Source: Natronococcus sp. AD-5 (lineage in GTDB: Archaea; Halobacteriota; Halobacteria; Halobacteriales; Natrialbaceae). Taken from it: a stretch of 64,000 nucleotides of DNA. Both the position numbers and the translations under genes were made by a program. Below the pieces are notes generated by a model. It ran no database searches and had not been told where the DNA came from. It saw only the letters and a program-made list of their open reading frames with translations. Where the stretch lies: contig NZ_CP132294.1 in assembly GCF_030734285.1 (NCBI RefSeq), positions 2,356,001-2,420,000 on the forward strand, written 5' to 3'. Positions 1 to 64,000 of this stretch are shown in pieces; position 1 is the stretch's first letter, and the number at the start of each line of letters is the position of its first letter.

Positions 1-714
1 GACCTCGTGGACGCCGCGGTCGCCGACGCTGGCCGTATCGACCATCGTGATTAGCTCCGCGACCTCGGGTTCGTTCTGCTCGATGTACTTGTAGGCGTCC
101 TGCTTCGTGAAGCCGGGACCCGCGAGGATGATCGCGTCGGCGTCCTGTCGCTTGAGCACGTTCGCGAGTTCGGAGAACAGCTCCGACCGCTCGCGGGCGT
201 ACTCGCCCTTCCCCGTCGGGCCGGTGATCGTCGCCCGCTCCTCGGTGCCGTACTGGGCGACCGTGTGGACGTGGGCTTGCCCCTCCTCGACGGTCGCGAT
301 GGCGACGTCCGGGTTCTCGGTGGCCTCCTCGGCTTCCTCGAGGCGGACCTCCTGGTCGGGCTTGAACCGCTTCTCGATCGAGAGTTCGTCGCGGTCCTCG
401 ACGTTCAGGGTGTGGTGAAAACCGAGCTGGTCCTCGCGCGAGCAGGCGACGATCTCGCCGCCGACGCGCAGGCGGTTGGCGAACTTGTGGAACTCGATAT
501 CGTCGACGGCGATGGCGACCCACATGTGCTCGCGCTCGCCGCCCGTGTCGCGCATCTGATCGTCGTTGCGCTGGATCCGCCGGGTCGTGTCGCCCGCGAC
601 GCGGTCGCCGGGCTCGAGGACGTACTGGAGGTGCCAGAGGTCGTCCACGCTCTCGGGGACGACGGTGAGCCGCTCGCGGCCGCCCTCGACCGATTCCCGG
701 TCTTTAATCTGCAT
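1..714 (-). CDS. pelA: mRNA surveillance protein pelota (5' part only)
   Basis: Archaeal pelota/Dom34 acts with an EF1A-type GTPase (and ABCE1) to split ribosomes stalled on non-stop or blocked mRNA. The visible 238 residues begin [19 protein letters not shown] and run through the Sm-like N-terminal domain ([34 protein letters not shown]) into the eRF1-like central domain ([32 protein letters not shown]). The C-terminal third of the usual roughly 355 residues lies beyond the left edge. The ATG at 712-714 is the only sensible start. It is transcribed leftwards, away from the DUF5519 gene. Confidence 0.95.
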
Positions 715-830
715 GTGCAACCGTTCTCGAGGGGTCGGTAAGTGCGTGTCGTCTCTCGGCCTCGAGGGCGCCGGGAAAATCACCTGCGAACGACGTGCTC
801 CGCCGGGACCCAAGCCCGGCGGCTCGGAAT

Positions 831-1277
831 TCAGGGCCGCATCCGATCGACGATCGCCTCGATCTCACCGTCAAACCGGAGGGACTCGAGTTCGGTGTCG
901 AGATCCAGGGTAGCGAGGATCGCCTCGCCGGCGGGCTTTCGCCGGAGTTTGAGCGCGGTGATGAGGTACGACAGCCGGAGCAGTCGGAGCGCGCGATCGA
1001 CGTCGTCGGCGGAGTCGACCGTGAAACTCGTCCAGCCGCCGCCGGCGAAGCGGTGTTCGTTCGTTTCGCCGTCGGCGATCAGGCGATCCGCGACGCGCTT
1101 GGGGAAGTTGATATCGACGACGCGAGTGCCGTGCGTGTGACCGATCTCGCGTCCGTCGACCGTAAACTCGGCCGTTCCGAGCCGGTGGGGGCCGACGCCT
1201 ACGCCGGGCCACGACGAGACGGTTTCGACGAGTCTGCCGCCGGCGCGGTTCGCTTCGCCGGTCGGTGCTGGTGCCAT
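831..1277 (-). CDS. Luciferase-domain (DUF5519) protein
   Basis: A 148-residue protein matching the small PF17648 'luciferase' domain. Hallmarks visible are [21 protein letters not shown] near residues 30-50, then [28 protein letters not shown] and a final helix [11 protein letters not shown]. Despite the domain name there is no evidence of light production; prokaryotic members are of unknown function. I chose the ATG at 1277 ([14 protein letters not shown]) because the open frame upstream loses protein-like character. It stands alone between pelA and a small hypothetical gene, all on the same strand. The family is clear and the role unknown. Confidence 0.8.
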
Positions 1278-1365
1278 ACGGAGAATAGGCGACTCGAGGG
1301 AATAAGGCTTCCAGCGGGTCGTAGCCGGACGATGCCGGCGGGACGCTGCGGCGCGAGTCGGCCGG

Positions 1366-1485
1366 TCAGTTGCGAAATTCCTCGAGTGTAGCTCTCGCCT
1401 TGTCGGCGGCGACCGCTTCGACCTCGTCGTTCGCGGCCCTGTAGACGATCGTCGCGGTGCCGAGTTCGGCCACACTGGGATCCAC
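1366..1485 (-). CDS. Possible 39-residue small protein
   Basis: A GTG-initiated frame encodes VDPSVAELGTATIVYRAAND, continuing EVEAVAADKARATLEEFRN and stop. Codon use is strongly GC3-biased like neighbouring genes, and the sequence reads as a short beta strand followed by an amphipathic acidic helix. An in-frame TAG lies further upstream, at about 1550, and no ATG is available, so the GTG at 1483-1485 is the only candidate start. I do not recognise a family. It could also be the 3' remnant of a longer gene. Confidence 0.4.
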   Translation of the reverse strand: MDPSVAELGTATIVYRAANDEVEAVAADKARATLEEFRN

Positions 1486-1611
1486 CGTGCGCGATCGGGA
1501 AGGCGCCGTCCCGGCAGTTGCGATCTTCCGCCGGAGCGGGTCGAACGGCTAGCGTGTGCGATTGCCATAGTTAGGCTCGTCCCGTATTGCCGTCGCGGGC
1601 CTACCGACGGT

Positions 1612-2133
1612 ATGAATCTCGGACACGTAACTCGGCTCGAAGACTTCGGAACGCGGTCGCTCGTAACCCACGCGATCATGGCGCTCTCGTTCGGCGGTGC
1701 GATCCTCGCGGGGCTGTTCATCGAGGGCGAACTGGGCGCGGTCTCGTTCGTCGCACTCCTCAACGTCACCGCGGGGGTGTGGATCGCCCAGTCGATCCAC
1801 TCCCTCGGCCACGGGACAAGCGGCGACTACGACGGCATCCTGAACGAAATCGTCGACCTCGCCGACACGAAGACCGCCCCCGGACTCGACACCGGTCGAC
1901 TGGCTCGCCTGCTCACGCTGATCGCAGCCGTGACGGCCGTGTCGCTGCTGACGTCGGCTCAGGTCCTGACAGGAGCGCTGTTCTCGATCGCCGTCGTCGC
2001 CGTCGGGAGCGTCGCACTCGTGACCGCGATCGTCGGGTTCCTGATCGCCCTCGGGACGACCTACGACGCGTCGATGGACCACTGGACGGCCGAGGTCGAG
2101 CGCCAGAGCGGCGCGCCCGGCGATCAGAGATAA
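1612..2133 (+). CDS. Small multi-pass membrane protein of unknown function
   Basis: 173 residues beginning MNLGHVTRLEDFGTRSLVTH. Two hydrophobic segments follow (about residues 22-40 and 45-62), then a soluble loop rich in Asp (GTSGDYDGILNEIVDLADTK) and two further hydrophobic segments (about 97-118 and 122-147). This gives a four-helix topology with a short polar C-terminus. No catalytic or transport motif is recognisable. It is monocistronic: 480 bp separate its start from the next plus-strand feature on the left and 181 bp separate its stop from the next gene. The start ATG fits well; the function is not inferable. Confidence 0.75.
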   Translation: MNLGHVTRLEDFGTRSLVTHAIMALSFGGAILAGLFIEGELGAVSFVALLNVTAGVWIAQSIHSLGHGTSGDYDGILNEIVDLADTKTAPGLDTGRLARLLTLIAAVTAVSLLTSAQVLTGALFSIAVVAVGSVALVTAIVGFLIALGTTYDASMDHWTAEVERQSGAPGDQR

Positions 2134-2160
2134 CTTCTCACTCCTCGAGCGGTGACGCCC

Positions 2161-2186
2161 TCGGGTTCCTCTCACGAGGAACCCGA
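2161..2186. terminator. Perfect 10-bp hairpin downstream of the membrane protein gene
   Basis: TCGGGTTCCT at 2161-2170 pairs perfectly with AGGAACCCGA at 2177-2186 around a six-base loop. It lies 28 bp after the stop codon at 2133. No U-tract follows, so it may be an RNA-stability element rather than an intrinsic terminator. Confidence 0.35.
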
Positions 2187-2285
2187 CGGCCGACGCCGAT
2201 ATCGACACGCGACCTCGCTACTCGTTTTCGCCCGGGTCGGCGCCGGCGAGACGCGACCCGCCCGACGGGGGGACCGAGCGCCGAA

Positions 2286-2293
2286 CCTATATA
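2286..2293 (+). promoter_or_regulatory. TATA box of the asparagine-synthase-like gene
   Basis: CCTATATA is centred about 25 bp upstream of the GTG at 2315. That spacing is expected for a leaderless haloarchaeal transcript and supports this start. Confidence 0.55.
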
Positions 2294-2314
2294 CTCGCCG
2301 CCGGAAGCACGACC

Positions 2315-4090
2315 GTGCAGACGGCGCTCCGGGCCGACGGCTGGACGCGAGTTGACGGCGTCGCGGTTCGCGGCCGCGCGTTCGACGGCGAGGCGCTGCT
2401 CGAGGGAACGGCGCTCGCGTCCCGGTTCGCCGACGCTCGAGGCGCCGAACCGACCCTCGACTCCGTCGCGTCCGTCGCCGCCGACCTCGAGGGATTCTTC
2501 GCCGCCGTCGTCCGCGGTCCGGACGCGACGTACCTCGTCGCCGACGGCGCTCGTTCGATCCCGCTGTACTGCGATAGCGGGGGAACGATCGTCGCCGATC
2601 GCGGACGGGTCGTTCGCGACGCGCTCGAGGCGGAGCCGGACCCCGTCGCCGAGAGCGAGTTCTTGCTCGCGCGATACGTGACCGGCCCGGAGACGATCTG
2701 GGCCGGCGTTCGTGCGATACAGCCCGGCGAGATCGTTCGGATCGGCACCGAGGGGATCACCCGCCGCACGTACCGCGACTACTGGCCGGCGGGGCCAGCC
2801 GATCGGCGAACGGGCTCGTCTCTGACACCCTCGGATCGGCCGCGAGCGAGGCTCGAGTCAGCTTTCGAGCGGGCGCTCGACCGACTCGAGCGCGTCGCCG
2901 GCGACCGCCCCGTCGTCGTCCCGCTCTCGGGCGGCTACGACTCCCGGCTGCTCGCGTCGACGCTCGTCGAACGCGATCGTGACGTGATCGGCTTCACCTT
3001 CGGTCGCTCCGGTCACCCCGACGTCGAGGCGAGCAGGGAGGTCGCGGATCGACTCGGAATACGGTGGGAGTTCTGTGACTACGACGGCGAAACCTGGCGC
3101 GAGTGGTACCGCGGACCCGCGGGACTGGAGTACAGGCGGCGAGCGTTCGGCGGCGACGCCCTCCCCTTCCTCGCGGAGTGGCCCGCCGTCCGCCAACTGG
3201 TCGCGGAGGGGCGGCTGCCGGCGGACGCGCTGTACTGTCCCGGGCACACCGTCGCGACGCCGAGCGAACGGCTCCCTCGGTTCGCTCCAGAGGGCGAACG
3301 CGACGCGTCGACGACCGCGAACGTCGGCTGCGGACCGGCCGTCGACGCGGACGAGGACGCCGACGACAGAGCGACGATCGAACCCTCGCTCGAGTCGCTC
3401 GTCGACTACGTTCTCGAACGCCACTACGCGCTGTGGGACTGGAACGACGAAGCGTTCGAGCGAGCGGCGCGCGAGCGGATTCGACGCGGACTGCTCGGCG
3501 GCCGCGATCCCGACGCCGCGACCGATCCGGCCGGCGCGGCCGCCGCCTACGAGCGCTGGGAGTGGCGCGGCCGGATGGCGACGTTCACGAACGGCGACTG
3601 CCGGGTCTACGAGGACGCGGGCCTCGAGTGGTGGCTGCCGCTGTGGGATCCCGCCTACGTCCGCGCCTGGAAACGGGTGCCCCTCGAGCGGCGACGCGGG
3701 AAGGGGCTTCACGCGGATCTCGCGGTCGAGCACTACCGCCGTGCGGCCGACGTCCCCCGCGAACGGGCGGGACTGACGGATCGGACGCTCTCGCCGATCG
3801 ACCGCCATCTCGCGCTGGTTCGCCACGCGCCGGCCCGGCAGTTCACCGAGCGAGACGGGGGGTGGGAGCCGCCGTTTCTCGCGCCGCGCTCGTCCTGGAG
3901 CGAGCCGGGGAACCACCCGCTTTCGTGGTACGCCATCGTCGACGACGGCCTGTTCGATCGACTGCCGCCGTTCCGGAACCTCTACGCGCTGCGAACGCTG
4001 GCCGCGACGGACCGGCTCGACGTCGCGGATCCGACGGGGCCGATTCCGGACGATTCGACGCTCGAGCTACCGACTCAGGACTGCGACTGA
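2315..4090 (+). CDS. Asparagine-synthase-like protein lacking the amidotransferase cysteine
   Basis: 591 residues. The N-terminal about 150 residues have the fold of a class II glutamine amidotransferase (DLEGFFAAVVRGPDATYLVAD; later IQPGEIVRIG), but the protein starts MQTALRADG and has no Cys at position 2, so glutamine hydrolysis by the Ntn nucleophile is not expected. The synthetase part carries the PP-loop VVVPLSGGYDSRLLAS around residue 200, the ATP-pyrophosphatase signature. Later segments (EWWLPLWDPAYVRAWKRVP) resemble AsnB C-terminal regions. It may adenylate and amidate an unknown carboxylate with ammonia or another amine. GTG start, leaderless promoter, directly upstream of the thiamine locus. 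Confidence 0.8.
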   Translation: MQTALRADGWTRVDGVAVRGRAFDGEALLEGTALASRFADARGAEPTLDSVASVAADLEGFFAAVVRGPDATYLVADGARSIPLYCDSGGTIVADRGRVVRDALEAEPDPVAESEFLLARYVTGPETIWAGVRAIQPGEIVRIGTEGITRRTYRDYWPAGPADRRTGSSLTPSDRPRARLESAFERALDRLERVAGDRPVVVPLSGGYDSRLLASTLVERDRDVIGFTFGRSGHPDVEASREVADRLGIRWEFCDYDGETWREWYRGPAGLEYRRRAFGGDALPFLAEWPAVRQLVAEGRLPADALYCPGHTVATPSERLPRFAPEGERDASTTANVGCGPAVDADEDADDRATIEPSLESLVDYVLERHYALWDWNDEAFERAARERIRRGLLGGRDPDAATDPAGAAAAYERWEWRGRMATFTNGDCRVYEDAGLEWWLPLWDPAYVRAWKRVPLERRRGKGLHADLAVEHYRRAADVPRERAGLTDRTLSPIDRHLALVRHAPARQFTERDGGWEPPFLAPRSSWSEPGNHPLSWYAIVDDGLFDRLPPFRNLYALRTLAATDRLDVADPTGPIPDDSTLELPTQDCD

Positions 4091-4141
4091 GTCCGATCGA
4101 AAACGCGGGGCTTACGTACCACCGGATGTGACCACTGGGTA

Positions 4142-5227
4142 ATGAGGCGACGTACGTTTCTTGCGACCGGTGGGGCGATCGGGGGAACCGGCCTGGCCGG
4201 CTGTATCTCTCGAGAAGGAGATAACGGCGGAACGACGGGTTCTACCGACGAGGACGACGTCCTCAGAGTCGCGACCTACACCTCGTTCGTCGACGCGCCG
4301 AGCGACAGCCCGGGCGAGTGGATCGCCGACGAGTTCGCCGAGCGCTACGACGTCGAGTTCGAGTGGCACACGCCGGACCAGGAGGTCAACTACTACATCG
4401 AGCGCCACAACGAGGGCGCCGCCATCGAGCCCGAACTCTATCTGGGACTCAACCCGCACGAGGTCGTCCGGGCGGACGAGAACACCGACGGCGACCTGTT
4501 CGTCGAGACCGACGAGGACGCGCTCGAGAACGTCGACGACGTCGGCGAGGAACACTACTTCGATCCGCGCGGCCGGGTGATCCCGACCTACCGGAGCTTC
4601 TGTGCCATCGTCTACGACGGTCGGAACGTCGAGGAACCCGAGACGTTCGACGACCTGCTCGATCCGGCGTACGAGGGTGAGATCGCCGTCTCGGACCCCC
4701 AGCGCGGAACGACCGGACTGCTGTTCCTGCTGTGGACGATCGACCGGTTCGGCGAGGACGGCTACCTCGAGTACTGGGAGGGGTTGATGGAAAACGATAT
4801 CCGCGTTCTCGACTCCTGGAACGAGGTGTACGCCCAGTTCGAAGAGGAGGAGGTGCCGGTCGTCGTCTCCTACTCGAACGACCGCGTCTACGCGAAGCGC
4901 TTCGACAACGACCTCGAGAAACACCGGGTCGCCCTGTTGAACGACCAGGCGTACGCCAACGTCGCCGGAATGGGCCGCTTCGCCGACGGCACCGACGACG
5001 AACTGGCCCACCAGTTCATGGACTTCATCCTCGAACCCGAAGTCCAGGCGGTGATTGCCGAACGGAACGTCACCGGGCCGGTTAACGAGAAAACCGAACT
5101 CCCCGAGGTGTACGAGGAGTACGCCAAGCAGCCCGACGACGCGCCGTTCTTCGACTACGACGACCTCGAGGCCAACCTGAGCGGCTGGCTCGACGAGTGG
5201 GAGCAGACGGTCGCCGGCAACCACTGA
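4142..5227 (+). CDS. thiB: Thiamine ABC transporter substrate-binding lipoprotein
   Basis: 361 residues with a twin-arginine lipoprotein signal (MRRRTFLATGG, lipobox LAGC at about residue 20), so it should be exported folded and lipid-anchored outside the membrane. The body resembles TbpA/ThiB: LRVATYTSFVD at the start, then DPQRGTTGLLFLLWTIDRFG, DSWNEVYAQFEEEEVPVVVSY and a C-terminal W-x-x-W-type ending. Binding specificity for thiamine or its phosphates is inferred from this likeness and from the adjacent DUF77 thiamine-binding gene and permease/ATPase. A TATA-like CTTACGTA lies about 28 bp upstream of the ATG. A related putative or iron-type binding protein is a weaker alternative. Confidence 0.82.
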   Translation: MRRRTFLATGGAIGGTGLAGCISREGDNGGTTGSTDEDDVLRVATYTSFVDAPSDSPGEWIADEFAERYDVEFEWHTPDQEVNYYIERHNEGAAIEPELYLGLNPHEVVRADENTDGDLFVETDEDALENVDDVGEEHYFDPRGRVIPTYRSFCAIVYDGRNVEEPETFDDLLDPAYEGEIAVSDPQRGTTGLLFLLWTIDRFGEDGYLEYWEGLMENDIRVLDSWNEVYAQFEEEEVPVVVSYSNDRVYAKRFDNDLEKHRVALLNDQAYANVAGMGRFADGTDDELAHQFMDFILEPEVQAVIAERNVTGPVNEKTELPEVYEEYAKQPDDAPFFDYDDLEANLSGWLDEWEQTVAGNH

Positions 5228-5309
5228 CCACCGATCGACCAGTGACCTCGACCGACGCGAACGGACGGATCGCGGCTCTCGCGGGCCGGCGGACGCCCGG
5301 AGCGGCGAC

Positions 5310-5624
5310 CTACTCGCGGTCGCTCCGAGCCTCGCGGCCGAGTTCCGTCTCGACGGCGTCGACCTTGTCGCTCGCGGTCATCGACTTCTCGCGCTTGTCG
5401 TCGACCTGGACGAGCGTCTGGACCTCGCCGGCGTCGACCGCCCGGTGGGCCGCGGCGCACGCCGCGAACAGTTCCTCGACGTCGTCGGCTTCGAGCGTCG
5501 TCGCCATGGGCGTCGTCTCGTACTCGACGTCGTACTCCTCGAGGGCCTCGACGGCGGCCGCGACGTCGGCCGTGACGTCGTCGTCAGTGATCGGCGTCAC
5601 GCGAAGCAGTGCGAAGACTGTCAT
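5310..5624 (-). CDS. MTH1187-family (DUF77) thiamine-binding protein
   Basis: 104 residues starting MTVFALLRVTPITDDD. This is the ferredoxin-like-fold family formerly DUF77, members of which bind thiamine and are linked to thiamine transport and salvage. Typical features are the central VEYETTPMATTLEADD strand-loop and the helix VEELFAACAAAHRAVDAG. It is encoded opposite to, and between, the binding-protein and permease genes. A TATA-like CCTATGCGG on its strand lies about 28 bp upstream. The usual family length is about 95-105 residues, so it looks intact. It was probably named from context as a cytoplasmic thiamine-sensing or buffering protein; its exact role is unknown. Confidence 0.85.
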   Translation of the reverse strand: MTVFALLRVTPITDDDVTADVAAAVEALEEYDVEYETTPMATTLEADDVEELFAACAAAHRAVDAGEVQTLVQVDDKREKSMTASDKVDAVETELGREARSDRE

Positions 5625-5708
5625 GGCCGCCCGTTTCCGCGGTCGCCGCATAGGGATTTCGGTCGGCGGTACCACCGGGTTGTCGGATGCGAGAGGCGGG
5701 GTGGTTTC

Positions 5709-7613
5709 GTGACGAATCGAGATTCGACGAGCGCTCGAGACGGCACCCGAACCGACGGCGGGGCGACGGCGCCGGTCGGCGCGCCCGATTCCGCGCCGGA
5801 CGGGTCCCAGCCGACGAGCGAGCCGGCGGGTCGACCTCGAGCGCGCGGCATCCGAAACCGCCTCGAGCGTCGAGCGATCGCCCTGTTCGGTCTCGGGACG
5901 CTCGTCCTGCTGTGCGTGCTGTTTTACTACCCCGTGGCGACCGTCTTCGTCGAGGCCATCATCGTCGAGGGAGCGGTGACGCTCGCCGTCTTCGTCGAAC
6001 TCCTGCGGAACCCGTTCTACTTCGGCGACCTCGCGCGGCTGTTCGCCGGAGAGTCGCCGCTCGCCGTCGCCGGGGACCTGCTCTCGAGCGACCGGCGGAT
6101 CGGCGTCGTCGGCTTCACGGCTTACCAGGCGGCGCTGTCGACCCTGCTCAGCGTCGCGCTGGGCGTCCCCGCCGCCTACGCGCTCGCGCGCTACGAGTTC
6201 CGCGGACGGCGAACGCTTCGCTCGCTGACGGTGTTGCCCTTCGTCCTCCCGTCGATCATGGTCGCCGTCGGCTTCGTCGCGACGTTCGGCCAGAACGGCA
6301 CGCTCAACCGATCGCTGGCTCTCGTCGGGCTCGGACCGATCGAGTTGCTGGGTTCGCTCGAGGCGATCCTGATCGCCCACGCCTTCTACAACGCGCCGCT
6401 GGTGGCGCGGGTGACGACCGCCGCCTGGGAGTCGGTCGACGCGAGCGCGATCGAGACCGCCCGCAGCCTCGGCGCGAGCCCGTTCCGGGCGTTCCGCGAC
6501 GTCGTCGCCCCGCAACTGTACCCCGCCGTGTTGATGGGCGCCGCGCTGACCTTCGTCTTCACGTTCGGCACCTTCCCGATCGTGCTCGCCCTCGGCGGGT
6601 TCCGGCTGGCGACCGTCGAGGTGTTCGTCTACCGGCTGGTCCAGGACTTGAACTACACCGAGGCGGCCGCGCTGGCGATCGTCGAACTCGTCATCTCGCT
6701 GGGCGTCCTCTACGGCTATCTGCGCTACGAGGCGACCCGCGTCGTCCGCTCGCGCGGCGTTCGTCCGTTGCCGCGTCGACCTCTTTCGCCACCGTCGTTC
6801 TCGCTTCGCGAACTCGTTCCGCGGGCGGGGATCGCCGTCTACGCGGCGATCGCGCTCGTCGTCTTCGTCTCGCCGATCGTCAGCATGCTCTACGCGAGCG
6901 TCTCCGGGCCGAACGGACTCACCCTCGACCACTACCGGTTCCTGCTCGAGCGCCAGCAGACCGCCGCGGCGTTCCAGGTCCGACCCTGGCCCGCGATCCG
7001 CAACTCGCTGCTGTTCGCCGCCGGCGCGCTGGCCCTCGCCGTACCGATGGGCGTCGTCGTTTCCGTGCTGACGACCAGACGCTATCGGGGCCGAAAGCTC
7101 GTCGACGCCGTCGCGATGGCGCCGCTCGCGGTCTCGAGTATCGTCGTCGGCATCGGCCTCCTTCGGGGTCCCGTCTTCGGCGTCTCGGTCTCCGGCTGGC
7201 GGATCACGATGAGCGGCGCCGTCGCGATCGTCGCGGCTCACGCGGTGTCGTGTTATCCGTTCGTCGTCCGCACCGTGGCGCCGGGGCTCGAGTCGGTCGA
7301 CCGATCGCTCGTCGAATCGGCCCGCGCGCTCGGCGCCTCTCGAGCGCGGGCGCTGCTCGACGTCGAGTTGCCGCTGGTCTGGCCGGGCGTCGTCGCCGGC
7401 GCCGCCTTCGTCGTCGCCATCTCGATGGGCGAGTTCTCCTCGACGGTCGTCCTCGCGACGGGGACCGATCAGTACACGATGCCGGTCGCGATCGAACGCT
7501 TCATCGGTCGTCGGCTCGGACCCGCAACCGCAATGGGCGTCGTCCTGCTCGTCGTCACGAGCATCAGTTTCGTGATCATCGACCGGCTCGGAGGCGAGAG
7601 CTTTGGCATCTGA
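5709..7613 (+). CDS. thiP: Thiamine ABC transporter permease, fused two-domain
   Basis: 634 residues from a GTG (VTNRDSTSARDG). A polar Ser/Pro/Gly-rich N-terminus of about 50 residues precedes twelve predicted helices in two homologous halves. Each half has an EAA-type coupling motif: ETARSLGASPFRAFRDVVAP in the first half and VESARALGASRARALLDVEL in the second. This duplicated arrangement is that of ThiP and of iron Fbp-type permeases. It couples to the ATPase, whose start overlaps its 3' end by 11 bp. The next in-frame alternative start would cut into the first helix, so the GTG at 5709 is preferred. Confidence 0.87.
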   Translation: MTNRDSTSARDGTRTDGGATAPVGAPDSAPDGSQPTSEPAGRPRARGIRNRLERRAIALFGLGTLVLLCVLFYYPVATVFVEAIIVEGAVTLAVFVELLRNPFYFGDLARLFAGESPLAVAGDLLSSDRRIGVVGFTAYQAALSTLLSVALGVPAAYALARYEFRGRRTLRSLTVLPFVLPSIMVAVGFVATFGQNGTLNRSLALVGLGPIELLGSLEAILIAHAFYNAPLVARVTTAAWESVDASAIETARSLGASPFRAFRDVVAPQLYPAVLMGAALTFVFTFGTFPIVLALGGFRLATVEVFVYRLVQDLNYTEAAALAIVELVISLGVLYGYLRYEATRVVRSRGVRPLPRRPLSPPSFSLRELVPRAGIAVYAAIALVVFVSPIVSMLYASVSGPNGLTLDHYRFLLERQQTAAAFQVRPWPAIRNSLLFAAGALALAVPMGVVVSVLTTRRYRGRKLVDAVAMAPLAVSSIVVGIGLLRGPVFGVSVSGWRITMSGAVAIVAAHAVSCYPFVVRTVAPGLESVDRSLVESARALGASRARALLDVELPLVWPGVVAGAAFVVAISMGEFSSTVVLATGTDQYTMPVAIERFIGRRLGPATAMGVVLLVVTSISFVIIDRLGGESFGI

Positions 7614-8739
7614 GGACCCTCCGGCCTCGCTCGAGCGGTCGGCTCGCGGGGCGGGCAGGGTCTCGAGCGACGATCCCGAGGATCGGCCGATCGCACTCGA
7701 ACTCGAGTCGGTCGCGAAACGCTACGCCGGGACGGCGGCCGTCGACGACCTCTCGCTGTCGGTTCGAGAGGGCGAGTTCTTCACCCTCGTCGGCCCCTCC
7801 GGCTGCGGGAAGACGACGACCCTCAGACTCGTCGCCGGCTTCGAGTCGCCGACCGAGGGGACCGTCCGGTTCCGCGGCGAGGACGTCACCGGCGTCCCCC
7901 CGGAGGAACGCGACGTTGGCGTCGTCTTCCAGAACTACGCGCTGTTTCCCCACATGAGCGTCGGCGAGAACGTCGGCTACGGGCTCAACTTCGCCGACCC
8001 GCCCGGGGGCGTTTCGACGGACGAGCGGGTCCGGGAGCTGCTCGAGCTGGTCGACCTCGAGGGGACGGCAGACCGCGACCCGGACCAGCTGTCGGGCGGG
8101 CAGCAACAGCGCGTCGCGATCGCCCGCGCGCTCGCGCCCGGCCCCGACGTCCTCCTCCTCGACGAGCCGATGAGCGCGCTCGACGCTCGGCTTCGCGAAC
8201 GGCTGCGCGTCCAGGTGAACGAGATCCAGAAAGAACTGGGGATCACGACGATCTACGTCACCCACGACCAGGAGGAGGCCCTCGCGGTCTCGGATCGCGT
8301 CGCGGTGATGCGAGACGGGACGCCCGAACAGGTCGCCCCGCCGCGGGAGATCTACCGGCGACCCGAGACGCGGTTCGTCGCGGAGTTCGTCGGCGACAAC
8401 AACGTGTTCACCGGGACCGTCGTCTCCCTCGAGAGGACGCGGGCGACCCTCGAGATCGGCCCGGAGACGTTCGCGGTCGATCTCGAGGGCCGCGAGGCCG
8501 CGGTCGGCGACGAGGTCACCTTCTGCGTGCGACCCGAGAACCTGCGGATCGGCGCCGGGACGAACGCGACGACGGCGACCGTCGCCAGCGCGGAGTTCCT
8601 CGGCGAGACGACGCGGGTGCACCTCGAGTGGCGAGGGCGGGAGCTTCTCGTGCGAACGCGCGATCCGCTGTCGGGCGAGGTGGCCGTCGGCTTCGCCCCC
8701 GAAGACGCGCGCGTCGTGGCGGTCGATCGAACCGTGTGA
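7603..8739 (+). CDS. thiQ: ABC transporter ATP-binding protein of the thiamine system
   Basis: 378 residues from a TTG (MASEDPPAS), overlapping the permease by 11 bp, which implies translational coupling. Walker A is GPSGCGKTTTLRL (about residue 64), then Q-loop VVFQNYALFPHMS, signature LSGGQQQRVAIARAL, Walker B VLLLDEPMSALD and the H-loop VTHDQEEAL. A C-terminal TOBE-like region (FVGDNNVFTGTVVS, VTFCVRPENLRIG) makes it longer than bacterial ThiQ and closer to PotA/CysA architecture. Substrate assignment comes from the operon. The N-terminal 30 residues are low in conservation and the exact start is uncertain. Confidence 0.88.
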   Translation: MASEDPPASLERSARGAGRVSSDDPEDRPIALELESVAKRYAGTAAVDDLSLSVREGEFFTLVGPSGCGKTTTLRLVAGFESPTEGTVRFRGEDVTGVPPEERDVGVVFQNYALFPHMSVGENVGYGLNFADPPGGVSTDERVRELLELVDLEGTADRDPDQLSGGQQQRVAIARALAPGPDVLLLDEPMSALDARLRERLRVQVNEIQKELGITTIYVTHDQEEALAVSDRVAVMRDGTPEQVAPPREIYRRPETRFVAEFVGDNNVFTGTVVSLERTRATLEIGPETFAVDLEGREAAVGDEVTFCVRPENLRIGAGTNATTATVASAEFLGETTRVHLEWRGRELLVRTRDPLSGEVAVGFAPEDARVVAVDRTV

Positions 8740-9059
8740 TCGGGGTGCATCAGCTCGACTAATTCGGATGCACTCAGTCGATTGAGCCGACGTTACGTAG
8801 GTATGCGAACTTACCGTGATTATGGATCGTGTCGACGGTGGGCCAGTGGTGTAGTATCAACCATCACGAATATGCGCGTTGTTAACTCATAACTATTTCT
8901 AGATATCGGTGTCTGCAAAGCTAAATAGGTGTATTCGTAGAATTCTCACGAGCCAAGTCCTATCCGATTCGCCACGGGGCTGAACCTGCCTTTCAAGGAG
9001 TGAAATATTTCACGAGGTATTTACATGCCTCTCGGGTGCGTAGCGGACACCGAGGAGTC
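8740..9059. other. 320-bp intergenic region at the left edge of the accessory block
   Basis: No gene is supported. GC falls sharply here (for example ACTATTTCTAGATATCGG around 8890) compared with flanking genes. AT-rich segments around 9002-9025 could hold the promoter of the oxidase. This drop marks the boundary between the thiamine operon and the 9-12.7 kb block. Confidence 0.5.
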
Positions 9060-10526
9060 ATGACCCAGACGACCATCGCCACACGCGACGGCCCACCGAC
9101 CACGATGACCCAGGAGACCGTCGAGGCGTTTCGACAGCGTCTGCGCGGACCATTGCTCTCCTCGGAGGACGACGGCTTCGAAGAGGCCGTGCGCCTCTGG
9201 AACGGAATGATCGAGAAGACGCCGGCGCTCGTCGCCCAGCCAGAGACTACCGACGACGTCGTCACCTGCGTCGACTTCGCCCGGGAGCACGGCCTCCTCT
9301 TTGGCATCCGCGGCGGCGGCCACAACATCGCCGGGACGGCGCTGGCCGATGGCGGCCTGACGCTGGACATGTCCCGGATGAATAACGTCGAGGTAGACCC
9401 GGATGCGCGCACCGTGACGGCGGGCCCCGGTTGCGTGCTGGCCGACGTGGACGCCGCAACCCAGAAACACGGCCTGGCCACGGTGCTCGGGTTCGTCTCC
9501 GAGACGGGCCTGGCCGGCCTAGTGCTTGGCGGCGGTTTCGGCTACCTCTCGCGGCGCTTCGGATGGGCCGTGGACAACCTCGTGGAGGTCGAGATCGTCA
9601 CCGCCGACGGTGAGATCCGCCGCGCCAGTGCCGACGAGCACGACGACCTGTTTTGGGCCCTCCGCGGTGCCGGCCACAACATGGGCGTCGTGACCGAGTT
9701 TATCTTCCGCCTGCATGAGGTCGGCCCGGAGATCACCGGCGGCCTGTTGGCCTTCCCGGCGGAAACGTCCGACCAAGTCGACGCCGCGTTGGAAGCCTAC
9801 CGAGCCGTGACCGAGGCGGCGCCGCGCGAGCTGAGCGTGTTCACCCTCTTCCAGCGCGCGCCGCCGGCGCCCTTCGTGCCGGAGGAGTGGCACGGTCGGC
9901 GGATCGCCGGCTTCCTCGTCTGCCACACCGGGCCGCCCGAACGGGCCGAAAAGGACCTGACACCGCTGAGGGAGCCGCTGGGCGAGCCCGTCGTCGACCT
10001 TATCGGGCGGCGGCCCTACGTCGAACAACAGCAGTTGACCGATGACAGCCAGCCCAAGGGGATGCACTACTACTGGAAGGCCGTCTGGACCGACGGCCTT
10101 GACGATGGCCTCCTTGACGCGGTTGGCGACCTCTTCCTGAACCTTCCCTCGCCGATGACGAAGCTCGGCTTCGTCCACGTTGGCGGGGCGCTCAACGAGC
10201 GGGCCACGGACGACGGCGTCGTCGGCAACCGGGACTTCCAGTACGGTCTCGGCATCCTCGGCATGTGGGACCCCGACGACCCCAACGGCGACGCGCACCG
10301 GGCCTGGGTCCGCGAGGCGTGGAAGCGGTGCCGGCCGTTCTCCACCGGCCGCCACTACGTCAACTTCGAGACCGCCGACGAGCCGCTCGACCGCACCAAG
10401 ACCGCTTACCTCGACAACTACGACCGCCTGGTCGAGGTCAAGACGAAGTACGACCCAGAGAACCTCTTCCGGACGAACCGGAACGTGAGTCCGAACTCGG
10501 AAGCGAGAGCTCGTAAGACGGAGTGA
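9060..10526 (+). CDS. FAD-linked oxidase, berberine-bridge-enzyme type
   Basis: 488 residues from the ATG at 9060 (MTQTTIATRDGPPTT). The FAD-binding PCMH domain shows RGGGHNIAG (about residue 87), where the His is the usual 8-alpha flavin attachment site, and GLVLGGGFGYLSRRFG. The C-terminal BBE segment is seen in NYDRLVEVKTKYDPENLF near the end. The second, cysteinyl flavin link of bicovalent members is absent because the expected CPTVG-like stretch reads SETGLAGL. Its substrate is unknown; relatives oxidise sugars or secondary metabolites. An in-frame upstream ATG at 9000 exists but would overlap probable promoter sequence. Codon choice (more GCC, GGC, CTG) differs slightly from core genes. 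Confidence 0.85.
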   Translation: MTQTTIATRDGPPTTMTQETVEAFRQRLRGPLLSSEDDGFEEAVRLWNGMIEKTPALVAQPETTDDVVTCVDFAREHGLLFGIRGGGHNIAGTALADGGLTLDMSRMNNVEVDPDARTVTAGPGCVLADVDAATQKHGLATVLGFVSETGLAGLVLGGGFGYLSRRFGWAVDNLVEVEIVTADGEIRRASADEHDDLFWALRGAGHNMGVVTEFIFRLHEVGPEITGGLLAFPAETSDQVDAALEAYRAVTEAAPRELSVFTLFQRAPPAPFVPEEWHGRRIAGFLVCHTGPPERAEKDLTPLREPLGEPVVDLIGRRPYVEQQQLTDDSQPKGMHYYWKAVWTDGLDDGLLDAVGDLFLNLPSPMTKLGFVHVGGALNERATDDGVVGNRDFQYGLGILGMWDPDDPNGDAHRAWVREAWKRCRPFSTGRHYVNFETADEPLDRTKTAYLDNYDRLVEVKTKYDPENLFRTNRNVSPNSEARARKTE

Positions 10527-10549
10527 TACCAAGGTTGGTAACGATTTGC

Positions 10550-10758
10550 TGAATACATCCTCTGTATTCAGTAGGCTGCTTTTGACAGTCACTCGGTAGT
10601 TTGGCGAGTCTTTAATACACAGCGCGTATGCGGTACGGACCTTCTTCAAAGAATAGATGAGTTGAATTGATTAATACAGAGTGACGAAAAGATACGTCAG
10701 TTGTCTATCTATTCAAGAACTGTCAAAGCCAGCGTGCTGAATACAGCCCCTGTATCGA
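10550..10758. mobile_element. MITE-like element with 40-bp inverted termini
   Basis: The segment 10550-10589, reverse-complemented, matches 10719-10758 at 30 of 40 positions; the best block is ACTGTCAAA at the outer end of each inner face plus CTGAATACAG. The 129 bp between them have no credible gene and are AT-rich. The left arm also contains its own perfect hairpin, CTGAATACA/TGTATTCAG (10549-10571), just after the oxidase stop codon. This is the structure of a miniature inverted-repeat element or of IS ends that have lost the transposase. No clear target duplication was recognised. The type is inferred. Confidence 0.45.
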
Positions 10759-10901
10759 CCGCGAATCCTCCGAGAGTGTGCCCCGGTTAGGGAATTCGTG
10801 AAATGATACATCAGCCAGAGTAGGAGCAGTCACCGTGGAGATTCAGTAGATGGACGTCCGAATAGTACGCTCGGGAGACGTGTCGAGAGCACAGGTGATG
10901 C

Positions 10902-11864
10902 TTACCCGCTTCGTTCCATAGAAACGACTTCCATCTGGTCATCGAACGTGAGGCTGAGTTCGTCGTCTTCCTGTGGGATCATCATCCGGATTCGAAGCGG
11001 GTTCTCCGAAAGAAGTTCTTTCTCGACATCGAGGAGGAGGGTGAATTGTTCGTACGTCGCGAGGTCGAACTCGATGCCGTGCTCGTAATAAAACGCCGTC
11101 ACCGCCGGTTCTCTCGTCAGATAATGCGATATCGGCATCCACCAGCGGTACTTACACTGCTCACAAATGTGCGACACGCCCATCCAGAAGATCGACCCGC
11201 AGTTCTCACAGAACTGGTACTCATCCCAGTCGGGCTGGTGGTTATCGCAGATATTGATCGAGGTGATGGGCATGTTACCCGCACACTCTGGACAGACGCC
11301 ATCCATGATGGAGGCCCGACGATGAGCACGCCAGATCCGGTCCGCGTCGCTGATCTCGTTCGGGGTCCGGTCCCGCAGTCCCGACGGAGGGAACTCGGTC
11401 ATGCTGAGTACCCCCGGCGGAAAACTAGGGGCACACCGTGCGTCACAGTTGGTGCATTCTACGTAGCGCCACCCATCCCGGTAGCTGTACAGCGGCTGGC
11501 CGCCGCAATACGGACACGACCCGTCGATCTCGACCGGCTCGATCTCTGGATCGTCGAGGGCGGTTCCTGACAGGATCATGCGGACGATTCGTTTACCCGA
11601 TTCCCTGAGTTCATAGCCCTCCTCGCTGTGACTGACGAAGTGGTCCGTGAGCTTATCGAGGTGATAGTGGATCTGGCCGGGGTCATCGGCGCTTACTCGC
11701 TCGCGGAGATCGGCGAACCGCACTGGTTCCGGATTTTCTGGGTCGTGCGCCACCCATAGGGCCTGCAATAACTCGAGGCGCGTTTCGTCCGACAGAAGTT
11801 TGAACGCCTCGTTTTTGGCGGCAGTATCCGGTTGGACCGAATCGTTCGCGGTCGATTCATCCAT
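10902..11864 (-). CDS. ArsR-like winged-helix regulator with zinc ribbons (DUF7347/DUF7351 type)
   Basis: 320 residues. The N-terminus is an ArsR-type winged helix (NEAFKLLSDETRLELLQALW, then VRFADLRERVSADDPGQIHYHLDKL). The middle and C-terminus carry several Cys pairs: CPYCGG, CTNCDARC, CPECAG, CENCG and CEQCKYRW. These suggest at least two zinc ribbons, followed by an acidic C-terminal domain. This architecture is common in haloarchaeal regulators and its ligands are unknown. It faces away from the SnoaL-like gene with operator-like repeats between them. Start ATG at 11864; two TATTGCCA repeats lie just upstream. Confidence 0.8.
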   Translation of the reverse strand: MDESTANDSVQPDTAAKNEAFKLLSDETRLELLQALWVAHDPENPEPVRFADLRERVSADDPGQIHYHLDKLTDHFVSHSEEGYELRESGKRIVRMILSGTALDDPEIEPVEIDGSCPYCGGQPLYSYRDGWRYVECTNCDARCAPSFPPGVLSMTEFPPSGLRDRTPNEISDADRIWRAHRRASIMDGVCPECAGNMPITSINICDNHQPDWDEYQFCENCGSIFWMGVSHICEQCKYRWWMPISHYLTREPAVTAFYYEHGIEFDLATYEQFTLLLDVEKELLSENPLRIRMMIPQEDDELSLTFDDQMEVVSMERSG

Positions 11865-11870
11865 ACCGGA

Positions 11871-11907
11871 TATTGCCAGCCACCGCCAAAAATCTTGGTT
11901 ATTGCCA
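11871..11907. promoter_or_regulatory. Pair of TATTGCCA repeats upstream of the ArsR-like regulator
   Basis: TATTGCCA occurs at 11871-11878 and again at 11900-11907, 29 bp apart, and the second sits in TTGGTTATTGCCAA. They lie 7 and 36 bp upstream of the start codon, a position suited to autoregulation. Confidence 0.3.
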
Positions 11908-11982
11908 ACAAATCACATGGTCGGGCCTGTTAGCGGGCTACCAACGCAATCTCCCGCTTGACCCCAACACCTAACGAATCTG

Positions 11983-12056
11983 ATTGAAGGCTCGTTCAAT
12001 TAGAATTGCGATTGAAGGCTCGTTCTATTGAAATTCCGATTGAATTGTCGTTCAAA
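11983..12056. promoter_or_regulatory. Three operator-like inverted repeats at exact 28-bp spacing
   Basis: ATTGAA-N6-TTCAAT-type half-site pairs occur at 11983-12000 (perfect), 12011-12028 (TTCTAT on the right) and 12039-12056 (TTCAAA on the right). The starts are exactly 28 bp apart. They end directly against the AT-rich box that should drive the SnoaL-like gene. The form resembles TetR-family operators; the cognate regulator is not identified. Confidence 0.6.
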
Positions 12057-12067
12057 TAATATTTATG
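12057..12067 (+). promoter_or_regulatory. TATA-like box upstream of the SnoaL-like gene
   Basis: TAATATTTATG abuts the third operator-like repeat. Transcription would start near 12085-12090, giving a leader of roughly 125 nt to the chosen start at 12215. Confidence 0.4.
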
Positions 12068-12214
12068 CCGCGATCCGTCGTAAGGGTTGTTGAGGATTGA
12101 CCATGAGGTGTATGGAGGCGCCTGTTGTCCCCGACCAAGTCCGCGATAACCGAGGGGTCACCGATCGGGTACTTGGTAAACTGGTCGATCTTTCGACCCC
12201 CGAGGAGAGGACAT

Positions 12215-12655
12215 ATGCCAGAGACACAAGACCAAGCCGAAAACAAGGAGATCGCCCGTAAATACCCGGAAGAGGTCATTAGCGAGGGCAACCTGGACCT
12301 CATCGATGAAATTATTGCAGACGACTACGTCGAGCACAATTCTGCAGCGCCCGAGCCCCTTCGCGGCCCGGATGAAGTCAAAGAATACGTCTCGATGCTT
12401 CAAACCGGGTTTCCGGACATCCATTGCGGGGTTGAGGACCTGATCGCCGAAGGCGATATGGTGGTCCGACGAGACCGGGCCACCGGCACCCACGAAGGCG
12501 AGTTCATGGGCATCGAACCGACAGGGAAGGAGGCCGTGGTAGAGGGAAACCATATCCACCGGATCGAAGACGGACAGATCGTCGAGTCTTGGGCCCAAAA
12601 CGACGTAATGGGCCTCATGCAGCAACTCGGCCTCGTCGAACCGCCCGGAGAATAA
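12215..12655 (+). CDS. SnoaL-like / ester-cyclase-family protein
   Basis: 146 residues from the ATG at 12215 (MPETQDQAENKEIARKYPEE). It reads as a SnoaL-like NTF2-fold domain: VISEGNLDLIDEIIADDYVE, a GPDEVKEYVSMLQTGFPDIH helix-turn, AEGDMVVRRDRATGTHEGEF and the ending HRIEDGQIVESWAQNDVMGL. Family members catalyse polyketide ring closures or are orphan enzymes in stress-inducible operons; nothing here fixes the substrate. GAGGAG lies upstream as a possible Shine-Dalgarno. An earlier in-frame extension to 12125 exists but lacks family character. Confidence 0.85.
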   Translation: MPETQDQAENKEIARKYPEEVISEGNLDLIDEIIADDYVEHNSAAPEPLRGPDEVKEYVSMLQTGFPDIHCGVEDLIAEGDMVVRRDRATGTHEGEFMGIEPTGKEAVVEGNHIHRIEDGQIVESWAQNDVMGLMQQLGLVEPPGE

Positions 12656-12668
12656 CGCGACCCACCGT

Positions 12669-12895
12669 TCAGTATTTTCTTCCGCGGTGAATCGAGAATT
12701 CGAGGTGTACAACGTGATAGATAGACCGACGTCTCGCTTCGCTCACCGTCGTCCAGCGCGCGCCACCGCGGTGTGATTCAGTCACTCTGCCGACCCGCTC
12801 GAACTCGAACGGGTACAGCTCCTCGGGTTCTTCTAGGTTCGCGCGAACCTGCCGGACGGTGCGGTTGCGGTCATCGGAGCGCGGAACGCAACGTG
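12669..12895 (-). pseudogene. Possible decayed coding remnant next to rqcH
   Basis: One frame reads DRNRTVRQVRANLEEPEELY followed by PFEFERVGRV and runs to a stop at 12669, with strong GC3 bias. No start codon is available unless it lies inside the 3' end of rqcH in another frame. It looks like the tail of a protein whose 5' part was lost at the edge of the accessory block. I do not recognise the family. Confidence 0.22.
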
Positions 12896-15046
12896 CTACT
12901 CCTCGGCGATCCGACTCCCGCCCGGCGGCATGAAGTGCTGAATTCGGTCCGGGCTGGCGATCTTCCGGACGAACGCCTCGTCCGCGAACTCCTCGCGGAA
13001 CCGCCGGTAGAGCCGCTTCGCCGCGTCGGCCTGGGCGTACCGGCCGGGCTCGAGTTCGATCACCGCCTCGGCCTGTCCCTCGATCGCCGACGGCGGTCCG
13101 CCGATGACCCGGGTGTACGGTTCGCACTGGATACCGACCGCCGCGCCGACGGCCGTATCGCGGTAGTAGGTCCGGTCGCCGCGGATCGCGAACCCGCCCT
13201 TCTCGAGGTACTCGCCGCTCTCGGGCGTCTTCGTCACCTGGTCCGAGTCCACGGCGTAGACGTCGCCCGCGTAGCGGCCGTCCTTCCAGACCGACGAGTA
13301 GGAGACGGCGAACTGGGCGGCCTCCTCGACGCTCGAGTCCGGCAACTCGATGTCCGAGGAGGACGCCTCGCTCGGGTCGGTCGCCTTCAGGACCGTGACG
13401 GGGCCGCCGTGAGCTTGGGTGTGCAACACCGTGTCGCCCGGCTCGAGGTACTTTTTCACTAACTCCTCGTTCTGATCGGCGTTTCGCCCGCCGATCACGA
13501 GGTAGCCGTCGCTGGTATGGAACCAGCGAAACCGGTCGAACCAGGGCTCGTTCTCGCGGATCGGGATTGAGGGCATCTCGAGCCAGTTTTTGTCCTCGGT
13601 CTCCTCGCCCTCGTCGTCACCGTCGTCGCCCGCGTCTTCGGCCTCCCACCGGTCGCGGCGGCGCTTGGCGTCTTCGAGATCCTCGCGGGTGTCCTCGATG
13701 GCGGCCAGCGCGCCCTCTTTCTTCTCCTCGATCCGCTTCGCCTCGGTGTACAGGCGGTCTGCGTTCTGTTCGACGCCGTCGTTCGCCACGAGGTCGATCC
13801 GCTCGCCGTCGATCTCGACGGTGACGGTCCCCTCGCTGCCGTCGACGTCGACGACCGCTTCGGCGGCCTCGATGCCGCGTTCCTTCCCCTCCTCGAATCG
13901 CTCCTCGATCTCGTCCCAGGGGCGGTCCTGCGCGCGGGCGTTCTGGATCGTCGAGAGAATGTCGTCGACCAGCCCGTAGCGGGCGTAGAGCAACTCGGCG
14001 TTCTCCCGCTGGGCCTCGGCCTGCTGTTCGAACCCCTCGATCGCGCCCTGCTGTTGCTCGATGATCCGCTCGTGTTTGGCGATCTCCTCCTCGAAGTCGG
14101 GGCGTTGCTCGGTCGGATCCGGCTCGTCGTCCTCGAGTTCGAGCCGGAAGAAGTAGTCGTCGAGCGCGGACAGGAAGCTGTCGGTGGCCTCGGCGGTCAG
14201 CCCGGCTTCCTCGTGCTCCTCAAGCGGGAACGGCGTCACGTCGACGACGCGGCCGGCGTTCGCGTCGCCGTCGTCGGCGCTCTCGTCGCCGTCCTCGCGC
14301 TCGAGGTAGAGCCGAGGGTCGAAGTTCCCGTTGCGCACGTCGAGCGCGAGGCGTTCGATCGCCTCGTAGAGCCGCCGGTAGTCGTCCTCGGTCGCCTCGT
14401 CGATGTCGAGAGCCTTCTCGACGCCGGCGCGGGTGCAGATCTCCTCGGCGTAGAGTCCGCCGAGGTTGAGTTGGGTCGCCAGCGTCCGGACGACGTCCGT
14501 GTCGGAGTCGTCCATCTCGCGGTCGAACGCCTCGCGGGAGATCGACAGCGGGTTCGTCCGCGTATCGGGGAATTCGTACCGCGAGCCGGGGACGACCGTT
14601 CGTGATTTGAGTCGGACCGTCTCGAGGCAGTCGATTACCTCGTACTCGCCGTCGGTGACGGCGACGTTTCCCTGCCCGAACAGTTCGACGATAATTCGGG
14701 TCGTGCCGTCCTCGCGCTCGAAGACGAACTCGAGAATGCGGTCGAACTCGAACTGTTCGACGCCGACGAAGTCAGCCCCGGAGAGGCGATTCCGAAGCAT
14801 CATCGCGAACTGCGGCGGCCGGCCGGGGGCGTCCGGAACGCGTTCCGGCGCGACCGTGTGGGCGCGTTTGACCTCGCCGACTTCGATCAGCAGTTCGACG
14901 CGACCCCGGTCGAAGTCCCGCATCTTGAGCCGGACGAGGTCGTCGCCGTAGAGGTAGGCCTTGTCGACTTTCGCCCCCTCGTAGGCGCCGAACTCTCCGA
15001 CGAGGGCCGCGAGGTCGACACTTGTCAGCTCCCGCTTCGGATCCAT
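12896..15046 (-). CDS. rqcH: Ribosome rescue protein RqcH (NFACT family)
   Basis: 716 residues. RqcH binds split 50S subunits carrying peptidyl-tRNA and recruits tRNA for C-terminal tailing of stalled peptides. The NFACT-N domain is at the start (MDPKRELTSVDLAALVGEF, GRPPQFAMMLRNRLSGA). A long acidic coiled-coil middle follows (about 300-490), then the NFACT-R domain (NEPWFDRFRWFHTSDGYLVI, GGRNADQNEELV, DTVLHTQAHGGPVTVLKA). The length is normal for haloarchaea. A CTTTTTGAC box about 25 bp upstream suggests a leaderless transcript. With pelota at the left edge, two ribosome-rescue factors lie 12 kb apart. Confidence 0.93.
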   Translation of the reverse strand: MDPKRELTSVDLAALVGEFGAYEGAKVDKAYLYGDDLVRLKMRDFDRGRVELLIEVGEVKRAHTVAPERVPDAPGRPPQFAMMLRNRLSGADFVGVEQFEFDRILEFVFEREDGTTRIIVELFGQGNVAVTDGEYEVIDCLETVRLKSRTVVPGSRYEFPDTRTNPLSISREAFDREMDDSDTDVVRTLATQLNLGGLYAEEICTRAGVEKALDIDEATEDDYRRLYEAIERLALDVRNGNFDPRLYLEREDGDESADDGDANAGRVVDVTPFPLEEHEEAGLTAEATDSFLSALDDYFFRLELEDDEPDPTEQRPDFEEEIAKHERIIEQQQGAIEGFEQQAEAQRENAELLYARYGLVDDILSTIQNARAQDRPWDEIEERFEEGKERGIEAAEAVVDVDGSEGTVTVEIDGERIDLVANDGVEQNADRLYTEAKRIEEKKEGALAAIEDTREDLEDAKRRRDRWEAEDAGDDGDDEGEETEDKNWLEMPSIPIRENEPWFDRFRWFHTSDGYLVIGGRNADQNEELVKKYLEPGDTVLHTQAHGGPVTVLKATDPSEASSSDIELPDSSVEEAAQFAVSYSSVWKDGRYAGDVYAVDSDQVTKTPESGEYLEKGGFAIRGDRTYYRDTAVGAAVGIQCEPYTRVIGGPPSAIEGQAEAVIELEPGRYAQADAAKRLYRRFREEFADEAFVRKIASPDRIQHFMPPGGSRIAEE

Positions 15047-15274
15047 GTGCTACACTGCCCGGCCCGGTCAAAAAGGCGTGTCGCTCCGACTCGGACGTCG
15101 CCGTCCCCGTGCACCCGGTTCCGTCGTTCCGGCGGCGCTCCCGCGTCTCGAACGAGGGCGGCGAGGCTCGAGCGAAGCCAGAACGCTAATCCGTGACACC
15201 GCCCTCCCAGGAGGTATGAGACGCGTCTTCGCAGCGTCGTCCGATCGCTCTCGATTCGACGGAGGTCGTCGGCG

Positions 15275-15919
15275 GTGAGCGCACCCGCCGATACCCCCTG
15301 GTCCGACGTGTACGAGCTGTCGTCGTTCCTCGACCAGCTCGAGACGACGGGCGGAATATCGGTCCGGTCGCTGATCGACGAGCTCGAGGTCGACGTCCCG
15401 GTCGACGGCGTCGCCTACCACGACCGCGGGATCCGGGTTCCGGGGTACGACGCCACCTTCGTCCACGAACCGACCGGCTCGCGGGGCCGGCCGGCGTTCA
15501 GCGTCCAGGTCGACACCGTCGGCCCGCGAAACGCGTGGGCGATCTTCGACAACACGCTGTCCTGGGACGTATACCTCCTCCGCGCCGACGGCATCGCGGC
15601 CGTCGCCTGGCTGAGCGACGAGGAGTACCGGATCGAGGAAGCCGACCAGTTCCCGTCGAAGCGCGACGCGCTCGCCGCCGGTCGGTTCTCCTTCGGCGTC
15701 TTCCTCTACGGCGAGGCGGACTGGAACGAGCAGGTAGAGATGATACGACGGACGAACTCGCCGGCCTACCTCATGGGCGAGGACGGCAAGTCCATCGTGC
15801 CGAACACGCAGTCGGAGTTCTACGACTACGTCGATTCGACGGTCACGGAGTTCCGGACGAGCGGCGCCGCCCCGGACTACCTCGGGCTGCTCGAGCTCGA
15901 GGTAACCATCGACCGCTGA
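15275..15919 (+). CDS. Conserved-looking soluble protein of unknown function
   Basis: 214 residues from a GTG (MSAPADTPWSDVYELSSFLD). The sequence is well behaved and acidic without membrane segments. Segments that look structural include RNAWAIFDNTLSWDVYLLRA, AAVAWLSDEEYRIEEADQF, RFSFGVFLYGEADWNEQVEM and a C-terminal helix VDSTVTEFRTSG. No motif for catalysis or nucleotide binding was recognised. It faces away from rqcH (228 bp between the starts) and converges with a tiny zinc-ribbon gene 21 bp after its stop. No function is proposed. Confidence 0.75.
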   Translation: MSAPADTPWSDVYELSSFLDQLETTGGISVRSLIDELEVDVPVDGVAYHDRGIRVPGYDATFVHEPTGSRGRPAFSVQVDTVGPRNAWAIFDNTLSWDVYLLRADGIAAVAWLSDEEYRIEEADQFPSKRDALAAGRFSFGVFLYGEADWNEQVEMIRRTNSPAYLMGEDGKSIVPNTQSEFYDYVDSTVTEFRTSGAAPDYLGLLELEVTIDR

Positions 15920-15940
15920 AGATCGTAGCGGTCCGTTTCC

Positions 15941-16096
15941 TTATAGCGGGATCGTCGCGATCTCCGTCGAGCCACAGCACGGACAGCTCGCCGGCTCTCC
16001 CGAGAGCGTCCGCCCGCACCGACGGCACTCCACGTGAACCGCGGAGCGATCGAAGCGGTGACTAACCCGATTCAGGAGGCCGCAGAGCGACGTCAT
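15941..16096 (-). CDS. 51-residue zinc-ribbon microprotein
   Basis: ATG at 16096 and TAA at 15941 encode MTSLCGLLNRVSHRFDRSAV followed by HVECRRCGRTLSGEPASCP and CCGSTEIATIPL. The CRRCG and CPCCGS pairs, 11 residues apart, form a typical four-cysteine zinc ribbon. Such mini zinc-finger proteins are frequent in haloarchaea and usually uncharacterised. GC3 is high and it is convergent with the gene to its left. The short N-terminal helix before the ribbon is typical of this size class. Confidence 0.7.
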   Translation of the reverse strand: MTSLCGLLNRVSHRFDRSAVHVECRRCGRTLSGEPASCPCCGSTEIATIPL

Positions 16097-16223
16097 AGGG
16101 ATGTACCGTGTCCACGGACCTGGTAAATGCTTTCTGATCGGTCGAGTCGTCGAAGCGGAAGTCGAGAATCAGTCTCTGCGGACACGAGCCGGTTATTTGC
16201 CGCCGCGGAGTAACGATACGTGC

Positions 16224-17039
16224 GTGCAGACGCTCGCTACCGTCGTGATCGTCGCGCTGCTCGCCGGCTGCGCGACGGGCATCGGCGCCCTCCCGACGCT
16301 GGCTACCGCGAGCGTGAGCCACCGCGTCTACGACGGCGCGATCGGCCTCGCCGCCGGGATCATGGTCGGCGCGGCCGTCTTCGCGCTGATCGTTCCGGGC
16401 CTCGAACTCGGCACGCCCTGGGAGGTCGTCGCCGGACTGCTGGTCGGCGGCGCGTTCATGCTCGTCGCGAACGCCCTGCTCCCGCACCTCCACCTGCTAT
16501 TTCGCGGCGAGCGCCTCGAAGGAACCGTCGCCGTCGACGAGACGGCGTTACCCGACCGGGTCGTGCCGGCCGGCGAAGACGAGGGCAGCGCGCTCCGCCG
16601 GGCGCTTCTCGTCGGCAGCGCCGTCACGATCCACAACGTTCCCGAAGGGTTGGCGGTCGGCATCGCGTTCGCCAGCGGCGAGGCGGGACTGGGGTTCGCC
16701 ATCGCGACCGCGATCGCCGTCCAGAACGTTCCCGACGGGTTCGCGATGGCGGTCCCGTCCGTCCGCGCCGGCGTCTCGAAGCCGAAAACGGTCCTCTACA
16801 CGACGCTCTCGGGCGGCGTTCCCGAACCCATCGCCGCCGCGGCCGGCTTCGCCCTGGTCGCCGTCGTGACGGGACTGTTCCCCGTCGCCGCCGGCTTCGC
16901 CGCGGGCGCGATGATCGCCGTCGTCTTCCGCGAACTCGTCCCGTCGAGTCACGGTCACGGCTACGCCGACACCGCGACGGCGACGTTCGTCTGCGGGTTC
17001 GCGATCATGCTCGTCGTGGATACGGTGCTCGCCGTCTGA
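16224..17039 (+). CDS. ZIP-family divalent metal transporter
   Basis: 271 residues from a GTG (VQTLATVVIVALLAGCATG), about eight helices. The metal path is marked by HNVPEGLAVGIAF and QNVPDGFAMAVP in helices IV and V, the classic ZIP signature (ZupT/GufA-like). A His-rich loop HLHLLF sits between helices III and IV, and SSHGHGY precedes the last helix. It should import zinc or another divalent cation across the cytoplasmic membrane. A GGTTATTTG box lies 25-30 bp upstream of the GTG, which argues for this start over the in-frame ATG at 16101. Confidence 0.88.
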   Translation: MQTLATVVIVALLAGCATGIGALPTLATASVSHRVYDGAIGLAAGIMVGAAVFALIVPGLELGTPWEVVAGLLVGGAFMLVANALLPHLHLLFRGERLEGTVAVDETALPDRVVPAGEDEGSALRRALLVGSAVTIHNVPEGLAVGIAFASGEAGLGFAIATAIAVQNVPDGFAMAVPSVRAGVSKPKTVLYTTLSGGVPEPIAAAAGFALVAVVTGLFPVAAGFAAGAMIAVVFRELVPSSHGHGYADTATATFVCGFAIMLVVDTVLAV

Positions 17040-17470
17040 GACGAATTCGTCGAGAACGAAGGGACGAGATCACGAAGCGCGCCGCGGCGGGCCGCTCGAG
17101 GGGGGAATCGAGCGGCGGGGGAAGCAGCGGCGCGCTCAAATGAGGTACAGCGGGTGTGGCGCTGGTTGTCTGGGGGAGTGTGGTCAATGCCGACGTTCGT
17201 CGGCGGCTAATGCTTTTAGCCCTATACGTATAAAAATTTCGGGGGGTGAGAGGTATTTTTAGTGGCAGTTCCGTTCGATCGATCGACTCGTGCCGCGGGC
17301 GAGCGTCCCGAAACCGATCGCGTCTACGGATCTCCTGTCCCCGTCTCGCTCGAGCCGCGCTCGCGGTTACTGGTCGCTGTCGGACCGATCGTCCGACGAC
17401 GACGTATCGGCGATCACGTTCGCGTCGATTGAGGTGGGACGGGATCGGCTGCGGTCGTCTCGGCCGTGCG
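17040..17470. other. 431-bp convergent intergenic region between the ZIP gene and elp3
   Basis: No coding gene is convincing. It contains a pair of adjacent hairpins (17189-17221), then a strongly AT-rich stretch GTATAAAAATTT (17228-17239) that could be the end of a terminator or a promoter facing right. The remainder is GC-rich without family-like frames. Confidence 0.5.
17189..17221. terminator. Two adjacent perfect hairpins between convergent genes
   Basis: GCCGAC-GTTC-GTCGGC (17189-17204) is followed at once by GGCTAA-TGCTT-TTAGCC (17205-17221), then AT-rich sequence. The position between the converging ZIP and elp3 genes suits a bidirectional terminator. Confidence 0.4.
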
Positions 17471-19132
17471 CTACAGTCGTTTGCTCACGTACGGGCCGTC
17501 CTGGTGGTATCCCAGTTTGTTCCGGTAGTACTCCCGGGCGCCGATCCCCGAGATGACGCTCACCTTGTCGTAGCCGGCGTCAGCGGCGAGTTCTTCGGCT
17601 CGCTCCATCAGCCGACGACCGTAGCCGCGGTGCTGGTGCTGGTCCGTTTCGCCTTCCGTGCCAACCGTGACTTCCGACCCGTAGACGTGGAGTTCGCGAA
17701 CGAGCGCGACGTTCTCGAGTTCCGGTCGAACCGGCTTGTTCGGAAACCGCAGCCGGCAGAAGCCGATCAGCAGGTTCTGCTCGAAGTCCTCGAAGGAGAT
17801 GAAGTGCTCCGTCCCGCCGCAGGCCTCGTAACTCATCACGTCGAGTTCGACGGTTTCGGGTTCCGCGTCGTTCATCCCGACCTCGCGACACCGGATGCAC
17901 TCGCAGTCCCAGCCGTGTTCGTCCATCCGCTTTCTGGCGAGCTGTCGGAGGTTCGACTTCCAGACGCCGGCGTCGATGAAGTCCGCGGGGATGTCCCGCT
18001 GGACCCGCTGGAGCCGCGTGTAGCGGGGAATCATCGATTTGATCTCGGCGATCAGCTCGGCGGCCTCCTCGTTGTCGAGAGGGTCGAACTCGCCCTCGTG
18101 CCACCAGTCGTAGGTCGCGGTGCCGCGAACGATCAGCGTCGGATAGATCTTTAGGTAGTCGGGCTTCCACTGCTCGGTCTCGAAGAGGCGCCGGAAGTCC
18201 TCGAGACACATCTCCTTGCTCATCCCGGGCTGGCCGGGCATCATGTGGAACCCGACCTTGAACGCCGAATCTCGCAGCCGCCGGTTGGCGTGGATCGAGT
18301 CCGCGGTGCCGTGGCCGCGGTGCATCTCGCGGTTGATCCGCTCGTAGGTCGTCTGGACGCCGACCTCGACTTTCGTCCCGCCGAGGTCGAGCATCCGGTC
18401 GATCTGCTCGGGGTCGCACCAGTCGGGCTTGGTCTCGAACGTCGTCCCGATGTTGCGAACGTCGGCCGTCTCGTTCTCGGCGATGACGTCCTCGACGTAC
18501 TTCCACTCGTACTCCTCGGGATCCTGTGCGAAACTGACCCCCTCGGCCGGTTCGGGTTCCTTCTCGACGTCGAAGTCGTTCATCGCCTCGAGCGCGCGCT
18601 TGACGAACCACTCCTGGTAGTCGTGGCTCCGGGCGGTCATCGTCCCGCCCATCAGGATCAGTTCGACCTTGTCGACGGGGTGGCCGATCTCGCGCAGTTG
18701 CTCCAGACGCAGCGTCACCTGCCCGTACGGGTCGTAGTCGTTCTGGACGCCTCGGGCCGCGGCGGGCTCCTCGCCCGTGTAGCTCTGCGAGCTCGAGAAC
18801 TCGGAGTCGGGACCGCCGGGACAGTAGAGGCACTTGCCGTGGGGACACCGCTCCGGCGAGGTCATGATCGCGACCGGCGAGACGCCCGAGGCAGTCCGAA
18901 CGGGTTTGCGCTGGAGCACCGCCTCGAGGTCCTCGCGGTGCTCCTGGGGCGCGTAGTCCAGCAGCTCGGAGTTCTTCGGCACCTTCGGCGCCGAGTGTTC
19001 CGAACACGCCTCGAGTTTGGCCTTCTCGACCTCGTCGCGGTCGATCTCGCCCGCGAGGATCCGCTCGACGAGCGTCTTACAGACCTTCTCGAACGCGTCG
19101 GTTTCGGTCGGTTCGGGCGTCTCGGTACTCAC
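17471..19132 (-). CDS. elp3: tRNA U34 carboxymethyltransferase Elp3 (radical SAM / GNAT)
   Basis: 553 residues from the GTG at 19132 (VSTETPEPTETDAFEKV). Archaeal Elp3 installs cm5U at tRNA wobble uridine using SAM radical chemistry and acetyl-CoA. The radical SAM cluster is CPHGKCLYCPGG, preceded by PVAIMTSPERCP. The motif MGGTMTARSHDYQEWF and a zinc site (CECIRCREVG) follow, and the C-terminal GNAT domain shows HQHRGYGRRLMERAEELA. Length is typical. The box CTTATTCGC about 28 bp upstream supports a leaderless GTG start, while the extra 33 codons upstream are low quality. Confidence 0.95.
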   Translation of the reverse strand: MSTETPEPTETDAFEKVCKTLVERILAGEIDRDEVEKAKLEACSEHSAPKVPKNSELLDYAPQEHREDLEAVLQRKPVRTASGVSPVAIMTSPERCPHGKCLYCPGGPDSEFSSSQSYTGEEPAAARGVQNDYDPYGQVTLRLEQLREIGHPVDKVELILMGGTMTARSHDYQEWFVKRALEAMNDFDVEKEPEPAEGVSFAQDPEEYEWKYVEDVIAENETADVRNIGTTFETKPDWCDPEQIDRMLDLGGTKVEVGVQTTYERINREMHRGHGTADSIHANRRLRDSAFKVGFHMMPGQPGMSKEMCLEDFRRLFETEQWKPDYLKIYPTLIVRGTATYDWWHEGEFDPLDNEEAAELIAEIKSMIPRYTRLQRVQRDIPADFIDAGVWKSNLRQLARKRMDEHGWDCECIRCREVGMNDAEPETVELDVMSYEACGGTEHFISFEDFEQNLLIGFCRLRFPNKPVRPELENVALVRELHVYGSEVTVGTEGETDQHQHRGYGRRLMERAEELAADAGYDKVSVISGIGAREYYRNKLGYHQDGPYVSKRL

Positions 19133-19149
19133 TACACGGGTTTCGTTTC

Positions 19150-19507
19150 GCGTCGCGAATAAGCGTGTCGGACCGACGACCACTCGAGGGAGTCGTCCGC
19201 CGACCGCAGACGTCGACGTACTCGAACGCATCGCACGTCTCCTCGAACGCCGAGATCGTCAGCGGCTCGTCGCCGCGCGGTCCCGTCCCCGGCGAGTACC
19301 GGGGCATTCCCGGTGCGGCGACGCCGAGAGCCGCGGGTTCCTCCTCGAAGAGCCGCTCGACGGCCTCGCGCGGGACGTGACCCTCCACGAGGGAGTCGCC
19401 GAACTCGATCGTGTGGCCGCTCCAGGCGTCTTCCGGAACCGACAGGTCCCGTTTGACCGCCTCGAGACCGTCACGAGCGCGTTTAGCGGCCCGGCGTACG
19501 ATACCGC
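19150..19507 (-). pseudogene. Decayed DUF411 metal-binding protein gene
   Basis: The frame reading LEAVKRDLSVPEDAW, HTIEFGDSLVEGHVP, LGVAAPGMP and EPLTISAF matches the body of DUF411 proteins, often copper- or metal-linked. The N-terminal third, with the signal peptide and the CGCC-type metal motif, is gone: an in-frame TGA lies about 19 codons before VKRDL and no start codon precedes it. The C-terminus also runs past the expected end into the elp3 promoter. It therefore looks like a truncated, inactive copy. Confidence 0.65.
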
Positions 19508-19661
19508 CAGGTCAAATCTATCCTTCGGCGGGATGCCTCTGTTCGCCGTGACCCGGGAGCGGTACGACCCGACGACGAACGCGGGAGCGGACGCCGATCG
19601 TCGGAGACGCGCATTACGGGTGAATCGTTAAGGCGCGTCTGCTGGTAAGATACCGGACTGT

Positions 19662-22070
19662 ATGAGCCCGGAGCTGTCGATCGTGCTGTTGGCCGTCGCG
19701 CTGCCGTTCGCGGCCGCGGGTGTGACGCCGCTGCTATTCCGCGTTCTCGGCGAGCGCACGGGTTACGCCGGGGCGGCGGTCGCGGTGATCTGCTTCGGAC
19801 TGCTCGGCTCCCAGTACGGAGCTGAGGGCGCCGTCGAACTCGCCTGGATCCCCTCGCTCGAGGTCGCGCTTCGGTTCTACGTCGACGGCTGGGCGCTGCT
19901 GTTCGCGCTGCTCGCAAGCGGGATCGGCGCGCTCATCTTCACGTACTCGTCGGCGTACATGCACGGCGAGTCCGGCCTGGTTCGGTACTACGCCGCCCTG
20001 CTCGCGTTCATGGGATCGATCGTCGGCGTCGCGCTGGCGGCCGACTTGATCGCGATATTCCTCTTCTGGGAACTCACGAGCCTCTGTTCGTTCGTCCTGA
20101 TCGGATATCACACCGACGACCGCTCCTCGCGGTACGCCGCCCGGATGGCGATGTTCGTCACGGTCGGCGGCGGTCTCTTCCTGCTCGTCGGGTTCCTGTT
20201 GCTGGCGCTCGCCGCCGGCGACGTCGCCGGCACCGCGTCCGCGTTCGACCTCGCCGCGATGCTCGAGCGCCCCGACGAGGTGCAGGCGGCGCTTCGCGAC
20301 CGCGGACTGTTCGTCCCCGCGCTCTCCCTGCTCGCCGTCGGCGCGGCGGCGAAGTCGGCGCAGGTGCCGCTGCACTTCTGGCTGCCGAACGCCATGGCGG
20401 CGCCGACGCCCGTCTCGGCGTTTCTCCACTCGGCGACGATGGTGAAAGTCGGCGTCTACCTCGTGGGACGGGTTCGGCCGCTGTTCGTGGGCCCCGAGTG
20501 GCTCGTCCTGTTCGCGACGCTCGGCCTGGCGACGATGACCGTCTGTGCGATCCTCGCGGTCGCCTCGACGGACATCAAGGAACTGCTGGCCTACTCGACC
20601 GCGAGCCACCTCGGGCTGATGATCGCCGGCTTCGGCTTCACCTCGGTGATCGGCGCGGAGGCCGGCGTCTTCCACCTATTCAATCACGCGCTGTTCAAGG
20701 CCGCGTTGTTCCTCGTCGCCGGTATCGTCGCCCACGAAGCGGGAACGCGGCGGCTCGCGGACCTCGGCGGACTCCGTCGCGACCTCCCGGTGACCGCGCT
20801 CGTCACCGCGGTCGTCGCGCTCAGCATGGCGGGGATCCCGCCGTTCAGCGGCTTCTACTCGAAGGAGCTCCTCTTCGAGGCGGCGGTGGAAGCGGGTCAC
20901 GTTCACGAGATCGGGGCCCTCGAGTGGCTCTACCCCGCCGTCGCCGTCTTCGCGAGTATCTTCACGGTCCTCTACTCGCTGCGATTTCTCGCCCTCTTCG
21001 TCGGAGAGCGGCCCGACGGGCTCGGCCACGTCCACCGACCGCCGTCGACGCTGCTCGTCCCGCCGGCTCTGCTCGCCGTACTCACCGCCGTCGTCAGCGT
21101 CAGTCCCGACCTGGCGGTTCGCGCCATCGTCCAGGCGGGCGTCGACGCGACGGCCGTCGACCCCCACGAGATGCACGTCGGACTCCCGACGACGTACTCG
21201 CCGGCCGTCGGGATGAGCGCCGCGGCGATCGGGCTCGGGATCCTCGCGTACCCGTTCTACGATCGGCTCCACGAGGGGATTCGCGCGGTCCCGTCGGCGG
21301 TCCCGCCGGTCGGCGCGAACTGGTGGTACGACGCGACCGTCAGCGCCCTCGACGAGACGGGCGCGTGGCTCGGGGCGCACGTGCACAACGGACTCCTCCG
21401 GACGTACGCGACGTGGACGCTCGCCGCGACCAGCCTGCTGGCGCTCGCCGGATTCGCCGCGGCGGGGACGCCCCTTCCGCTCGAGATCGGACTCGACGCC
21501 TCGCCCGCGATCGCGCTCGTGCTGGTGGTCGCGGTCGTCGCGGGTCTGGCCGTGGTCACCTCGCCGTCTCACGTCGCGGGCATCCTCACCCTCTCGATTC
21601 TGGGGTTCATGATCGCGATCTTCTACATCCTCGCCAGCGCACCCGACCTGGCGTTGACCCAGCTCGTCGTCGAGACGCTCGTGCTGGTGATCTTCCTGCT
21701 CGTGATCGAGGAGATCCCCGAGTACTACGAGGTCAGCCCGGGCCGAATCGCCCGCGACGCCACCCTCTCCCTGCTCGTCGGCGCCACCGCCTTCGTCACG
21801 GTCCTCGTCACGACCGACGCACGGCCGGACGGGACCACCGCGATCGCTCGCTACTATACGGACCACGCCGTCCCGGAGGGCGGCGGCACGAACGTCGTCA
21901 ACGTGATCCTCGTCGACTTTCGCGGCTTCGACACGCTCGGCGAACTCGTCGTCGTCGCCGTCGCCGCCGTCTCGATTCTCACGCTCATCGTCATGCGCCC
22001 CGTCGACGTGAATCCCATCTGGGGCGAAGAGGGGACCGATCCGACCGCGACTCGAGGTGAGGACGAGTGA
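19662..22070 (+). CDS. mnhA: Mrp-type Na+/H+ antiporter subunit A
   Basis: 802 residues. It is homologous to NuoL and the largest proton- and sodium-translocating subunit of the Mrp complex in the cytoplasmic membrane. Key features are FWELTSLCSFVLIGY (buried Glu), KSAQVPLHFWLPNAM with APTPVSAFLHSATMVK, and NHALFKAALFLVAG (buried Lys). The C-terminal part carries the MrpA-specific/MbhE-like region LTQLVVETLVLVIFLLV and GFDTLGELVVVAVAAVSIL. It is the first gene of seven, and its stop overlaps the next start (GTGA). The ATG at 19662 follows AT-richer sequence that may hold the operon promoter. Confidence 0.95.
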   Translation: MSPELSIVLLAVALPFAAAGVTPLLFRVLGERTGYAGAAVAVICFGLLGSQYGAEGAVELAWIPSLEVALRFYVDGWALLFALLASGIGALIFTYSSAYMHGESGLVRYYAALLAFMGSIVGVALAADLIAIFLFWELTSLCSFVLIGYHTDDRSSRYAARMAMFVTVGGGLFLLVGFLLLALAAGDVAGTASAFDLAAMLERPDEVQAALRDRGLFVPALSLLAVGAAAKSAQVPLHFWLPNAMAAPTPVSAFLHSATMVKVGVYLVGRVRPLFVGPEWLVLFATLGLATMTVCAILAVASTDIKELLAYSTASHLGLMIAGFGFTSVIGAEAGVFHLFNHALFKAALFLVAGIVAHEAGTRRLADLGGLRRDLPVTALVTAVVALSMAGIPPFSGFYSKELLFEAAVEAGHVHEIGALEWLYPAVAVFASIFTVLYSLRFLALFVGERPDGLGHVHRPPSTLLVPPALLAVLTAVVSVSPDLAVRAIVQAGVDATAVDPHEMHVGLPTTYSPAVGMSAAAIGLGILAYPFYDRLHEGIRAVPSAVPPVGANWWYDATVSALDETGAWLGAHVHNGLLRTYATWTLAATSLLALAGFAAAGTPLPLEIGLDASPAIALVLVVAVVAGLAVVTSPSHVAGILTLSILGFMIAIFYILASAPDLALTQLVVETLVLVIFLLVIEEIPEYYEVSPGRIARDATLSLLVGATAFVTVLVTTDARPDGTTAIARYYTDHAVPEGGGTNVVNVILVDFRGFDTLGELVVVAVAAVSILTLIVMRPVDVNPIWGEEGTDPTATRGEDE

Positions 22071-22531
22071 CGACGGTCATCATGCGGACGACCGCTCGCG
22101 TCGTCGTCCCGATCATCCTGGTCGTCTCCGTCTCGCTGTTCGTGGAGGGGCACAACCTTCCCGGCGGCGGGTTCATCGCGGGCGTCCTCACGACGACCGC
22201 GTTCGTGATCGTCTACACCGCGTTCGGGCTGGACTTCCTCGAGCGCGGGGTGCTCGGCCGCGACGTCGATCCCGGGAAGGCGCCCTCGCGGGATCGCGTC
22301 GTCGCCGCCTACCGCCGGCTGTTCGCGTTCGGACTCGCCGTCGCCGTCGGGAGCGGGCTGGTGCCGCTCGTGTTCGGGTACCCGTTCCTCTCGCAGTCGT
22401 ACGTCGTCTTCGAGGGGGTGCCGCTGTACCACCACGTCGAGGTGGCGAGCGCGCTCGCGTTCGACTTCGGCGTCTACTGCGTCGTCGTCGGCGGACTGCT
22501 GACGATCCTCTCGGTGGTGGGTGCAGAATGA
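22067..22531 (+). CDS. mnhB: Mrp-type antiporter subunit B
   Basis: 154 residues from a GTG (VTTVIMRTTARVVVPIILVV) that overlaps the mnhA stop by 4 bp. The MnhB core is visible in FVEGHNLPGGGFIAGVLTT, the conserved loop of the family, with four helices overall. It interacts with subunits A and C in the Mrp complex. An insert of about 25 residues (LGRDVDPGKAPSRDR) between helices 2 and 3 is cytoplasmic-looking. It ends in ATGA, shared with mnhC. Confidence 0.93.
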   Translation: MTTVIMRTTARVVVPIILVVSVSLFVEGHNLPGGGFIAGVLTTTAFVIVYTAFGLDFLERGVLGRDVDPGKAPSRDRVVAAYRRLFAFGLAVAVGSGLVPLVFGYPFLSQSYVVFEGVPLYHHVEVASALAFDFGVYCVVVGGLLTILSVVGAE

Positions 22532-22881
22532 CGGCGTTCGTCCTCGCGCTCGTCGTCGGCGCGCTGTTCGCACTCGGCACGTTCCTGCTGCTCAGACGGG
22601 ACCTGATCCGGATCGTCTGGGGGCTCGCCATCGTCAGCCAGGCGGCGAACGTCTACCTGCTGGCGATGGGCGGCATCGTCGAGGGGGGCTTCGAGACGGT
22701 GCCCGTCCTCGCCGGCCACGGCGAACACGCCCCGGAGACGGCCGACCCGCTGGTGCAGGCGCTCGTCCTGACGGCCATCGTCATCGGGTTCGGGATGACC
22801 GCGTTCGCGCTCGTCCTCTCCTACCGGGTCTACGAGGAGCACGATACCCTGGACGCCTCCGAGCTGGGTGATCGCGGATGA
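22528..22881 (+). CDS. mnhC: Mrp-type antiporter subunit C (NuoK-like)
   Basis: 117 residues from the ATG at 22528, overlapping mnhB by 4 bp. It has three helices and is homologous to NuoK: LIRIVWGLAIVSQAANVYLL, then PLVQALVLTAIVIGFGMTAF. The loop between helices 2 and 3 is extended and includes GHGEHAPETAD. It ends at 22881, overlapping mnhD by 4 bp (ATGA). Part of the tightly packed operon. Confidence 0.93.
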   Translation: MTAFVLALVVGALFALGTFLLLRRDLIRIVWGLAIVSQAANVYLLAMGGIVEGGFETVPVLAGHGEHAPETADPLVQALVLTAIVIGFGMTAFALVLSYRVYEEHDTLDASELGDRG

Positions 22882-24506
22882 TCGCGCAAGCGTCGGCGGG
22901 GACGGAGTCGACGCTGGTGATCGCGCCGATGCTGGTCGCCCTCGTCACGGCCGTCGCCGCGCTCCTGGTGGGCCACCGACCGCGCGCTCGAGCGGTCTCG
23001 AGTCTCGCGGGCGGCCTCGGCTACGCGGCCGCGGTCGCCGCGCTCGCCTGGGTCGTCGTCCTCGCGCCGGACGCGCCGGGGATCGCGACCTACCGGGTCG
23101 GCGGGTTGCGGGCGCCGTTCGGGATCGTCCTCGTCGCCGACGGGCTGTCGGCGTTCATGCTGACGATGACCGCGGCGATCGCCCTCTCCTCGCTCGTCTT
23201 CTCGAGACGGTACGCCGCACACTCGGGCCCGCGGACCTTCTACTACCCGCTGTTTTACTTCCTCCTGCTGGGCGTCACCGGCGCGTTCCTCACCGGCGAC
23301 CTGTTCAACCTGTTCGTCTGGTTCGAGGTGATGCTGATGGCGAGTTACGTCTTCGTCGCCTACTACGGCGGCCCCCGACACACCCGCGCCGCGTTCTGGT
23401 ACGTCGCGCTCAACCTGCTGGCCTCCGCCGTGTTCCTGCTCGGCGTCGGCGGGCTCTACGCGACGACCGGCACGCTCAACATGGCCGATCTCGCGCGTCG
23501 GCTCGCCGATCCGGCCGCGTACGGGATCGACACCGTTCCTGTGGTCGGGCTCCTCGCGTTGCTCCTGTCGGTGTTCGCCATCAAGGCGGGGCTCGTCCCG
23601 TTCCAGTTCTGGATCCCCACCGCCTACCGGGCCGCGCCGCCGCCGATCACCGCCCTCCTCGTGGGCGCGACGAAGAAAGTCGGCATCTACGCCATCATTC
23701 GGCTTTCGTTTACCGTGTTCGCCGGCGCACGGGTCGGGGTCACCCTCGAGCTCCCGGGAACCGGGATCGCCGTCGCCGGCGACACGCCGCTCGCGTTCGT
23801 CGGCGCCGCGCTGTTCGTCATGGCCGCCGCCAGCATCGTCGTCGGCGGCGTCGGCGCGATCGGTCGGGAGACGATCGAGGGCGTGCTCGCGTACTCGAGC
23901 ATCGGGCAGATCGGCTTCATCGCGATCCCGGTCGCGATCGCGGCGACGACCTCGTCGGCCGGTCTCCGGCGCGCCGCGATCGTCGCCGCGCTCGTGTACG
24001 CGCTCAACCACACGCTGGCGAAGGGGCTGCTCTTCCTCTCCGTCGGAACCGTGAGGAACGCGACCGGGACGAGTCGTCTCGCCGAACTGGGCGGGCTCGC
24101 AGGGCGGTCGCCGCCGCTCGCCCTCGCCTTCTTCGTCGGTTCGCTCGCGCTCGTCGGCATCCCGCCGCTGTCGGGATTCTTCGGCAAGTTCCTCGTGTTC
24201 GACGCCGCCGCTCGAGCGGGATCGGCGCCGATACTCGGACTGCTGCTGGGCGGCTCGCTGCTGACGATCGCGTACGCGACGCGGGTGTGGAACCGGAGTT
24301 TCTGGGGCGTGCGGACCCCGGCTGTCGAAGACGCGGACGTCGATCCGGTTCAGCTGGCCGTGGTCCTCGCGCTCGCGCTGGCGATCCTCGCGATCGGCGT
24401 CGGCTTCGAACCGGTCTATCGCTTCGCCACTGCCGCCGCCGACGCCGCGCTCGACGCCGAGGCGTACGTCGACGCCGTCGCTCCGAGCGGAGGTGCGGGG
24501 GCGTGA
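22878..24506 (+). CDS. mnhD: Mrp-type antiporter subunit D (NuoM/N-like)
   Basis: 542 residues and about 14 helices; the second large ion-translocating subunit. Conserved charged residues are in VWFEVMLMASYVFVAYYGG (Glu), IKAGLVPFQFWIPTAYRAA with PPPITALLVGATKKVGIY (Lys), and LNHTLAKGLLFLSVG (Lys). GIPPLSGFFGKFLVF near residue 430 is also typical. It starts within the mnhC stop and ends in GTGA, shared with mnhE. Confidence 0.94.
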   Translation: MIAQASAGTESTLVIAPMLVALVTAVAALLVGHRPRARAVSSLAGGLGYAAAVAALAWVVVLAPDAPGIATYRVGGLRAPFGIVLVADGLSAFMLTMTAAIALSSLVFSRRYAAHSGPRTFYYPLFYFLLLGVTGAFLTGDLFNLFVWFEVMLMASYVFVAYYGGPRHTRAAFWYVALNLLASAVFLLGVGGLYATTGTLNMADLARRLADPAAYGIDTVPVVGLLALLLSVFAIKAGLVPFQFWIPTAYRAAPPPITALLVGATKKVGIYAIIRLSFTVFAGARVGVTLELPGTGIAVAGDTPLAFVGAALFVMAAASIVVGGVGAIGRETIEGVLAYSSIGQIGFIAIPVAIAATTSSAGLRRAAIVAALVYALNHTLAKGLLFLSVGTVRNATGTSRLAELGGLAGRSPPLALAFFVGSLALVGIPPLSGFFGKFLVFDAAARAGSAPILGLLLGGSLLTIAYATRVWNRSFWGVRTPAVEDADVDPVQLAVVLALALAILAIGVGFEPVYRFATAAADAALDAEAYVDAVAPSGGAGA

Positions 24507-25108
24507 GCGTCCGAACCTGGCCCGTCGCCGGCGTCGTCTTCGGTGTACTGTGGGTCTTCGTGCGGGGCGTCGAACTCGCGCCGTCGGCGCTGGTCGGTCA
24601 ATTCCTCTTCGGACTCGTCGTCGGATTCCCGATCGCGTTCGTCTTTCGGCGGCTGTACGTAAAGCGGGTCGATATCGCCCGCGGGGCGCGCGCGCTCCCG
24701 TCCGCCGCTCGCTATCTCGCGACCTTCTCGTGGGAAGTCGTTCGCGCGAACCTGGACGTGGCCTACCGGGTGCTCTCGCCCGGAATGCCGATCGAACCCG
24801 AGGTGATCCTGGTCCCGCTGCGGGTCGAAACCGATCTCGCGGTCACGACTATCGCGAACAGCATCACGATCACGCCCGGAACCATCACCCTGGACCACGA
24901 CGAGGAAACGAACGCGCTCTACGTCCACGCGGTCGACGGCCGGGACCCCGAGGCGATCGCCGCCCCCATCCGGAGGTGGGAGGACTACGCCCTCGAGATG
25001 TTCGACGAAGAAGCGTCGCCCGACGATCCGCCGCCGGAGATCGTCGTCACGGGCGGGGAAAGAGAGAGGAGGCCGGGCCGCGAACCGCGAGGTGTCGACG
25101 ATGAGTGA
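24503..25108 (+). CDS. mnhE: Mrp-type antiporter subunit E
   Basis: 201 residues from a GTG overlapping mnhD by 4 bp. The family core is seen in ARYLATFSWEVVRANLDVAY, the following PEVILVPLRVETDLAVT, and the characteristic NSITITPGTITLDHD. Two N-terminal helices anchor it. The C-terminal roughly 45 residues are acidic and polar (DEEASPDDPPPEIVVTGG, RERRPGREP), longer than in bacterial MnhE, a common halophile extension. It overlaps mnhF by 8 bp. Confidence 0.93.
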   Translation: MSVRTWPVAGVVFGVLWVFVRGVELAPSALVGQFLFGLVVGFPIAFVFRRLYVKRVDIARGARALPSAARYLATFSWEVVRANLDVAYRVLSPGMPIEPEVILVPLRVETDLAVTTIANSITITPGTITLDHDEETNALYVHAVDGRDPEAIAAPIRRWEDYALEMFDEEASPDDPPPEIVVTGGERERRPGREPRGVDDE

Positions 25109-25394
25109 AGCGACCGACCCGGCCGTCTTCGAGACGGCGGTTCGCGCAGCCCTGATACTCGTCAGCGGACTGTGCGTGCTCTGTAGCTACCGCGTGATCC
25201 GGGGGCCGACGAACCCGGACCGAGTGGTCGCGCTGGACGCCATCGCCACGAACGTCGTCGCCATCGCCGTCCTCTTCGCCATCCACACCGACCGCGGGCT
25301 GTTCATCACCGTGAGTCTCGTGCTCGCGATCATCGGCTTCATCGCGACCGTCGCCGTCGCGAAGTTCGTCACCGAAGGGGAGGTGATCGAATGA
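25101..25394 (+). CDS. mnhF: Mrp-type antiporter subunit F
   Basis: 97 residues (MSEATDPAVFETAVRAALIL), three helices with the family motif RVIRGPTNPDRVVALDAI between helices 1 and 2. The final helix is SLVLAIIGFIATVAVAKFV. A GTG at 25092 would add three residues; the ATG at 25101 is preferred. It overlaps mnhG by 4 bp. Confidence 0.92.
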   Translation: MSEATDPAVFETAVRAALILVSGLCVLCSYRVIRGPTNPDRVVALDAIATNVVAIAVLFAIHTDRGLFITVSLVLAIIGFIATVAVAKFVTEGEVIE

Positions 25395-25753
25395 TCCACG
25401 CCGCCGTCGTGATCGCACTGATCGCCGTCGGCGTATTCTTCCTGACGGTCGGCACGATCGGGTTGCTCCGCCTGCCGAACGTCTACAACCGGATGCACGC
25501 CACGAGCAAGCCCACGACGCTCGGGACCGCCGCGATCTTCGTGGCCGGCTTCGTCCGCTTCGGACCCGGCCAGGAGGGGCTGACCGCGCTCATCGGGATC
25601 GTCTTCCTCTTCCTGACCGTCCCGACCGGCGCACACATGATCGCTCGCGCCGCCGAGCAGATCGGCGTCCCCTTCGAGGCCAGCGTCGTCTGGCCCGACA
25701 GGTCGTCGCTGATGACGGATCGCGAGGTGGACGAGCGGACGGACGACGACTGA
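25391..25753 (+). CDS. mnhG: Mrp-type antiporter subunit G
   Basis: 120 residues, last gene of the operon. The MnhG/PhaG signature is GTIGLLRLPNVYNRMHATSK with PTTLGTAAIF, within three helices. TVPTGAHMIARAA forms the end of the third helix, and a short charged tail (DREVDERTDDD) follows. All seven Mrp subunits are therefore present, in the order A-G. Confidence 0.93.
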   Translation: MIHAAVVIALIAVGVFFLTVGTIGLLRLPNVYNRMHATSKPTTLGTAAIFVAGFVRFGPGQEGLTALIGIVFLFLTVPTGAHMIARAAEQIGVPFEASVVWPDRSSLMTDREVDERTDDD

Positions 25754-25807
25754 GAGACACCCGGAGAATCCGCGGGCCGGCGGATTCGGGCGCGGAGGCG
25801 GTCGCCG

Positions 25808-26899
25808 TCAGCGGTGGAGCCGGTAGAACCGAAAGAAGAGGTTCTCGATCGGCAGCACCTCGACGCTCGAGAAGCCGGCCTCGCTCGCGTACGCCTCGAG
25901 CGTCCCCGGACGCATCACGGTCCCCGTCCCCGCCGCGGGCTCGTCGACCGTACCGACGGGCAGGCAGTGCAGGACGCTGAAGCCGTACAGCAGCGGCTCG
26001 ATCTCGTTCCCCTCCGGCGTGAACGACTCGCCCGCGCGCTCGTCGACGACCAGGACGGCGCCGTCCTCGCCCGCGAGGCGACGCATCGTCTCGAGGACGG
26101 CGACCGGATCCGAGACGTCGTGGAGGCACTCGAGCGCCATCACGAGGTCGTACTCCCCCTCGATGGCGGGGTCGCCCGCGTCGCGGCGGTGGACGGTGAC
26201 CCGATCGTCGACGCCGCGCTCGGCGGCGTTCTCGTTCGCCCGCTCGACCGACGCCGCGTCGAGGTCGTAGCCGTCGACGGTCGTCTCGGGGTAGTGCTCG
26301 GCGACGCCGATGCTGGACCAGCCGTGGCCGCAGCCGACGTCCGCGACGCGGCCGCCCTCGCGGAGCGTCGCGTCCACGTCCGGGATGCTCGCCAGCCACT
26401 CGGGGCCGAGCTGGGTGACGAACGCGGGGCGGTTCATCGCCGCGATTCCCTCGTGACAGGCCTCGCCGTAGGCCGCGAACGGAACCCCGCCGCCGGTTCG
26501 AAACGCATCGATCACGTCCTCGAGCGGCGTGCCGACGCTGGTGAGGAGGCCCGCGAGCGGCGCGAGGTAGTTCAGGCTCTCCGGTTCGCAGAGGACCTCG
26601 ACGTAGCTCGCCGGAAGGACGTACCGGCGGTCCGTCGCCTCGGCGTCGGGGTTCTCGACGGACAGCACGCCGGTGACGGTCTGGTGTTCGAGCCATTCGC
26701 GCGCGTACCGTTCGTCCGTCTCCGTCGTCTCGGCCAGTTCGGCCGCGGTGAGCGACTCGGCAGCCAGCGCGTCGTAGTACCCCAGTCGGTCGCCGATGTA
26801 GATTCCGAACAGCGACATGGCGCCCGCGGCTCGCTCGAGAAGGTCCTCGAGAAAGGCCTCGGTCTGCTCCGGATCGATCCGTGTGGAACTGGTTCCCAT
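25808..26899 (-). CDS. Class I SAM-dependent methyltransferase with N-terminal winged helix
   Basis: 363 residues. The N-terminal about 110 residues form a winged-helix dimerisation-like domain (LFGIYIGDRLGYYDALAAES, LTAAELAETTETDERYAREWL) as in Rv2258c-type methyltransferases. The Rossmann core has motif I VADVGCGHGWSSIGVAEHYP (about residue 185), acidic motif TVDGYDLDA and motif IV DLVMALECLHDVSDPV. The substrate is unknown. It is divergent from a FilR1-type regulator with a perfect palindrome in the 126-bp gap, which suggests that the regulator controls it. TATA-like AAGTATAGC lies about 30 bp upstream. Confidence 0.85.
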   Translation of the reverse strand: MGTSSTRIDPEQTEAFLEDLLERAAGAMSLFGIYIGDRLGYYDALAAESLTAAELAETTETDERYAREWLEHQTVTGVLSVENPDAEATDRRYVLPASYVEVLCEPESLNYLAPLAGLLTSVGTPLEDVIDAFRTGGGVPFAAYGEACHEGIAAMNRPAFVTQLGPEWLASIPDVDATLREGGRVADVGCGHGWSSIGVAEHYPETTVDGYDLDAASVERANENAAERGVDDRVTVHRRDAGDPAIEGEYDLVMALECLHDVSDPVAVLETMRRLAGEDGAVLVVDERAGESFTPEGNEIEPLLYGFSVLHCLPVGTVDEPAAGTGTVMRPGTLEAYASEAGFSSVEVLPIENLFFRFYRLHR

Positions 26900-26965
26900 A
26901 TTCGGGGAGACGCTGCCGAAGACGCTATACTTACGTTTCGAGAGAAAATTCAGCCGAGGAGAGCC

Positions 26966-26982
26966 GTCTCACGGCGTGAGAC
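26966..26982. promoter_or_regulatory. Perfect 7-bp palindrome in a divergent promoter region
   Basis: GTCTCAC-GGC-GTGAGAC lies between the divergent methyltransferase and regulator genes, immediately upstream of a TTAAGCG box for the regulator (26987-26993). It is a plausible operator for that regulator. Confidence 0.45.
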
Positions 26983-27025
26983 AGGGTTAAGCGAACAAAC
27001 GTCGTACCGTTCGGTGGCGAGTGAC

Positions 27026-27886
27026 ATGACCGAGCGAACCGGAACGCGGCACATTCTCGACGAACTGCTCCGGTACGACCTCGACCTCGGCGGGCCTCGC
27101 GATCGGTACGACCGGGACGACTCGTTCCCGGACACGGACGAGCTGATCGACGTGATCCGACACGGGCCGCTGCTGCGAGCGCTGCTCGCGGAGCCGCTCG
27201 ATCGGCGCGAAATCGAGTCGACGCTCGAGGTGTCGAAGGCGACGAGCCACCGGTTCGTTCGCTGGCTCGAAGCCCAGGGCTACGGCGAGCGCGTCGACGG
27301 TCGATACCGGCTGACCGGGCTCGGCGAGACCGTCGCCCACGGCGTCTCCAAGTTCGAGGCGTACCTTCGGACGGCCCGCCGTCTCGATCCCCTGTTCGAG
27401 TACATCTGCGAGGATCACGACGAGTTCGTCGTCGAGCCGTTCGCCGACGCGACGGTGACCGTCGCCACGCCCGCGGATCCGTACGCACCGGTCGCGCGAT
27501 TCCTGGAACTCCTGCGCGAGAGCGAGCGGTTCCGCGGATTCAACACCACGCACATGATCCCGCCCGGACTCGACGCGACCGGCGAGGGGTTGCTCGAGAA
27601 CCGATCGGTCGAACTCATCTATCGGCCCGACACCGTCGAGACGCTTCGCGAGGATCGGGAGACGAACCTCGACGACGCGATCGACGAGGGGAACGTCGCC
27701 ATTCGAACGCGAGACGCGCTCCCGTACGGGCTGGCGCTGTTCGACGAGCGAATCGGCGTCGGCGGCTACGACGAGGAGACCGGAACGATGCGCGTGTTCG
27801 TCGACACCGACACGGCGATCGCACGCGAGTGGGCGACGCACGTCTTCGAGCGGATTCGAGCCGACTCCGAGCCGCTGGCGGCGTAG
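27026..27886 (+). CDS. Winged-helix regulator with FilR1-like C-terminal domain
   Basis: 286 residues from the ATG at 27026 (MTERTGTRHILDELLRYDLD). A winged helix lies near residues 45-105 (IRHGPLLRALLAEPLDRREI, STLEVSKATSHRFVRWLEAQ). The C-terminal domain resembles FilR1/DUF1724 (ELIYRPDTVETLRED, DALPYGLALFDERIGVGGYD). The same architecture occurs at 52372-53127. An ATG is well placed after the palindrome and a TATA-like box. The upstream frame extends nearly 400 codons but is antisense to the methyltransferase and is not coding. Confidence 0.85.
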   Translation: MTERTGTRHILDELLRYDLDLGGPRDRYDRDDSFPDTDELIDVIRHGPLLRALLAEPLDRREIESTLEVSKATSHRFVRWLEAQGYGERVDGRYRLTGLGETVAHGVSKFEAYLRTARRLDPLFEYICEDHDEFVVEPFADATVTVATPADPYAPVARFLELLRESERFRGFNTTHMIPPGLDATGEGLLENRSVELIYRPDTVETLREDRETNLDDAIDEGNVAIRTRDALPYGLALFDERIGVGGYDEETGTMRVFVDTDTAIAREWATHVFERIRADSEPLAA

Positions 27887-27977
27887 CTGAGCGATCATCC
27901 AGAATCGCGTATTCTACGGTGACGACGGAGCGAGCGCCGCCGCTGGCGGGTCAGCGGACAGCGGAGAAGGGCGCGTC

Positions 27978-30107
27978 TTACTCGAGCGTCTCGCCGAGCG
28001 CGTCGATCGCAGCCTCCCGGACGGCGTCGCGTTCGCCGGGCAGGAATTCGATGTGGCCGTCCCGGCCACCGAGGATGCGGACGCCGGCGTTCGGCACGCG
28101 CTCCGCGATCGCGTCGCCGAGGTCGCGGACGTTCACCGGCTCGGTCGCGCGGACGTGCAGTTCGTCCTCGCCGACGCCGAGCGTGACGACCGGCGGCTCG
28201 GTGCGGTCGCGCTCGCGTCGGTGCAGTTCGTCGAGCAGCAGGATCGTCGTCGGGAAGTTGTACCGGTGGGTGAACGCGTCCGTGTCCAGCAGCGTCATCG
28301 TGACGTCGCCGACGCCGCGAACGGTGAGGTTCTCCCGAGCGGTCTCGAGTTCGGTCTCGAGCTTGTCGCGGAACTGCTCGGAGACGTGGGCTGCGAGGTC
28401 GCCGTCTCGGGCCGTCCCCGCTTCGCCGTCGCCGAACAGCAGGTCGGCGACGAGTTCCCGCTTGTCCTTGTAGGTCTGGTAGTAGGCCTCGAGCGCGACG
28501 GCCTCGCGGCGTTCGGAGATCGCCGTCTCGTCGTAGCCGCCCTCGCTCGCGAGGTCGACGTAGGCTTCGGGCGCGCCCTCCCAGTAGCTGACGGCGGGGA
28601 GGTGCTCGAGGTCGTCGCGAACGTCGTCGTTGACGTGCGCGGCGACGTTGGCCGCGAGGGCCGTCGAGGTCAGGTCGGCGACGTCGACGCCGGCGAGCGA
28701 CGGCGCGACGGCGGCCGCCACCGCGTCGGTGACCGCCTCGTCAGCGCGGCTGTCGTCGATGACGAGCGCCTCCGCGTCGTACAGCGAGAGCAGGTCGTAG
28801 CCGTCGACGGACTCGATCGTCGAGCCGGCGCCGACGAGCACGACCAGCGGGAGCTGCTCGTCGTGGCGGTCGCGGGCCTCGAGCATCGAGGTGACGTCGC
28901 TCGTCGCGGCGTCCATGTCGTAGACGCGACCCTCGAGGGGTCGGCGCTCGAAGTAGTGGTACTCGGCGTCTTCGCGGGTGTGCTTCTCGCGGACCAGCGG
29001 GAGCACGGCTCGCTCGATGGCGGCGCCGGCGACGTAGCCGTCGGCGGTCGCGGCGTGGCGGACGACGACCGGACGCGCCTCCATGACGGCCCGTCGGATC
29101 GCCGTCGCGGCGTCGACGATCTCCTCCTCGACGGCGCTGACCGCGTCGTGGTCGGCCAGCAGCGCGACGTCCGACGGACGAGCCTCGCGCTCGATCGCGC
29201 TCTCGAGTCGCTCGGCGACGGTCTCGCGCGCCTCGTCATCGAGCACCTCGAGGGTCTTCGTCTCGACCTGCAGGTCGCCGTGGTGGCGCTCGATCTCGCC
29301 CTCGAGCGCGACGACGTCGTCGACGTCGACGTCGGGGTAGGCCCGAACGCCGGCCTCCTCGAACGCGGCACACTCGACGGTGCCCGTCTCGTCGCGCAGT
29401 TCGAAGACCGTCGGTCCGGACGTCTGGCGGACGCTGGTGATCTCGCCCTCGAGGCGGACGACGCTGCCGACCTGATTCTCGATCGCGCCGACCGTCGTTC
29501 GCTTGAGCGCCGGTTCGGCTTCGGGTTCGGCGGCGGCGGCGTCGTCGGTCGCCGACGTCGACGGGGCGGCCGTCTCGGCCGCGGCGGAGCCGCTTTCGGC
29601 GGCGACGGAGTCGGCGCCGCCCGTCGCGGGCGCCCTCTCGTCGCTCGGACCGGCGTCGTCGGCGCTCGCGCGCGGACCGGATTCGTCGCCGGCGTCGTCG
29701 GCTTCGTCGGCCTCGCCGTTCTCGAACTCTTCGGGTCGGTATTCGTCGTCCGCCGTCTCGATCAGCTTGCCGCGGAACTCGCGTTCGCGCTGGCGGATCG
29801 ACCAGCCGAGGTCGACGTTCCCGTTGTCCCGGACGTCGAGCACCTGGACGAAGACGTCGTCGCCGGGCTCCCAGTCGAGACTCTCGAGCCGCTGATCGAG
29901 TTCGCTTCTGTGCAACAGGCCGGTGACGTGATCGCCGATGTCGACGAACACGCCGAAGTCGGCGTAGCCGTCGACGGACCCCCGGTAGTATCGACCGGGG
30001 GTGAGCTGCGAGGCGGACGTGCCGCGGAATTCGAAAACGGCGTCCTCCTCGTGACTCTCGCAGATCTCGCCGTCAACAGGCGTACCGCAGATGATACAGT
30101 TACCCAT
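27978..30107 (-). CDS. RecJ-like DHH-family protein with S1 and OB domains, catalytic residues altered
   Basis: 709 residues. In order: a small zinc finger (CIICGTPVDGEICESH), an S1 RNA-binding domain (GRYYRGSVDGYADFGVFVDI), an acidic Ala-rich linker (about 130-195), an OB fold (VVRLEGEITSVRQTSGPTVF), and a DHH/DHHA1 region from about residue 320. In the DHH part the expected HxDxDG reads RHAATADGYVAG and the DHH motif reads VIDDSRADEAV, so most metal ligands are missing. It may serve as a nonenzymatic scaffold, as Cdc45 does for the replicative helicase; that is an inference. ATG at 30107. Confidence 0.85.
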   Translation of the reverse strand: MGNCIICGTPVDGEICESHEEDAVFEFRGTSASQLTPGRYYRGSVDGYADFGVFVDIGDHVTGLLHRSELDQRLESLDWEPGDDVFVQVLDVRDNGNVDLGWSIRQREREFRGKLIETADDEYRPEEFENGEADEADDAGDESGPRASADDAGPSDERAPATGGADSVAAESGSAAAETAAPSTSATDDAAAAEPEAEPALKRTTVGAIENQVGSVVRLEGEITSVRQTSGPTVFELRDETGTVECAAFEEAGVRAYPDVDVDDVVALEGEIERHHGDLQVETKTLEVLDDEARETVAERLESAIEREARPSDVALLADHDAVSAVEEEIVDAATAIRRAVMEARPVVVRHAATADGYVAGAAIERAVLPLVREKHTREDAEYHYFERRPLEGRVYDMDAATSDVTSMLEARDRHDEQLPLVVLVGAGSTIESVDGYDLLSLYDAEALVIDDSRADEAVTDAVAAAVAPSLAGVDVADLTSTALAANVAAHVNDDVRDDLEHLPAVSYWEGAPEAYVDLASEGGYDETAISERREAVALEAYYQTYKDKRELVADLLFGDGEAGTARDGDLAAHVSEQFRDKLETELETARENLTVRGVGDVTMTLLDTDAFTHRYNFPTTILLLDELHRRERDRTEPPVVTLGVGEDELHVRATEPVNVRDLGDAIAERVPNAGVRILGGRDGHIEFLPGERDAVREAAIDALGETLE

Positions 30108-30210
30108 CTATGCGGACCAAGCAGTTTCGTCCTAAAACGGTTGTCGAAATGCACTCGCGGCAGTATCAGTCACCGCGTGCGCGAAACTAACGACCGAAAT
30201 CGACGGACGT

Positions 30211-30474
30211 TCACTCGAAGACCGGAGAATCGTCCTCGAGCGCCTCGATATCGGCGGCGATCTTGCGGACGTCCTCGGGGAACAGCGAGACCTGCACTTC
30301 GTTGTCGTCCTCGTCTTCGAAGACGAGCTTGACGCGTTTGTCGCCGAACTCGCGCGCCTCGGCGGAGTCGACGTCGAACAGCTTGACCGTCGCCGACTTG
30401 TTCTTCGGGCCGACGTTCTTGATCGATCCGTCGTTCAGCTCCACCATGAAATCCTCGAGCGTCAGTGCGAGCAT
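30211..30474 (-). CDS. Small conserved acidic protein
   Basis: 87 residues, MLALTLEDFMVELNDGSIKN, a compact beta-rich acidic protein with VKLVFEDEDDNEVQVSLFPE near the end. It has no membrane segment or metal motif. A GTTTTTTATCCG box on its strand lies about 20-25 bp upstream of the ATG, so it is probably leaderless and begins exactly here. An in-frame upstream extension to 30963 is rejected as low quality. Function unknown. Confidence 0.75.
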   Translation of the reverse strand: MLALTLEDFMVELNDGSIKNVGPKNKSATVKLFDVDSAEAREFGDKRVKLVFEDEDDNEVQVSLFPEDVRKIAADIEALEDDSPVFE

Positions 30475-30880
30475 GGTCGCCGTACGGCCCGCGGATAAAA
30501 AACGCCACGGCATCGACACCGCGAACCGGAGGCCGTAAGCTCGTCGACGAGCAGGGCGGCGCCGCCGTGGCGCAAAGGTGTCAGCTGCGATCGTCTCGAC
30601 GCGATCGCACCGCATGCGTGGTGTGTCAGGCCGCCTGCGGCAGTCGGTGCTTCCGAGACGACGCATATAAATACTAGTAATCGTCCAGACAATTAGTAGT
30701 CCGATAATCGACGGGCGGCGCGGCGAAACGGGCGGTCCGCGGCGGCGCGGCGGTGAACGAAGCGGGACGGTCGCGGTAACGTCGTCGCGCTGGGGTTCGA
30801 CCGAAATCCGGCGCGGCCGACGGGCGCGGCCGTCCCCTCGGCCAGTTTTAAGGTGGTCTCCGACCAACGGTTCACCCGCT
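30475..30880. other. 406-bp intergenic region with an orphan strong TATA-like box
   Basis: CATATAAATAC at 30664-30674 is a strong TATA-like element more than 190 bp from either flanking start, on a background of GC-rich sequence. No frame downstream on either strand looks like a protein, so a non-coding RNA is possible. The hydrolase has its own box (TTTTAAGG at 30845-30852). Confidence 0.4.
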
Positions 30881-31609
30881 ATGCAAGTCACCTGGCACGG
30901 CCACTCGACGTGGTACGTCACCGTCGGCGACACCGACCTGCTGATCGATCCGTTCTTCGACAATCCGAAGACGGAGCTCGACCCGACGGACGTCGACGCG
31001 CCCGACTACGTGCTGTTGACACACGGCCACGCCGACCACATCTCCCACGCCGGCGAGTTCGCCGAGGCGACGCTGGTCGCGACGCCGGAACTCGTCTCCT
31101 ACTGCGAGGAGGAGTTCGGCTTCGAGGACGCCGTCGGCGGAATGGGGATGAACCTCGGCGGCACCGTCGAGTGCGGCGACGCCTTCGTGACGATGCACCG
31201 CGCCGACCACACGAACGGCATCATGACCGAGTACGACGTCGACGCGGGGATGCCGGCCGGCTTCGTCGTCTCCGACACGAAGCCCACGCAGGTCGCCGAC
31301 GAAGAATCGACGACCTTCTACCACGCCGGCGACACCGGGTTGATGACCGAGATGCGCGACGTCATCGGGCCGCACTTAGAGCCGGACGCGGCCGCCGTCC
31401 CGATCGGCGACCACTTCACGATGGGCCCGTGGCAGGCCGCCGTCGCCGTCGACTGGCTCGACGTCGACCACGCGTTCCCGATGCACTACGACACCTTCCC
31501 GCCGATCGAACAGGATCCCGAAGACTTCGAGCGCGAGGTCGCGGGAACGGGCAGCGACGCCGAGGTCCGCGTCCTCGAGGCTGACGAGCCGTTCGAACTC
31601 GAGGCCTGA
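30881..31609 (+). CDS. UPF0173-type metal-dependent hydrolase (MBL fold)
   Basis: 242 residues ([20 protein letters not shown]). The metallo-beta-lactamase signature HGHADHISH is at about residue 48, with further ligands in [21 protein letters not shown] and FPMHYDTFP. This pattern and length define the UPF0173 subgroup, whose natural substrates are not established. Leaderless promoter at 30845-30852. Next comes osmC, 115 bp downstream. Confidence 0.92.
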
Positions 31610-31723
31610 CGCGGCGTCGGGGACCGAACGCATCGTCCCGTTTGGCTCGTTTTTCATCGAGTTGAACCGTATCCCGCCGGGAGAACAACGTTTACACCGG
31701 AGGCTGTACTTGTCTCGAGTGGC

Positions 31724-32119
31724 ATGTCGAAACAAGTCACCACCGTCTCCGAGGAGGGCTTCAGCGCGACGAACGATATCCGCGACTTCGAGACGACGAT
31801 CGACTCCAACGGGGAGGACGCGCCGGACACGCTCGAGAGCCTGCTCGCCGCCTACGGCTCCTGTTACGTCCCGGCGCTGCGCGTCGGCGGCCAGCAGCGC
31901 GGCGTCGACGACCTCGGCAAAATCGAGATCGAGTCGTCGGGCGAGCTCAACGACGACGACAAGCTCGAGTCGATCCACTTCGACATCCGCGTCGAAGCGG
32001 ACGTCGACGACGAGACCGGCGACGAGATCATCGAGCGCGGGTTCGAACTCTGCAAGGTCCACGACGCGCTGAAAGAGAGTCTCCACGCCGACACGAGCTT
32101 CGAAGGCGACGCGTTCTAA
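31724..32119 (+). CDS. OsmC-family peroxiredoxin-like protein
   Basis: 131 residues. OsmC/Ohr proteins reduce organic hydroperoxides with two cysteines. Both are present: LLAAYGSCYVPALRVGG (about residue 46) and GFELCKVHDALKES (about residue 109). Compared with canonical OsmC the N-terminal strands are short, but the length is common in haloarchaea. The box ACGTTTACACC about 30 bp upstream supports the ATG at 31724. Monocistronic. Confidence 0.9.
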   Translation: MSKQVTTVSEEGFSATNDIRDFETTIDSNGEDAPDTLESLLAAYGSCYVPALRVGGQQRGVDDLGKIEIESSGELNDDDKLESIHFDIRVEADVDDETGDEIIERGFELCKVHDALKESLHADTSFEGDAF

Positions 32120-32266
32120 CGCCGGCGCCGAACCCGTCTCGCGTCTCTTCGCCCGCCGTTTTCGCTCTCGAGCGTCCGGTACCGTCGCCGAACCGTCGGT
32201 TTCGGATACGTTCACTCGTTCTTACCACTCCTAATACACATACGTTCGGCTTCCTTCGGACGGGAT

Positions 32267-33310
32267 ATGCGACGAGCGCTCGTGGTCGTAACCGTCGTCG
32301 GACTGCTCGTCCTCGGCGGTTGTATCGGCGGAACGGGTGTCGAAGACGGCGCCGACCAAGATGAGGACGAGGGCGTAGCGAACGAAGGCGTCGAGACGGA
32401 GGGGGAACTCGAGATCCACCACATCGACGTCGGGCAGGCCGACGCGACGCTTTTGATCACGCCCGACGGCGAGACCGTACTGATCGATACGGGCGACTGG
32501 CGCAACGACGGCCGGGACGTCATCGAGTACCTCGAGGCTCGAGGCGTCGATCGGATCGACCACCTGGTCGCGACCCACGCCCACGCCGATCACATCGGGG
32601 GTCACGCGGCCGTCATCGAACACTTCGAGGAACGCGGCGAGGGCGTCGGGGCGGCGTACGACTCCGGCGTCGTCCACACGAGCGCGACGTTCGACGACTA
32701 CCTCGACGCCGTCGAGGAGCACGACGTCGGACTCTTTCAGGTCGAAGACGGCGACGACCTGCCGCTCGAGGACGGGATCGTCGACGCGACGGTGTTGAAT
32801 CCGCCCGAGGGAGATCCGGGGGACGAAATAGACGATAACGGCGTGGCGCTGGTCGCGGAGTTCGGGTCGTTCTCGTATCTGACGACCGGCGACGCCGGAC
32901 GGGACGCCGAGCGGCGACTCGTCGACGACCGGAGCGGCGCGCTCGAGGCGGACGCCTACCAGGCCGGCCACCACGGGTCGTCGACGTCGTCGATCGAGCC
33001 GTTCCTCGAGGCCGCCGATCCGCAGGTCGCGATCGTCTCGAGCGCGGGGAACTCCCAGTACGGCCACCCGCACGACGAGGCGCTCGAGCGCTTCGCAGAC
33101 CGGGAGATCGAGACCTACTGGACCGCCGTCCACGGCGACGTCGTCCTGACGACCGACGGCGAGGAAACGACCGTCACGGCCGAGCGGGACGCATCGACCG
33201 ACCCGATGGACCTCCTCGAGAAGAAATACGACGAGGAGAGGGCGTCGCCGGGCGAACCGGCCGCGTCTCACCCCTCGATTGATCCCGCTCGAGCCCCTCT
33301 CTCCGGATAA
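32267..33310 (+). CDS. Exported MBL-fold lipoprotein (ComEC/Rec2 C-terminal-like)
   Basis: 347 residues with a Sec-type lipobox (LVLGGC at about residue 19) and an acidic linker. The beta-lactamase fold has HIDVGQADATLLI, VLIDTGDW and THAHADHIGGHAA, then YLTTGDAG, YQAGHHGSSTSS and GHPHDEAL. This is the domain found at the C-terminus of ComEC and as free secreted proteins in archaea; hydrolysis of nucleic acids or other substrates at the cell surface is plausible but unproven. Its stop overlaps the DUF3006 start (TAATG), so the two are co-translated. Confidence 0.9.
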   Translation: MRRALVVVTVVGLLVLGGCIGGTGVEDGADQDEDEGVANEGVETEGELEIHHIDVGQADATLLITPDGETVLIDTGDWRNDGRDVIEYLEARGVDRIDHLVATHAHADHIGGHAAVIEHFEERGEGVGAAYDSGVVHTSATFDDYLDAVEEHDVGLFQVEDGDDLPLEDGIVDATVLNPPEGDPGDEIDDNGVALVAEFGSFSYLTTGDAGRDAERRLVDDRSGALEADAYQAGHHGSSTSSIEPFLEAADPQVAIVSSAGNSQYGHPHDEALERFADREIETYWTAVHGDVVLTTDGEETTVTAERDASTDPMDLLEKKYDEERASPGEPAASHPSIDPARAPLSG

Positions 33311-33597
33311 TGAGCGACACCGCCACCGCAGTGCTCGATCGCATCGTCGACGGCACCACCGCCGTGCTGTTGCTCGAGGAGGGGGGCGCGGTCGTCGACG
33401 AGTATACGCTCGAGGTCGACCGCCTCCCCGCGGACGGACGCCACGAGGGCGCCGTCTTCGCGGTGACCGTCGAGGGCGACGCGCTGCTCGAGGTGGACTA
33501 CCGTCCCGACGACGAGCGCGACCGAAAAGCGGCCGCGCAGGACCGGTTCGACCGGCTCTCCGAACGGTTACCTGACGAAGAGACTACCGACGGCTAA
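33310..33597 (+). CDS. DUF3006 protein, partner of the MBL lipoprotein
   Basis: 95 residues (MSDTATAVLDRIVDGTTAVL). It fits DUF3006: a short beta-barrel-like domain (TAVLLLEEGGAVVDEYTLEV, FAVTVEGDALLEVDYRP) and a charged C-terminal helix (RFDRLSERLPDEE). DUF3006 genes commonly follow ComEC-like MBL genes, exactly as here. Its role in the pair is unknown. Confidence 0.88.
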   Translation: MSDTATAVLDRIVDGTTAVLLLEEGGAVVDEYTLEVDRLPADGRHEGAVFAVTVEGDALLEVDYRPDDERDRKAAAQDRFDRLSERLPDEETTDG

Positions 33598-33741
33598 CCC
33601 CTCCCATCCCTGAGAGTGGGATTTTCCGGGGACAGTTCGCGGTTACGCGTTTGCTCGGAACCGAACGCGATTTCGGAGGGCCATCTCTTCGTGGGTACTC
33701 CCGATCGGGTCGAGGGCAACGGTAACGGTGCTGAGGAGGAA

Positions 33742-33894
33742 ATGGAGATCGATTGGAACGAGGCCCCGTGCGACCGTGAAAACGAAATCCGAATTGACGG
33801 GGTAGTAGACCGCGACGGGGAGTATGTGATCGACTATCTCTGTCGAACCGTCTCATTGTCGCGGGAGAACGGAAGTGGGTTCGAACCCTTTTGA
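33742..33894 (+). CDS. Possible 50-residue protein in an atypical region
   Basis: ATG at 33742 preceded by GAGGAGGAA encodes MEIDWNEAPCDRENEIRIDG and continues through a strand-rich stretch to stop at 33894. Codon bias is weaker than in neighbours and the end runs into tandem repeats. No family is recognised; it may be a gene fragment. Confidence 0.3.
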   Translation: MEIDWNEAPCDRENEIRIDGVVDRDGEYVIDYLCRTVSLSRENGSGFEPF

Positions 33895-34012
33895 TCAAGG
33901 TGACTGTCTTGGGTGGAACGGAAGCGGGATCGAACCCCCCTGATCGAAGGTGGCTGTCTTCGGTGGAACGGAAGCGGGGTAAACTTCCTCGGTCGAAGAT
34001 GGGGCCTTCGTC
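33866..34012. repeat. Three tandem repeats of about 50 bp
   Basis: Copies at 33866-33914 (49 bp), 33915-33964 (50 bp) and 33965-34012. Each begins GGAACGGAAGYGGG or nearly so and ends near CTTCGGT. Copies 1 and 2 agree at about 80% with one indel; copy 3 is more diverged. The first carries GGGTTCGAACCC, identical to a tRNA T-arm core, but no tRNA can be folded. Confidence 0.6.
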
Positions 34013-34088
34013 TACGGCAGCGGTCTGCGGATGTTTGGGGTATGTCCGTCCGCTGCCTACTCACACGTAGTGAGGACACTGCATTAGA

Positions 34089-34129
34089 GCTACTGCCAAC
34101 ACACGTTGGTATTCACGACTTCCAGTAGC
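34089..34129. repeat. Nested inverted repeats upstream of the carbonic anhydrase gene
   Basis: GCTACTG (34089-34095) pairs with CAGTAGC (34123-34129), and inside it CCAAC pairs with GTTGG around ACAC (34096-34109). This could form a cruciform or hairpin in the otherwise gene-free 33.9-34.2 kb stretch. Confidence 0.4.
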
Positions 34130-34201
34130 AACGAACCCTTCGAAACGGCAGAAACTCGGTCGACGCGTAGATTCAAGCCGCCGTCCCGAGACGGAGTGAG
34201 T

Positions 34202-34702
34202 ATGCTTCGATCGTTCGACGGAACCGAACCCGAGGTCGCAGGCTCCGCGTACGTCGACGAGACCGCGGTCGTCATCGGCGACGTCGTGGTCGACGCCGAC
34301 GCCAGCGTCTGGCCGAATACGACGATCCGGGGCGATCACGGACGGATAGTCGTCGGCGAGGGAGCGAACGTGCAGGACAACGCCGTCCTGCACGAGAACG
34401 CCGAGGTACGACCCCGCGCGACGGTCGGCCACAGTGCGATCGTTCACGACGCGACCGTCGGCGAGCGCGCGCTGATCGGGATGAACGCCGTCGTCCTCGA
34501 CGGCGCCCACGTCGGGGAGGGAGCCGTCGTCGCGGCCGGCAGCGTCGTCACGGAGGGTACCGACGTTCCCCCGTCGACGCTCGTCGCCGGCTCGCCGGCC
34601 GAGCCGAAAACCGACGTCGACGACCCGCTCCTCGAGGCCACCGCCGACCGGTACGTCGAACTCGCCGCCCGTCACGCGGACACCTCGGAGCGGCTGGACT
34701 GA
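34202..34702 (+). CDS. Gamma-carbonic-anhydrase-family left-handed beta-helix protein
   Basis: 166 residues from the ATG at 34202. The hexapeptide-repeat beta helix is evident (SVWPNTTIRGDHGRIVVG, ANVQDNAVLHENAEV, VGHSAIVHDATVGERALIG). The three zinc His positions of gamma carbonic anhydrases fit H in NAVLHEN, VGHSA and IVHDA. It should bind zinc in the cytoplasm and may hydrate CO2, though many family members are of unproven activity. The C-terminal helix ATADRYVELAARHADT is usual. Confidence 0.9.
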   Translation: MLRSFDGTEPEVAGSAYVDETAVVIGDVVVDADASVWPNTTIRGDHGRIVVGEGANVQDNAVLHENAEVRPRATVGHSAIVHDATVGERALIGMNAVVLDGAHVGEGAVVAAGSVVTEGTDVPPSTLVAGSPAEPKTDVDDPLLEATADRYVELAARHADTSERLD

Positions 34703-34804
34703 CGCCGGCTTCCCGGCACGAACCGGCGGCCGTCCCGAGCCCGGACGTGCACGGCGTGTAACGGGAGGGAAACGCTGATAGACTCACCCACTCAATCGAC
34801 GGTC

Positions 34805-35263
34805 ATGAGCGACACCTCGTGGACGGACCGGATCGTCGGGGAACGGATGACCGTCGATCAGGAGTTCTCCTCGCGCATCGCGGAGTCGCAGTTCTCGAAC
34901 CAGCAGTGGAGCCTGATCATGACCGCGACCGAGTTCGAGATCGACCACCCCGACGATCCCGACCGGGCGCGGATCGTCGCCGACACGGAGAAGGTCGACC
35001 AGATCCTGCCCGAACTCGAGAACCTCGACGCCCGGATGGGCGCGATGGGCGGCCAAGGTGGCGGTGGCGGCTCGAGTTCGTCGGGAGGCGTCGTGAGCGA
35101 CATCCTCGGCGCGCTCGGCCTCGGCGGCGACGGCGACGGACACGAGGAGCAGCGCCGGGCGGCCGAACGGCTCACGCAGGAGTACGCGGACGAACTCCAG
35201 GCGCAGCTCGAGTCGAAGGGACGGTGGGAGTCGGTTCGGCAGGCCGTAGCCGACGACGGCTGA
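34805..35263 (+). CDS. DUF5799-family protein
   Basis: 152 residues, MSDTSWTDRIVGERMTVDQE. Its core FSNQQWSLIMTATEFEIDHP and VDQILPELENLD is typical of this haloarchaeal family. A Gly/Ser-rich linker (about residues 81-95) leads to a C-terminal helical part (LTQEYADELQAQLESKGRWE). Function unknown. The short gap to a convergent 47-residue gene is 16 bp. Confidence 0.85.
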   Translation: MSDTSWTDRIVGERMTVDQEFSSRIAESQFSNQQWSLIMTATEFEIDHPDDPDRARIVADTEKVDQILPELENLDARMGAMGGQGGGGGSSSSGGVVSDILGALGLGGDGDGHEEQRRAAERLTQEYADELQAQLESKGRWESVRQAVADDG

Positions 35264-35279
35264 GTCGCCACGGTACGGC

Positions 35280-35423
35280 TCAATCGCCGGCGTGAAAAAG
35301 CGTGTACTCGCTGGCCTCGTAGATGCTGATCAGCTCGGTGACCAGCTCGTCGTAGGACTCGTCCTCGACGCGCAGCCCGTCCAGCCGTTCGATGGTTTCC
35401 TCCTCGAGTTCGACGCTAGGCAT
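35280..35423 (-). CDS. 47-residue DUF7557-type protein (antitoxin-like)
   Basis: MPSVELEEETIERLDGLRVE then DESYDELVTELISIYEASE. The sequence starts like a ribbon-helix-helix strand and helix, as in small antitoxin-like haloarchaeal proteins. No toxin partner is adjacent: the flanking genes are DUF5799 and a DUF7545-type protein. A TATA-like ATACTTTTGCC lies upstream in the divergent gap. Confidence 0.75.
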   Translation of the reverse strand: MPSVELEEETIERLDGLRVEDESYDELVTELISIYEASEYTLFHAGD

Positions 35424-35534
35424 GCGTGAACGTTGGACGCGGAGCGGCAAAAGTATCGTGGCGACACCGCGCCGGTCACGCAGCGACGGGTGCAAGCCAC
35501 AGCATCTTTAGGCGTACCCCTCGACCGTAGGGGT

Positions 35535-35825
35535 ATGACAGACGAAGTCGAAACGATCTCGATCTCGATCTCGGCCGACGACGGCTCGACCGACGACGTT
35601 ACGCTCCCCGCCGGACTCGTCGATCTCGTCGCCGAAGGCGACCAGGACGCCGCCGAGACGGTCGGCGACATCACGCTCCTCTCGTTCGCCAGCCGCGCCC
35701 ACCACATCGTCCACCACGGCGAGGGCTCGGATCCGGAACTCGAGGCCCAGGAAGAGCGCGTGATGGAGCTGTTCGAGGAGCGGTTCGGCGTGACGTTCGG
35801 CGAAGCGACCGGCCACCAGCACTGA
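35535..35825 (+). CDS. DUF7545-type small conserved protein
   Basis: 96 residues from the ATG at 35535 (MTDEVETISISISADDGSTD). It contains VTLPAGLVDLVAEGDQDAAE, LLSFASRAHHIVHHGEGSD and an amphipathic helix VMELFEERFGVTFGEA. The box ATCTTTAGGCG lies about 27 bp upstream (leaderless). The His pairs might bind metal; otherwise the function is unknown. Confidence 0.8.
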   Translation: MTDEVETISISISADDGSTDDVTLPAGLVDLVAEGDQDAAETVGDITLLSFASRAHHIVHHGEGSDPELEAQEERVMELFEERFGVTFGEATGHQH

Positions 35826-35892
35826 GCGGCCCGCCGCTCCGAGTGCGGTCGGCTATTGCTCCGGCCGTCTCCGGACGCCGCTTTTCGAGCGA

Positions 35893-38800
35893 CTACCCAG
35901 CGACCGCGTCCGAGACGGGAGACGATCCGATCGGTCCGCCGAGCGAGTTCGGTGCCGACTCGGTGTCGTTCTGCTCGTCGGCCGTCTCCTCGTCGGTCGT
36001 TTCATCGGCCGCCGTTTCACCGTCGGTGTCCCCTCCGTTCGTCGGTTGGTCGTCGGTCGCTTCCTCATCGGCGTTCTCTTCAGCAGTCTCTTCGTCCGCC
36101 GTTTCTTCGTCAACGGTCTCCTCATCCGTCGTCTCTTCGTCAGCCGCTTCCTCGTCGGTCGTCTCCGGCGATTCGGCCACGATCGTCACCGACGCCTCGT
36201 CGTCACCGGCGGCGACCGCGTGCGTCGATTCACCCTCCGCCAGCGGGGGCGAGGTAAACGCCACGTCGATCGACTCGCCGCCCTCGAGTTCGATCGGTTC
36301 CTCCGCGACGGGTTGGCCGTCGACGCCGTAGGACACCGTTTCCGTTCCGGCCTCGTCGCCCTCGTTCTCGATCGTCGCCTCCACCGTCACTTCTTCGCCG
36401 GCCTCTCCCGTCACGGGTGCCGAAAGGTCCGTGACCGCGAAGACGGCCGGCTCGGCGGGCTCTTCGATCGTCACCGTCGTCTCCGCGGCGTCGTCCTCGC
36501 TCGAGACGGTCGCCGCGTACTCGCCGGGTTCGAGGTCGGCGGTGTCGGCGACCAGGGTAACCGTCTCCGACTCTCCGGGCTCGAGTTCGACCGCCGTCGA
36601 ACCGGCGCTTTCGCCGTCTATCGCGAGGTCGACGTCTTGCTCTCCGGCCTCGTCGCCGACGTTTTCGAGTTCGGCAGCGACCTCGAGGGTCTCTCCCTGC
36701 TCGAGCGGCGCGTTCGTCTCGACGATTTCGACCGCGAACGCCGCCGGCTCGTCAGGCTCGAGTTCGCCCGCGGTCGGCGTCGCGGCGGTCAGCGGCTCGT
36801 CGTACTCGTACCGCGAGAGGTCGACCTCCCAGACCAGCCGTTCCTCGTCGTCCTGGGGCGTCCACTCGACGGTGAACTCGCCCTCGCCGGGCTCGAGTTC
36901 GGTCGGCGGCTCGTCCGCGGTCGTTCCCTCGACGAACTCGCTCGTGACGAAGAGGGGCGCGTCGTTGGGGTTCTCGTAGCCGAACGTCACGTCGATCGCG
37001 TCCTCCCCGACCGTCGTGTCGGTGACGTCGATCGACGGCTCGTCCGGCCGACTCTCCTCCAGACACGCTTCGCTTTCCGGGTTCGGATGGTCGATGGTGG
37101 CCGTCGGGATCGCCTCCGGCGAGCTGATTCCCGAGATGTAGGTGCCGTAGAGCCCGTACTCCGAGACGCCGACGGTGATCTCGTCGTCGCCCGCGAAGTC
37201 GTCTTCCGCGCCGACCTCGAAGACGATCGTCCCGGTGAACGGCGCCTCGACGTCCTCGCCGACCGTGATCCAGTCCTCGATGATCGTGTTGCCGAACCCG
37301 CCGGCGTCGTAAAAGCCCGTGCTCGCGGCGACCTGGTCGCCGTCCTCGAGCGACGCCGTGACTTCGGCCCTGGTGCAGTCGACGAACTCGACCTCGAAGC
37401 CGGGATCGAAGGTGTACTCGATCGTCTCGTTCGCCAGTTCCTCGCCGTCCGCGTCGACGAGGGCGACGTCGACCGTCGCGTCGTCCTCGAGCGGCGGCTC
37501 GAGCGGGATCGACTCGTTCTCGATCGTCTCGTTCGCGTCGAACGGTTCGGTTTCGGCGAGCCGCTGGCCCGCTTCGTCGGTCGCGGTGAGCGCGTACTCG
37601 ACCGTCGCGTTCGCCTCCTCGACGGCCAGCGACTGGCCGTCACCCTGTTGATCCTCGACCGAGAGCTCCGCGGTCGGGTCCGGGTCGGGCTCTTCGATCG
37701 CGTACTCGATCGTCTCGCTCGCCAGTTCCTCGCCGTCCGCGCCGACGACGGCGACGTCGACCGTCGTGTTCTCCTCGATCGGGGGGTCGAGCTCGAGTTC
37801 CAGATCCGTGGCCGTTTCCTCGGCCTCGAACGGCTCGCTCTCGACGCGTTCGCCGTCGTACTCCGCCGTGACCGCGTAGTCGACGGGCGCCGACGCTGCG
37901 CCGACGAGGAGCGTCTCGCCGTCACCCTCCTGATCGTCGACCTCGAGCGTCGCATCGGGCTCCGGTTCCTCGAGACCGACGAGCGCCTGGTCCGTCACGG
38001 GGACGCCGCCCGGTCCGGGGTACGGCACGTCCTCCTCGCCGCCGGTCTCGACGAAGTCGAATTCCTCGTTCTCGTTCGTATCCAGGTGCGCGACCGCGAT
38101 CAGCTGGCGGTCCTCCTCGAGCGGTTCCTCGAGGTCGATCTCGACGTCCTCGTACTCGCCGGGCTCGAGGTACGCCGAGGCGCCGCGAACGCTCTCGGTC
38201 GGCTCGCCCGCGAGGAATCCCTCGTCGTAAATCGCGACGAAGCCGCCCTCGGAGAGCTCGACGGAGTCGACGGTGACGGTCTCGCCGTCGGTGTCCTGGT
38301 CGGGGAGCGAGAGCCGCGCCTCGCCCTCGACGTCGTCGATCACCTCGAGTCGCTGTTCGATCTCGACCTCGAGGAACTGGGCGATCTCGGTCTCGTCGTC
38401 GATCTCTTCCTCGGCGGCGAAGGCGGCCGCGTCGGCCGCGCTCTCCTGCGTGAGTTCCTGCAACTGCGTGACGGTGATGCGCTGGTACTGGACGAGTCGC
38501 GCCGTCTCCTCGCAGGCGCCCCTCGCCGCCGTCCGGATCTGGGTCACCGTCGCCTCCTGGTGCTGCGAGAGCGAGCCGCTCGAGGCACCCTCGGCGAGTC
38601 GCTGGACCTGAACGACGTCGACGACCTGGTTCTGGATCACCGCGCCCTCGCCGGCGCCGAACGCGGCGGCCTGGATCTGCTCGACCTCGACGACCTGGTA
38701 CTGGATCGCCGACTCGACCGCGCCCTTCGAGGCGCCGGCCGCCGCGTGCTGGATCTGCGTGATCGTCACCTCCTGCTGCTGGACGAGCGCGCCTTGCGAC

Positions 38801-39939
38801 CCGCCGAGGGCGGCGGCCTGGATCTGTTCGACCGTCGCCTCCTGACTCTGGACGATCGCACCCGTCGCCGCGCCGAAGGAAGCCTCCTGGATCTGCGTAA
38901 CGGTGATCCGCTGGACCTGTTCGATCCGGACCGACTGGGCCTGTACCAGCGAACCCGTCCCCGCCCCGCGCGCCGCGGCCTGGGTTTGCTCGACCGTCAC
39001 CGTCTGCCGCTGAACGAGCGCGCCCTTCGCGGCGCCCATCGCCGCCGTCTGGACCTGCTTGATCGTCACCTCCTGGTACTGTTCGACCTCGACCTCCTGG
39101 ATCCGCTCGAGCGCCTCGGGCGTGCTCCCCTCGAGCGCGCCGGCCGCCGCCCCGGCCGCGGCGTGCTCGACGTGCTCGAGCGTGACCCGCTGGCGCTGCT
39201 CGACGGTGAGCTTCTGGTACTGCTCGACTGCGCCGTAGGCCGATCCCTGAGCCGCCTCCTGGATGACGGGCACCCGGTCGATGTCCCGCTCGCCGGCCTC
39301 GCTCGCGGCGCCCGCGGCCGCGCCTCGAGAGGCGACTTGAAGCTGCTCGACCGTCACGCGTTGCTCCTGAGCGAGCGCCCCGTGCGTCGCACCCCACGTC
39401 GCGCTCTGTAGCTGGGTCGCGGAGGCGGTCCGGTGTTGCTCGAGCGCGCCGTCGGTCGCCCCGCCGACGGCGACCTGGATCTGTTCGACCTCGACGCGCT
39501 GCTCCTGCAGCAACGCGCCGTGGACCGCCCCTTTCGTCGCCGCCTGAACCTGCTCGACGGACGCCTCCTGGTGCTGCGCGGCCGACTCCCGGGCGCCCTC
39601 GATCGCCGCTGCGCGCTGCTCCTGGGTCACCTCGATCCCCTGTTCCTGAACGAGGTCGATTCCCTCGTCGACGCCGTCTTCGACGGCCCCGTCGGATTCC
39701 TGTGAGAGCGACGCCTCCGCGGACGTTTCTCTTCCCATCGCGACCGGCTCGAACGACCCCTCCGTCGAACCTACCCGAGCGAGGTCGCCGACCCCCGCAC
39801 TCGAGTCCTGTTCAGTGACGTCGCCGACGGTTCCGTCGTTCCCGCCGTCGAGCGGCGAGCCACCGAGAACGGGGAGCGCGACAACGCTCGAAACCATCAC
39901 GACGGTGAGTATCGTCGCGACGAACGCGGCGCGATTCAT
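35893..39939 (-). CDS. Giant secreted repeat protein with Q-rich 23-residue repeats, DUF7282-like and CARDB-like domains
   Basis: 1348 residues from the ATG at 39939, whose product opens with a clear signal peptide (MNRAAFVATILTVVMVSSVV). Residues about 102-500 are an array of about 14 units of 23 residues, each TVEQIQ-like strand, AAAxGAxxGAL turn or helix, and closing Q (DNA about 38440-39636). Next come a DUF7282-like domain (VDSVELSEGGFVAIYDEGFL), two Ig-like repeats containing DGEELASETIEYA / DGEELANETIEYT, and two CARDB-like domains (LEVAAELENVGDEAGEQDV; VTVEATIENEGDEAGTETVS). The C-terminus is Glu/Thr/Asp-rich. There is no C-terminal anchor or sorting motif, so it is probably released or bound noncovalently. 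A GTG 15 codons upstream is less likely as start. Confidence 0.85.
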   Translation of the reverse strand: MNRAAFVATILTVVMVSSVVALPVLGGSPLDGGNDGTVGDVTEQDSSAGVGDLARVGSTEGSFEPVAMGRETSAEASLSQESDGAVEDGVDEGIDLVQEQGIEVTQEQRAAAIEGARESAAQHQEASVEQVQAATKGAVHGALLQEQRVEVEQIQVAVGGATDGALEQHRTASATQLQSATWGATHGALAQEQRVTVEQLQVASRGAAAGAASEAGERDIDRVPVIQEAAQGSAYGAVEQYQKLTVEQRQRVTLEHVEHAAAGAAAGALEGSTPEALERIQEVEVEQYQEVTIKQVQTAAMGAAKGALVQRQTVTVEQTQAAARGAGTGSLVQAQSVRIEQVQRITVTQIQEASFGAATGAIVQSQEATVEQIQAAALGGSQGALVQQQEVTITQIQHAAAGASKGAVESAIQYQVVEVEQIQAAAFGAGEGAVIQNQVVDVVQVQRLAEGASSGSLSQHQEATVTQIRTAARGACEETARLVQYQRITVTQLQELTQESAADAAAFAAEEEIDDETEIAQFLEVEIEQRLEVIDDVEGEARLSLPDQDTDGETVTVDSVELSEGGFVAIYDEGFLAGEPTESVRGASAYLEPGEYEDVEIDLEEPLEEDRQLIAVAHLDTNENEEFDFVETGGEEDVPYPGPGGVPVTDQALVGLEEPEPDATLEVDDQEGDGETLLVGAASAPVDYAVTAEYDGERVESEPFEAEETATDLELELDPPIEENTTVDVAVVGADGEELASETIEYAIEEPDPDPTAELSVEDQQGDGQSLAVEEANATVEYALTATDEAGQRLAETEPFDANETIENESIPLEPPLEDDATVDVALVDADGEELANETIEYTFDPGFEVEFVDCTRAEVTASLEDGDQVAASTGFYDAGGFGNTIIEDWITVGEDVEAPFTGTIVFEVGAEDDFAGDDEITVGVSEYGLYGTYISGISSPEAIPTATIDHPNPESEACLEESRPDEPSIDVTDTTVGEDAIDVTFGYENPNDAPLFVTSEFVEGTTADEPPTELEPGEGEFTVEWTPQDDEERLVWEVDLSRYEYDEPLTAATPTAGELEPDEPAAFAVEIVETNAPLEQGETLEVAAELENVGDEAGEQDVDLAIDGESAGSTAVELEPGESETVTLVADTADLEPGEYAATVSSEDDAAETTVTIEEPAEPAVFAVTDLSAPVTGEAGEEVTVEATIENEGDEAGTETVSYGVDGQPVAEEPIELEGGESIDVAFTSPPLAEGESTHAVAAGDDEASVTIVAESPETTDEEAADEETTDEETVDEETADEETAEENADEEATDDQPTNGGDTDGETAADETTDEETADEQNDTESAPNSLGGPIGSSPVSDAVAG
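38440..39636 (-). repeat. Coding array of about 14 degenerate 69-bp units
   Basis: Encodes the 23-residue repeats of the secreted protein. Units vary at DNA level but keep the Gln, Gly and Ala positions. Some units carry inserts (for example GERDIDRVPV and GSTPEALERI), so the array is not a recent expansion. Confidence 0.7.
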
Positions 39940-40259
39940 GACCCCGATACCCCGTCGACCGTTTGCCCCTTCGAACGTCTCCACCGCACGCCCCCTGTTG
40001 CACGAGTCGGTCGCATTCCTCCCGAAGGGAAGGTCAATACGACGAATAATCCCCCGCTGTAGTTCCAGTTAGCAGACGGAGACAATGCCGGATTACGACC
40101 GGCGATTGCTCGCGTTCGACGACGACAACGGTGCGGAGCTCCCTCGAGCGGCGGAGTCGCTTCGATCGGCGGGACTGACAACTGATAGTGACGAATTCAT
40201 CCGTTGCGACGGCAACTACCGCCGATACGTCCGATTTCCGTCGAGATGCGGCCGACCCG

Positions 40260-40287
40260 GTAAACCGAAGTTTTGATCTTGGTTTAC
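40260..40287. promoter_or_regulatory. BirA-type biotin operator upstream of bioY
   Basis: GTAAACC (40260-40266), 14 bp, GGTTTAC (40281-40287): the classical BirA operator form with N14 spacing. It lies 14 bp upstream of the bioY start, overlapping the expected promoter. This implies repression by a biotin protein ligase with a DNA-binding domain encoded elsewhere. Confidence 0.8.
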
Positions 40288-40301
40288 GGACGTGGTGGCG
40301 T

Positions 40302-40889
40302 ATGGAAACGGAACGGAACACCGTCGACCTCGTCGAGGGAGACGTCGTTCGCTCGTTCGCTCGAGCGGCCCTGCTCGCGGCCCTGCTCGGCGCGTCGGCA
40401 CCGGTATCGATACCGATTCCGCTGTCTCCGGCGCCGATCACGCTGCAGGTACTGTTCGTCTTCCTCGCCGGACTCTTGCTCGGTCCGGTCTGGGGAGTCG
40501 TCTCGATGCTGCTGTATCTCACAGCCGGTGCGGTCGGTCTTCCGGTCTTCGCGGGGATGGAGGCCGGCATCGGCGTACTGGTCGCGCACACGGCCGGCTA
40601 CCTCTGGTCGTATCCGATAGCCGCGCTGCTGATCGGGCTGATCGTCCACCGCGGCACCGACCTGCGGGATCCCGCCGACGTCTCGACTCCGGTCATCGTC
40701 GGTTCGCTGGTGATCGCGACGGCGGTCATCTACGCGATGGGCGTCGGCTACATGTCCTGGTTGCTCGACCTGGAGCTCTGGGAGGCGACCACGATGGGCG
40801 CACTCCCGTTTCTCCCCGGCGAGATCCTGAAGATCGCCGCCGCGGTCGCGATCGTCAAGAGCGGACGGATCGACCCGATCCGGTCGTAG
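40302..40889 (+). CDS. bioY: Biotin ECF transporter S component BioY
   Basis: 195 residues from the ATG at 40302 (METERNTVDLVEGDVVRSFA). Six helices, with the BioY core PITLQVLFVFLAGLLLGPVW, YLTAGAVGLPVFAG and LPFLPGEILKIAAAVAI. It captures biotin at the membrane and works with the BioM ATPase and BioN membrane partner encoded next. The BirA operator upstream fits. An in-frame upstream ATG is rejected because it would overlap the operator. Confidence 0.93.
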   Translation: METERNTVDLVEGDVVRSFARAALLAALLGASAPVSIPIPLSPAPITLQVLFVFLAGLLLGPVWGVVSMLLYLTAGAVGLPVFAGMEAGIGVLVAHTAGYLWSYPIAALLIGLIVHRGTDLRDPADVSTPVIVGSLVIATAVIYAMGVGYMSWLLDLELWEATTMGALPFLPGEILKIAAAVAIVKSGRIDPIRS

Positions 40890-40898
40890 CGAGAGACG

Positions 40899-41618
40899 AT
40901 GATCGAGTTTCGATCCGTCTCGTTCGGCTTCGACGATGTTCGGGTGCTCGAGGGCGTCTTGCTCTCCGTTCCGGACGGCGAGTTCGTCGTCCTCGCGGGC
41001 GCCAACGGCAGCGGAAAGACGACGCTGCTGCGCCACTGCAACGGCCTGCTGACGCCGGACGAGGGCGCGGTTCTCGTCGACGGAACCGACGTCGAGGACG
41101 ACCTGATCGCCGCGCGCACGAGCGTCGGCATGGTCTTCCAGCACCCCCGCGACCAGTTCGTCGCCGCGACCGTCGGCGCCGACGTCGCCTTCGGCCCGGA
41201 GAACCTCGGCCTCGAGCGCGACGAGATCGACCGCCGCGTCGAAAACGCGCTCGCGGCCGTGAACCTGGCGGGACGCGAGGACGAGCGGATCGACCAGCTT
41301 TCGGGCGGCGAGCAGTCCCGCGTGGCCATCGCCGGCGCGCTCGCGATGGAGCCGACCCACCTCGTGCTCGACGAACCCTTCACCGGCCTCGACGAGCCGG
41401 CCCGTCGATCGGTGCTCTCGCGACTTGAGGCGCTGGCCGCCGCCGGCACCGGAGTCCTGCTCGCGACCCACGACCTCCGGGACGTGCTCGGGCTCGCGGA
41501 CCGCGTGGTCGCGATGTCCGACGGACGAGTCGTCGTCGACGATCCGCCCGAAACTGCCGTCGAACGACTCGGGAGCCTCGAGGTTCGCGTCCCTCGAGAC
41601 CGGAGGACGGTTCGGTGA
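40899..41618 (+). CDS. bioM: ECF transporter ATPase BioM
   Basis: 239 residues, 9 bp after bioY. Walker A is GANGSGKTTLLRHCNG, the Q-loop is MVFQHPRDQFVAATV, the signature is LSGGEQSRVAIAGAL, Walker B is LVLDEPFTGLD, and the switch is THDLRDVL. This matches CbiO/EcfA-type ATPases. It energises BioY together with BioN. Substrate specificity is inferred from the operon. Confidence 0.9.
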   Translation: MIEFRSVSFGFDDVRVLEGVLLSVPDGEFVVLAGANGSGKTTLLRHCNGLLTPDEGAVLVDGTDVEDDLIAARTSVGMVFQHPRDQFVAATVGADVAFGPENLGLERDEIDRRVENALAAVNLAGREDERIDQLSGGEQSRVAIAGALAMEPTHLVLDEPFTGLDEPARRSVLSRLEALAAAGTGVLLATHDLRDVLGLADRVVAMSDGRVVVDDPPETAVERLGSLEVRVPRDRRTVR

Positions 41619-41622
41619 GCCG

Positions 41623-42327
41623 ATGCTGACCTACGAACCCGACGACACGACCGTCCACCGGCTCGATCCGCGGGCCAAGCTCGCGGTCCAGATCGGCTTC
41701 GCCGCGACCGCACTCGCGCACGCGACGCCGCGCGCGCTGGTCGCCCTTTCCGGGCTGACCGCGGTCGTGCTGCTCGCCGCTCGAGTGCGACTGCGCAGGA
41801 CGCTCTACGCCTATCGGTTCGCGCTGGTCGTGCTCGCGCTCGGTCCGATCGTCGCGGCGGCGACGCTGGGGCCGCCCTGGATCGACCTCGACGCCGGTTT
41901 CACCACCGCGCTGGCGAGCTACCGGGTCCTGCTCGTCCTGCTCGTCAGCGCCGCCTACGTCCGGACGACGCCGGTTCGTCACTCTCGAGCCGCGATCCAG
42001 CGGACGATCCCCGGAAAGCCCGGCCAGCTGCTCGGGATCGGCGTCGCGCTCGTCTTCCGGTTCCTTCCCGTGCTCCAGACGGATATGCGGACCGTCCGCG
42101 ACGCGATGGCCGCGCGACTCGGGACCGAACGGAGGGCCGTCGATCGGCTCACGACGCTCGGGCTACTTGGCCTCTCGCGGACGTTCGACCGGGCCGACCG
42201 GCTCGCGCTCGCGCTCCAGGCCCGCTGCTTCTCGTGGAATCCGACCCTCCCGCCGCTGTCGTTCTCTCGGCGCGACGTGCCCGTACTGAGTCTCTCGGTC
42301 GTCTTGCTCCTGACCGCGTTCGTGTGA
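41623..42327 (+). CDS. bioN: ECF transporter transmembrane component BioN (EcfT)
   Basis: 234 residues from the ATG at 41623, 4 bp after bioM. EcfT/CbiQ-like: LDPRAKLAVQIGFAA at the start, four to six helices, and the conserved coupling regions MRTVRDAMAARLG and LALALQARCFSW. It couples the ATPase to BioY. It ends the operon, followed by 380 bp without a gene. Confidence 0.88.
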   Translation: MLTYEPDDTTVHRLDPRAKLAVQIGFAATALAHATPRALVALSGLTAVVLLAARVRLRRTLYAYRFALVVLALGPIVAAATLGPPWIDLDAGFTTALASYRVLLVLLVSAAYVRTTPVRHSRAAIQRTIPGKPGQLLGIGVALVFRFLPVLQTDMRTVRDAMAARLGTERRAVDRLTTLGLLGLSRTFDRADRLALALQARCFSWNPTLPPLSFSRRDVPVLSLSVVLLLTAFV

Positions 42328-42710
42328 CGCTCCCGGCCGGCCGAGAGTCGGGAGCACCGATTCGTCACAGTTCGCTCACAGGTCGATTGCACTCGCTCGT
42401 AACCGGGTGTGCGGTGACCAAAGTCCGGATGCGGCGTTTTTACGTGGTCGTTCCGCGATCGCCCGAAGGTACCGGTCCGATACCGCCCAATCTGTTTTGG
42501 GGGTAAAACTAATCAGCAGTACTCCAATGCAACGAGATGCGGAGTGCCGAGCTCCCAACTCTTCATAACCACTTCCGAAATACCCGCGACCAGAGTACCG
42601 TCTGCAAATATAACTGGTACGGAATTCGAACGATGGTCGAAGCGAAACCACCCCGATTCAAATTCGCCAGCACATATCCGCCGCTCACGGGATTGTTCGC
42701 AGCAAAATAG
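42328..42710. other. 383-bp AT-richer region between bioN and tRNA-Thr
   Basis: No gene is supported. Sequence composition falls well below the flanks, especially 42550-42700, immediately 3' of the tRNA. This could be an old integration site, but no integrase or direct repeat of the tRNA end was found. Confidence 0.4.
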
Positions 42711-42784
42711 AGCCGGTGGAGGGATTTGAACCCTCGACCTAATCCTTACGAAGGATTCGCTCTGCCAGTCTGAGCTACACCGGC
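42711..42784 (-). tRNA. tRNA-Thr (anticodon CGT)
   Basis: 74 nt on the minus strand. The acceptor stem GCCGGTG/CACCGGC closes with discriminator T. The D arm contains GCTCAGACTGGCAGAGC. The anticodon arm AATCC-TTCGTAA-GGATT gives anticodon CGT (codon ACG, Thr). The T arm is GAGGGTTCAAATCCCTC. The CCA end is not encoded. No intron. Confidence 0.95.
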
Positions 42785-43468
42785 ACGCTCGTTGTGTGCG
42801 TTTATTCGTAGGGCCGATACCAGCCATAAGGATTGCGAATCGTTTCGGTCCTGATACTGGTTCACGTGCCCTCGAGTCGACCGGCGTTCGCGTCGATCGC
42901 GCCGACCCGACGCGACCGATTTTCGCGGCGATTTACGTCGGTGTATTCCGGTCGACCAGATCGGTAGTTGAATATCAGGTGTCTGCTTCTTTCGTTGTTT
43001 TATCGCTATACTGTTATAACTACGCAACTCAACTCCGATTCCGGCCTGACCGCAGCCGGGCGACTTATTCGTCCCGCTAAAGGCGTTAAATCCCCATATT
43101 CAACGGAATATGTTTGCGACTGATCGATATTGAGGCCGCCGCTGTGACGAATCGGACGATCGAATCTATTCCGGTTTTTCCGCCGTTATCGACCGCACAC
43201 CTGCTTTCTGAGACGACAAACGATTCACGGCTGTGGGAAATGTATGTTATTATACATACTATACTAGTGTAGAATTCGAATATGGTAGATTAGATCAAAT
43301 CGTCCCTTTACCTCGATAGATAGAGCTGGCGGTCGATCCCAGTTCTCACGACCAGCCCGGTCGCGTCCTTCAGCCCTACCGATCGCGCGGTACTCGAGAG
43401 AGGTATCGTGACGCCTCTCGATTAGAGCGAGGGGCAAATGTGTTACAAGCGTACAGGTGTAATAGCGG
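42785..43468. other. 684-bp gene-free region upstream of the IclR gene 3' end
   Basis: Two AT-rich parts (42940-43030 and 43080-43330) contain no convincing frame. An inverted repeat GTATGT-TATTAT-ACATAC lies at 43244-43261. The tRNA-Thr promoter should lie just right of 42784 (TTTATTCG at 42801-42808 on the opposite strand). Confidence 0.45.
43244..43261. repeat. AT-rich inverted repeat in a gene-free region
   Basis: GTATGT and ACATAC flank TATTAT. It lies 208 bp downstream of the IclR stop; it could be a terminator-like hairpin or an operator for an unrecognised transcript. Confidence 0.3.
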
Positions 43469-44242
43469 TCAGAACAGTTCAGTTTTCAGCGCGTCGATCT
43501 CGTCCAGTAACAGGCGACCGATCGCCTCGGTCGTCTCATCGTCGACGGCCATGCGGTACGTCGGCCCACCGACGGAGAACGCGCCGACGACCTTGCCGTC
43601 CGGACTCGTTATCGCTGCTCCGATCGACCGATACCCGTCGATCAGTTCCTCGTCGTTGACCGCGAAGCCGCGGCGTCGGACCGCCTCGAGTTTCTCGAAC
43701 AGCGCCGCTTCGTCGGTTATCGTGCGATCGGTCGTGGGCGGTAGCCCCCAGCGGTCGACGATCGAGCGGACGCGGTCCTCGGACATCGCCGCCAGCATGG
43801 CCTTGCCCGAAGCGCAGTTGTGCGCGTAAAATCGATTGCCTGCGCGGAACGGACTCGACTCCGACAGTTTCCCGCGGGTCGACTCGCCGATCGCGTACTC
43901 GAGCGAGTACGTCCGGCCGTTCTCCTCGACGATGAAGTCGGCTTCGTTGCCCGTCTGCTCGGCGAGGGCGTACACGCGCCGCCGAGCCGGTGCGTACAGC
44001 GAGTTCCGATTTCGCGCGTGCTCACCGAACGGGAGAAACTGGAGGCCGACGTGGTAGGTCTCGCCCTCGCGAACGAGGAACCCTTCGTCAACCAGCGTGT
44101 GCAGGTGGTTGTGAACGGTGCTCTTCGCCAGGTCGAGGCGGTCGGCCAGGTCGCTCAACGTCGCCCCGTCGCTGTCGCGAACCGCGCGAACGAGCGCGAG
44201 CGACGTTTTCGTCGTCTTGACCGGGCGCGGGGTGTCCGTCAT
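43469..44242 (-). CDS. IclR-family transcriptional regulator
   Basis: 257 residues from the ATG at 44242 (MTDTPRPVKTTKTSLALVRA). The winged helix LSDLADRLDLAKSTVHNHLH with TLVDEGFLVREGETY is followed by the effector domain (EYAIGESTRGKLSESSPFRA, YAHNCASGKAMLAAMSEDR, GAAITSPDGKVVGAFSVGGP). It lies next to the P5C dehydrogenase gene and may sense a related carboxylate, but the regulator of proline use may instead be the HTH-10 gene. TATA-like CTTATGG about 28 bp upstream, touching a 17-bp repeat (44275-44291), suggests autoregulation. Confidence 0.88.
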   Translation of the reverse strand: MTDTPRPVKTTKTSLALVRAVRDSDGATLSDLADRLDLAKSTVHNHLHTLVDEGFLVREGETYHVGLQFLPFGEHARNRNSLYAPARRRVYALAEQTGNEADFIVEENGRTYSLEYAIGESTRGKLSESSPFRAGNRFYAHNCASGKAMLAAMSEDRVRSIVDRWGLPPTTDRTITDEAALFEKLEAVRRRGFAVNDEELIDGYRSIGAAITSPDGKVVGAFSVGGPTYRMAVDDETTEAIGRLLLDEIDALKTELF

Positions 44243-44274
44243 CGGTCGAACGATCGACTTCGCCGTCCATAAGC

Positions 44275-44291
44275 GTTCGGAATGTGTGAAC
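44275..44291. promoter_or_regulatory. Candidate IclR operator, proximal copy
   Basis: GTTCGGAATGTGTGAAC sits directly upstream of the IclR TATA-like box, where a bound repressor would block TFB. GTTC and GAAC form short palindromic arms. A 16/17 identical copy is at 44463. Confidence 0.45.
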
Positions 44292-44462
44292 ACACGAATC
44301 GGACGATCGTCGAGAGTTCGTCTCGGATACCCCGAAAAACGAGACAAGCGGTCAGTAAGGACGACGGGCCCGGATCCAACACGACAGATCTCGACTCTGG
44401 AAGTACAGTACTCGGTAAGTATTGTCAACCGCTGCGTGTGAACAGTTCCCGCAACGATATCC

Positions 44463-44479
44463 GTTCGGAATGCGTGAAC
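44463..44479. promoter_or_regulatory. Candidate IclR operator, distal copy
   Basis: GTTCGGAATGCGTGAAC, same orientation as the proximal copy 188 bp away and differing by one base. Two sites could allow DNA looping by the tetrameric regulator. Confidence 0.4.
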
Positions 44480-44755
44480 CGATTTCCGGAGAATCGCCGA
44501 CGCTCGTTTGCGCCCCTCGTCAGCGGGACCCGCGATCCGAGATCGTTTCGCGAGATGCCCTCGATTCACGTCTTTCGAACACCGTCGCTACGAGGTGATC
44601 GGGGGACGACGGTTCGTGATCGGTCGAGGATGGATCCGTCGCTTCGGTATCGCCCGGTGCTCGGGTTCGATCGATCCGTCGCCGCGTCGAAGTGAAGGCG
44701 AAGAACGAGCCGTACGCCGACGCCGGAACTGGCAGCGTCAGTTTCGAGAGTCGGT

Positions 44756-46291
44756 TCAGTCGTCTCTGGTCGTGACGTCCGCGGAGAGTCCCTGTGCCAT
44801 CTCGATCTCGTCGGAGTTGTTCAGCGTCCAGGCGGTGCGCTCGGTGACGGCTTCGATCACTTCGCGGCCGCTCGGGTAACCGTTGCCGGACTTGTTGACC
44901 CCGCCGAACGGCAGGTGGACCTCCGCGCCGATACACGGCAGGTTGCCGTATGCGAGTCCGACCGCCGCGTTGTCACGGTAGTAGTTGATTTCACGGTAAT
45001 TTTCGGAGATGATCGCACCCGCCAGGCCGTAGTCGGTATCGTTGTGGATCTCGACGGCGTCCTCGACGTCCCCGGAGTACTCCACGAGCGCGACGTGGGG
45101 GCCGAAGACCTCCTCCTGCGTACAGCGGAGGTCCGCGTCGTGATCGGCCTCGTAGACGAACGGCCCGACCCAGTGACCGTCCTCGTGACCGTCCGGAATC
45201 TCGTCGCCGCCCAGTTCGTCGCGGTCGACGAGCACGTCGACGTCTTCGCTCCGAGCGAGTTCGTTGTACTCGAGGACTTTCTCCTTGTGCTCGCCTTCGA
45301 CCAGCGGCCCCATGAAGGTGTCTTCCGCCAGCGGGTCGCCGATGGCGACGTTCTCGGCAATGTCGACGAACCGCGTTTTGAACTCGTCGTAGACGTCCTC
45401 GTGGACGATCAGGCGCTCGGCCGAGACGCAGCGCTGGCCGGTCGTCTTGAACGAACTCATCACGGCCGAGTGGACGGCCGTGTCGAGGTCGGCCTCGTCG
45501 GTGACGACGACCGCGTTCTTGCCGCCCATCTCGCAGGCCGCGAGCTTGCCGGGCTGTTCGGCGACGGAGCGGGCGACCTCCTGGCCGACCTCGGCCGAGC
45601 CGGTAAAGAGGACGGCGTCGACGCGCGGATCGTCGACGATCGCGGCGCCGGCGTCGCCGAAGCCCTGCACCATGTTGAACACGCCATCGGGGAGGCCGGC
45701 GTCCTCGAACATCTCGGCGACGATCTGGGCGCACCACGGCGTCTGTTCGGCGGGCTTCCAGACGACGGTGTTCCCCTCGACCAGCGAGACGGCCATGTGC
45801 CAGAACGGGATCGCGACCGGGAAGTTCCAGGGCGTGATACAGCCGATGACGCCGCGAGGCTTGCGGCGCATGTACGCGTCCTTGCTTCCGATTTCGGAAG
45901 GGACGACGTCACCGTGGGGGTGGCGGGCGTTGCCGGCGGCCCACTCGACCATGTGGGCGGCCTCGACGACGTCGGCCTTGCCCTCCGAAATCTCCTTGCC
46001 GCACTCCTTCGTGACGATCTCGCCGAGTTCGTCCGTCCGCTCGCGCAGTTCGTGGTAGATGTCCCAGAGGTACTCCGCGCGGTCGATGTGGGACAGCTCG
46101 CGCCACTCCTCCCGAGCGTCTTCCGCGGCCGCGAGGGCGGCGTCGACGTCGGCCTCGGTCCCGCGGTGGAAGGTCCGAAGCGTCTCGCCGGTCGCCGGGT
46201 TCTCGCTCTCGAACGTCTCGGCACCCGCGCCGTCTGTCCACTCGCCGCCGATGTAGTGTCGGTCGGGCCGGGCTGCCGTCTGCTGACTCAT
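44756..46291 (-). CDS. 1-pyrroline-5-carboxylate dehydrogenase (aldehyde dehydrogenase family)
   Basis: 511 residues from the ATG at 46291 (MSQQTAARPDRHYIGGEWTD). It oxidises glutamate semialdehyde/P5C to glutamate with NAD(P)+, the second step of proline catabolism. Motifs: TPWNFPVAIPFWHMA, cofactor loop FTGSAEVGQEVA, general base in ACEMGGKNAVVV, nucleophile Cys in KTTGQRCVSAERL, and EEVFGPHVALVEYSG. The proline assignment rests on the neighbouring proline dehydrogenase and PutP. It is divergent from the HTH-10 regulator; GATTATTCGG lies about 28 bp upstream. Confidence 0.88.
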   Translation of the reverse strand: MSQQTAARPDRHYIGGEWTDGAGAETFESENPATGETLRTFHRGTEADVDAALAAAEDAREEWRELSHIDRAEYLWDIYHELRERTDELGEIVTKECGKEISEGKADVVEAAHMVEWAAGNARHPHGDVVPSEIGSKDAYMRRKPRGVIGCITPWNFPVAIPFWHMAVSLVEGNTVVWKPAEQTPWCAQIVAEMFEDAGLPDGVFNMVQGFGDAGAAIVDDPRVDAVLFTGSAEVGQEVARSVAEQPGKLAACEMGGKNAVVVTDEADLDTAVHSAVMSSFKTTGQRCVSAERLIVHEDVYDEFKTRFVDIAENVAIGDPLAEDTFMGPLVEGEHKEKVLEYNELARSEDVDVLVDRDELGGDEIPDGHEDGHWVGPFVYEADHDADLRCTQEEVFGPHVALVEYSGDVEDAVEIHNDTDYGLAGAIISENYREINYYRDNAAVGLAYGNLPCIGAEVHLPFGGVNKSGNGYPSGREVIEAVTERTAWTLNNSDEIEMAQGLSADVTTRDD

Positions 46292-46428
46292 GCGATATCG
46301 GTCACGGATCGTCCCCGAATAATCACGCCCTCCCATGGTCGGGCGCCGACGTCGACGGAGTGTCACGCGGTATCCCTATTCAGTATATTTATGGTACTGA
46401 CGCGGAAAGATCTCGTCGAGATCGACGC

Positions 46429-47160
46429 ATGGGTAGTACGAGTTCGACGACGACAGCGACGGGGACGACGGACGGCACGCGACTCACCCTCGAGATCTGG
46501 CATCCGGACTGCTGGGGCCTGCAGGCGACCGAGGCGGTCGACGCCGGCCTGCTCGTCCACACCGTCCACCGGACCGTCAAGAAGACCGTCAAGGGACATT
46601 TCACCGTCTACGCCGACACGACGGCGCAACTCGACGAGTTCGTCGCGTTCGCCGACGAGTCGCCGCTGACGCACTCGACGGTCGAACTGGGACAGCGACC
46701 GACCGGCACCGCACCGAACCCGGGCAACGCGACCCGCGAACTGTTCGTCGAGTACGAGCCCGAACACAGCATCAGCGATACGCTCGTCTCCCAAGGGTTC
46801 ATCCACGACGCCTCGGTTCGCGTCGAGGGCGGCGTCGAACACTGGCCGGTCTTCGTCGCCGACGGCCGCGCCCGCGTTCGGGATCGGCTCGAGACCATCC
46901 GGGCCGAGACCGACGCCGAGATCACGATCAGCAAGATCGTTTCGACCGGCGGGGATTCGTCGGGTATTTCCGATCGAACCGACCGCCTCACGCCGCGTCA
47001 GCGGGACGCGTTCGAACTCGCCCGCGAACGCAACTACTACGCCTGGCCCCGCGAGATTAGCACGCGCGAACTCGCGGACGAACTCGGCGTCTCGAAGACG
47101 ACGCTGCTCGAACACCTCCGGAAAGCCGAGGCCAAGCTTCTCAACCCCGACGTCGACTGA
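46429..47160 (+). CDS. Bacterio-opsin-activator-type HTH-10 regulator of the proline locus
   Basis: 243 residues from the ATG at 46429 (MGSTSSTTTATGTTDG). The C-terminal HTH-10 domain is LTPRQRDAFELARERNYYAW with STRELADELGVSKTTLLEHL and the closing RKAEAKLL. The N-terminal about 180 residues form a small-molecule or ACT-like sensing part (LTLEIWHPDCWGLQATEAVD). It lies between the divergent P5C dehydrogenase and the downstream proline dehydrogenase, so it is the best candidate regulator of proline catabolism. A TATATTTATGG box (46384-46394) sits upstream of this start. Confidence 0.88.
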   Translation: MGSTSSTTTATGTTDGTRLTLEIWHPDCWGLQATEAVDAGLLVHTVHRTVKKTVKGHFTVYADTTAQLDEFVAFADESPLTHSTVELGQRPTGTAPNPGNATRELFVEYEPEHSISDTLVSQGFIHDASVRVEGGVEHWPVFVADGRARVRDRLETIRAETDAEITISKIVSTGGDSSGISDRTDRLTPRQRDAFELARERNYYAWPREISTRELADELGVSKTTLLEHLRKAEAKLLNPDVD

Positions 47161-47192
47161 CGCCCGTCGCATATTTATTCTCCGCCTTCCTG

Positions 47193-47211
47193 CCCGAATT
47201 TTTTGGTCGGG
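47193..47211. terminator. Inverted repeat with T-run between the HTH-10 and PRODH genes
   Basis: CCCGA-ATTTTTTGG-TCGGG, 33 bp after the HTH-10 stop. It could be a weak terminator, or an operator just upstream of the PRODH TATA-like box (TCGATTTAGG at 47214-47223). Confidence 0.3.
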
Positions 47212-47247
47212 TATCGATTTAGGAGGGTTCCGACCCAGCTACCTCGT

Positions 47248-48084
47248 ATGATCCCCCCGATCGCTAGCCGATTCGTCGCCGGCACGACCGCGTCCGGCGC
47301 GCTGGATCACGTTGCGGACTGCAACGAAACGGGACTGGGCGGTATCGTGAACCTCCTCGGCGAACACTACCACGACCGCGAGCCCGCGGACGAGGACGCC
47401 GACGTGTACTGTCGTCTCGTTTCCCAACTGGCCGCTCGCGACCTGAACGGAAGCGTCTCGGTCAAACCGTCCCAGATCGGCATCGACGTCGGTCCCGACG
47501 TTTTCGCGGAGAATTTCGACCGGATCGTCGAGGCCGCGGCCGACGACGTATTCGTCTGGTGCGACATGGAAGACCACACGACGACCGACACGACCCTCGA
47601 CGTCGTCGAAGCGGCGGCGCAGGACCGCCCTCACGGCGTCGGCGTCGCCATCCAGGCGAACCTCAAGCGCACGCGCGACGACCTGCGTCGCCTGGCCGAC
47701 GTTCCCGCGGCGGTTCGCCTGGTGAAAGGCGCCTACGACGAACCGTCGTCGATCGCGTACGATACGAAGGCCGAGGTCAACGAGGCCTACGAGGAGCACC
47801 TCGAGTACCTGTTCCGGGAGTTCGATCGCGGCGTCGCCGTCGGGAGCCACGACCCGGCGATGCTCGAGACCGCGGTCGACCTCCACGGGGAGTACGGGAC
47901 GCCGTTCGAGATTCAGATGCTCATGGGGGTCCGCGAGGACGCTCAACGCGACCTCGCCGCGAGGGGCTACGAGGTCAACCAGTACGTTCCCTACGGCGAC
48001 AAGTGGATGCAGTACTTCTACCGGCGCGTCCGCGAGCGCAAGGAGAACGCGCTGTTCGCGCTTCGCGCCGTCGTCGGCGTCTGA
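47248..48084 (+). CDS. Proline dehydrogenase
   Basis: 278 residues from the ATG at 47248 (MIPPIASRFVAGTTASGALD). FAD-dependent TIM-barrel enzyme oxidising proline to P5C and feeding electrons to the membrane. Typical motifs: SVKPSQIGID, WCDMEDHTTTDTTLD, VGVAIQANLKRT, VRLVKGAYDEPSS, PFEIQMLMGVREDAQ and the C-terminal YVPYGDKWMQYFYRRVRERK. This is the short monofunctional form, not the PutA fusion. The P5C product is handled by the dehydrogenase at 44756-46291. Leaderless promoter about 30 bp upstream. Confidence 0.93.
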   Translation: MIPPIASRFVAGTTASGALDHVADCNETGLGGIVNLLGEHYHDREPADEDADVYCRLVSQLAARDLNGSVSVKPSQIGIDVGPDVFAENFDRIVEAAADDVFVWCDMEDHTTTDTTLDVVEAAAQDRPHGVGVAIQANLKRTRDDLRRLADVPAAVRLVKGAYDEPSSIAYDTKAEVNEAYEEHLEYLFREFDRGVAVGSHDPAMLETAVDLHGEYGTPFEIQMLMGVREDAQRDLAARGYEVNQYVPYGDKWMQYFYRRVRERKENALFALRAVVGV

Positions 48085-48314
48085 TCGCGCACGGCTCGGT
48101 CCGGTACCGGACCGCAGCGTCGACGCTCACGACGCGTGCGAGGGCTCCTCGTCGGAGCACCGCATCGAAGTCCGGGTCGGAGAGCGCTCGCCGTGACGGT
48201 GATCGCCCGCCAATCGGTGAGCGCGATCCCGACTCGCGTCCATCGTCACTTGTCCTACATTAAAAAAGGGGTAATTCGGTACGCTTATGTGCGGCTGGTG
48301 AGCAAACGACGGTA

Positions 48315-48461
48315 ATGCCTGAGAGTAGCTCGGTCGACCTCATCCGGCTATTCGGACCGTTCGCTGTGTATCTAGTGATGCTCGTTGCGTACTACGTGTG
48401 GGAAGGAAAGCGAGAGAAGCGGCTCCGGCAGCAGTACGAGGAGGCGGAGTATGGCCGGTGA
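48315..48461 (+). CDS. One-helix small accessory protein of the PutP symporter
   Basis: 48 residues: MPESSSVDLIRLFGPFAVYL, then VMLVAYYVWEGKREKRLRQQ and YEEAEYGR. A single transmembrane helix is followed by a basic/acidic amphipathic tail. It overlaps the start of the PutP gene by 11 bp. Similar tiny proteins precede sodium:solute symporters in other archaea and are called symporter small accessory proteins; function is not established. Its own box GTACGCTTATG about 28 bp upstream makes it the first gene of the transport unit. Confidence 0.75.
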   Translation: MPESSSVDLIRLFGPFAVYLVMLVAYYVWEGKREKRLRQQYEEAEYGR

Positions 48462-50139
48462 CGGAATCGCCGGCTCGGCCGGTATCTGGGTCCTCGGGAC
48501 GTTCGCGACGTATCTCCTCGTCCTCCTCGGGATCGGGCTGTACTCCTCTCAGCTCATGGACACCATCGACGACTACGTCATCGGCGGCCGGAGCGTCGGT
48601 CCCGTCGTCACGGGCTTTTCCGAGCGCGCCTCCGAGATGAGCGGCTGGCTGACGCTCGGCGTGCCCAGCGACGCCTTCGGTACGGGCGTGATGGCCTTCT
48701 ACAACGGGCTCGGCATGATCCCCGCCGACCTGTTCGCGTGGGCCGGGCTCGCGAAGCGCCTCCGGAAGTACACGGAGATCGTGAAAGCGGTCACCCTGCC
48801 GACGTTCTTCGAGACGCGCCTGCAGGACGAGACCGGACTCGTCAAGGGGGTCTCCGCGTTCGTCCTGATGATCTTCGAAGGCGGCTACGTGGGCGCCCAG
48901 ATCGTCGCCGCCGGGACGCTGCTCGAGGTCCTTACCGGCGTCGAGCCGCTGGTCGGCATCCTCGCGGGCGGCGTTATCGTCGTCGGATACACTATCCTCG
49001 GCGGCTACTTCGCCGTCGCCTGGTCCGACTACTTCCAGGGTGCGATCATCCTGATCGCGTTTATCATCCTGCCGGTGCTCGCCTTCACCAACTACGGGCT
49101 CCCGTTCGACCAACTCGCGTCCGTCGGGAGTTCGTACACGAGCGTTACGGCCGGAATGACCGGCTGGGCGGCCATCTTCGGTATTATCAGCTACGCCGCT
49201 ATCGGGCTCGGCATCCCCGGAAACCCCCACGTGATGGTTCGATTTATGGGAATCAACGAGGTGAAGAACATCCGTCTCGCGGCGATGGTCGCTCAGCTGT
49301 TCATGTTCGTCGCCTACATCGGCGCCGGCTTCGTCGGGCTGTACGCGCTGGTCGCCTTCGGCCAGGGCGGCATCGACGACCCGAACAACGTCATGCCGAT
49401 GCTCACGCTCGAGTTCTTCCCCGGCGCCATCGCGGGGATCATCCTGGCGGCGGCCCTCGCCGCGATGATGTCCAGCGCCGACTCGCAGCTGCTGGTCGCG
49501 ACCAGCGCCATCGTCGAGGACGTCTACCACGGGTATATTAATCCGAACGCGAGCCAAGCGAAGCTCGTCCGGTACTCGCAGCTCGTGACGCTCGTACTCG
49601 GCGCGGCGAGCATCGCCTTCGCGTACCTGGCGAGAGACACGCCCATCTACACGCTCGTGCTCGACTACGCCTGGGGCGGTCTCGGGGCGGCTATCGGTCC
49701 GACGCTCATCGCGGCGCTGTGGTGGAAACGAGTCACCGCCGAGGGCTCCGTCGCGAGCATGATCGTCGGAACCACGACGATGATCCTGTGGACCCAGCTG
49801 TCGACCGTCATCGCGGCGGTCGGACTCTCGGGAGCGGTCGAGAGCTCGCCGTTCTTCGAGGGTCTCGCCGGTGTCTACGGCCTCTTCCCGGCGTTCGTCC
49901 TCTCGACGGCGACGCTCGTCGTCGTCTCGCTGGCCACGCGCCCGCCGGAGGGCGTCGACGATCACTTCGACGTGTTCGACAAACCGCTCTCGGCGCTCTC
50001 GAGCAGCGATAGGCCAGCGGGGACTCCGGATTACGTCACCGACGGCGGCCGCGACGTCGGACCGAAGGCCGTCACGGAGACCGACAACATTCGCGCGCAC
50101 GTCGCCGCCAGCGACTACTGGGAGGAGGGCGACGAGTAG
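48451..50139 (+). CDS. putP: Sodium:proline symporter (SSS family)
   Basis: 562 residues from the ATG at 48451 (MAGDGIAGSAGIWVLGTFAT). About 12-13 helices of the solute:sodium symporter fold. PutP hallmarks: DYVIGGRSVGPVVTGFSERA continuing SEMSGWLTLGVP, LGIPGNPHVMVRFMGI and ALAAMMSSADSQLLVATSAI (sodium-site Ser region). It imports proline with Na+, suiting a high-salt cell. Substrate assignment is supported by the PRODH and P5CDH genes. The polar C-terminal tail is about 60 residues. Confidence 0.9.
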   Translation: MAGDGIAGSAGIWVLGTFATYLLVLLGIGLYSSQLMDTIDDYVIGGRSVGPVVTGFSERASEMSGWLTLGVPSDAFGTGVMAFYNGLGMIPADLFAWAGLAKRLRKYTEIVKAVTLPTFFETRLQDETGLVKGVSAFVLMIFEGGYVGAQIVAAGTLLEVLTGVEPLVGILAGGVIVVGYTILGGYFAVAWSDYFQGAIILIAFIILPVLAFTNYGLPFDQLASVGSSYTSVTAGMTGWAAIFGIISYAAIGLGIPGNPHVMVRFMGINEVKNIRLAAMVAQLFMFVAYIGAGFVGLYALVAFGQGGIDDPNNVMPMLTLEFFPGAIAGIILAAALAAMMSSADSQLLVATSAIVEDVYHGYINPNASQAKLVRYSQLVTLVLGAASIAFAYLARDTPIYTLVLDYAWGGLGAAIGPTLIAALWWKRVTAEGSVASMIVGTTTMILWTQLSTVIAAVGLSGAVESSPFFEGLAGVYGLFPAFVLSTATLVVVSLATRPPEGVDDHFDVFDKPLSALSSSDRPAGTPDYVTDGGRDVGPKAVTETDNIRAHVAASDYWEEGDE

Positions 50140-50664
50140 ATGAGCGACGCACACCGGCGCCGACAGCAGGCCGTGCCCGCGGACCTCGCGAGCGACAGCG
50201 GCCCTCGCGAGCGCACGGACCTGACCGTCATCGCTCCGGCAGTGGCGCGCGAAGACGTCGACTCGACCGGCCGCGTCGGTGCCGTCGCGTACCCGTACCG
50301 AGTCTACGACGCGGTCGCGACCGTCGAACGGCCGCTGATCTCGGATCGCGATATCGACTACGTCGTTACCGTCGACCGCTCTCGTCGGCTCGCGGTTCGC
50401 GCGGACGCGTTCCCGGAGACGGCCACGTTGACGGTGGACGACGCCCTCGTCATCCCGTCGGAACTCTCCGATACGCGGACCCGCGAGAAGGCCGAAGACG
50501 CCGTGTTCAACTGGACGCTTCGAAAGGTCGCCGCCGGCTCCGCGCCGGACGTTACCTTCGAGCGCTCGGTCGACGCCTACAAACTGTTCTGGATCGCGTC
50601 GCGGCCCGACGGCGACGTCATCGTCGACAGCGTCCGCGCCACCGAGTCACCCCTGGACGACTGA
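50140..50664 (+). CDS. 174-residue protein immediately following putP, unknown function
   Basis: The ATG at 50140 follows the putP stop without a gap (TAGATG), implying co-translation. The sequence MSDAHRRRQQAVPADLASDS has a basic/polar start and then a soluble alpha/beta domain (VGAVAYPYRVYDAVATVERP, IDYVVTVDRSRRLAVRADA). Late features are AEDAVFNWTLRKVAAG and VDAYKLFWIASRPDGDVI. No known family is recognised. It has no membrane helix. Its position suggests a cytoplasmic partner of the symporter or of proline oxidation. Confidence 0.75.
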   Translation: MSDAHRRRQQAVPADLASDSGPRERTDLTVIAPAVAREDVDSTGRVGAVAYPYRVYDAVATVERPLISDRDIDYVVTVDRSRRLAVRADAFPETATLTVDDALVIPSELSDTRTREKAEDAVFNWTLRKVAAGSAPDVTFERSVDAYKLFWIASRPDGDVIVDSVRATESPLDD

Positions 50665-51324
50665 GACGTCCGGGCGGCGGCTCGTTTTTCGTTCGAGACG
50701 GGGCCGCCGACCTCGAGAATACCAGTATAGTACGTCTCGAACATCGGTACTCGATCTGCCAGATTCATATCATAATACTGTTAATACTACAATATTACCA
50801 GATATCAGGGTGTTTACGGCCGGTTTTCGTGCTAAGCAGCCCGTCCCATCGGAAAGTCAAATATAGACGTTATGAGGGCCGATAAAGCAGGTATCCACAC
50901 AAAACGAAGGGGGAGGAATCCATCATCCGATCGATAACTCGCGAGCGTCGAAACGGTGTAATGATCGTAGTCGCATCGAAAAATAGTGCCAGATCTTACC
51001 GAAATAGGCTTATAAAGGCCCATACCGACGCTAACGTCAAATTTCCGGAGCGTGGGTAATCGATAGAACGGAACGACAGCCGTATGAATATTAAATATCT
51101 ATCATATTTGTATTGTCATAGATGTATTTCGGATAGGTTTGCTGTGAGAACGATCCGGAGAACCGAAGCGTAACCCGCACGAACACGCGACGTCCGTCGC
51201 CTCGACACCGGTACGCAGTGCGTGTCGTCGCGTCGTGTGCACAGGTCGTAAGGCGGATACCAGCCGTAAGATCGTAAATCGTCCCGGTCTCGCGACGCGT
51301 TCGCGTGATCCCCCTCGGCCGCCG
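50665..51324. other. 660-bp AT-rich gene-free region
   Basis: GC is very low for this genome between about 50710 and 51120. No convincing frame was found; possible 63- and 29-codon frames lack a family resemblance. A near-palindromic TATA-like CTTATAAAG (51009-51017) is present. This may be an untranslated RNA region or an old insertion scar. Confidence 0.45.
51009..51017. promoter_or_regulatory. Orphan TATA-like box in the gene-free region
   Basis: CTTATAAAG within GGCTTATAAAGGCC reads as a consensus TATA box on both strands. No recognisable gene lies downstream on either strand within 300 bp, so it may drive a non-coding RNA. Confidence 0.35.
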
Positions 51325-52305
51325 TTATCGCCTGAGTCGGACGTCCAGACAGACGTTCAGCTCGTGGGGCGCGTACGAGCGGACCGTGTGGCGAGTCTCG
51401 ACGGTCACGTCGTACTCGGGTTCGGCGGCCTCGCGGATCGCTCGCTCGCCGGGACCGAACGGGTCGTCCTCGTGCTGGATGTCGTAGTAGTGGAGCACGC
51501 AGTCGTCGCCCGCGATCGCGACCGCGGACTCGAGGAACGCGCCGGCGCTGTGCGGCAGGTTCATGACGAGGCGGTCGGCCCAGTTCTCGTAGTCGGCCGC
51601 GACCTCCCGCACGTCGGCACAGATGGCGGTCACTCGATCCTCGACGTCGTTCCGGCGCGCGTTCTCGCGAAGGTAGTCGATCGCGGTCTCGTTGACGTCG
51701 ACGCCGACGCACTCTGCGCCGCGTTTCGCGAACGGGATCACGAACGGGCCGACGCCGGCGAACATATCGAAGGCTCGCTCACCCGCCGCGACCTGTTCGC
51801 TGACGCGGTGGCGCTCGGTCGCGAGCCGCGGCGAGAAGTACACCGCCGCGAGATCGAGGGCGAACTCGCAGCCGTACTCGCGGTGGACGACCTCGGTGTC
51901 CTCGCCGGCGAGGACGTCCCAGTCGCGCACCCGCGTCTCGCCTTTCACCTTCGAGGCCTTGTTCAGCACCGTCCCCACGGGGAGATCCGACTCGAGGATG
52001 GCGTCGGCGATCGCTCGCGCGCGCTCGTCGTCGTCCTCGTCGATGAGCGCGGCCTCGCCGAGCCGTTCGTAGGACGGGTCGAACGCGAGCAGGTCGGCGG
52101 GGGTCGTCTGCGTCTCGCGCTCGGAGACGGTGCGCCGAACGACCGCGTGCTCGCTCGACGCCGCGTCGGGATCGGTGACCGGAATGTAGAGCCAGCCGTC
52201 CTCGACGGTGATCTCGTAGTCGTCGTCGATCAGGTCCGCGTCGGCGAGGGCGGATCGCGTCGCTTCGCCTGCCTCGCGCTCGACGCGGACGCACGGCACC
52301 TCCAT
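51325..52305 (-). CDS. trm5: tRNA (guanine-37-N1)-methyltransferase Trm5
   Basis: 326 residues (MEVPCVRVEREAGEATRSAL). It makes m1G37 next to the anticodon using SAM. The N-terminal D1-like domain is followed by the Rossmann methyltransferase: FDMFAGVGPFVIPFAKRGAE (motif I), CVGVDVNETAIDYLRENA, RLVMNLPHSAGAFLE (the NPP-type motif as NLPHSA) and HYYDIQHEDDPFG. Preceding KVKGETRVRDWDVLAGEDT is typical of archaeal Trm5. Length normal for haloarchaea. Confidence 0.9.
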   Translation of the reverse strand: MEVPCVRVEREAGEATRSALADADLIDDDYEITVEDGWLYIPVTDPDAASSEHAVVRRTVSERETQTTPADLLAFDPSYERLGEAALIDEDDDERARAIADAILESDLPVGTVLNKASKVKGETRVRDWDVLAGEDTEVVHREYGCEFALDLAAVYFSPRLATERHRVSEQVAAGERAFDMFAGVGPFVIPFAKRGAECVGVDVNETAIDYLRENARRNDVEDRVTAICADVREVAADYENWADRLVMNLPHSAGAFLESAVAIAGDDCVLHYYDIQHEDDPFGPGERAIREAAEPEYDVTVETRHTVRSYAPHELNVCLDVRLRR

Positions 52306-52371
52306 ACCGGTAGTCGCCGCCGCCGGGTCCTAACGCTGACGCTTCGAGCCGCGGGCGTTCGGTGCCAGTGC

Positions 52372-53127
52372 TCAGCCGAATTCCCACACGACGTCCGCCG
52401 CCGCCCGTCGCTCGCGGTACTGCTCGCGCGCCCAGGCGATCGCGTCGGGATCGTCGTTGAAAATGACGCCGCGCGGACCGCCGTTGTCGTACACCGTCAA
52501 CCCGGCGTACGCACCGTCGTCACCGTTCGTGAGCCAAATCGCGTAGGAGTCGGAGAGCGACGTCACCAGCAGCCGCCCGCCGTCGGCTTCGACGATCTCC
52601 CGGACCAGTTCCAGTTCGCGTTCGTCGAACGACTCGTACAGTTGCTCGTCCATGACGAACTCGCACGTCAGTCCCCCGTGTTCGACGCCCTCCTGCAGGC
52701 TATCGAGGATCGTCGGAACGACGGCCGGAGCCGTCCCGGACAGCGCGCTCGCGTCCGCGACGATCTCGCGACTCGTCTCGAGAACCTTCCACGGGGCGCG
52801 CGAATCCGCCGTCTCGACGGTCGCGCCGCGGAGAAACGCCATCTCGACGGATCCCGGCGCGACCGGGTCGAGCACCGGGGCCGCCGCCTCGAGCGTCTCC
52901 ATGTGGGATCGGTAGGCCCGCCGCTCCCGGAGGGCGAGGCGACCGATCTCGGTGAGCCGGTAGCTCGAGTCGACGGGCTCGACGTACCCCTCGTTCGTCA
53001 GTTCGGCGAGCCGGCGATCGATCGTCGACCGCGAGACCGACGAGGCGGCGACGAGTTCGGGTTTCGTGCGCGGCTCTTCGGTCAGCGCCTCGAGTATCTC
53101 GTCTCTGCTCTCGGGTGTCGGTTCCAT
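52372..53127 (-). CDS. Winged-helix regulator with FilR1-like C-terminal domain
   Basis: 251 residues from the ATG at 53127 (MEPTPESRDEILEALTEEPR). A winged helix (TKPELVAASSVSRSTIDRRL, then ELTNEGYVEPVDSSYRL) is followed by the FilR1/DUF1724-type domain (CEFVMDEQLYESFDERELEL, YAIWLTNGDDGAYAGLTVYD). It is a paralogue in architecture of the regulator at 27026-27886. It is divergent from dph5 with 125 bp between them. Ligand and targets unknown. Confidence 0.85.
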   Translation of the reverse strand: MEPTPESRDEILEALTEEPRTKPELVAASSVSRSTIDRRLAELTNEGYVEPVDSSYRLTEIGRLALRERRAYRSHMETLEAAAPVLDPVAPGSVEMAFLRGATVETADSRAPWKVLETSREIVADASALSGTAPAVVPTILDSLQEGVEHGGLTCEFVMDEQLYESFDERELELVREIVEADGGRLLVTSLSDSYAIWLTNGDDGAYAGLTVYDNGGPRGVIFNDDPDAIAWAREQYRERRAAADVVWEFG

Positions 53128-53252
53128 CCTCCCATCCCTCACGACGCTTCGTGCTGTACCAGTGACTGGTCTCACATAGTTCCTGTTACCGAACCCGTTC
53201 GGCGAGACGCCGACTCGAAAGGTTATAGCGGCCGCTCCCGCTACCGGCGGCT

Positions 53253-54026
53253 ATGCTCACGTTCATCGGACTCGGGCTCTACGACGAGCGGTCGATCACC
53301 GTCGAGGGGCGGGAGGCGGTTCGCGACGCCGACCGGGTGTACGCCGAGTTCTACACCAGCAAGCTGCTCGGAACGACCGTCGAGGAACTCGAGTCCGCGC
53401 ACGGCGTGACGATCGACGTCCGGATTCGGGCCGGCGTCGAACAGCAGCCCGAGGACATCCTCGAGGCGGCCGAACGGGAGGACATAGCGTTCCTGACCGC
53501 GGGGGACACGATGATCTCGACGACCCACGTCGACCTCCGGCTTCGCGCGCACGATCGGGGCATCGAGACCCGAGTGATTCACGGCGTGACAGCACAGACG
53601 GCCGCCAGCGCGCTGACCGGGCTCCAGAACTATCGATTCGGAAAGGCGACGACGCTGCCGTTCCCGTACGCCCACGGGGCCGAGGGGCTCCCGGCGAGCG
53701 TCACGGAGACCATCGCCGACAACCGCGCGGACGGCCTGCACACGGTCGTCTACCTCGATATCAAGGCGGATCGCGACGAGTACATGTCCGCCGACGTCGG
53801 CGCCGAACTCCTCGCGGAGGCGTACCCCGACCTCGTCGGCGTCGTCGTCGCCCGCGCCGGCAGCCCCGACCCGCTCGTCGCGGCCGGCACGATGACCGAA
53901 CTCGCCGAGCGCTCGTTCGGCGACCCGCTTCACCTGCTCGTGATCCCCGGCGAGTGTCACCTGCTCGAGGCCGACGCGCTGGTCGAACTCGCCGGTGCGG
54001 ACAGGGGCACCCTCGATATCGTCTGA
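53253..54026 (+). CDS. dph5: Diphthine synthase
   Basis: 257 residues (MLTFIGLGLYDERSITVEGR). It methylates the modified histidine of elongation factor 2 in diphthamide biosynthesis, using SAM. The family motifs are FIGLGLYDE, AFLTAGDTMISTTHVDLRLR, HGVTAQTAASALTGLQNYRF and LLVIPGECHLLEADAL. The box GGTTATAGCGG about 30 bp upstream fits the ATG at 53253. Length and content normal. Confidence 0.95.
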   Translation: MLTFIGLGLYDERSITVEGREAVRDADRVYAEFYTSKLLGTTVEELESAHGVTIDVRIRAGVEQQPEDILEAAEREDIAFLTAGDTMISTTHVDLRLRAHDRGIETRVIHGVTAQTAASALTGLQNYRFGKATTLPFPYAHGAEGLPASVTETIADNRADGLHTVVYLDIKADRDEYMSADVGAELLAEAYPDLVGVVVARAGSPDPLVAAGTMTELAERSFGDPLHLLVIPGECHLLEADALVELAGADRGTLDIV

Positions 54027-54213
54027 GGCGACGAAGTCGGCGATCGGTCGACGGCCGTCGACGATTCCTGGGATCGGGGGAACCGATCAGTTGACGCTTA
54101 GCAACGGCATAAAATCGGGATCGGAGAGCCGCTCTGAGACCATTTTCTCGCACGAGACCGGTTTAACAACTCTATTAACAAGTATACACGCTGGCACGAT
54201 TACGGTGAGCGAC

Positions 54214-56097
54214 ATGGATAACGGAACCAACCCCGATCACGGATCCTCCAGACGGCGGATGCTAGCCGCGCTTGGTGCGACGTCGGCGACGGTCGCCGGC
54301 TGCCTGGATTTCCTCTCGGACGAGGAGTCCGACGGCGAGAACGGCGACGACTCCGGTAACGGTTCGGAGAACGGTGAGGGCGAGTCGGACGGCGGGGGCG
54401 TACAGTGGCCCGCGATCGACGACGGTGAACTGCTCGAGGACTTCGAGGGCGACCTGTACCAGCGGGCCGGCGAGGTTTCGGCGGCGCCCGACGAGGCGCG
54501 ACGGGGGTCGCAGGCCGCGCTCATCGAAGACGAGAGCGGCGAGGCGGCCGGGCTGAGCGTGTACTTCTCGGACGCGATCGATCTCACCGACTCGGACGTC
54601 TCGGTTGCAGTCAAGCCCGAGTCGGCGAACCGCATCGTCGTCGAGTTCATCGCGCCCGATCGAGGACACCGGCTGACCACCGTGCGCCTTGTGCCCGGCG
54701 AGTACACGGGCTGGTTCCGCCTCGACTGCGGGTACGAGCACAAGCCGGCGGACGATCCGGACATGTCGGAAGTCAGCGCGATCAACATCCTCGCGACCAA
54801 CGACGGCAGGCCGATCAAGATGTTCATCGACGACCTCCGCCAGACCGAGTCCGTCGACAACGGCAAGGCCATCCTCATGTTCCACGGCGCCTTCGACTCC
54901 CACTACGACATCGCGGCCGAGATGCTCGAGGAACGCGGGTGGGCCGGCGCGGTCGCGGTCAATCCCGATGCGATCGGCGCCGACAACCGAATGGACGTCG
55001 AGGAACTCCGAGAGGTTCAAGACCGGGGCTGGGACATCTGTTCGAACCCGCCGGTGAACTCGCCGCTCCCGGAGATGCCGGAGGACCGACAGCGGACCGT
55101 CCTCGAGAACGCCAAGGGAGCCATCGAGAGACACGACCTCGAGGCGCGCCACCTGCTCGTCCCCGACGATCGGATGGACCAGACGACCCACGAGATCGTC
55201 AGGGACGTTCACGAGACGGCGTTCCTGTCCGGATCCTGTCCGAGCATCATGCCGCCGACGGCGAGGCACATGATCTCCCACATCTGGGGCCCCGCCCTCC
55301 ACAGCGGGGTCCGCCGTCACATCAATCTCGTCGACCAGTACAACCAGCTCACCGTCGTTCGCGTTCCGCACATCGTCGACGAGGAGGACGTAGACGCTGG
55401 CAGGATATCGCTCGACGACTTCGAGCACCTGCTCAACCACATCGAGCACCGCGGTCTCGACGTGATCACGCCCTCCGACCTCGTCGACGGGACGTACGAG
55501 CGTGACGGCGACGACGAGGACGCAGGCGACGACCGTCCGGACGGAACCATCTTCGAGGCGGGGCAGTCCCACGAGTTCAGCGGGTCGGGATCCAAAACGA
55601 CGTCGACGTTCGAACTCGACGACGGCGTCGCCATCGCGAGCTTTTCCCACGACGGCGACGACGAGTTCGCCGTCGAACTGGCGGGCGACGGCGACGACGT
55701 TCTCGCGACCACCGCCGGAAACACCGCCGGCGAGTCGATCGCGAGCGTCGAAGCGGGAACCTATCGACTCGAGATCGACGCGGACGGCGAGTGGTCGCTC
55801 GATCTCTCCCAGCCGGAGGTCCACGGCGACGATCTCGAGGAACTACCGGTCGAGAAATCCGGCACGGGTTCGTCGTTCGTCGGACCGCTCTGGGCGCCGG
55901 ACGACGGCAGCCTCACGCTGACGCACGACGGCGACGGCGAGTTCGTCGTCGACGGGTACGGTGCGGACGGCAGCAGGGAGTCGATCGTCAACAAGAGCGG
56001 ATCGTTCGACAATTCGAGGTCCTTCGCGGCGAGCGGAACCGTCTGGATCAACATCGAGGCCGACGGGGACTGGACGCTCGAGGCCGACGAAGGGTAA
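54214..56097 (+). CDS. Tat lipoprotein with a degenerate polysaccharide-deacetylase domain
   Basis: 627 residues from the ATG at 54214. A twin-arginine signal (SSRRRMLAALGATSATVAGC) with lipobox leads to an acidic linker. Residues about 65-210 form a beta-sandwich-like domain. A NodB-like deacetylase follows (AILMFHGAFDSHYDIAAEML), but the DD and HxxxH metal motifs are missing: the site reads CSNPPVNSPLPEM. The C-terminal about 200 residues hold two beta-rich repeats with GTGSSFVGPLWAPDDG-like parts. It is anchored outside the cell. It may bind rather than cleave polysaccharide. A GTATACACG box lies about 30 bp upstream. Confidence 0.82.
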   Translation: MDNGTNPDHGSSRRRMLAALGATSATVAGCLDFLSDEESDGENGDDSGNGSENGEGESDGGGVQWPAIDDGELLEDFEGDLYQRAGEVSAAPDEARRGSQAALIEDESGEAAGLSVYFSDAIDLTDSDVSVAVKPESANRIVVEFIAPDRGHRLTTVRLVPGEYTGWFRLDCGYEHKPADDPDMSEVSAINILATNDGRPIKMFIDDLRQTESVDNGKAILMFHGAFDSHYDIAAEMLEERGWAGAVAVNPDAIGADNRMDVEELREVQDRGWDICSNPPVNSPLPEMPEDRQRTVLENAKGAIERHDLEARHLLVPDDRMDQTTHEIVRDVHETAFLSGSCPSIMPPTARHMISHIWGPALHSGVRRHINLVDQYNQLTVVRVPHIVDEEDVDAGRISLDDFEHLLNHIEHRGLDVITPSDLVDGTYERDGDDEDAGDDRPDGTIFEAGQSHEFSGSGSKTTSTFELDDGVAIASFSHDGDDEFAVELAGDGDDVLATTAGNTAGESIASVEAGTYRLEIDADGEWSLDLSQPEVHGDDLEELPVEKSGTGSSFVGPLWAPDDGSLTLTHDGDGEFVVDGYGADGSRESIVNKSGSFDNSRSFAASGTVWINIEADGDWTLEADEG

Positions 56098-56296
56098 CTA
56101 CCGAACGCGTCGCTCATCCGTCGAAATCGTCGCGAGACGACCGAGAGCGGTGTCGGGTCTCGAGGCGGTGTGCGTACCCGCTCGTTCGAACGATTTTTTG
56201 GACGGGGTCTTCCGCTTGCAGTACGCGGCCACCCCCCTCGCGCACGTCGAAACCGCCGGCAGTCGGACGGTCGACGGCAGCGGGGACGGTCGCCGT

Positions 56297-56758
56297 TCAG
56301 GAGAGGAGCCGTTTCAGTCGGGCGAACAGTCCTTTCGACGGATCGCCGCCTCGCTTTACGGTCTCGTCCGCGTCGGCGGCCGCCTCTTCGGGTCCGGAAT
56401 CGGCCCGGTCGGCCGTCGTCGCATCGGTGTCGACGGCCGAGGTGGCGGCGTCGCCGCCGGCCGCCTCGATCGCCTCCTCGAGGAGCCCCTCGGCGTCGTT
56501 GACCGCGTCCTTTACCGTCCCGTCGACGAGCGGTTTGCCGCCGAACCGGTCCTGGCTGACGGAGGTGTCCGCGGCGATGATCACCGCGTCGGCGGCCTCG
56601 ACGTCCTCGCTCGAGAGTTCGTTCTCCTGGCCCATGGCGCCCTGTACCTCGACGTCGATCTCGTGACCGTTCGCCTCCGCGACCTGCGCTAAGTTCTCGG
56701 CCGCCATCTGGCTGTGTGCGATACCCGTCGGACAGGACGTGACTGCGACGAATTTCAT
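56297..56758 (-). CDS. ptfB: Fructose PTS EIIB component
   Basis: 153 residues (MKFVAVTSCPTGIAHSQMAA). EIIB accepts phosphate from EIIA on the Cys of the SCPTGIAHS loop and passes it to fructose via EIIC. ENELSSEDVEAADAVIIAAD is typical. After residue about 103 there is an Ala/Asp-rich linker and a basic end GLFARLKRLLS. This tail resembles a linker that once joined another domain. Last gene of the PTS operon; it overlaps ptsI by 4 bp. Confidence 0.92.
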   Translation of the reverse strand: MKFVAVTSCPTGIAHSQMAAENLAQVAEANGHEIDVEVQGAMGQENELSSEDVEAADAVIIAADTSVSQDRFGGKPLVDGTVKDAVNDAEGLLEEAIEAAGGDAATSAVDTDATTADRADSGPEEAAADADETVKRGGDPSKGLFARLKRLLS

Positions 56759-58470
56759 GTGTTAGTCTCGTTGATGTGGTTCCGAACTTCATCTTTCGTG
56801 CTCGCTTCGATCGCCCGGCCGGCGAGGTCCTCCGCAGCCGTCGTCTCGGTTTCGGCGACGGTCGCCTTGACCTCGGGAATCGTGACGGCGCTCATGCTGA
56901 GTTCGTCGAGGCCGAGCCCGACGAGCAGTTCCGTCACCGCGGGATCGCCCGCCATCTCGCCGCACATGCCGACCCAGGCGTCGCCCGCGTGACCGACCTC
57001 GACGGTGCGAGCGATGGCCCGGAGGACGGCCGGCTCGAGCGGATCGTGCAGCTCCGCGACCCGGTCGTCTTCGCGAGCGGCGGCCATCACGTACTGCGCG
57101 AGGTCGTTCGTGCCGATGCTGAGAAAGTCGACGCGCTCGGCGAGCTCGCCGGCGAGAAACGCCGCGCTGGGCGTCTCGATCATCACGCCGAGCTCCGGCA
57201 TCGCGTACTCGAGCCCCTCCGACTCGAGCGCTCCGGCGACCGATTCGACCGTCTCGAGTGCCGCCTCGAGTTCCGGCACCGTCGCGATCATCGGGAACAT
57301 CACCGAGAGCCGCCCGTCGCCGCCCGCGGCCGCCCGGAGCAAGGCCCGGAGCTGGGTCTCGAAGAGCTCCGCGTCCGGACCGAGCGACCGGCGAATCCCG
57401 CGCTCGCCGAGGAACGGGTTCTCGGCCTCGGGCTGCTCTATGTACGGGATCGGCTTGTCGCCGCCGACGTCGAGCGTCCGGACGACGACCCGGCCCTCGG
57501 GGAAGGCGTCGAGCGCCTCCGCGTAGACCTCGAGCTGCTCCGCCTCGTCGGGCGGGCCCGCCCGGTCGAGAAAGAGGAACTCGGTCCGGAAGAGCCCGAT
57601 TCCGTCCGCGCCCTGCCGGATCGCGCCGTCGAGTTCCGCGAGCGTCCCGACGTTAGCGGCGACTTCGATCGATTTTCCGCCGACCGTCGCGACCGGATCC
57701 TCGCGGATCTCCGCGTCCCGGCCGGCGGCTGCGCGCTCGCGCCGGTCGGCGGGGGGATCGACGACGACGATACCCTCGTCGCCGTCGACGAGAACGTCCG
57801 CGTCGGCTTCGATTTCCGTCAGTCGCCCTCCGACCCCGACCACGGCGGGAATCCCGAGCGAGCGGGCGAAGATCGCGGCGTGCGAGGTCCGTCCGCCCGC
57901 CGCGGTCGCGAAGCCGACCACGCGCTCGGGATCGAGCTGCGCGGTGTCGCTCGGCGTGAGCCGTTCGGCGAGCAGCACCGTCCCCTCGGGGAGCATCGCG
58001 AGGTCGACGCGGTCGCCGCCGGTCAACAGCCGAATCAACCGATCGCGGACGTCCCGGAGATCGTCGGCGCGCTCCGCCATCTTCCCCTCCATGCCGGCGA
58101 ACTGCTCGATGGGGCCTTCGAACGCTCGGCGCACCGCGTGCTCGGCGGGAAGCCCGTCGGCGACGGCGTCCTCGACGCCGTCCGCGATCTGCGGATCGTC
58201 GACGAACTGCACGTGGGCGTCGAACACCGCCGCCTCGTCTTCGCCGACGCGCTCGGCCGTTCGCTCGCGTTCGCCCTCGAGTTCCTCGCGGGCTCGTTCG
58301 CGCGCGTCGTCGAACCGGTCGCGCTCGGCCGCCGGATCGACGTCGGCCGGGTCGGGCGGATCCCCGAGCGCGCTCTCGGCGCCGGGGTCATACCAGACCG
58401 CTGTCCCGACGCCGGCGAGCGGCGTGACGCCGGTTCCCTCGTACGTTCGGGTCGCGTCTTCGTCGGTCAT
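56755..58470 (-). CDS. ptsI: PTS enzyme I (phosphoenolpyruvate-protein phosphotransferase)
   Basis: 571 residues. Autophosphorylates from PEP on His in GGRTSHAAIFARSLGIPAVV (about residue 200) and passes phosphate to HPr. Other features: the N-terminal HPr-binding coiled part, the C-terminal PEP-binding barrel with DGIGLFRTEFLFLDR, DVGGDKPIPYIEQPEAENP and SIGTNDLAQYVMAAARED. The overlapping downstream ptfB and closely spaced HPr gene show one operon. Length typical. Confidence 0.96.
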   Translation of the reverse strand: MTDEDATRTYEGTGVTPLAGVGTAVWYDPGAESALGDPPDPADVDPAAERDRFDDARERAREELEGERERTAERVGEDEAAVFDAHVQFVDDPQIADGVEDAVADGLPAEHAVRRAFEGPIEQFAGMEGKMAERADDLRDVRDRLIRLLTGGDRVDLAMLPEGTVLLAERLTPSDTAQLDPERVVGFATAAGGRTSHAAIFARSLGIPAVVGVGGRLTEIEADADVLVDGDEGIVVVDPPADRRERAAAGRDAEIREDPVATVGGKSIEVAANVGTLAELDGAIRQGADGIGLFRTEFLFLDRAGPPDEAEQLEVYAEALDAFPEGRVVVRTLDVGGDKPIPYIEQPEAENPFLGERGIRRSLGPDAELFETQLRALLRAAAGGDGRLSVMFPMIATVPELEAALETVESVAGALESEGLEYAMPELGVMIETPSAAFLAGELAERVDFLSIGTNDLAQYVMAAAREDDRVAELHDPLEPAVLRAIARTVEVGHAGDAWVGMCGEMAGDPAVTELLVGLGLDELSMSAVTIPEVKATVAETETTAAEDLAGRAIEASTKDEVRNHINETNT

Positions 58471-58473
58471 CGT

Positions 58474-58740
58474 TCAGGCCTCGGTTTCCGGCGTCGAGAG
58501 GAGGTCCTCGAGCGCGTCGAGGGCCGCTTCGGCCTCGTCGCCCTCGGCGAGGATGCGAACGTCGTCACCGCTCGCGACGCCGAGGCTGGAGACCGCGAGC
58601 ATGCTCGTCGCGTCGACCGGGTCGCCGTCGGTCGGCGCGACCCGAACGTCGGCGTCGTACTCGTTCGCGGTTTCGACGAACTTCGCGGCGGGTCGCGCGT
58701 GGAGCCCGTCCTCGGGAACCACGGTTACCGTTCGTTCCAT
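58474..58740 (-). CDS. ptsH: PTS phosphocarrier HPr
   Basis: 88 residues (MERTVTVVPEDGLHARPAAK). The phosphorylated His is in GLHARPAAKFVE (position 14), followed by DADVRVAPTDGDPVDATSML and LGVASGDDVRILAEG. There is no clear regulatory Ser-46 kinase context. Overlaps the EIIA gene stop by one base. Confidence 0.93.
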   Translation of the reverse strand: MERTVTVVPEDGLHARPAAKFVETANEYDADVRVAPTDGDPVDATSMLAVSSLGVASGDDVRILAEGDEAEAALDALEDLLSTPETEA

Positions 58741-59210
58741 CACGCGATCGCCTCCGTGACGGTGTCCTCGATCGCGGCCTTCGAGTCGGCCTCGCGGAGC
58801 CGCTCGCGAACGTCGTCGTGCATCAGCGCCCGCGAAAGCGAACTGAGCAACGCGAGGTGCTCCTCGCCGCCTTCCTCGGGGACGAGCAGCATGAACAGCA
58901 GCGTCGCGGGTTCGCCGTCCATCGCGTCGAAGTCGATCCCCTCGTCTGAGCGGGCGAACACGATCGTCGGCCGGGAGACCGCGTCGGTCTTCGCGTGCGG
59001 AATCCCGATTCCCTTGCCGACGCCGGTCGTCGCCTCCTCTTCGCGTTGAAAGAGCGCCTCGAGGGCGGCTTCGCGGTCGGTGACGCGGTCGGTTTCGACG
59101 GCTCGATCGAGCAGGAACTCGATGCAGGCGTCCTTTTCGGCCGGGGGCTCCTCGAGCGCGATGAGTTCGCGTGTCAGTACGGTCTCGATATCGGGTTGGG
59201 TCGCGGTCAT
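58740..59210 (-). CDS. ptfA: Fructose PTS EIIA component
   Basis: 156 residues (MTATQPDIETVLTRELIALE). The active His is in GKGIGIPHAKTDAVSRPTIV. The EIIA-fru fold motif LEALFQREEEATTGVGKG precedes it, and the C-terminal helix includes HLALLSSLSRALMHDD. It transfers phosphate from HPr to EIIB. It lies between ptfC and HPr in the operon, only 27 bp after ptfC. Confidence 0.93.
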   Translation of the reverse strand: MTATQPDIETVLTRELIALEEPPAEKDACIEFLLDRAVETDRVTDREAALEALFQREEEATTGVGKGIGIPHAKTDAVSRPTIVFARSDEGIDFDAMDGEPATLLFMLLVPEEGGEEHLALLSSLSRALMHDDVRERLREADSKAAIEDTVTEAIA

Positions 59211-59237
59211 TGTACGTAGTGAAAGGTCGTGAGGGAA

Positions 59238-60407
59238 TTAATCGCTTGCCTGTGCGGGCTTCGCTCCCGGAACTCGCTCGTGGTAGTCGGGCTTGAGCAG
59301 GGTCACGACCGTGGCCGTGACCACCGTTCCGAGGAGGAGACAGCCCAGGAACAGCAGGAGACTGTTCGAGAGGAGAACGACGAAGATCCCGCCGTGGGGA
59401 GCCGGCATGGTCACGCCCAGCCAGAGCGCGGTCGCGCCGGCCGTTGCGCTCCCGAGGATGGCCGACGGGATGACGCGAAGCGGGTCGGCGGCCGCGTAGG
59501 GGATCGCGCCTTCGGTAATAAACGACAGGCCGAGCGGGACGGCGGCTTTCGCGTTCTCGTACATCTCCGCGGAGTACTTCTGCGGGGCGACGAAGTTCGA
59601 CAGCGCGAGTCCGAGCGGCGGAACCATGCCCGCGATCATCACGGCGGCCATCGGAGCGAAGATCTGGTCCGCGACGAGCACGGTCCCGAAGACGTACGCG
59701 ACCTTGTTGATCGGACCGCCCATATCGACCGCCATCATTCCCCCGAGGATCGCCCCGAGCAGGACGGCGTTCGTCCCCTCCATGCCGCGGAGCATCGTCG
59801 TCAGCGCGTCGTCGATGATCGCGATCGGAACGCCGAGTCCGAGGATGACGACGGGCGCGAGAAACAGCGTCGTGAAGACGGGGATCACGAGAATCGGCAT
59901 CATCGGTTTGACGACCGACGGCACCTCCCATCCTTTCATCCAGCGGGCGACGTGTCCGGCGAGCAGCCCGGCGACGATCGCGCCGAGAAATCCCGCGACG
60001 GCGCCGTCGGCCTCGAAGCCGATGACGAGCCCGGCGGCTTCGATGATTTGCTCCTGCTGAATCGCCCACGAGAGGATGAATCCGGGCGCCAGACCGGGTT
60101 TGTCCGCGATCGCGTAGGCGATGTACGCTCCCAGGACGGGGATCATCATCGTGAGACCGAGGACGCCGATCTCGGCCAGGTACCACGCGAACGTCCCGGT
60201 ATCCTCGAAGACGGTCCTGGTGCTCGTCTCCGCACCCGGCGTCGGAATCCCAAGGATCGTACCCGGGAGCTCCGCGATCATAAACGCCAGCGCGAGGCAG
60301 ATCCCGCCGATCGTCACGAAGGGGATCATGAACGACACGCCGGTCATCAGATCCTCCTTTACCGAGAGTAGGTACGTACGCAGTCGGCTTTCTACATCGT
60401 CTTTCAT
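59238..60407 (-). CDS. ptfC: Fructose PTS EIIC permease
   Basis: 389 residues, about ten helices. It carries the fructose-specific EIIC pattern: GVSFMIPFVTIGGICLALA, FLGAIVAGLLAGHVARWMKG, GGMMAVDMGGPINKVAYVFG and FITEGAIPYAAADPLRVIPS (the EGAIPFA-like motif), then PAPHGGIFV. First gene of the leftward PTS operon. It translocates fructose while EIIB phosphorylates it at C1. Confidence 0.95.
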   Translation of the reverse strand: MKDDVESRLRTYLLSVKEDLMTGVSFMIPFVTIGGICLALAFMIAELPGTILGIPTPGAETSTRTVFEDTGTFAWYLAEIGVLGLTMMIPVLGAYIAYAIADKPGLAPGFILSWAIQQEQIIEAAGLVIGFEADGAVAGFLGAIVAGLLAGHVARWMKGWEVPSVVKPMMPILVIPVFTTLFLAPVVILGLGVPIAIIDDALTTMLRGMEGTNAVLLGAILGGMMAVDMGGPINKVAYVFGTVLVADQIFAPMAAVMIAGMVPPLGLALSNFVAPQKYSAEMYENAKAAVPLGLSFITEGAIPYAAADPLRVIPSAILGSATAGATALWLGVTMPAPHGGIFVVLLSNSLLLFLGCLLLGTVVTATVVTLLKPDYHERVPGAKPAQASD

Positions 60408-60521
60408 AGGTCTCCGTCCCTGTCACCATCCAGCATACGGAATGAAAAAGTGCTTTCGAATATGTTCATTTCCTACTGAAGTATTTGAATTATACTCCGA
60501 AGCGGAAACCCGCCGTTCGGG
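60408..60521 (-). promoter_or_regulatory. Promoter region of the fructose PTS operon
   Basis: This AT-rich 114-bp gap between pfkB (to the right) and ptfC contains GGAGTATAATTC on the minus strand (60488-60499) and CATATTCG (about 60456-60463) as possible TATA boxes. TCCG-CTT-CGGA (60497-60507) is a small inverted repeat at the upstream edge. Fructose induction is expected from the gene content, but no site is proved. Confidence 0.4.
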
Positions 60522-61430
60522 CTAGCGAGCCGAGACGACGATCGACTCCCGATCGTCTCGAACGCCGGCGAGCGACGGCGCGCGAGTTCCCGACACGGAA
60601 ACCACTCGAGAGGCGACCGCAATGCCTTCGCTGAGCGCCTCCGAATCGGACTCGCCGCGCGAGCGCGATGCGAGAACCCCGGCCAACAAGGCGTCTCCTG
60701 CCCCGACCGTATCGACGACCTCGACGTCTCGAGCGGGCGCGTGTAACGACTGCTCCGGCGTCGCCATCACCGCCCCCTCGCCGCCGAGCGAGGCGACGAC
60801 GCGGTCGAAGCCCTCGGCCCGAAGGTCGCTCGCCGCTTCCAGCGCCGACTGAACGTCGTCGATTCGCCGATCCGTCGCCGCCGCGAGCTCCTCGACGTTC
60901 GGTTTACAGAGCGCGTACTCGGCGTCGAGGGCCGACAGCGTCATCCCGTCGACGTCGACGACCGTCTCCCAGGGGCCGGCTTCGGCGAGCAGATCGATCG
61001 TCTCGGACGTGCATCCCGGCGGTAAACTCCCCGCGACGACTACCCGCTCGGGATCGTACGCTCGCAGTCTGTCGAGGAGACCGTCGATCGCGAGCGCGGG
61101 AACGCGGGGACCGTTCTGGTTGATCTTGAGCTCGTCGGACGGCTCGAGAACCGTCGTATTGAGCCGCGTCTCGCCGTCGATTTCGACGAAGTCGGCGGCG
61201 ATTCCCTGGGCCGCGAGTTGTTCGAGAAGGTACCGCCCGAGAAAGCCGCCGGCGACGCCGGTCGCGACGGTTTCGACGTCGAGGCCGACGAGGTACTTCG
61301 AGACGTTGATCCCTTTGCCGCCCGCGTCGTACCGATGGTCCGTCGCCCTGGTGACCGCACCCGGTGCGAGCGATTCGGAAAGTTCAACCGTGTAATCGAT
61401 AGCCGGGTTGAGCGTCACGCTAGCGATCAT
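60522..61430 (-). CDS. pfkB: 1-phosphofructokinase
   Basis: 302 residues (MIASVTLNPAIDYTVELSES). PfkB-family kinase phosphorylating fructose 1-phosphate to fructose 1,6-bisphosphate. N-terminal DAGGKGINVSKYLVGL, substrate loop LKINQNGPRVPALAI, and the C-terminal DTVGAGDALLAGVLA (catalytic Asp in GAGD). It handles the product of the adjacent PTS. Its start overlaps glpR by 11 bp, so the two are cotranscribed, as in other haloarchaea. Confidence 0.95.
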   Translation of the reverse strand: MIASVTLNPAIDYTVELSESLAPGAVTRATDHRYDAGGKGINVSKYLVGLDVETVATGVAGGFLGRYLLEQLAAQGIAADFVEIDGETRLNTTVLEPSDELKINQNGPRVPALAIDGLLDRLRAYDPERVVVAGSLPPGCTSETIDLLAEAGPWETVVDVDGMTLSALDAEYALCKPNVEELAAATDRRIDDVQSALEAASDLRAEGFDRVVASLGGEGAVMATPEQSLHAPARDVEVVDTVGAGDALLAGVLASRSRGESDSEALSEGIAVASRVVSVSGTRAPSLAGVRDDRESIVVSAR

Positions 61431-62193
61431 CCGGTCCCTCCGTGCCGACGGTTACGTCCGCCGCGTCGCACGCCTCGGCCAGTTCGCCGGTCGGTTCGGC
61501 GTCGGTCACCAGCACGTCGACGTCCTCGAGCGAGGCGAACTGGACGAAGCTTCGGTCGCCGAACTTCGTCCGATCGCCGACCAGAACGACGCGTTCGGCG
61601 TTCTCGACCATGAGCTGTTTCATTCGCGCCTCGTCCTCGTTGGGCGTCGTCAGCGCGCCGTCGGCGTCGATCCCGTTCGTTCCCAGAAAGAGCAGGTCGA
61701 AGTTCGTGCGGTCCATGAACGACTCCGCGCTCGGGCCGACGAGCGCTCGCGTCCGGTGGCGAAGCGTCCCGCCGGTGAGTTTCACGTCGTTCGCGTTCTT
61801 GCCGAGTTCGAGCGCCAGCAGCGGCGAGTTCGTCACCGGGATGAACGAGGCGTCCGACGGCGCCTGCATCGCGACCTGTATCGTCGTCGTTCCCGAGTCG
61901 AAGAAGACGACCTGCCCGTCGTGGATCTCCCCGGCGGCTCGAGCGCCGATGCTCGCCTTCGCCTCCAGGTTCTGGACCTCCTTCTGCATGTACGTCTGTT
62001 CGCGGCCGACCGCCGTCGCGGGAACGGCGCCGCCGTGGGACCGATCGACCAGCCGTTCGTCCTCGAGTTCGGAGAGATCTCGCCGAATGGTCGCCTTCGA
62101 GACGTCGAGCTCGTCGGCCAACTCCTCGACGGAGCACCCGTCTCGTTCCGAGACGAGTTCCACGACCGTTCGTTTTCGCTGTTCGGGTAGCAT
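61420..62193 (-). CDS. glpR: DeoR-family sugar regulator GlpR
   Basis: 257 residues from the ATG at 62193 (MLPEQRKRTVVELVSERDGC). The DeoR HTH is VEELADELDVSKATIRRDLS, followed by LVDRSHGGAVPATAV. The sugar-phosphate-sensing part has VFFDSGTTTIQVAMQ, FIPVTNSPLLALELG, FLGTNGIDADGAL and VVLVGDRTKFGDRSF. In Haloferax the orthologue represses fructose and glucose kinase genes; here it should control pfkB and perhaps the PTS. Upstream extension to 62385 is rejected because it lacks conserved character. AT-rich promoter sequence at 62225-62250. Confidence 0.93.
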   Translation of the reverse strand: MLPEQRKRTVVELVSERDGCSVEELADELDVSKATIRRDLSELEDERLVDRSHGGAVPATAVGREQTYMQKEVQNLEAKASIGARAAGEIHDGQVVFFDSGTTTIQVAMQAPSDASFIPVTNSPLLALELGKNANDVKLTGGTLRHRTRALVGPSAESFMDRTNFDLLFLGTNGIDADGALTTPNEDEARMKQLMVENAERVVLVGDRTKFGDRSFVQFASLEDVDVLVTDAEPTGELAEACDAADVTVGTEGPDDR

Positions 62194-62425
62194 GATGTTC
62201 GAGGGAGTCTTCGCTATTGCCTGTGTTGTGCTCGTTTTTATTTGTTTATGCCACCTACCCTGATTATTTCTGATTGAAAAGATAGTAAATATCCTGCTAT
62301 CGATCGCCACCGGAACTACACTACCCGCCCGCGATCGTGCTACCGGAAACGAGAGTCGGGGATCGCAGTCCGAACGGGTTACCAAACCGCGTCGGAGTCG
62401 CTCCCGGTTAGAACCAGACGCTCGC

Positions 62426-63406
62426 CTAGATGCGATCGATGACCGCGTCCGTCGCGTCCTCGGTGCTCGCGTCGCCGCCGAGGTCCGGCGTTCGCGGCCC
62501 GTTCTCGAGCGTCGACTCCACCGCCTCGTGGACCGCCTCGGCCTCGTCGTCGTGGCCGAGGTACTCGAGCAGCATCGCGGCCGAGATGATCGTCGCGGCC
62601 GGGTTCGCGATTCCCTCGCCGGCGATGTCGGGTGCGGTGCCGTGGACGGGTTCGAACAGGCCGCGCTCGGGGCCGACGTTCGCGGAGGGCAGCAGGCCGA
62701 GGCCGCCGACGAGTCCGGCGGCGAGATCCGAGAGGACGTCGCCCGCGAGGTTCGGACAGACGACGACGTCGAACTGCGTCGGATCGAGACAGACCTTCGT
62801 CGCGAAGGCGTCCATCAGCACCTCGTCGGCGTCGACGCCGTTCTCGGCGGCGACGTCGGCGATCGTGTCGCGGAAGACGCCGTCCGTCTCGCGCATGACG
62901 TTCGCCTTGTGCGCGATGGTGAACCCGCCGCGGTCGCCCTCCTGTACGTACTCGCAGGCGAACTCGCCGAGCCGACGAGAGGCCGACTGCGTGGTCACGC
63001 GCGTCAGCGTCGCGACGTCCCCCGTCAGGCGATCCTCGTGGCCCGCGTAGACGCCCTCGGTGTTCTCCCGGAGGAAGACGAGATCCGTCTCGGGACGAAC
63101 GGCGTCGATGCCGGGGTAGGCCTTCGCCGGGCGAATGTTGACGAACGAGTCGACGGCCTCGCGAAGCGGCAGGATCACGTCCGCGGCCGTCTCGCCGGCC
63201 GCGCCGAACAGCGTCGCGTCCGCCGACGCCGCGAGGTCGTACGTTTCCTGCGGAAGCGCTTCACCGGTCTTTTCCGCGACCGCGTCGCCGGCCTCGGCCT
63301 CGACGAACTCGAAGTCGATCTCGAGCGCGTCCAGGACGTCGACCGCTGCGGGCGTAACCTCTCGTCCGATTCCGTCGCCGGGAACGACGGCGATCTCGTG
63401 AGTCAT
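62426..63406 (-). CDS. leuB: 3-isopropylmalate dehydrogenase
   Basis: 326 residues from the ATG at 63406 ([20 protein letters not shown]). NAD-dependent decarboxylating dehydrogenase of leucine biosynthesis. Family hallmarks: [37 protein letters not shown], the metal-binding region [20 protein letters not shown] and [20 protein letters not shown]. It is isolated from other leu genes here, although haloarchaea often have them together. A different beta-decarboxylating dehydrogenase, for example homoisocitrate- or tartrate-type, is a less likely alternative. Confidence 0.88.
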
Positions 63407-63513
63407 GCCGGACCTTCGCGTCCCCGAGGAAAAGAGGGTATCGAATACCACGAGTACTGCCCGGCAGCGGGACTCGACCGGCGAGTCCGAGAACGGTTCG
63501 ACGATCCCGGCGA

Positions 63514-64000
63514 TCAGGCTCGGGTAAGGCGCGCGACGCCGACCGCGACCATCGCGAACGCCGCAGCCAGCGCCCCGAGGTGCGGCGGCGAGACGCCGGT
63601 ATCCGAGAGCGACGCGGTGACGACCTGGGAGCCCGCACCGACCGCATCGGACTCGACGACGGTCGTCTCGAAGCCTTCGGCGGACACCTCGAGCGAATAC
63701 GACTCGCCCGTTCCGGCGACGACTACCGCGAGCGCGCCGTTCTCGTCCGTTCGTTCCCCCGGCTCGAGCGCGGCCCCGGACGGCCGCTCGATCGAGACGG
63801 ACGCGTTCTCGACCGGCTCTCCCGACTCTGTTTCGACGGCGATCAGGAGCCTCGCGTCGCCCTGCAACTCGAACGCCTCCGCGAGCCGGTCGCGGGCCGC
63901 GGCCGTGACGACCCGTTCGCGCTCGACGTAGCCCGGAGCGGCGACGCGAAGATCGTACTCGCCGCTGGGCACGTGCTCGATCCGATACGTTCCGTCGCCG
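63514..64000 (-). CDS. Cell-surface protein with carboxypeptidase-regulatory-like domains, 3' part
   Basis: The visible 161 residues start inside the protein at the right edge ([20 protein letters not shown]). Two prealbumin-like beta domains are present ([38 protein letters not shown]). The C-terminus is a membrane helix [19 protein letters not shown] ending in TRA. This indicates an exported, C-terminally anchored surface protein. The N-terminus lies outside the window. Confidence 0.8.

Follow-up and report, generated by a model that had tools for sequence, protein, structure and literature searches.

Organization of the locus

The window, the whole 64,000-nucleotide stretch of Natronococcus sp. 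AD-5 DNA that we analyzed, contains an array of three 18-bp palindromes between two divergent genes (Table 1). One gene codes for a 320-residue candidate regulator and is transcribed away from the array; the other codes for a SnoaL-like protein and follows the array at the end of a long leader. The start-to-start distances between the palindromes are 28 and 28 bp exactly, and the proximal site runs straight into the BRE/TATA-like element AAATAATATTTAT, of which TTAT occupies positions 12063-12066. A sequence-only reading of this DNA had described three ATTGAA-N6-TTCAAT-type repeats with a 28-bp period abutting a TATA-like box, and our analysis confirms both their coordinates and their spacing. 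The sequence GGCTCG, reported between the arms of two copies, indeed fills two of the three spacers. The same reading placed regularly spaced operators before a SnoaL gene; this also stands, as the gene belongs to PF07366 and the spacing is strictly conserved in relatives. The window also contains, at 9000-10526, a gene convergent with that of the regulator; it codes for an FAD-binding protein whose C-terminal domain is of the berberine-bridge type.

Table 1. Features of the divergent locus, in window coordinates
Feature	Position	Strand	Remarks
Candidate cognate regulator, 320 aa	10902..11864	-	DUF7347 winged helix and cysteine-rich DUF7351 (Pfam)
Recognition helix region, codons 61-73, DDPGQIHYHLDKL	11646..11684	-	helix 62-72 in the structure model
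TTTTTG, possibly the TATA-like box of the regulator promoter	11887..11892	-	28 nt before ATG, far from the array; putative, read by eye
Operator site 1 (distal, extra third copy)	11983..12000	+	ATTGAA-GGCTCG-TTCAAT, arms 6/6
Operator site 2	12011..12028	+	ATTGAA-GGCTCG-TTCTAT, arms 5/6; counterpart at equal distance in 21/21 clade loci
Operator site 3 (promoter-proximal)	12039..12056	+	ATTGAA-TTGTCG-TTCAAA, arms 5/6
BRE/TATA-like element AAATAATATTTAT	12054..12066	+	box score 7/7; spaced from the proximal site as it is in relatives
5' leader of the SnoaL gene	12067..12214	+	kept in 9 loci; two nested helices can form
Target gene, single-domain SnoaL-like protein	12215..12655	+	PF07366, 133.7 bits; ATG at 12215 checked

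In 100 rounds of shuffling the bases of the 450-bp flank, the two-site match was never reached, so the array in the window is not a chance occurrence. A single-site scan of both strands of the 5.17-Mb host genome at ≤2 mismatches gave 40 matches, most of them in unrelated places; because single sites thus carry no information, we turned to the two-site pattern. A scan for a site together with its box addressed the possibility of a dispersed repeat, which the sequence-only reading had named as a refuting outcome. A site with its box occurs without a mismatch at two places only—the window and a second cassette at C1:1580199—and the next-best matches carry 3 mismatches, which shows that the array is not a dispersed repeat.

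The neighboring regulator

The divergent neighbor combines an N-terminal DUF7347 domain (PF24038, 98.3 bits against a cut-off of 27.6) with a C-terminal DUF7351 domain (PF24042, 131.7 bits against 31.2), and its gene adjoins the 28-bp palindrome array and box, a feature of the family that we propose here and that lies outside the Pfam definition. The HTH_20 profile (PF12840) stays below its cut-off of 27 in the window protein, at 22.6 bits; two of four scanned relatives lie above the cut-off (29.8 and 30.6) and two below (19.6 and 24.3). The structure model of the regulator is of moderate quality (mean pLDDT 67). A sequence search of the PDB with the clade profile found no solved structure of a relative at E ≤ 0.1, and a fold search with the model gave no match at E ≤ 0.001: topoisomerase I and Rio2 lead the list, winged-helix regulators rank after them, and the weak matches include CggR, MntR, HucR and MarR-type domains. 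The DUF7351-type domain contains invariant cysteine pairs at positions 117/120, 137/140, 191/194, 219/222 and 234/237, and this cysteine-rich domain may bind zinc or sense a signal. In relatives, the TATA-like element before the regulator was likewise read by eye. A search of viral contigs with two peptides produced 50 pattern matches, of which none is a relative.

Linkage of array and regulator in the close clade

We define the close clade as the 21 members found at ≥51% identity, the window gene included. The two-site pattern (≤3 mismatches) matches in 11 of 125 genomes of the same taxonomic family, and nine of these 11 possess a close DUF7351 relative (≥65% identity) with the array alongside; the pattern matches of the other two (G055 and G078) carry 3 mismatches and come without a close regulator relative. 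The array was first seen by the pattern search in 10 of the 21 clade members. The other 11 genes were found through protein search, not through the operator, and thus constitute an out-of-sample test of the linkage. In 20 of the 21 members the array lies ≤450 bp 5' of the gene at ≤1 mismatch, and in the 21st it is located 622 bp from the gene. The segment from the sites to the box shows no indel in the 21 loci; the distance from the array to the regulator start ranges from 108 to 622 bp. Two clade members, from Haladaptatus (G256) and Haloprofundus (G207), are plasmid-borne.

The sequence-only reading had placed the regulator outside the window. Instead, linkage in 21 of 21 clade loci makes the divergent neighbor by far the best candidate. 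SnoaL orthologues from two genomes that have no close regulator relative, G008 (82% identity) and G040 (70%), are not preceded by an array. By eye, the regions upstream of these two genes (L036 and L040) have a stretch in common, GCATATT.AGC..., perhaps reflecting a different control.

Recurrence in the wider family

A looser pattern matches in 44 of 392 genomes of the order. We fetched 33 of the 34 places outside the clade, leaving out C2:1281932 of G078. A DUF7351-like gene lies within ~3 kb at 24 of the 33 (within 210 bp at 23), and in 21 of these 24 places the array is found 3' of the gene and in the same direction. The nine places without a DUF7351-like gene also show no box by eye.

More distant homologues give a view of the frame in a set picked blind to the flanks. 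We took 92 homologues (30-42% identity) from part of a protein-search list; they are mutually related, so the counts that follow are not independent. The exact pair GAAN6TTC-N16-GAAN6TTC, with a period of 28, occurs within 700 bp 3' of the gene in 26 of the 92, and among the other periods between 16 and 44 only 33 yields any, at one locus. Relaxing the match to ≤1 mismatch raises period 28 to 37 loci versus at most five at any other period, and ≤2 mismatches to 44 versus up to 16. The 5' flanks of the same homologues yield 0, 0 and 2 pairs at zero, ≤1 and ≤2 mismatches, respectively. For 48 of the 92, no pair at ≤2 mismatches is present within 700 bp 3' of the gene. A motif-free dyad test of the downstream flank displays a weak peak at 28, with 20 loci at ≥10/12 versus 4-12 at other periods.

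A smaller set behaves differently. An upstream control of 29 distant homologues found no array at ≤5 mismatches in 450 bp; its best match, in L090, has 6 mismatches in 20 positions and was reached by none of 100 shuffles. This control is misleading, because the arrays of the wider family lie downstream. When the whole locus was tested in the same 29, which are the fetched homologues nearest the clade, there was a single exact period-28 pair (L094), and period 27 outnumbers period 28 by 5 versus 1 loci at ≤1 mismatch and 16 versus 6 at ≤2. The excess at 27 may be caused by coding periodicity, since genes are included in the whole-locus test. Taken alone, this set gives no support for the 28-bp frame; the case was settled by the larger set of 92, where only flanks were considered.

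In the 125-genome set, 64 genomes contain the exact pair, at 105 places in all, and the reversed pattern occurs at 2. When 30 exact-pair places were sampled, one per genome, 19 adjoined a family gene and 11 did not. One exact array (L271, G001 C1:680518), with a box of 5/7, has no DUF7351-like gene within 1.5 kb and is a possible trans target.

The outer bases of the arms vary and tend to remain complementary. In counts from 87 arrays uncorrected for kinship, complementary bases are found at -1/+1 of site 1 in 61 (shuffled mean 35.7, maximum 51), at -2/+2 of site 1 in 67 (35.3, 45) and at -2/+2 of site 2 in 74 (39.6, 51); likewise uncorrected, -1/+1 of site 2 reaches 51, equal to the highest shuffle (51). 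Arm position 3 is not above chance at site 1 (58 of 87, shuffled mean 59.5) and never complementary at site 2. In kinship-aware covariation over the wider family, each comparison retains at most four supported pairs among the results listed, which is too few for a test. Among these listed results, changes the same way versus the other way amount to 2.8/0 for site 1 -1/+1, 1.1/0 for site 1 -2/+2, 1.1/0.7 for site 2 -2/+2, and 1.2/1.0 for site 1 versus site 2 at -2.

Promoter layout and leader

We collected 91 distinct arrays, in which the box matches at ≥5/7 positions in 78 and at 7/7 in 48; the score used to pick these arrays favors the box, and the box counts are hence partly selected, whereas the start-codon test is not. 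In 50 of 55 same-direction loci with a box an open start codon is found 26-37 nt after the box, compared with 1-23 loci in ten other 12-nt windows. Read from sequence, a start codon at this distance is a putative leaderless promoter layout.

The form in the window is unusual in its three sites, divergent order and long leader. At the third position, the core GAAN6TTC is complete (6/6) in two of the 91 arrays, both from the host genome and the window among them, and reaches 5/6 in two further arrays; the control frequency of ≥5 is 0.26%. The long leader at 12067-12214 is itself unusual beside the leaderless layout in the wider family. Pairing in its two helices is kept (95.8% of cells pair), with covariation not above shuffles. 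As for a leader peptide, the reading frame is not kept across all nine leader loci.

Correspondence between recognition helix and operator

Two helix types are found in the clade, each with its own operator. All nine loci with the helix Q[IV]HYHLD (within DPGQ[IV]HYHLDKL) have ATTGAA at both sites and TTCAAA before the box, and all 12 loci with RLNYHL[NK] (within DPGRLNYHL[NK]) have ATAGAA...TTCTAA at the proximal site; in three of these 12 the distal site is one letter off (TTAGAA, ATAGGA or ATATAA). The difference between the helices falls in the predicted recognition helix, residues 62-72 of the structure model. The regulator of G207 (51% identity) has the second helix and the second operator but a SnoaL target, which indicates that the operator tracks the helix and not the target. 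The ATTGAA loci form one clade (97/96), and the switch of helix and operator is a single event on the tree.

Target genes and other cassettes

Several kinds of target follow the same frame in the clade; one example of each type was scanned with Pfam, and the remaining loci were assigned by visual inspection. The targets include a SnoaL protein with two domains (the one in the window has a single domain), the SnoaL protein of G207, DUF1059 followed by a methyltransferase with an Rv2258c-like winged domain, and a different methyltransferase in G072 and G075. DUF1059 is annotated in Haladaptatus too. On the Haladaptatus plasmid (L135) the regulator is situated between DUF1059 plus methyltransferase and an annotated ester cyclase, as if two target types had met. 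By eye, the SnoaL gene of the window seems to be a truncated version of a two-domain gene: the first residues correspond to the beginning of domain 1 in relatives, the remainder to domain 2. In the wider family, scanning one example each identified an MFS-type permease, an SCO4226-like protein and a cupin as targets, together with two kinds without a Pfam match, one of them seemingly a small membrane protein.

Three DUF7351 genes were found in the host genome, all with an array, in one case at one mismatch. The second cassette (C1:1580212-1580279) comprises a DUF7351 paralogue, DUF1059 and a methyltransferase, and likewise has a third site at 28 bp. The third paralogue, at C1:3033442 (L131), has the one-mismatch array, of a different operator variant, 3' of the gene and ahead of a reading frame resembling a small membrane protein. 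One extra exact pair, at C2:399219, is without a box and looks accidental from its sequence.

Interpretation of the array

The linkage, the conserved spacing and the helix correspondence make it very probable that the array is the operator of the adjacent DUF7347-DUF7351 regulator, located inside the promoter of the SnoaL-like gene. Each 18-bp palindrome would bind one winged-helix dimer, and neighboring dimers, 28 bp apart, would touch across the gap; cooperative binding is plausible given the fixed spacing. Because 28 bp does not correspond to an integral number of helical turns, neighboring dimers would face different sides of the DNA. With a transcription start assumed ~30 nt downstream of the box's first T, the proximal palindrome would cover about -54 to -37, at the BRE, and the other two would lie 28 and 56 bp further upstream. 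The proximal dimer would then end beside the BRE of the target promoter and meet TFB/TBP, so that the regulator could control TBP/TFB recruitment on some signal, perhaps read by the cysteine-rich domain. A third site would raise occupancy.

Provided that the array is an operator, activation is the sign that we moderately favor, on account of position and strict spacing. Many regulators encoded beside a single target are repressors. A repressor whose proximal dimer blocks access of TFB/TBP until a signal releases it would also agree with a site adjoining the BRE/TATA-like box, and we regard this sign as possible if rather doubtful. It has a parallel in CsmR of Haloferax volcanii, whose semi-palindromic site adjoins a TATA box and whose targets go up on deletion, according to the consulted text (PMC13286277). 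In the window, however, the palindrome stops at the BRE and leaves the TATA box uncovered, and the second site is kept at a fixed 28 bp, with a fixed box offset and no indel in the 21 loci. Fixed spacing together with a fixed offset would suggest contact with the initiation complex rather than simple blocking.

That the inverted repeats instead terminate transcription of the regulator gene or act as RNA elements of it could be argued from the wider family: in most relatives they sit just 3' of the regulator, and 67 of the 91 arrays have its direction, at a median distance of 67 nt from its frame. Several observations make this highly improbable: the arrays of the window clade are 5' and divergent, the AT-rich sites show by eye neither a T run nor a strong stem, in 50 of 55 loci the array is followed by a box and, at leaderless distance, by a start codon, and the outer arm bases vary over the family yet tend to remain complementary.

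The sequence-only reading had called the operators TetR-like, and palindromic operators of the 18-bp class are common for TetR proteins. The host genome does encode three TetR_N (PF00440) matches, but none is in the window and no such protein is linked to the sites; the linked regulator is of the winged-helix type. Binding by an unlinked TetR-type regulator would leave unexplained why the array accompanies the adjacent winged-helix clade in 21 of 21 loci from several families, and we give it very little credence. A functionless local tandem duplication, or a piece of a dispersed repeat, is extremely unlikely: copy 2 shares 86% identity with copy 1 over 28 nt (copy 3, 71%) and the third site, found in few relatives, may be a recent extra copy, but the exact 28-bp site pair is kept in all 21 clade loci despite diverged spacers, and mismatch-free box-linked copies are confined to two cassettes of the host genome.

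Comparison with known systems

The operator reading invites comparison with several described systems. Denitrification promoters of Haloferax contain a CGAA-N4-TTCG palindrome of the CGAACATGTTCG type, and changing the motif lowers the activity of some of them (PMC10062603, text consulted). Like the sites described here, it is a haloarchaeal promoter palindrome with GAA and TTC arms, but in the consulted text it has an N4 spacer, one site per promoter and a variable distance to the start codon, whereas the array has N6 and at least two sites at 28 bp, fixed relative to the box. The window sites are not of the CGAA-N4-TTCG kind, their GAA-TTC spacer being 6 and not 4. NarO is a regulator of the bacterioopsin-activator type (PMC11218638, text consulted); a Pfam match to that helix-turn-helix class is absent from the window regulator, and the consulted text shows no link between the denitrification motif and NarO. 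CsmR binds a semi-palindromic TATCA-N4-TGATA beside an archaeal TATA box, with 65 binding peaks in the consulted text (PMC13286277). Its position next to the box resembles that of the window array; sequence and spacer differ, and the main text of the paper makes no mention of zinc, ArsR or DUF. BusR, a bacterial repressor of a GntR subfamily, recognizes two sites 22 bp apart as a single bipartite operator, using a tetrameric coiled coil as a ruler and responding to c-di-AMP, as described in the consulted text (PMC8517857). The fixed distance between two sites is common to BusR and the window array, but the window regulator has no GntR-type Pfam match. ArsR-like winged-helix regulators share the fold class of the DNA-binding domain, although HTH_20 matches are weak in the DUF7351 family and below cut-off in the window protein.

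As far as the consulted texts go, neither the denitrification motif nor CsmR nor BusR has the N6 spacer, the 28-bp frame or a protein of the DUF7351 family. Our literature searches found DUF7351 and DUF7347 in none of 5.39 million papers, and topic searches returned nothing on the family, with subscription journals thinly covered. To judge from the sequences, the array is a probable geometry-locked operator-promoter of an apparently undescribed haloarchaeal regulator family. A broader proposal, which we hold tentatively and with confidence just short of even, is that the DUF7347-DUF7351 proteins form a large haloarchaeal family, many of whose members would read a rigid 28-bp, BRE/TATA-fixed frame as a tetramer-like ruler. 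The helix and the outer operator bases would diversify within this frame and targets would be exchanged, giving several mutually orthogonal cassettes per genome (here three, with three operator types).

An uncharacterized regulator family thereby gains a candidate operator, a promoter architecture and testable targets. Fixed spacing and box offset combined with changing specificity make it a good system for studying the contact of archaeal regulators with TBP and TFB, and the fixed frame with shifting specificity would be useful for helix-operator coevolution and for orthogonal switches in halophiles. If the ruler reading is true, a single genome would hold a natural set of insulated archaeal switches, ready for use.

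What the first reader, a model, noticed from the sequence alone, without database searches (positions are those of the whole stretch)
35893..39939. Secreted protein built on about 14 units of a Q-rich 23-residue repeat
Sequence shows units of TVEQIQ-like strand, then AAAxGAxxGAL, then Q-x-Q, repeated through residues 102-500 with only a few inserts. The Gln positions recur every unit, and Gly/Ala alternate at fixed places. I know of no named archaeal domain with this pattern. The periodic Gln, small residues and strand-forming VxVxQ segments recall curli-like or beta-solenoid stacks, which could make an extracellular fibre or matrix. DUF7282-like and CARDB-like adhesion modules follow. The fibre idea is inference.
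Basis: partly seen in the sequence, partly recalled or inferred. Interest (0 to 1): 0.75.

Follow-up and report, generated by a model that had tools for sequence, protein, structure and literature searches.

The report
Unnamed helical-repeat surface protein of haloarchaea
Salt-loving archaea carry a secreted protein whose front part is a stack of about 15 near-identical short helices of a kind not in the protein-family libraries searched; it is probably a stiff stalk on the cell surface, not the amyloid-like fibre first suspected.

Summary
The repeat is real: residues 109-493 of a 1348-aa secreted protein hold 15 units of 23 residues (some with +3 or +8 insertions) plus a degenerate cap. It is an old, vertically inherited module: 65-89% identical across Natrialbaceae genera, almost gap-free, units conserved by position, in the same place (beside bioY) in 27 of 27 loci. 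Relatives occur in four further Halobacteriales families, with different C-terminal modules. No Pfam, NCBIfam, PHROG or PDB-sequence match covers it, so it is an unnamed domain family.

The curli/beta-solenoid reading is not supported. AlphaFold2 gives an all-helical repeat (one helix per unit, pTM 0.90), reproduced with a distant homologue (pTM 0.89; three of five models at pLDDT 87-88). Sequence evidence agrees: variable positions form one 80-degree stripe on a helical wheel (P=0.002), covariation peaks at i+4, and an N-cap residue (S/T/N/D, 92%) sits where the helix starts. No solved structure has the same global fold (best TM about 0.24).

Most likely it is a rigid alpha-solenoid stalk carrying DUF7282, Ig-like and CARDB modules outside the cell. 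The function is inference. The gene is cleanly absent at its usual site in three Natronococcus relatives, so it is dispensable.

The parts
35893..39939 (-). whole gene, 1348 aa plus stop
   Evidence: open frame; 27 of 27 syntenic orthologues
39862..39939 (-). signal peptide, residues about 1-26 (MNRAAFVATILTVVMVSSVVALPVLG)
   Evidence: read from sequence; no twin arginine; orthologues start alike
39658..39861 (-). low-conservation N-terminal linker, residues 27-94
   Evidence: 20-34% identity to orthologues
38461..39615 (-). 15 repeat units, residues 109-493: 23 aa each, three with added octads (31, 39, 31 aa), three with +2 or +3
   Evidence: AF2 one helix per unit
38395..38460 (-). degenerate C-terminal capping unit, residues 494-515
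   Evidence: score 6 against 14-44 for the other units; long helix in both models
37981..38319 (-). DUF7282 domain, residues 541-653
   Evidence: Pfam PF23951, E 8.4e-37
37387..37980 (-). two similar Ig-like/beta modules, residues about 654-851 (DDQEGDG..., EDQQGDG...), not in Pfam
   Evidence: read from sequence; 51-59% identity to orthologues
37048..37386 (-). module with the pair Cys855/Cys959, residues about 852-964
   Evidence: sequence and Cys positions
36466..36756 (-). first CARDB-like module, residues about 1062-1158
   Evidence: second CARDB stretch; limits from the paralogous hit in the same genome
36184..36435 (-). second CARDB module, residues 1169-1252
   Evidence: Pfam PF07705, E 3e-12
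35896..36159 (-). acidic Thr/Glu/Asp-rich low-complexity tail, residues 1261-1348
   Evidence: 40% D+E, no K/R; DNA tandem repeat of period 15/45; poorly conserved

Best explanation
The protein is exported through a signal peptide. Its N-terminal third folds into a rigid alpha-solenoid: about 16 helices of 16-17 residues, one per 23-residue unit, joined by extended 5-6 residue linkers (Q-x-Q-x-V). Each helix begins at an N-cap (S/T/N/D at position 19, with V18 and I/V/L23 as a hydrophobic staple) and packs tightly on its neighbours through a Gly/Ala face (A3, G6, A7, G10, A11). The invariant Gln side chains (1, 14, 16, 22) probably hydrogen-bond the helix ends and linkers of neighbouring units. 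Neighbouring helices are most likely antiparallel (up-down). The rod acts as a stalk or scaffold at the cell surface that carries adhesive or ligand-binding beta modules (DUF7282, Ig-like, CARDB) outside the S-layer. Shown by computation: the repeat, its conservation and the family-wide helix pattern. Predicted: the solenoid. Inferred: the Gln bonding, the up-down order, and the stalk and adhesion role.
For: AF2 of residues 95-515 with 57 sequences: pLDDT 88.6, pTM 0.90, about 17 helices, no strand. AF2 of homologue L104, with none of the window's orthologues in the alignment: pLDDT 87.8/87.6/86.7 in three models, pTM 0.89, one helix per unit, no strand. The five most variable helix positions (21, 2, 5, 9, 13) fall in an 80-degree arc at 100 degrees per residue, reached by 0.2% of position sets; the tightest angle is 98 degrees, and 180 degrees fails. 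Within-unit covariation is strongest at separation 4, top pairs 4-8 and 20-1. Position 19 is S/T/N/D in 92% of 300 distinct units. Gly and Gln dominate the invariant columns over 57 family members. Unit order is fixed: same-numbered units 74% identical across species against 41% between units of one protein, and 605/675 best matches fall on the same-numbered unit. The array is far less acidic (net -7 per 100 residues) than the beta modules (-27), as a tightly packed body would be. The module is joined to varied surface modules in relatives: DUF7282 copies, right-handed beta-helix/NosD, TSP3 repeats plus a CAP domain, CARDB. The nearest Foldseek neighbours are up-down helical repeats, namely TAL effectors, designed helical repeats and FD15.
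Against: In the first AF2 run only one of five models was confident (88.6 against 63.6, 59.8, 59.2, 31.5). Positions 14-22 show a strict every-second-residue conservation pattern, as a strand would. Foldseek found no globally similar solved structure (TM about 0.1-0.24). Covariation did not settle antiparallel against parallel neighbours (band tests not significant). Model coordinates could not be inspected. No experimental localisation or phenotype was found, and the window protein has no recognised C-terminal anchor.
Confidence: 0.6

Rival explanations
1. Beta-solenoid or curli-like amyloid fibre former: the QxQxVTVEQ segments stack as strands with Gln ladders.
For: Alternating conservation at positions 14-22; periodic Gln; Haloferax volcanii biofilms stain with Congo red and thioflavin T, and no matrix amyloid protein has been proven there, only a candidate gene named (PMC4180959).
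Against: Two AF2 runs give helices only; variable positions 21, 2, 5, 9, 13 follow helical, not strand, spacing; i+4 covariation; no curlin-repeat hit; Natrialbaceae paralogues carry twin-arginine-like leaders, which by general knowledge export proteins already folded.
Confidence: 0.1
2. Helical repeat whose main job is binding (a polysaccharide, S-layer glycan or extracellular DNA) on the variable stripe or the Gln-rich linkers, rather than being a spacer.
For: The array is the constant part while the C-terminal modules vary; the Gln are invariant; array length is nearly fixed among orthologues, unlike typical spacers; Foldseek's nearest helical neighbours are TAL effectors (E 1e-5).
Against: TM to TAL effectors is only 0.10-0.15 and no TAL family profile matches; the exposed stripe is the variable part; no ligand evidence.
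Confidence: 0.22
3. An elastic or disordered Q/A/G-rich spacer without a fixed fold.
For: Low-complexity composition (Q 16%, A 20%); low pLDDT in some models.
Against: About 70% identity with almost no gaps over 421 residues between genera, position-specific units and a high pTM in two predictions: disordered spacers drift in length and sequence, as this protein's own acidic tail does.
Confidence: 0.05

Closest known systems
Alpha-solenoid repeats (TAL effector, TPR, HEAT; designed helical repeats DHR, FD15)
   Same: tandem helices with short linkers packed into a predicted ordered rod; Foldseek local hits to TAL effectors, DHRs and FD15
   Different: one helix per 23-residue unit instead of two per 33-40; Gly/Ala packing face; invariant Gln; secreted; TM only about 0.1-0.24; no shared sequence profile
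Curlin repeat proteins (CsgA/CsgB)
   Same: units of about 23 residues with periodic Gln and Gly; extracellular
   Different: predicted helix, not strand-turn-strand; no curlin profile hit; none of the conserved neighbours is a csg-like gene; large multi-domain protein with Ig-like modules
Glycine-zipper families (e.g. Pfam Gly-zipper_YMGG, PF13441)
   Same: GxxxG-type helix packing; one of 35 relatives gives a weak hit (E 0.007)
   Different: about 12-24 tandem units in a secreted solenoid, against short zipper segments
DUF7282 / CARDB haloarchaeal surface proteins
   Same: the C-terminal half carries these domains; other proteins of the same genome match these regions
   Different: the N-terminal helical repeat is not part of either family

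Membership tests
Curli / curlin repeat | curlin repeat profile (Pfam Curlin_rpt) match | tested here: not met
   no hit for P0002 at E<=10 or for 35 relatives at E<=0.01
Curli / curlin repeat | beta strand-turn-strand per repeat | tested here: not met
   AF2: helices only; helical substitution pattern
Curli / curlin repeat | amyloid polymerisation and dye binding | not testable with these tools
   needs expressed protein
Alpha-solenoid (structural class) | tandem helical units, one body, regular period | tested here: met
   by prediction only: one helix per 22-26 aa unit, pTM 0.90 and 0.89
Alpha-solenoid (structural class) | similarity to a solved solenoid | tested here: not met
   only local matches; best query TM about 0.24 in the PDB
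TAL effector-like repeats | 33-35 residue two-helix repeat and TAL profile match | tested here: not met
   23-residue period; no profile hit; TM 0.10-0.15
Pfam DUF7282 | profile score above gathering cut-off | tested here: met
   126 bits against cut-off 27, residues 541-653
Pfam CARDB | profile score above gathering cut-off | tested here: met
   47 bits against cut-off 22.7, two stretches
PGF-CTERM/archaeosortase substrates | C-terminal PGF-CTERM signal profile | tested here: not met
   no NCBIfam hit for the window protein and none of that kind for L097, L098, L109, L110

The most novel reading that the evidence does not exclude
A new alpha-solenoid class built from single glycine-zipper helices clamped by invariant glutamines, evolved in haloarchaea as a salt-tolerant extracellular rod, which may also assemble end to end or side by side into surface filaments.
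Probability: 0.25. Interest if true: 0.7.

Novelty: new variant of a known kind. Interest (0 to 1): 0.5.

Why it matters
It defines an unnamed protein domain family found in about 31% of sampled Halobacteriales genomes (122 of 392) and most Natrialbaceae, annotated as 'hypothetical protein' where checked. It offers a possible new solenoid topology that works in saturated salt with little surface acidity, and a concrete candidate component of the poorly known haloarchaeal cell surface. It also corrects an amyloid guess before anyone spends bench time on it.

Tried and rejected
One search covered the PDB with an out-of-frame translation and is void; the in-frame search and the family profile found nothing. 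Viral contigs and phages have no relative; plasmids only two, both haloarchaeal. A rule that unit number changes in steps of four looked tempting but failed on inspection: L132 and L129 differ by one unit. Covariation between neighbouring units to decide parallel or antiparallel packing gave mostly antidiagonal top pairs and a strong 11-4' coupling, but the band tests were not significant, and one search was spoilt by invariant columns. A first Fourier test of helix periodicity was not significant; the arc test on the same data was, so the arc test is a second look and its P value should be read with that in mind. Natronococcus is known for a cell-wall polymer rich in poly-glutamine (general knowledge), but the repeat occurs across the order, so no link is claimed. 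A TAL-effector relationship was rejected (TM about 0.1, no profile hit).

Full report
Observation. The window (a Natronococcus-like genome; the closest named orthologue is from Natronococcus pandeyae, 89% identity over the repeat) encodes on the minus strand a 1348-residue protein with a Sec-type leader. Residues 91-530 show an identity autocorrelation at 23 residues with z = 12 over shuffles, plus 31 and 8. Fifteen units and a degenerate cap can be laid out. Insertions come as whole octads (23, 31, 39) or as 2-3 residues.

Conservation. One full-length orthologue per genome is found in most Natrialbaceae genera, at 65-89% identity over the repeat. Across 27 named orthologues the repeat has essentially no gaps and is the best conserved part of the protein (65-78% identity to the window, against about 48-64% for the beta modules and 10-20% for the tail). 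Units are conserved by position (74% same index against 41% between units; 605/675 best matches on index), so the array is not being homogenised or expanded in this lineage. The gene lies beside the divergent bioY in 27 of 27 loci, with the small hypothetical genes on its other side found in all of them. In three Natronococcus genomes those neighbours are adjacent and the gene is absent, so it is a dispensable, vertically inherited gene.

Distribution. A family profile finds relatives in 122 of 392 sampled Halobacteriales genomes, in five GTDB-style families, including Halomicrococcus (Haladaptataceae) and Halobaculum (Haloferacaceae) by matching records. A sample of 295 genomes of the whole phylum gave 13, none outside the order. 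There were none in viral contigs or phages, and only two plasmids of 72,556, both haloarchaeal. Other phyla were not systematically searched. Where annotation was available the protein is 'hypothetical'.

Architecture in relatives. In the relatives read here the repeat is N-terminal. What follows varies: DUF7282 in one to four stretches, Ig-like and CARDB modules, right-handed beta-helix/NosD, TSP3 repeats with a CAP domain, or Thr/Pro-rich tails. Paralogues L112-L114 have twin-arginine-like leaders and, in L112 and L114, 26-residue units.

Structure. AF2 on residues 95-515 gave a confident all-helical model (pLDDT 88.6, pTM 0.90), but only in one of five models. A second run on homologue L104, with an alignment that holds none of the window's orthologues (other rows 48-62% identical to L104), gave three models at 87-88 and pTM 0.89, again one helix per unit and no strand. 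Evidence that does not depend on AF2: the five most variable positions of the helix segment lie in one 80-degree stripe (0.2% of position sets; optimum 98 degrees per residue); within-unit covariation peaks at i+4; and the position just before the predicted helix is S/T/N/D in 92% of units, a classic N-cap. The helix face opposite the stripe is Gly/Ala (A3, G6, A7, G10, A11 at 87-100% small). The alternating pattern at positions 14-22 fits an extended linker running into the helix start and is the one feature that still looks strand-like.

Comparison. Foldseek against the PDB finds local matches to TAL effectors and designed helical repeats but no global match (query TM at most about 0.24); the viral library gives nothing. 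No Pfam, NCBIfam or PHROG family covers the array, and no PDB sequence matches. The literature searched does not mention DUF7282 or this repeat. The class of object, a helical solenoid on a surface protein, is known; the 23-residue single-helix Gly/Gln unit appears to be undescribed in the libraries consulted.

Function. No experiment bears on it. The leader, the beta modules, the variable C-terminal partners and the strongly acidic remainder fit an extracellular surface protein. The constant, rigid, position-conserved array fits a stalk or scaffold, or a binding surface. I put about 0.6 on the stalk/scaffold reading, 0.22 on binding, 0.1 on a beta fibre.

Noticed in passing
L147, L148, L149 (G008, G003, G007), between the h35.5 and bioY genes: Clean natural absence of the gene in three Natronococcus genomes, with the flanking genes adjacent.
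   Followed up: yes
L112, L113, L114: Paralogues with twin-arginine-like leaders; L112 and L114 have regular 26-residue units and differ by four units, a lineage where the array does expand.
   Followed up: partly
L110:2153-8518: 2122-aa relative combining the repeat, 14 TSP3 repeats, hemicentin-like modules and a CAP domain.
   Followed up: partly
window 35970-36166: DNA tandem repeat of period 15/45 encoding the Thr/Glu/Asp acidic tail; the tail is poorly conserved between orthologues.
   Followed up: partly
window 37387-37980: Two Ig-like modules beginning DDQEGDG/EDQQGDG, resembling DUF7282 openings but below Pfam detection.
   Followed up: no
window 40188-42327: Divergent biotin transporter operon bioY, ATPase, CbiQ-like, conserved next to the repeat gene in nearly all orthologous loci.
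   Followed up: partly
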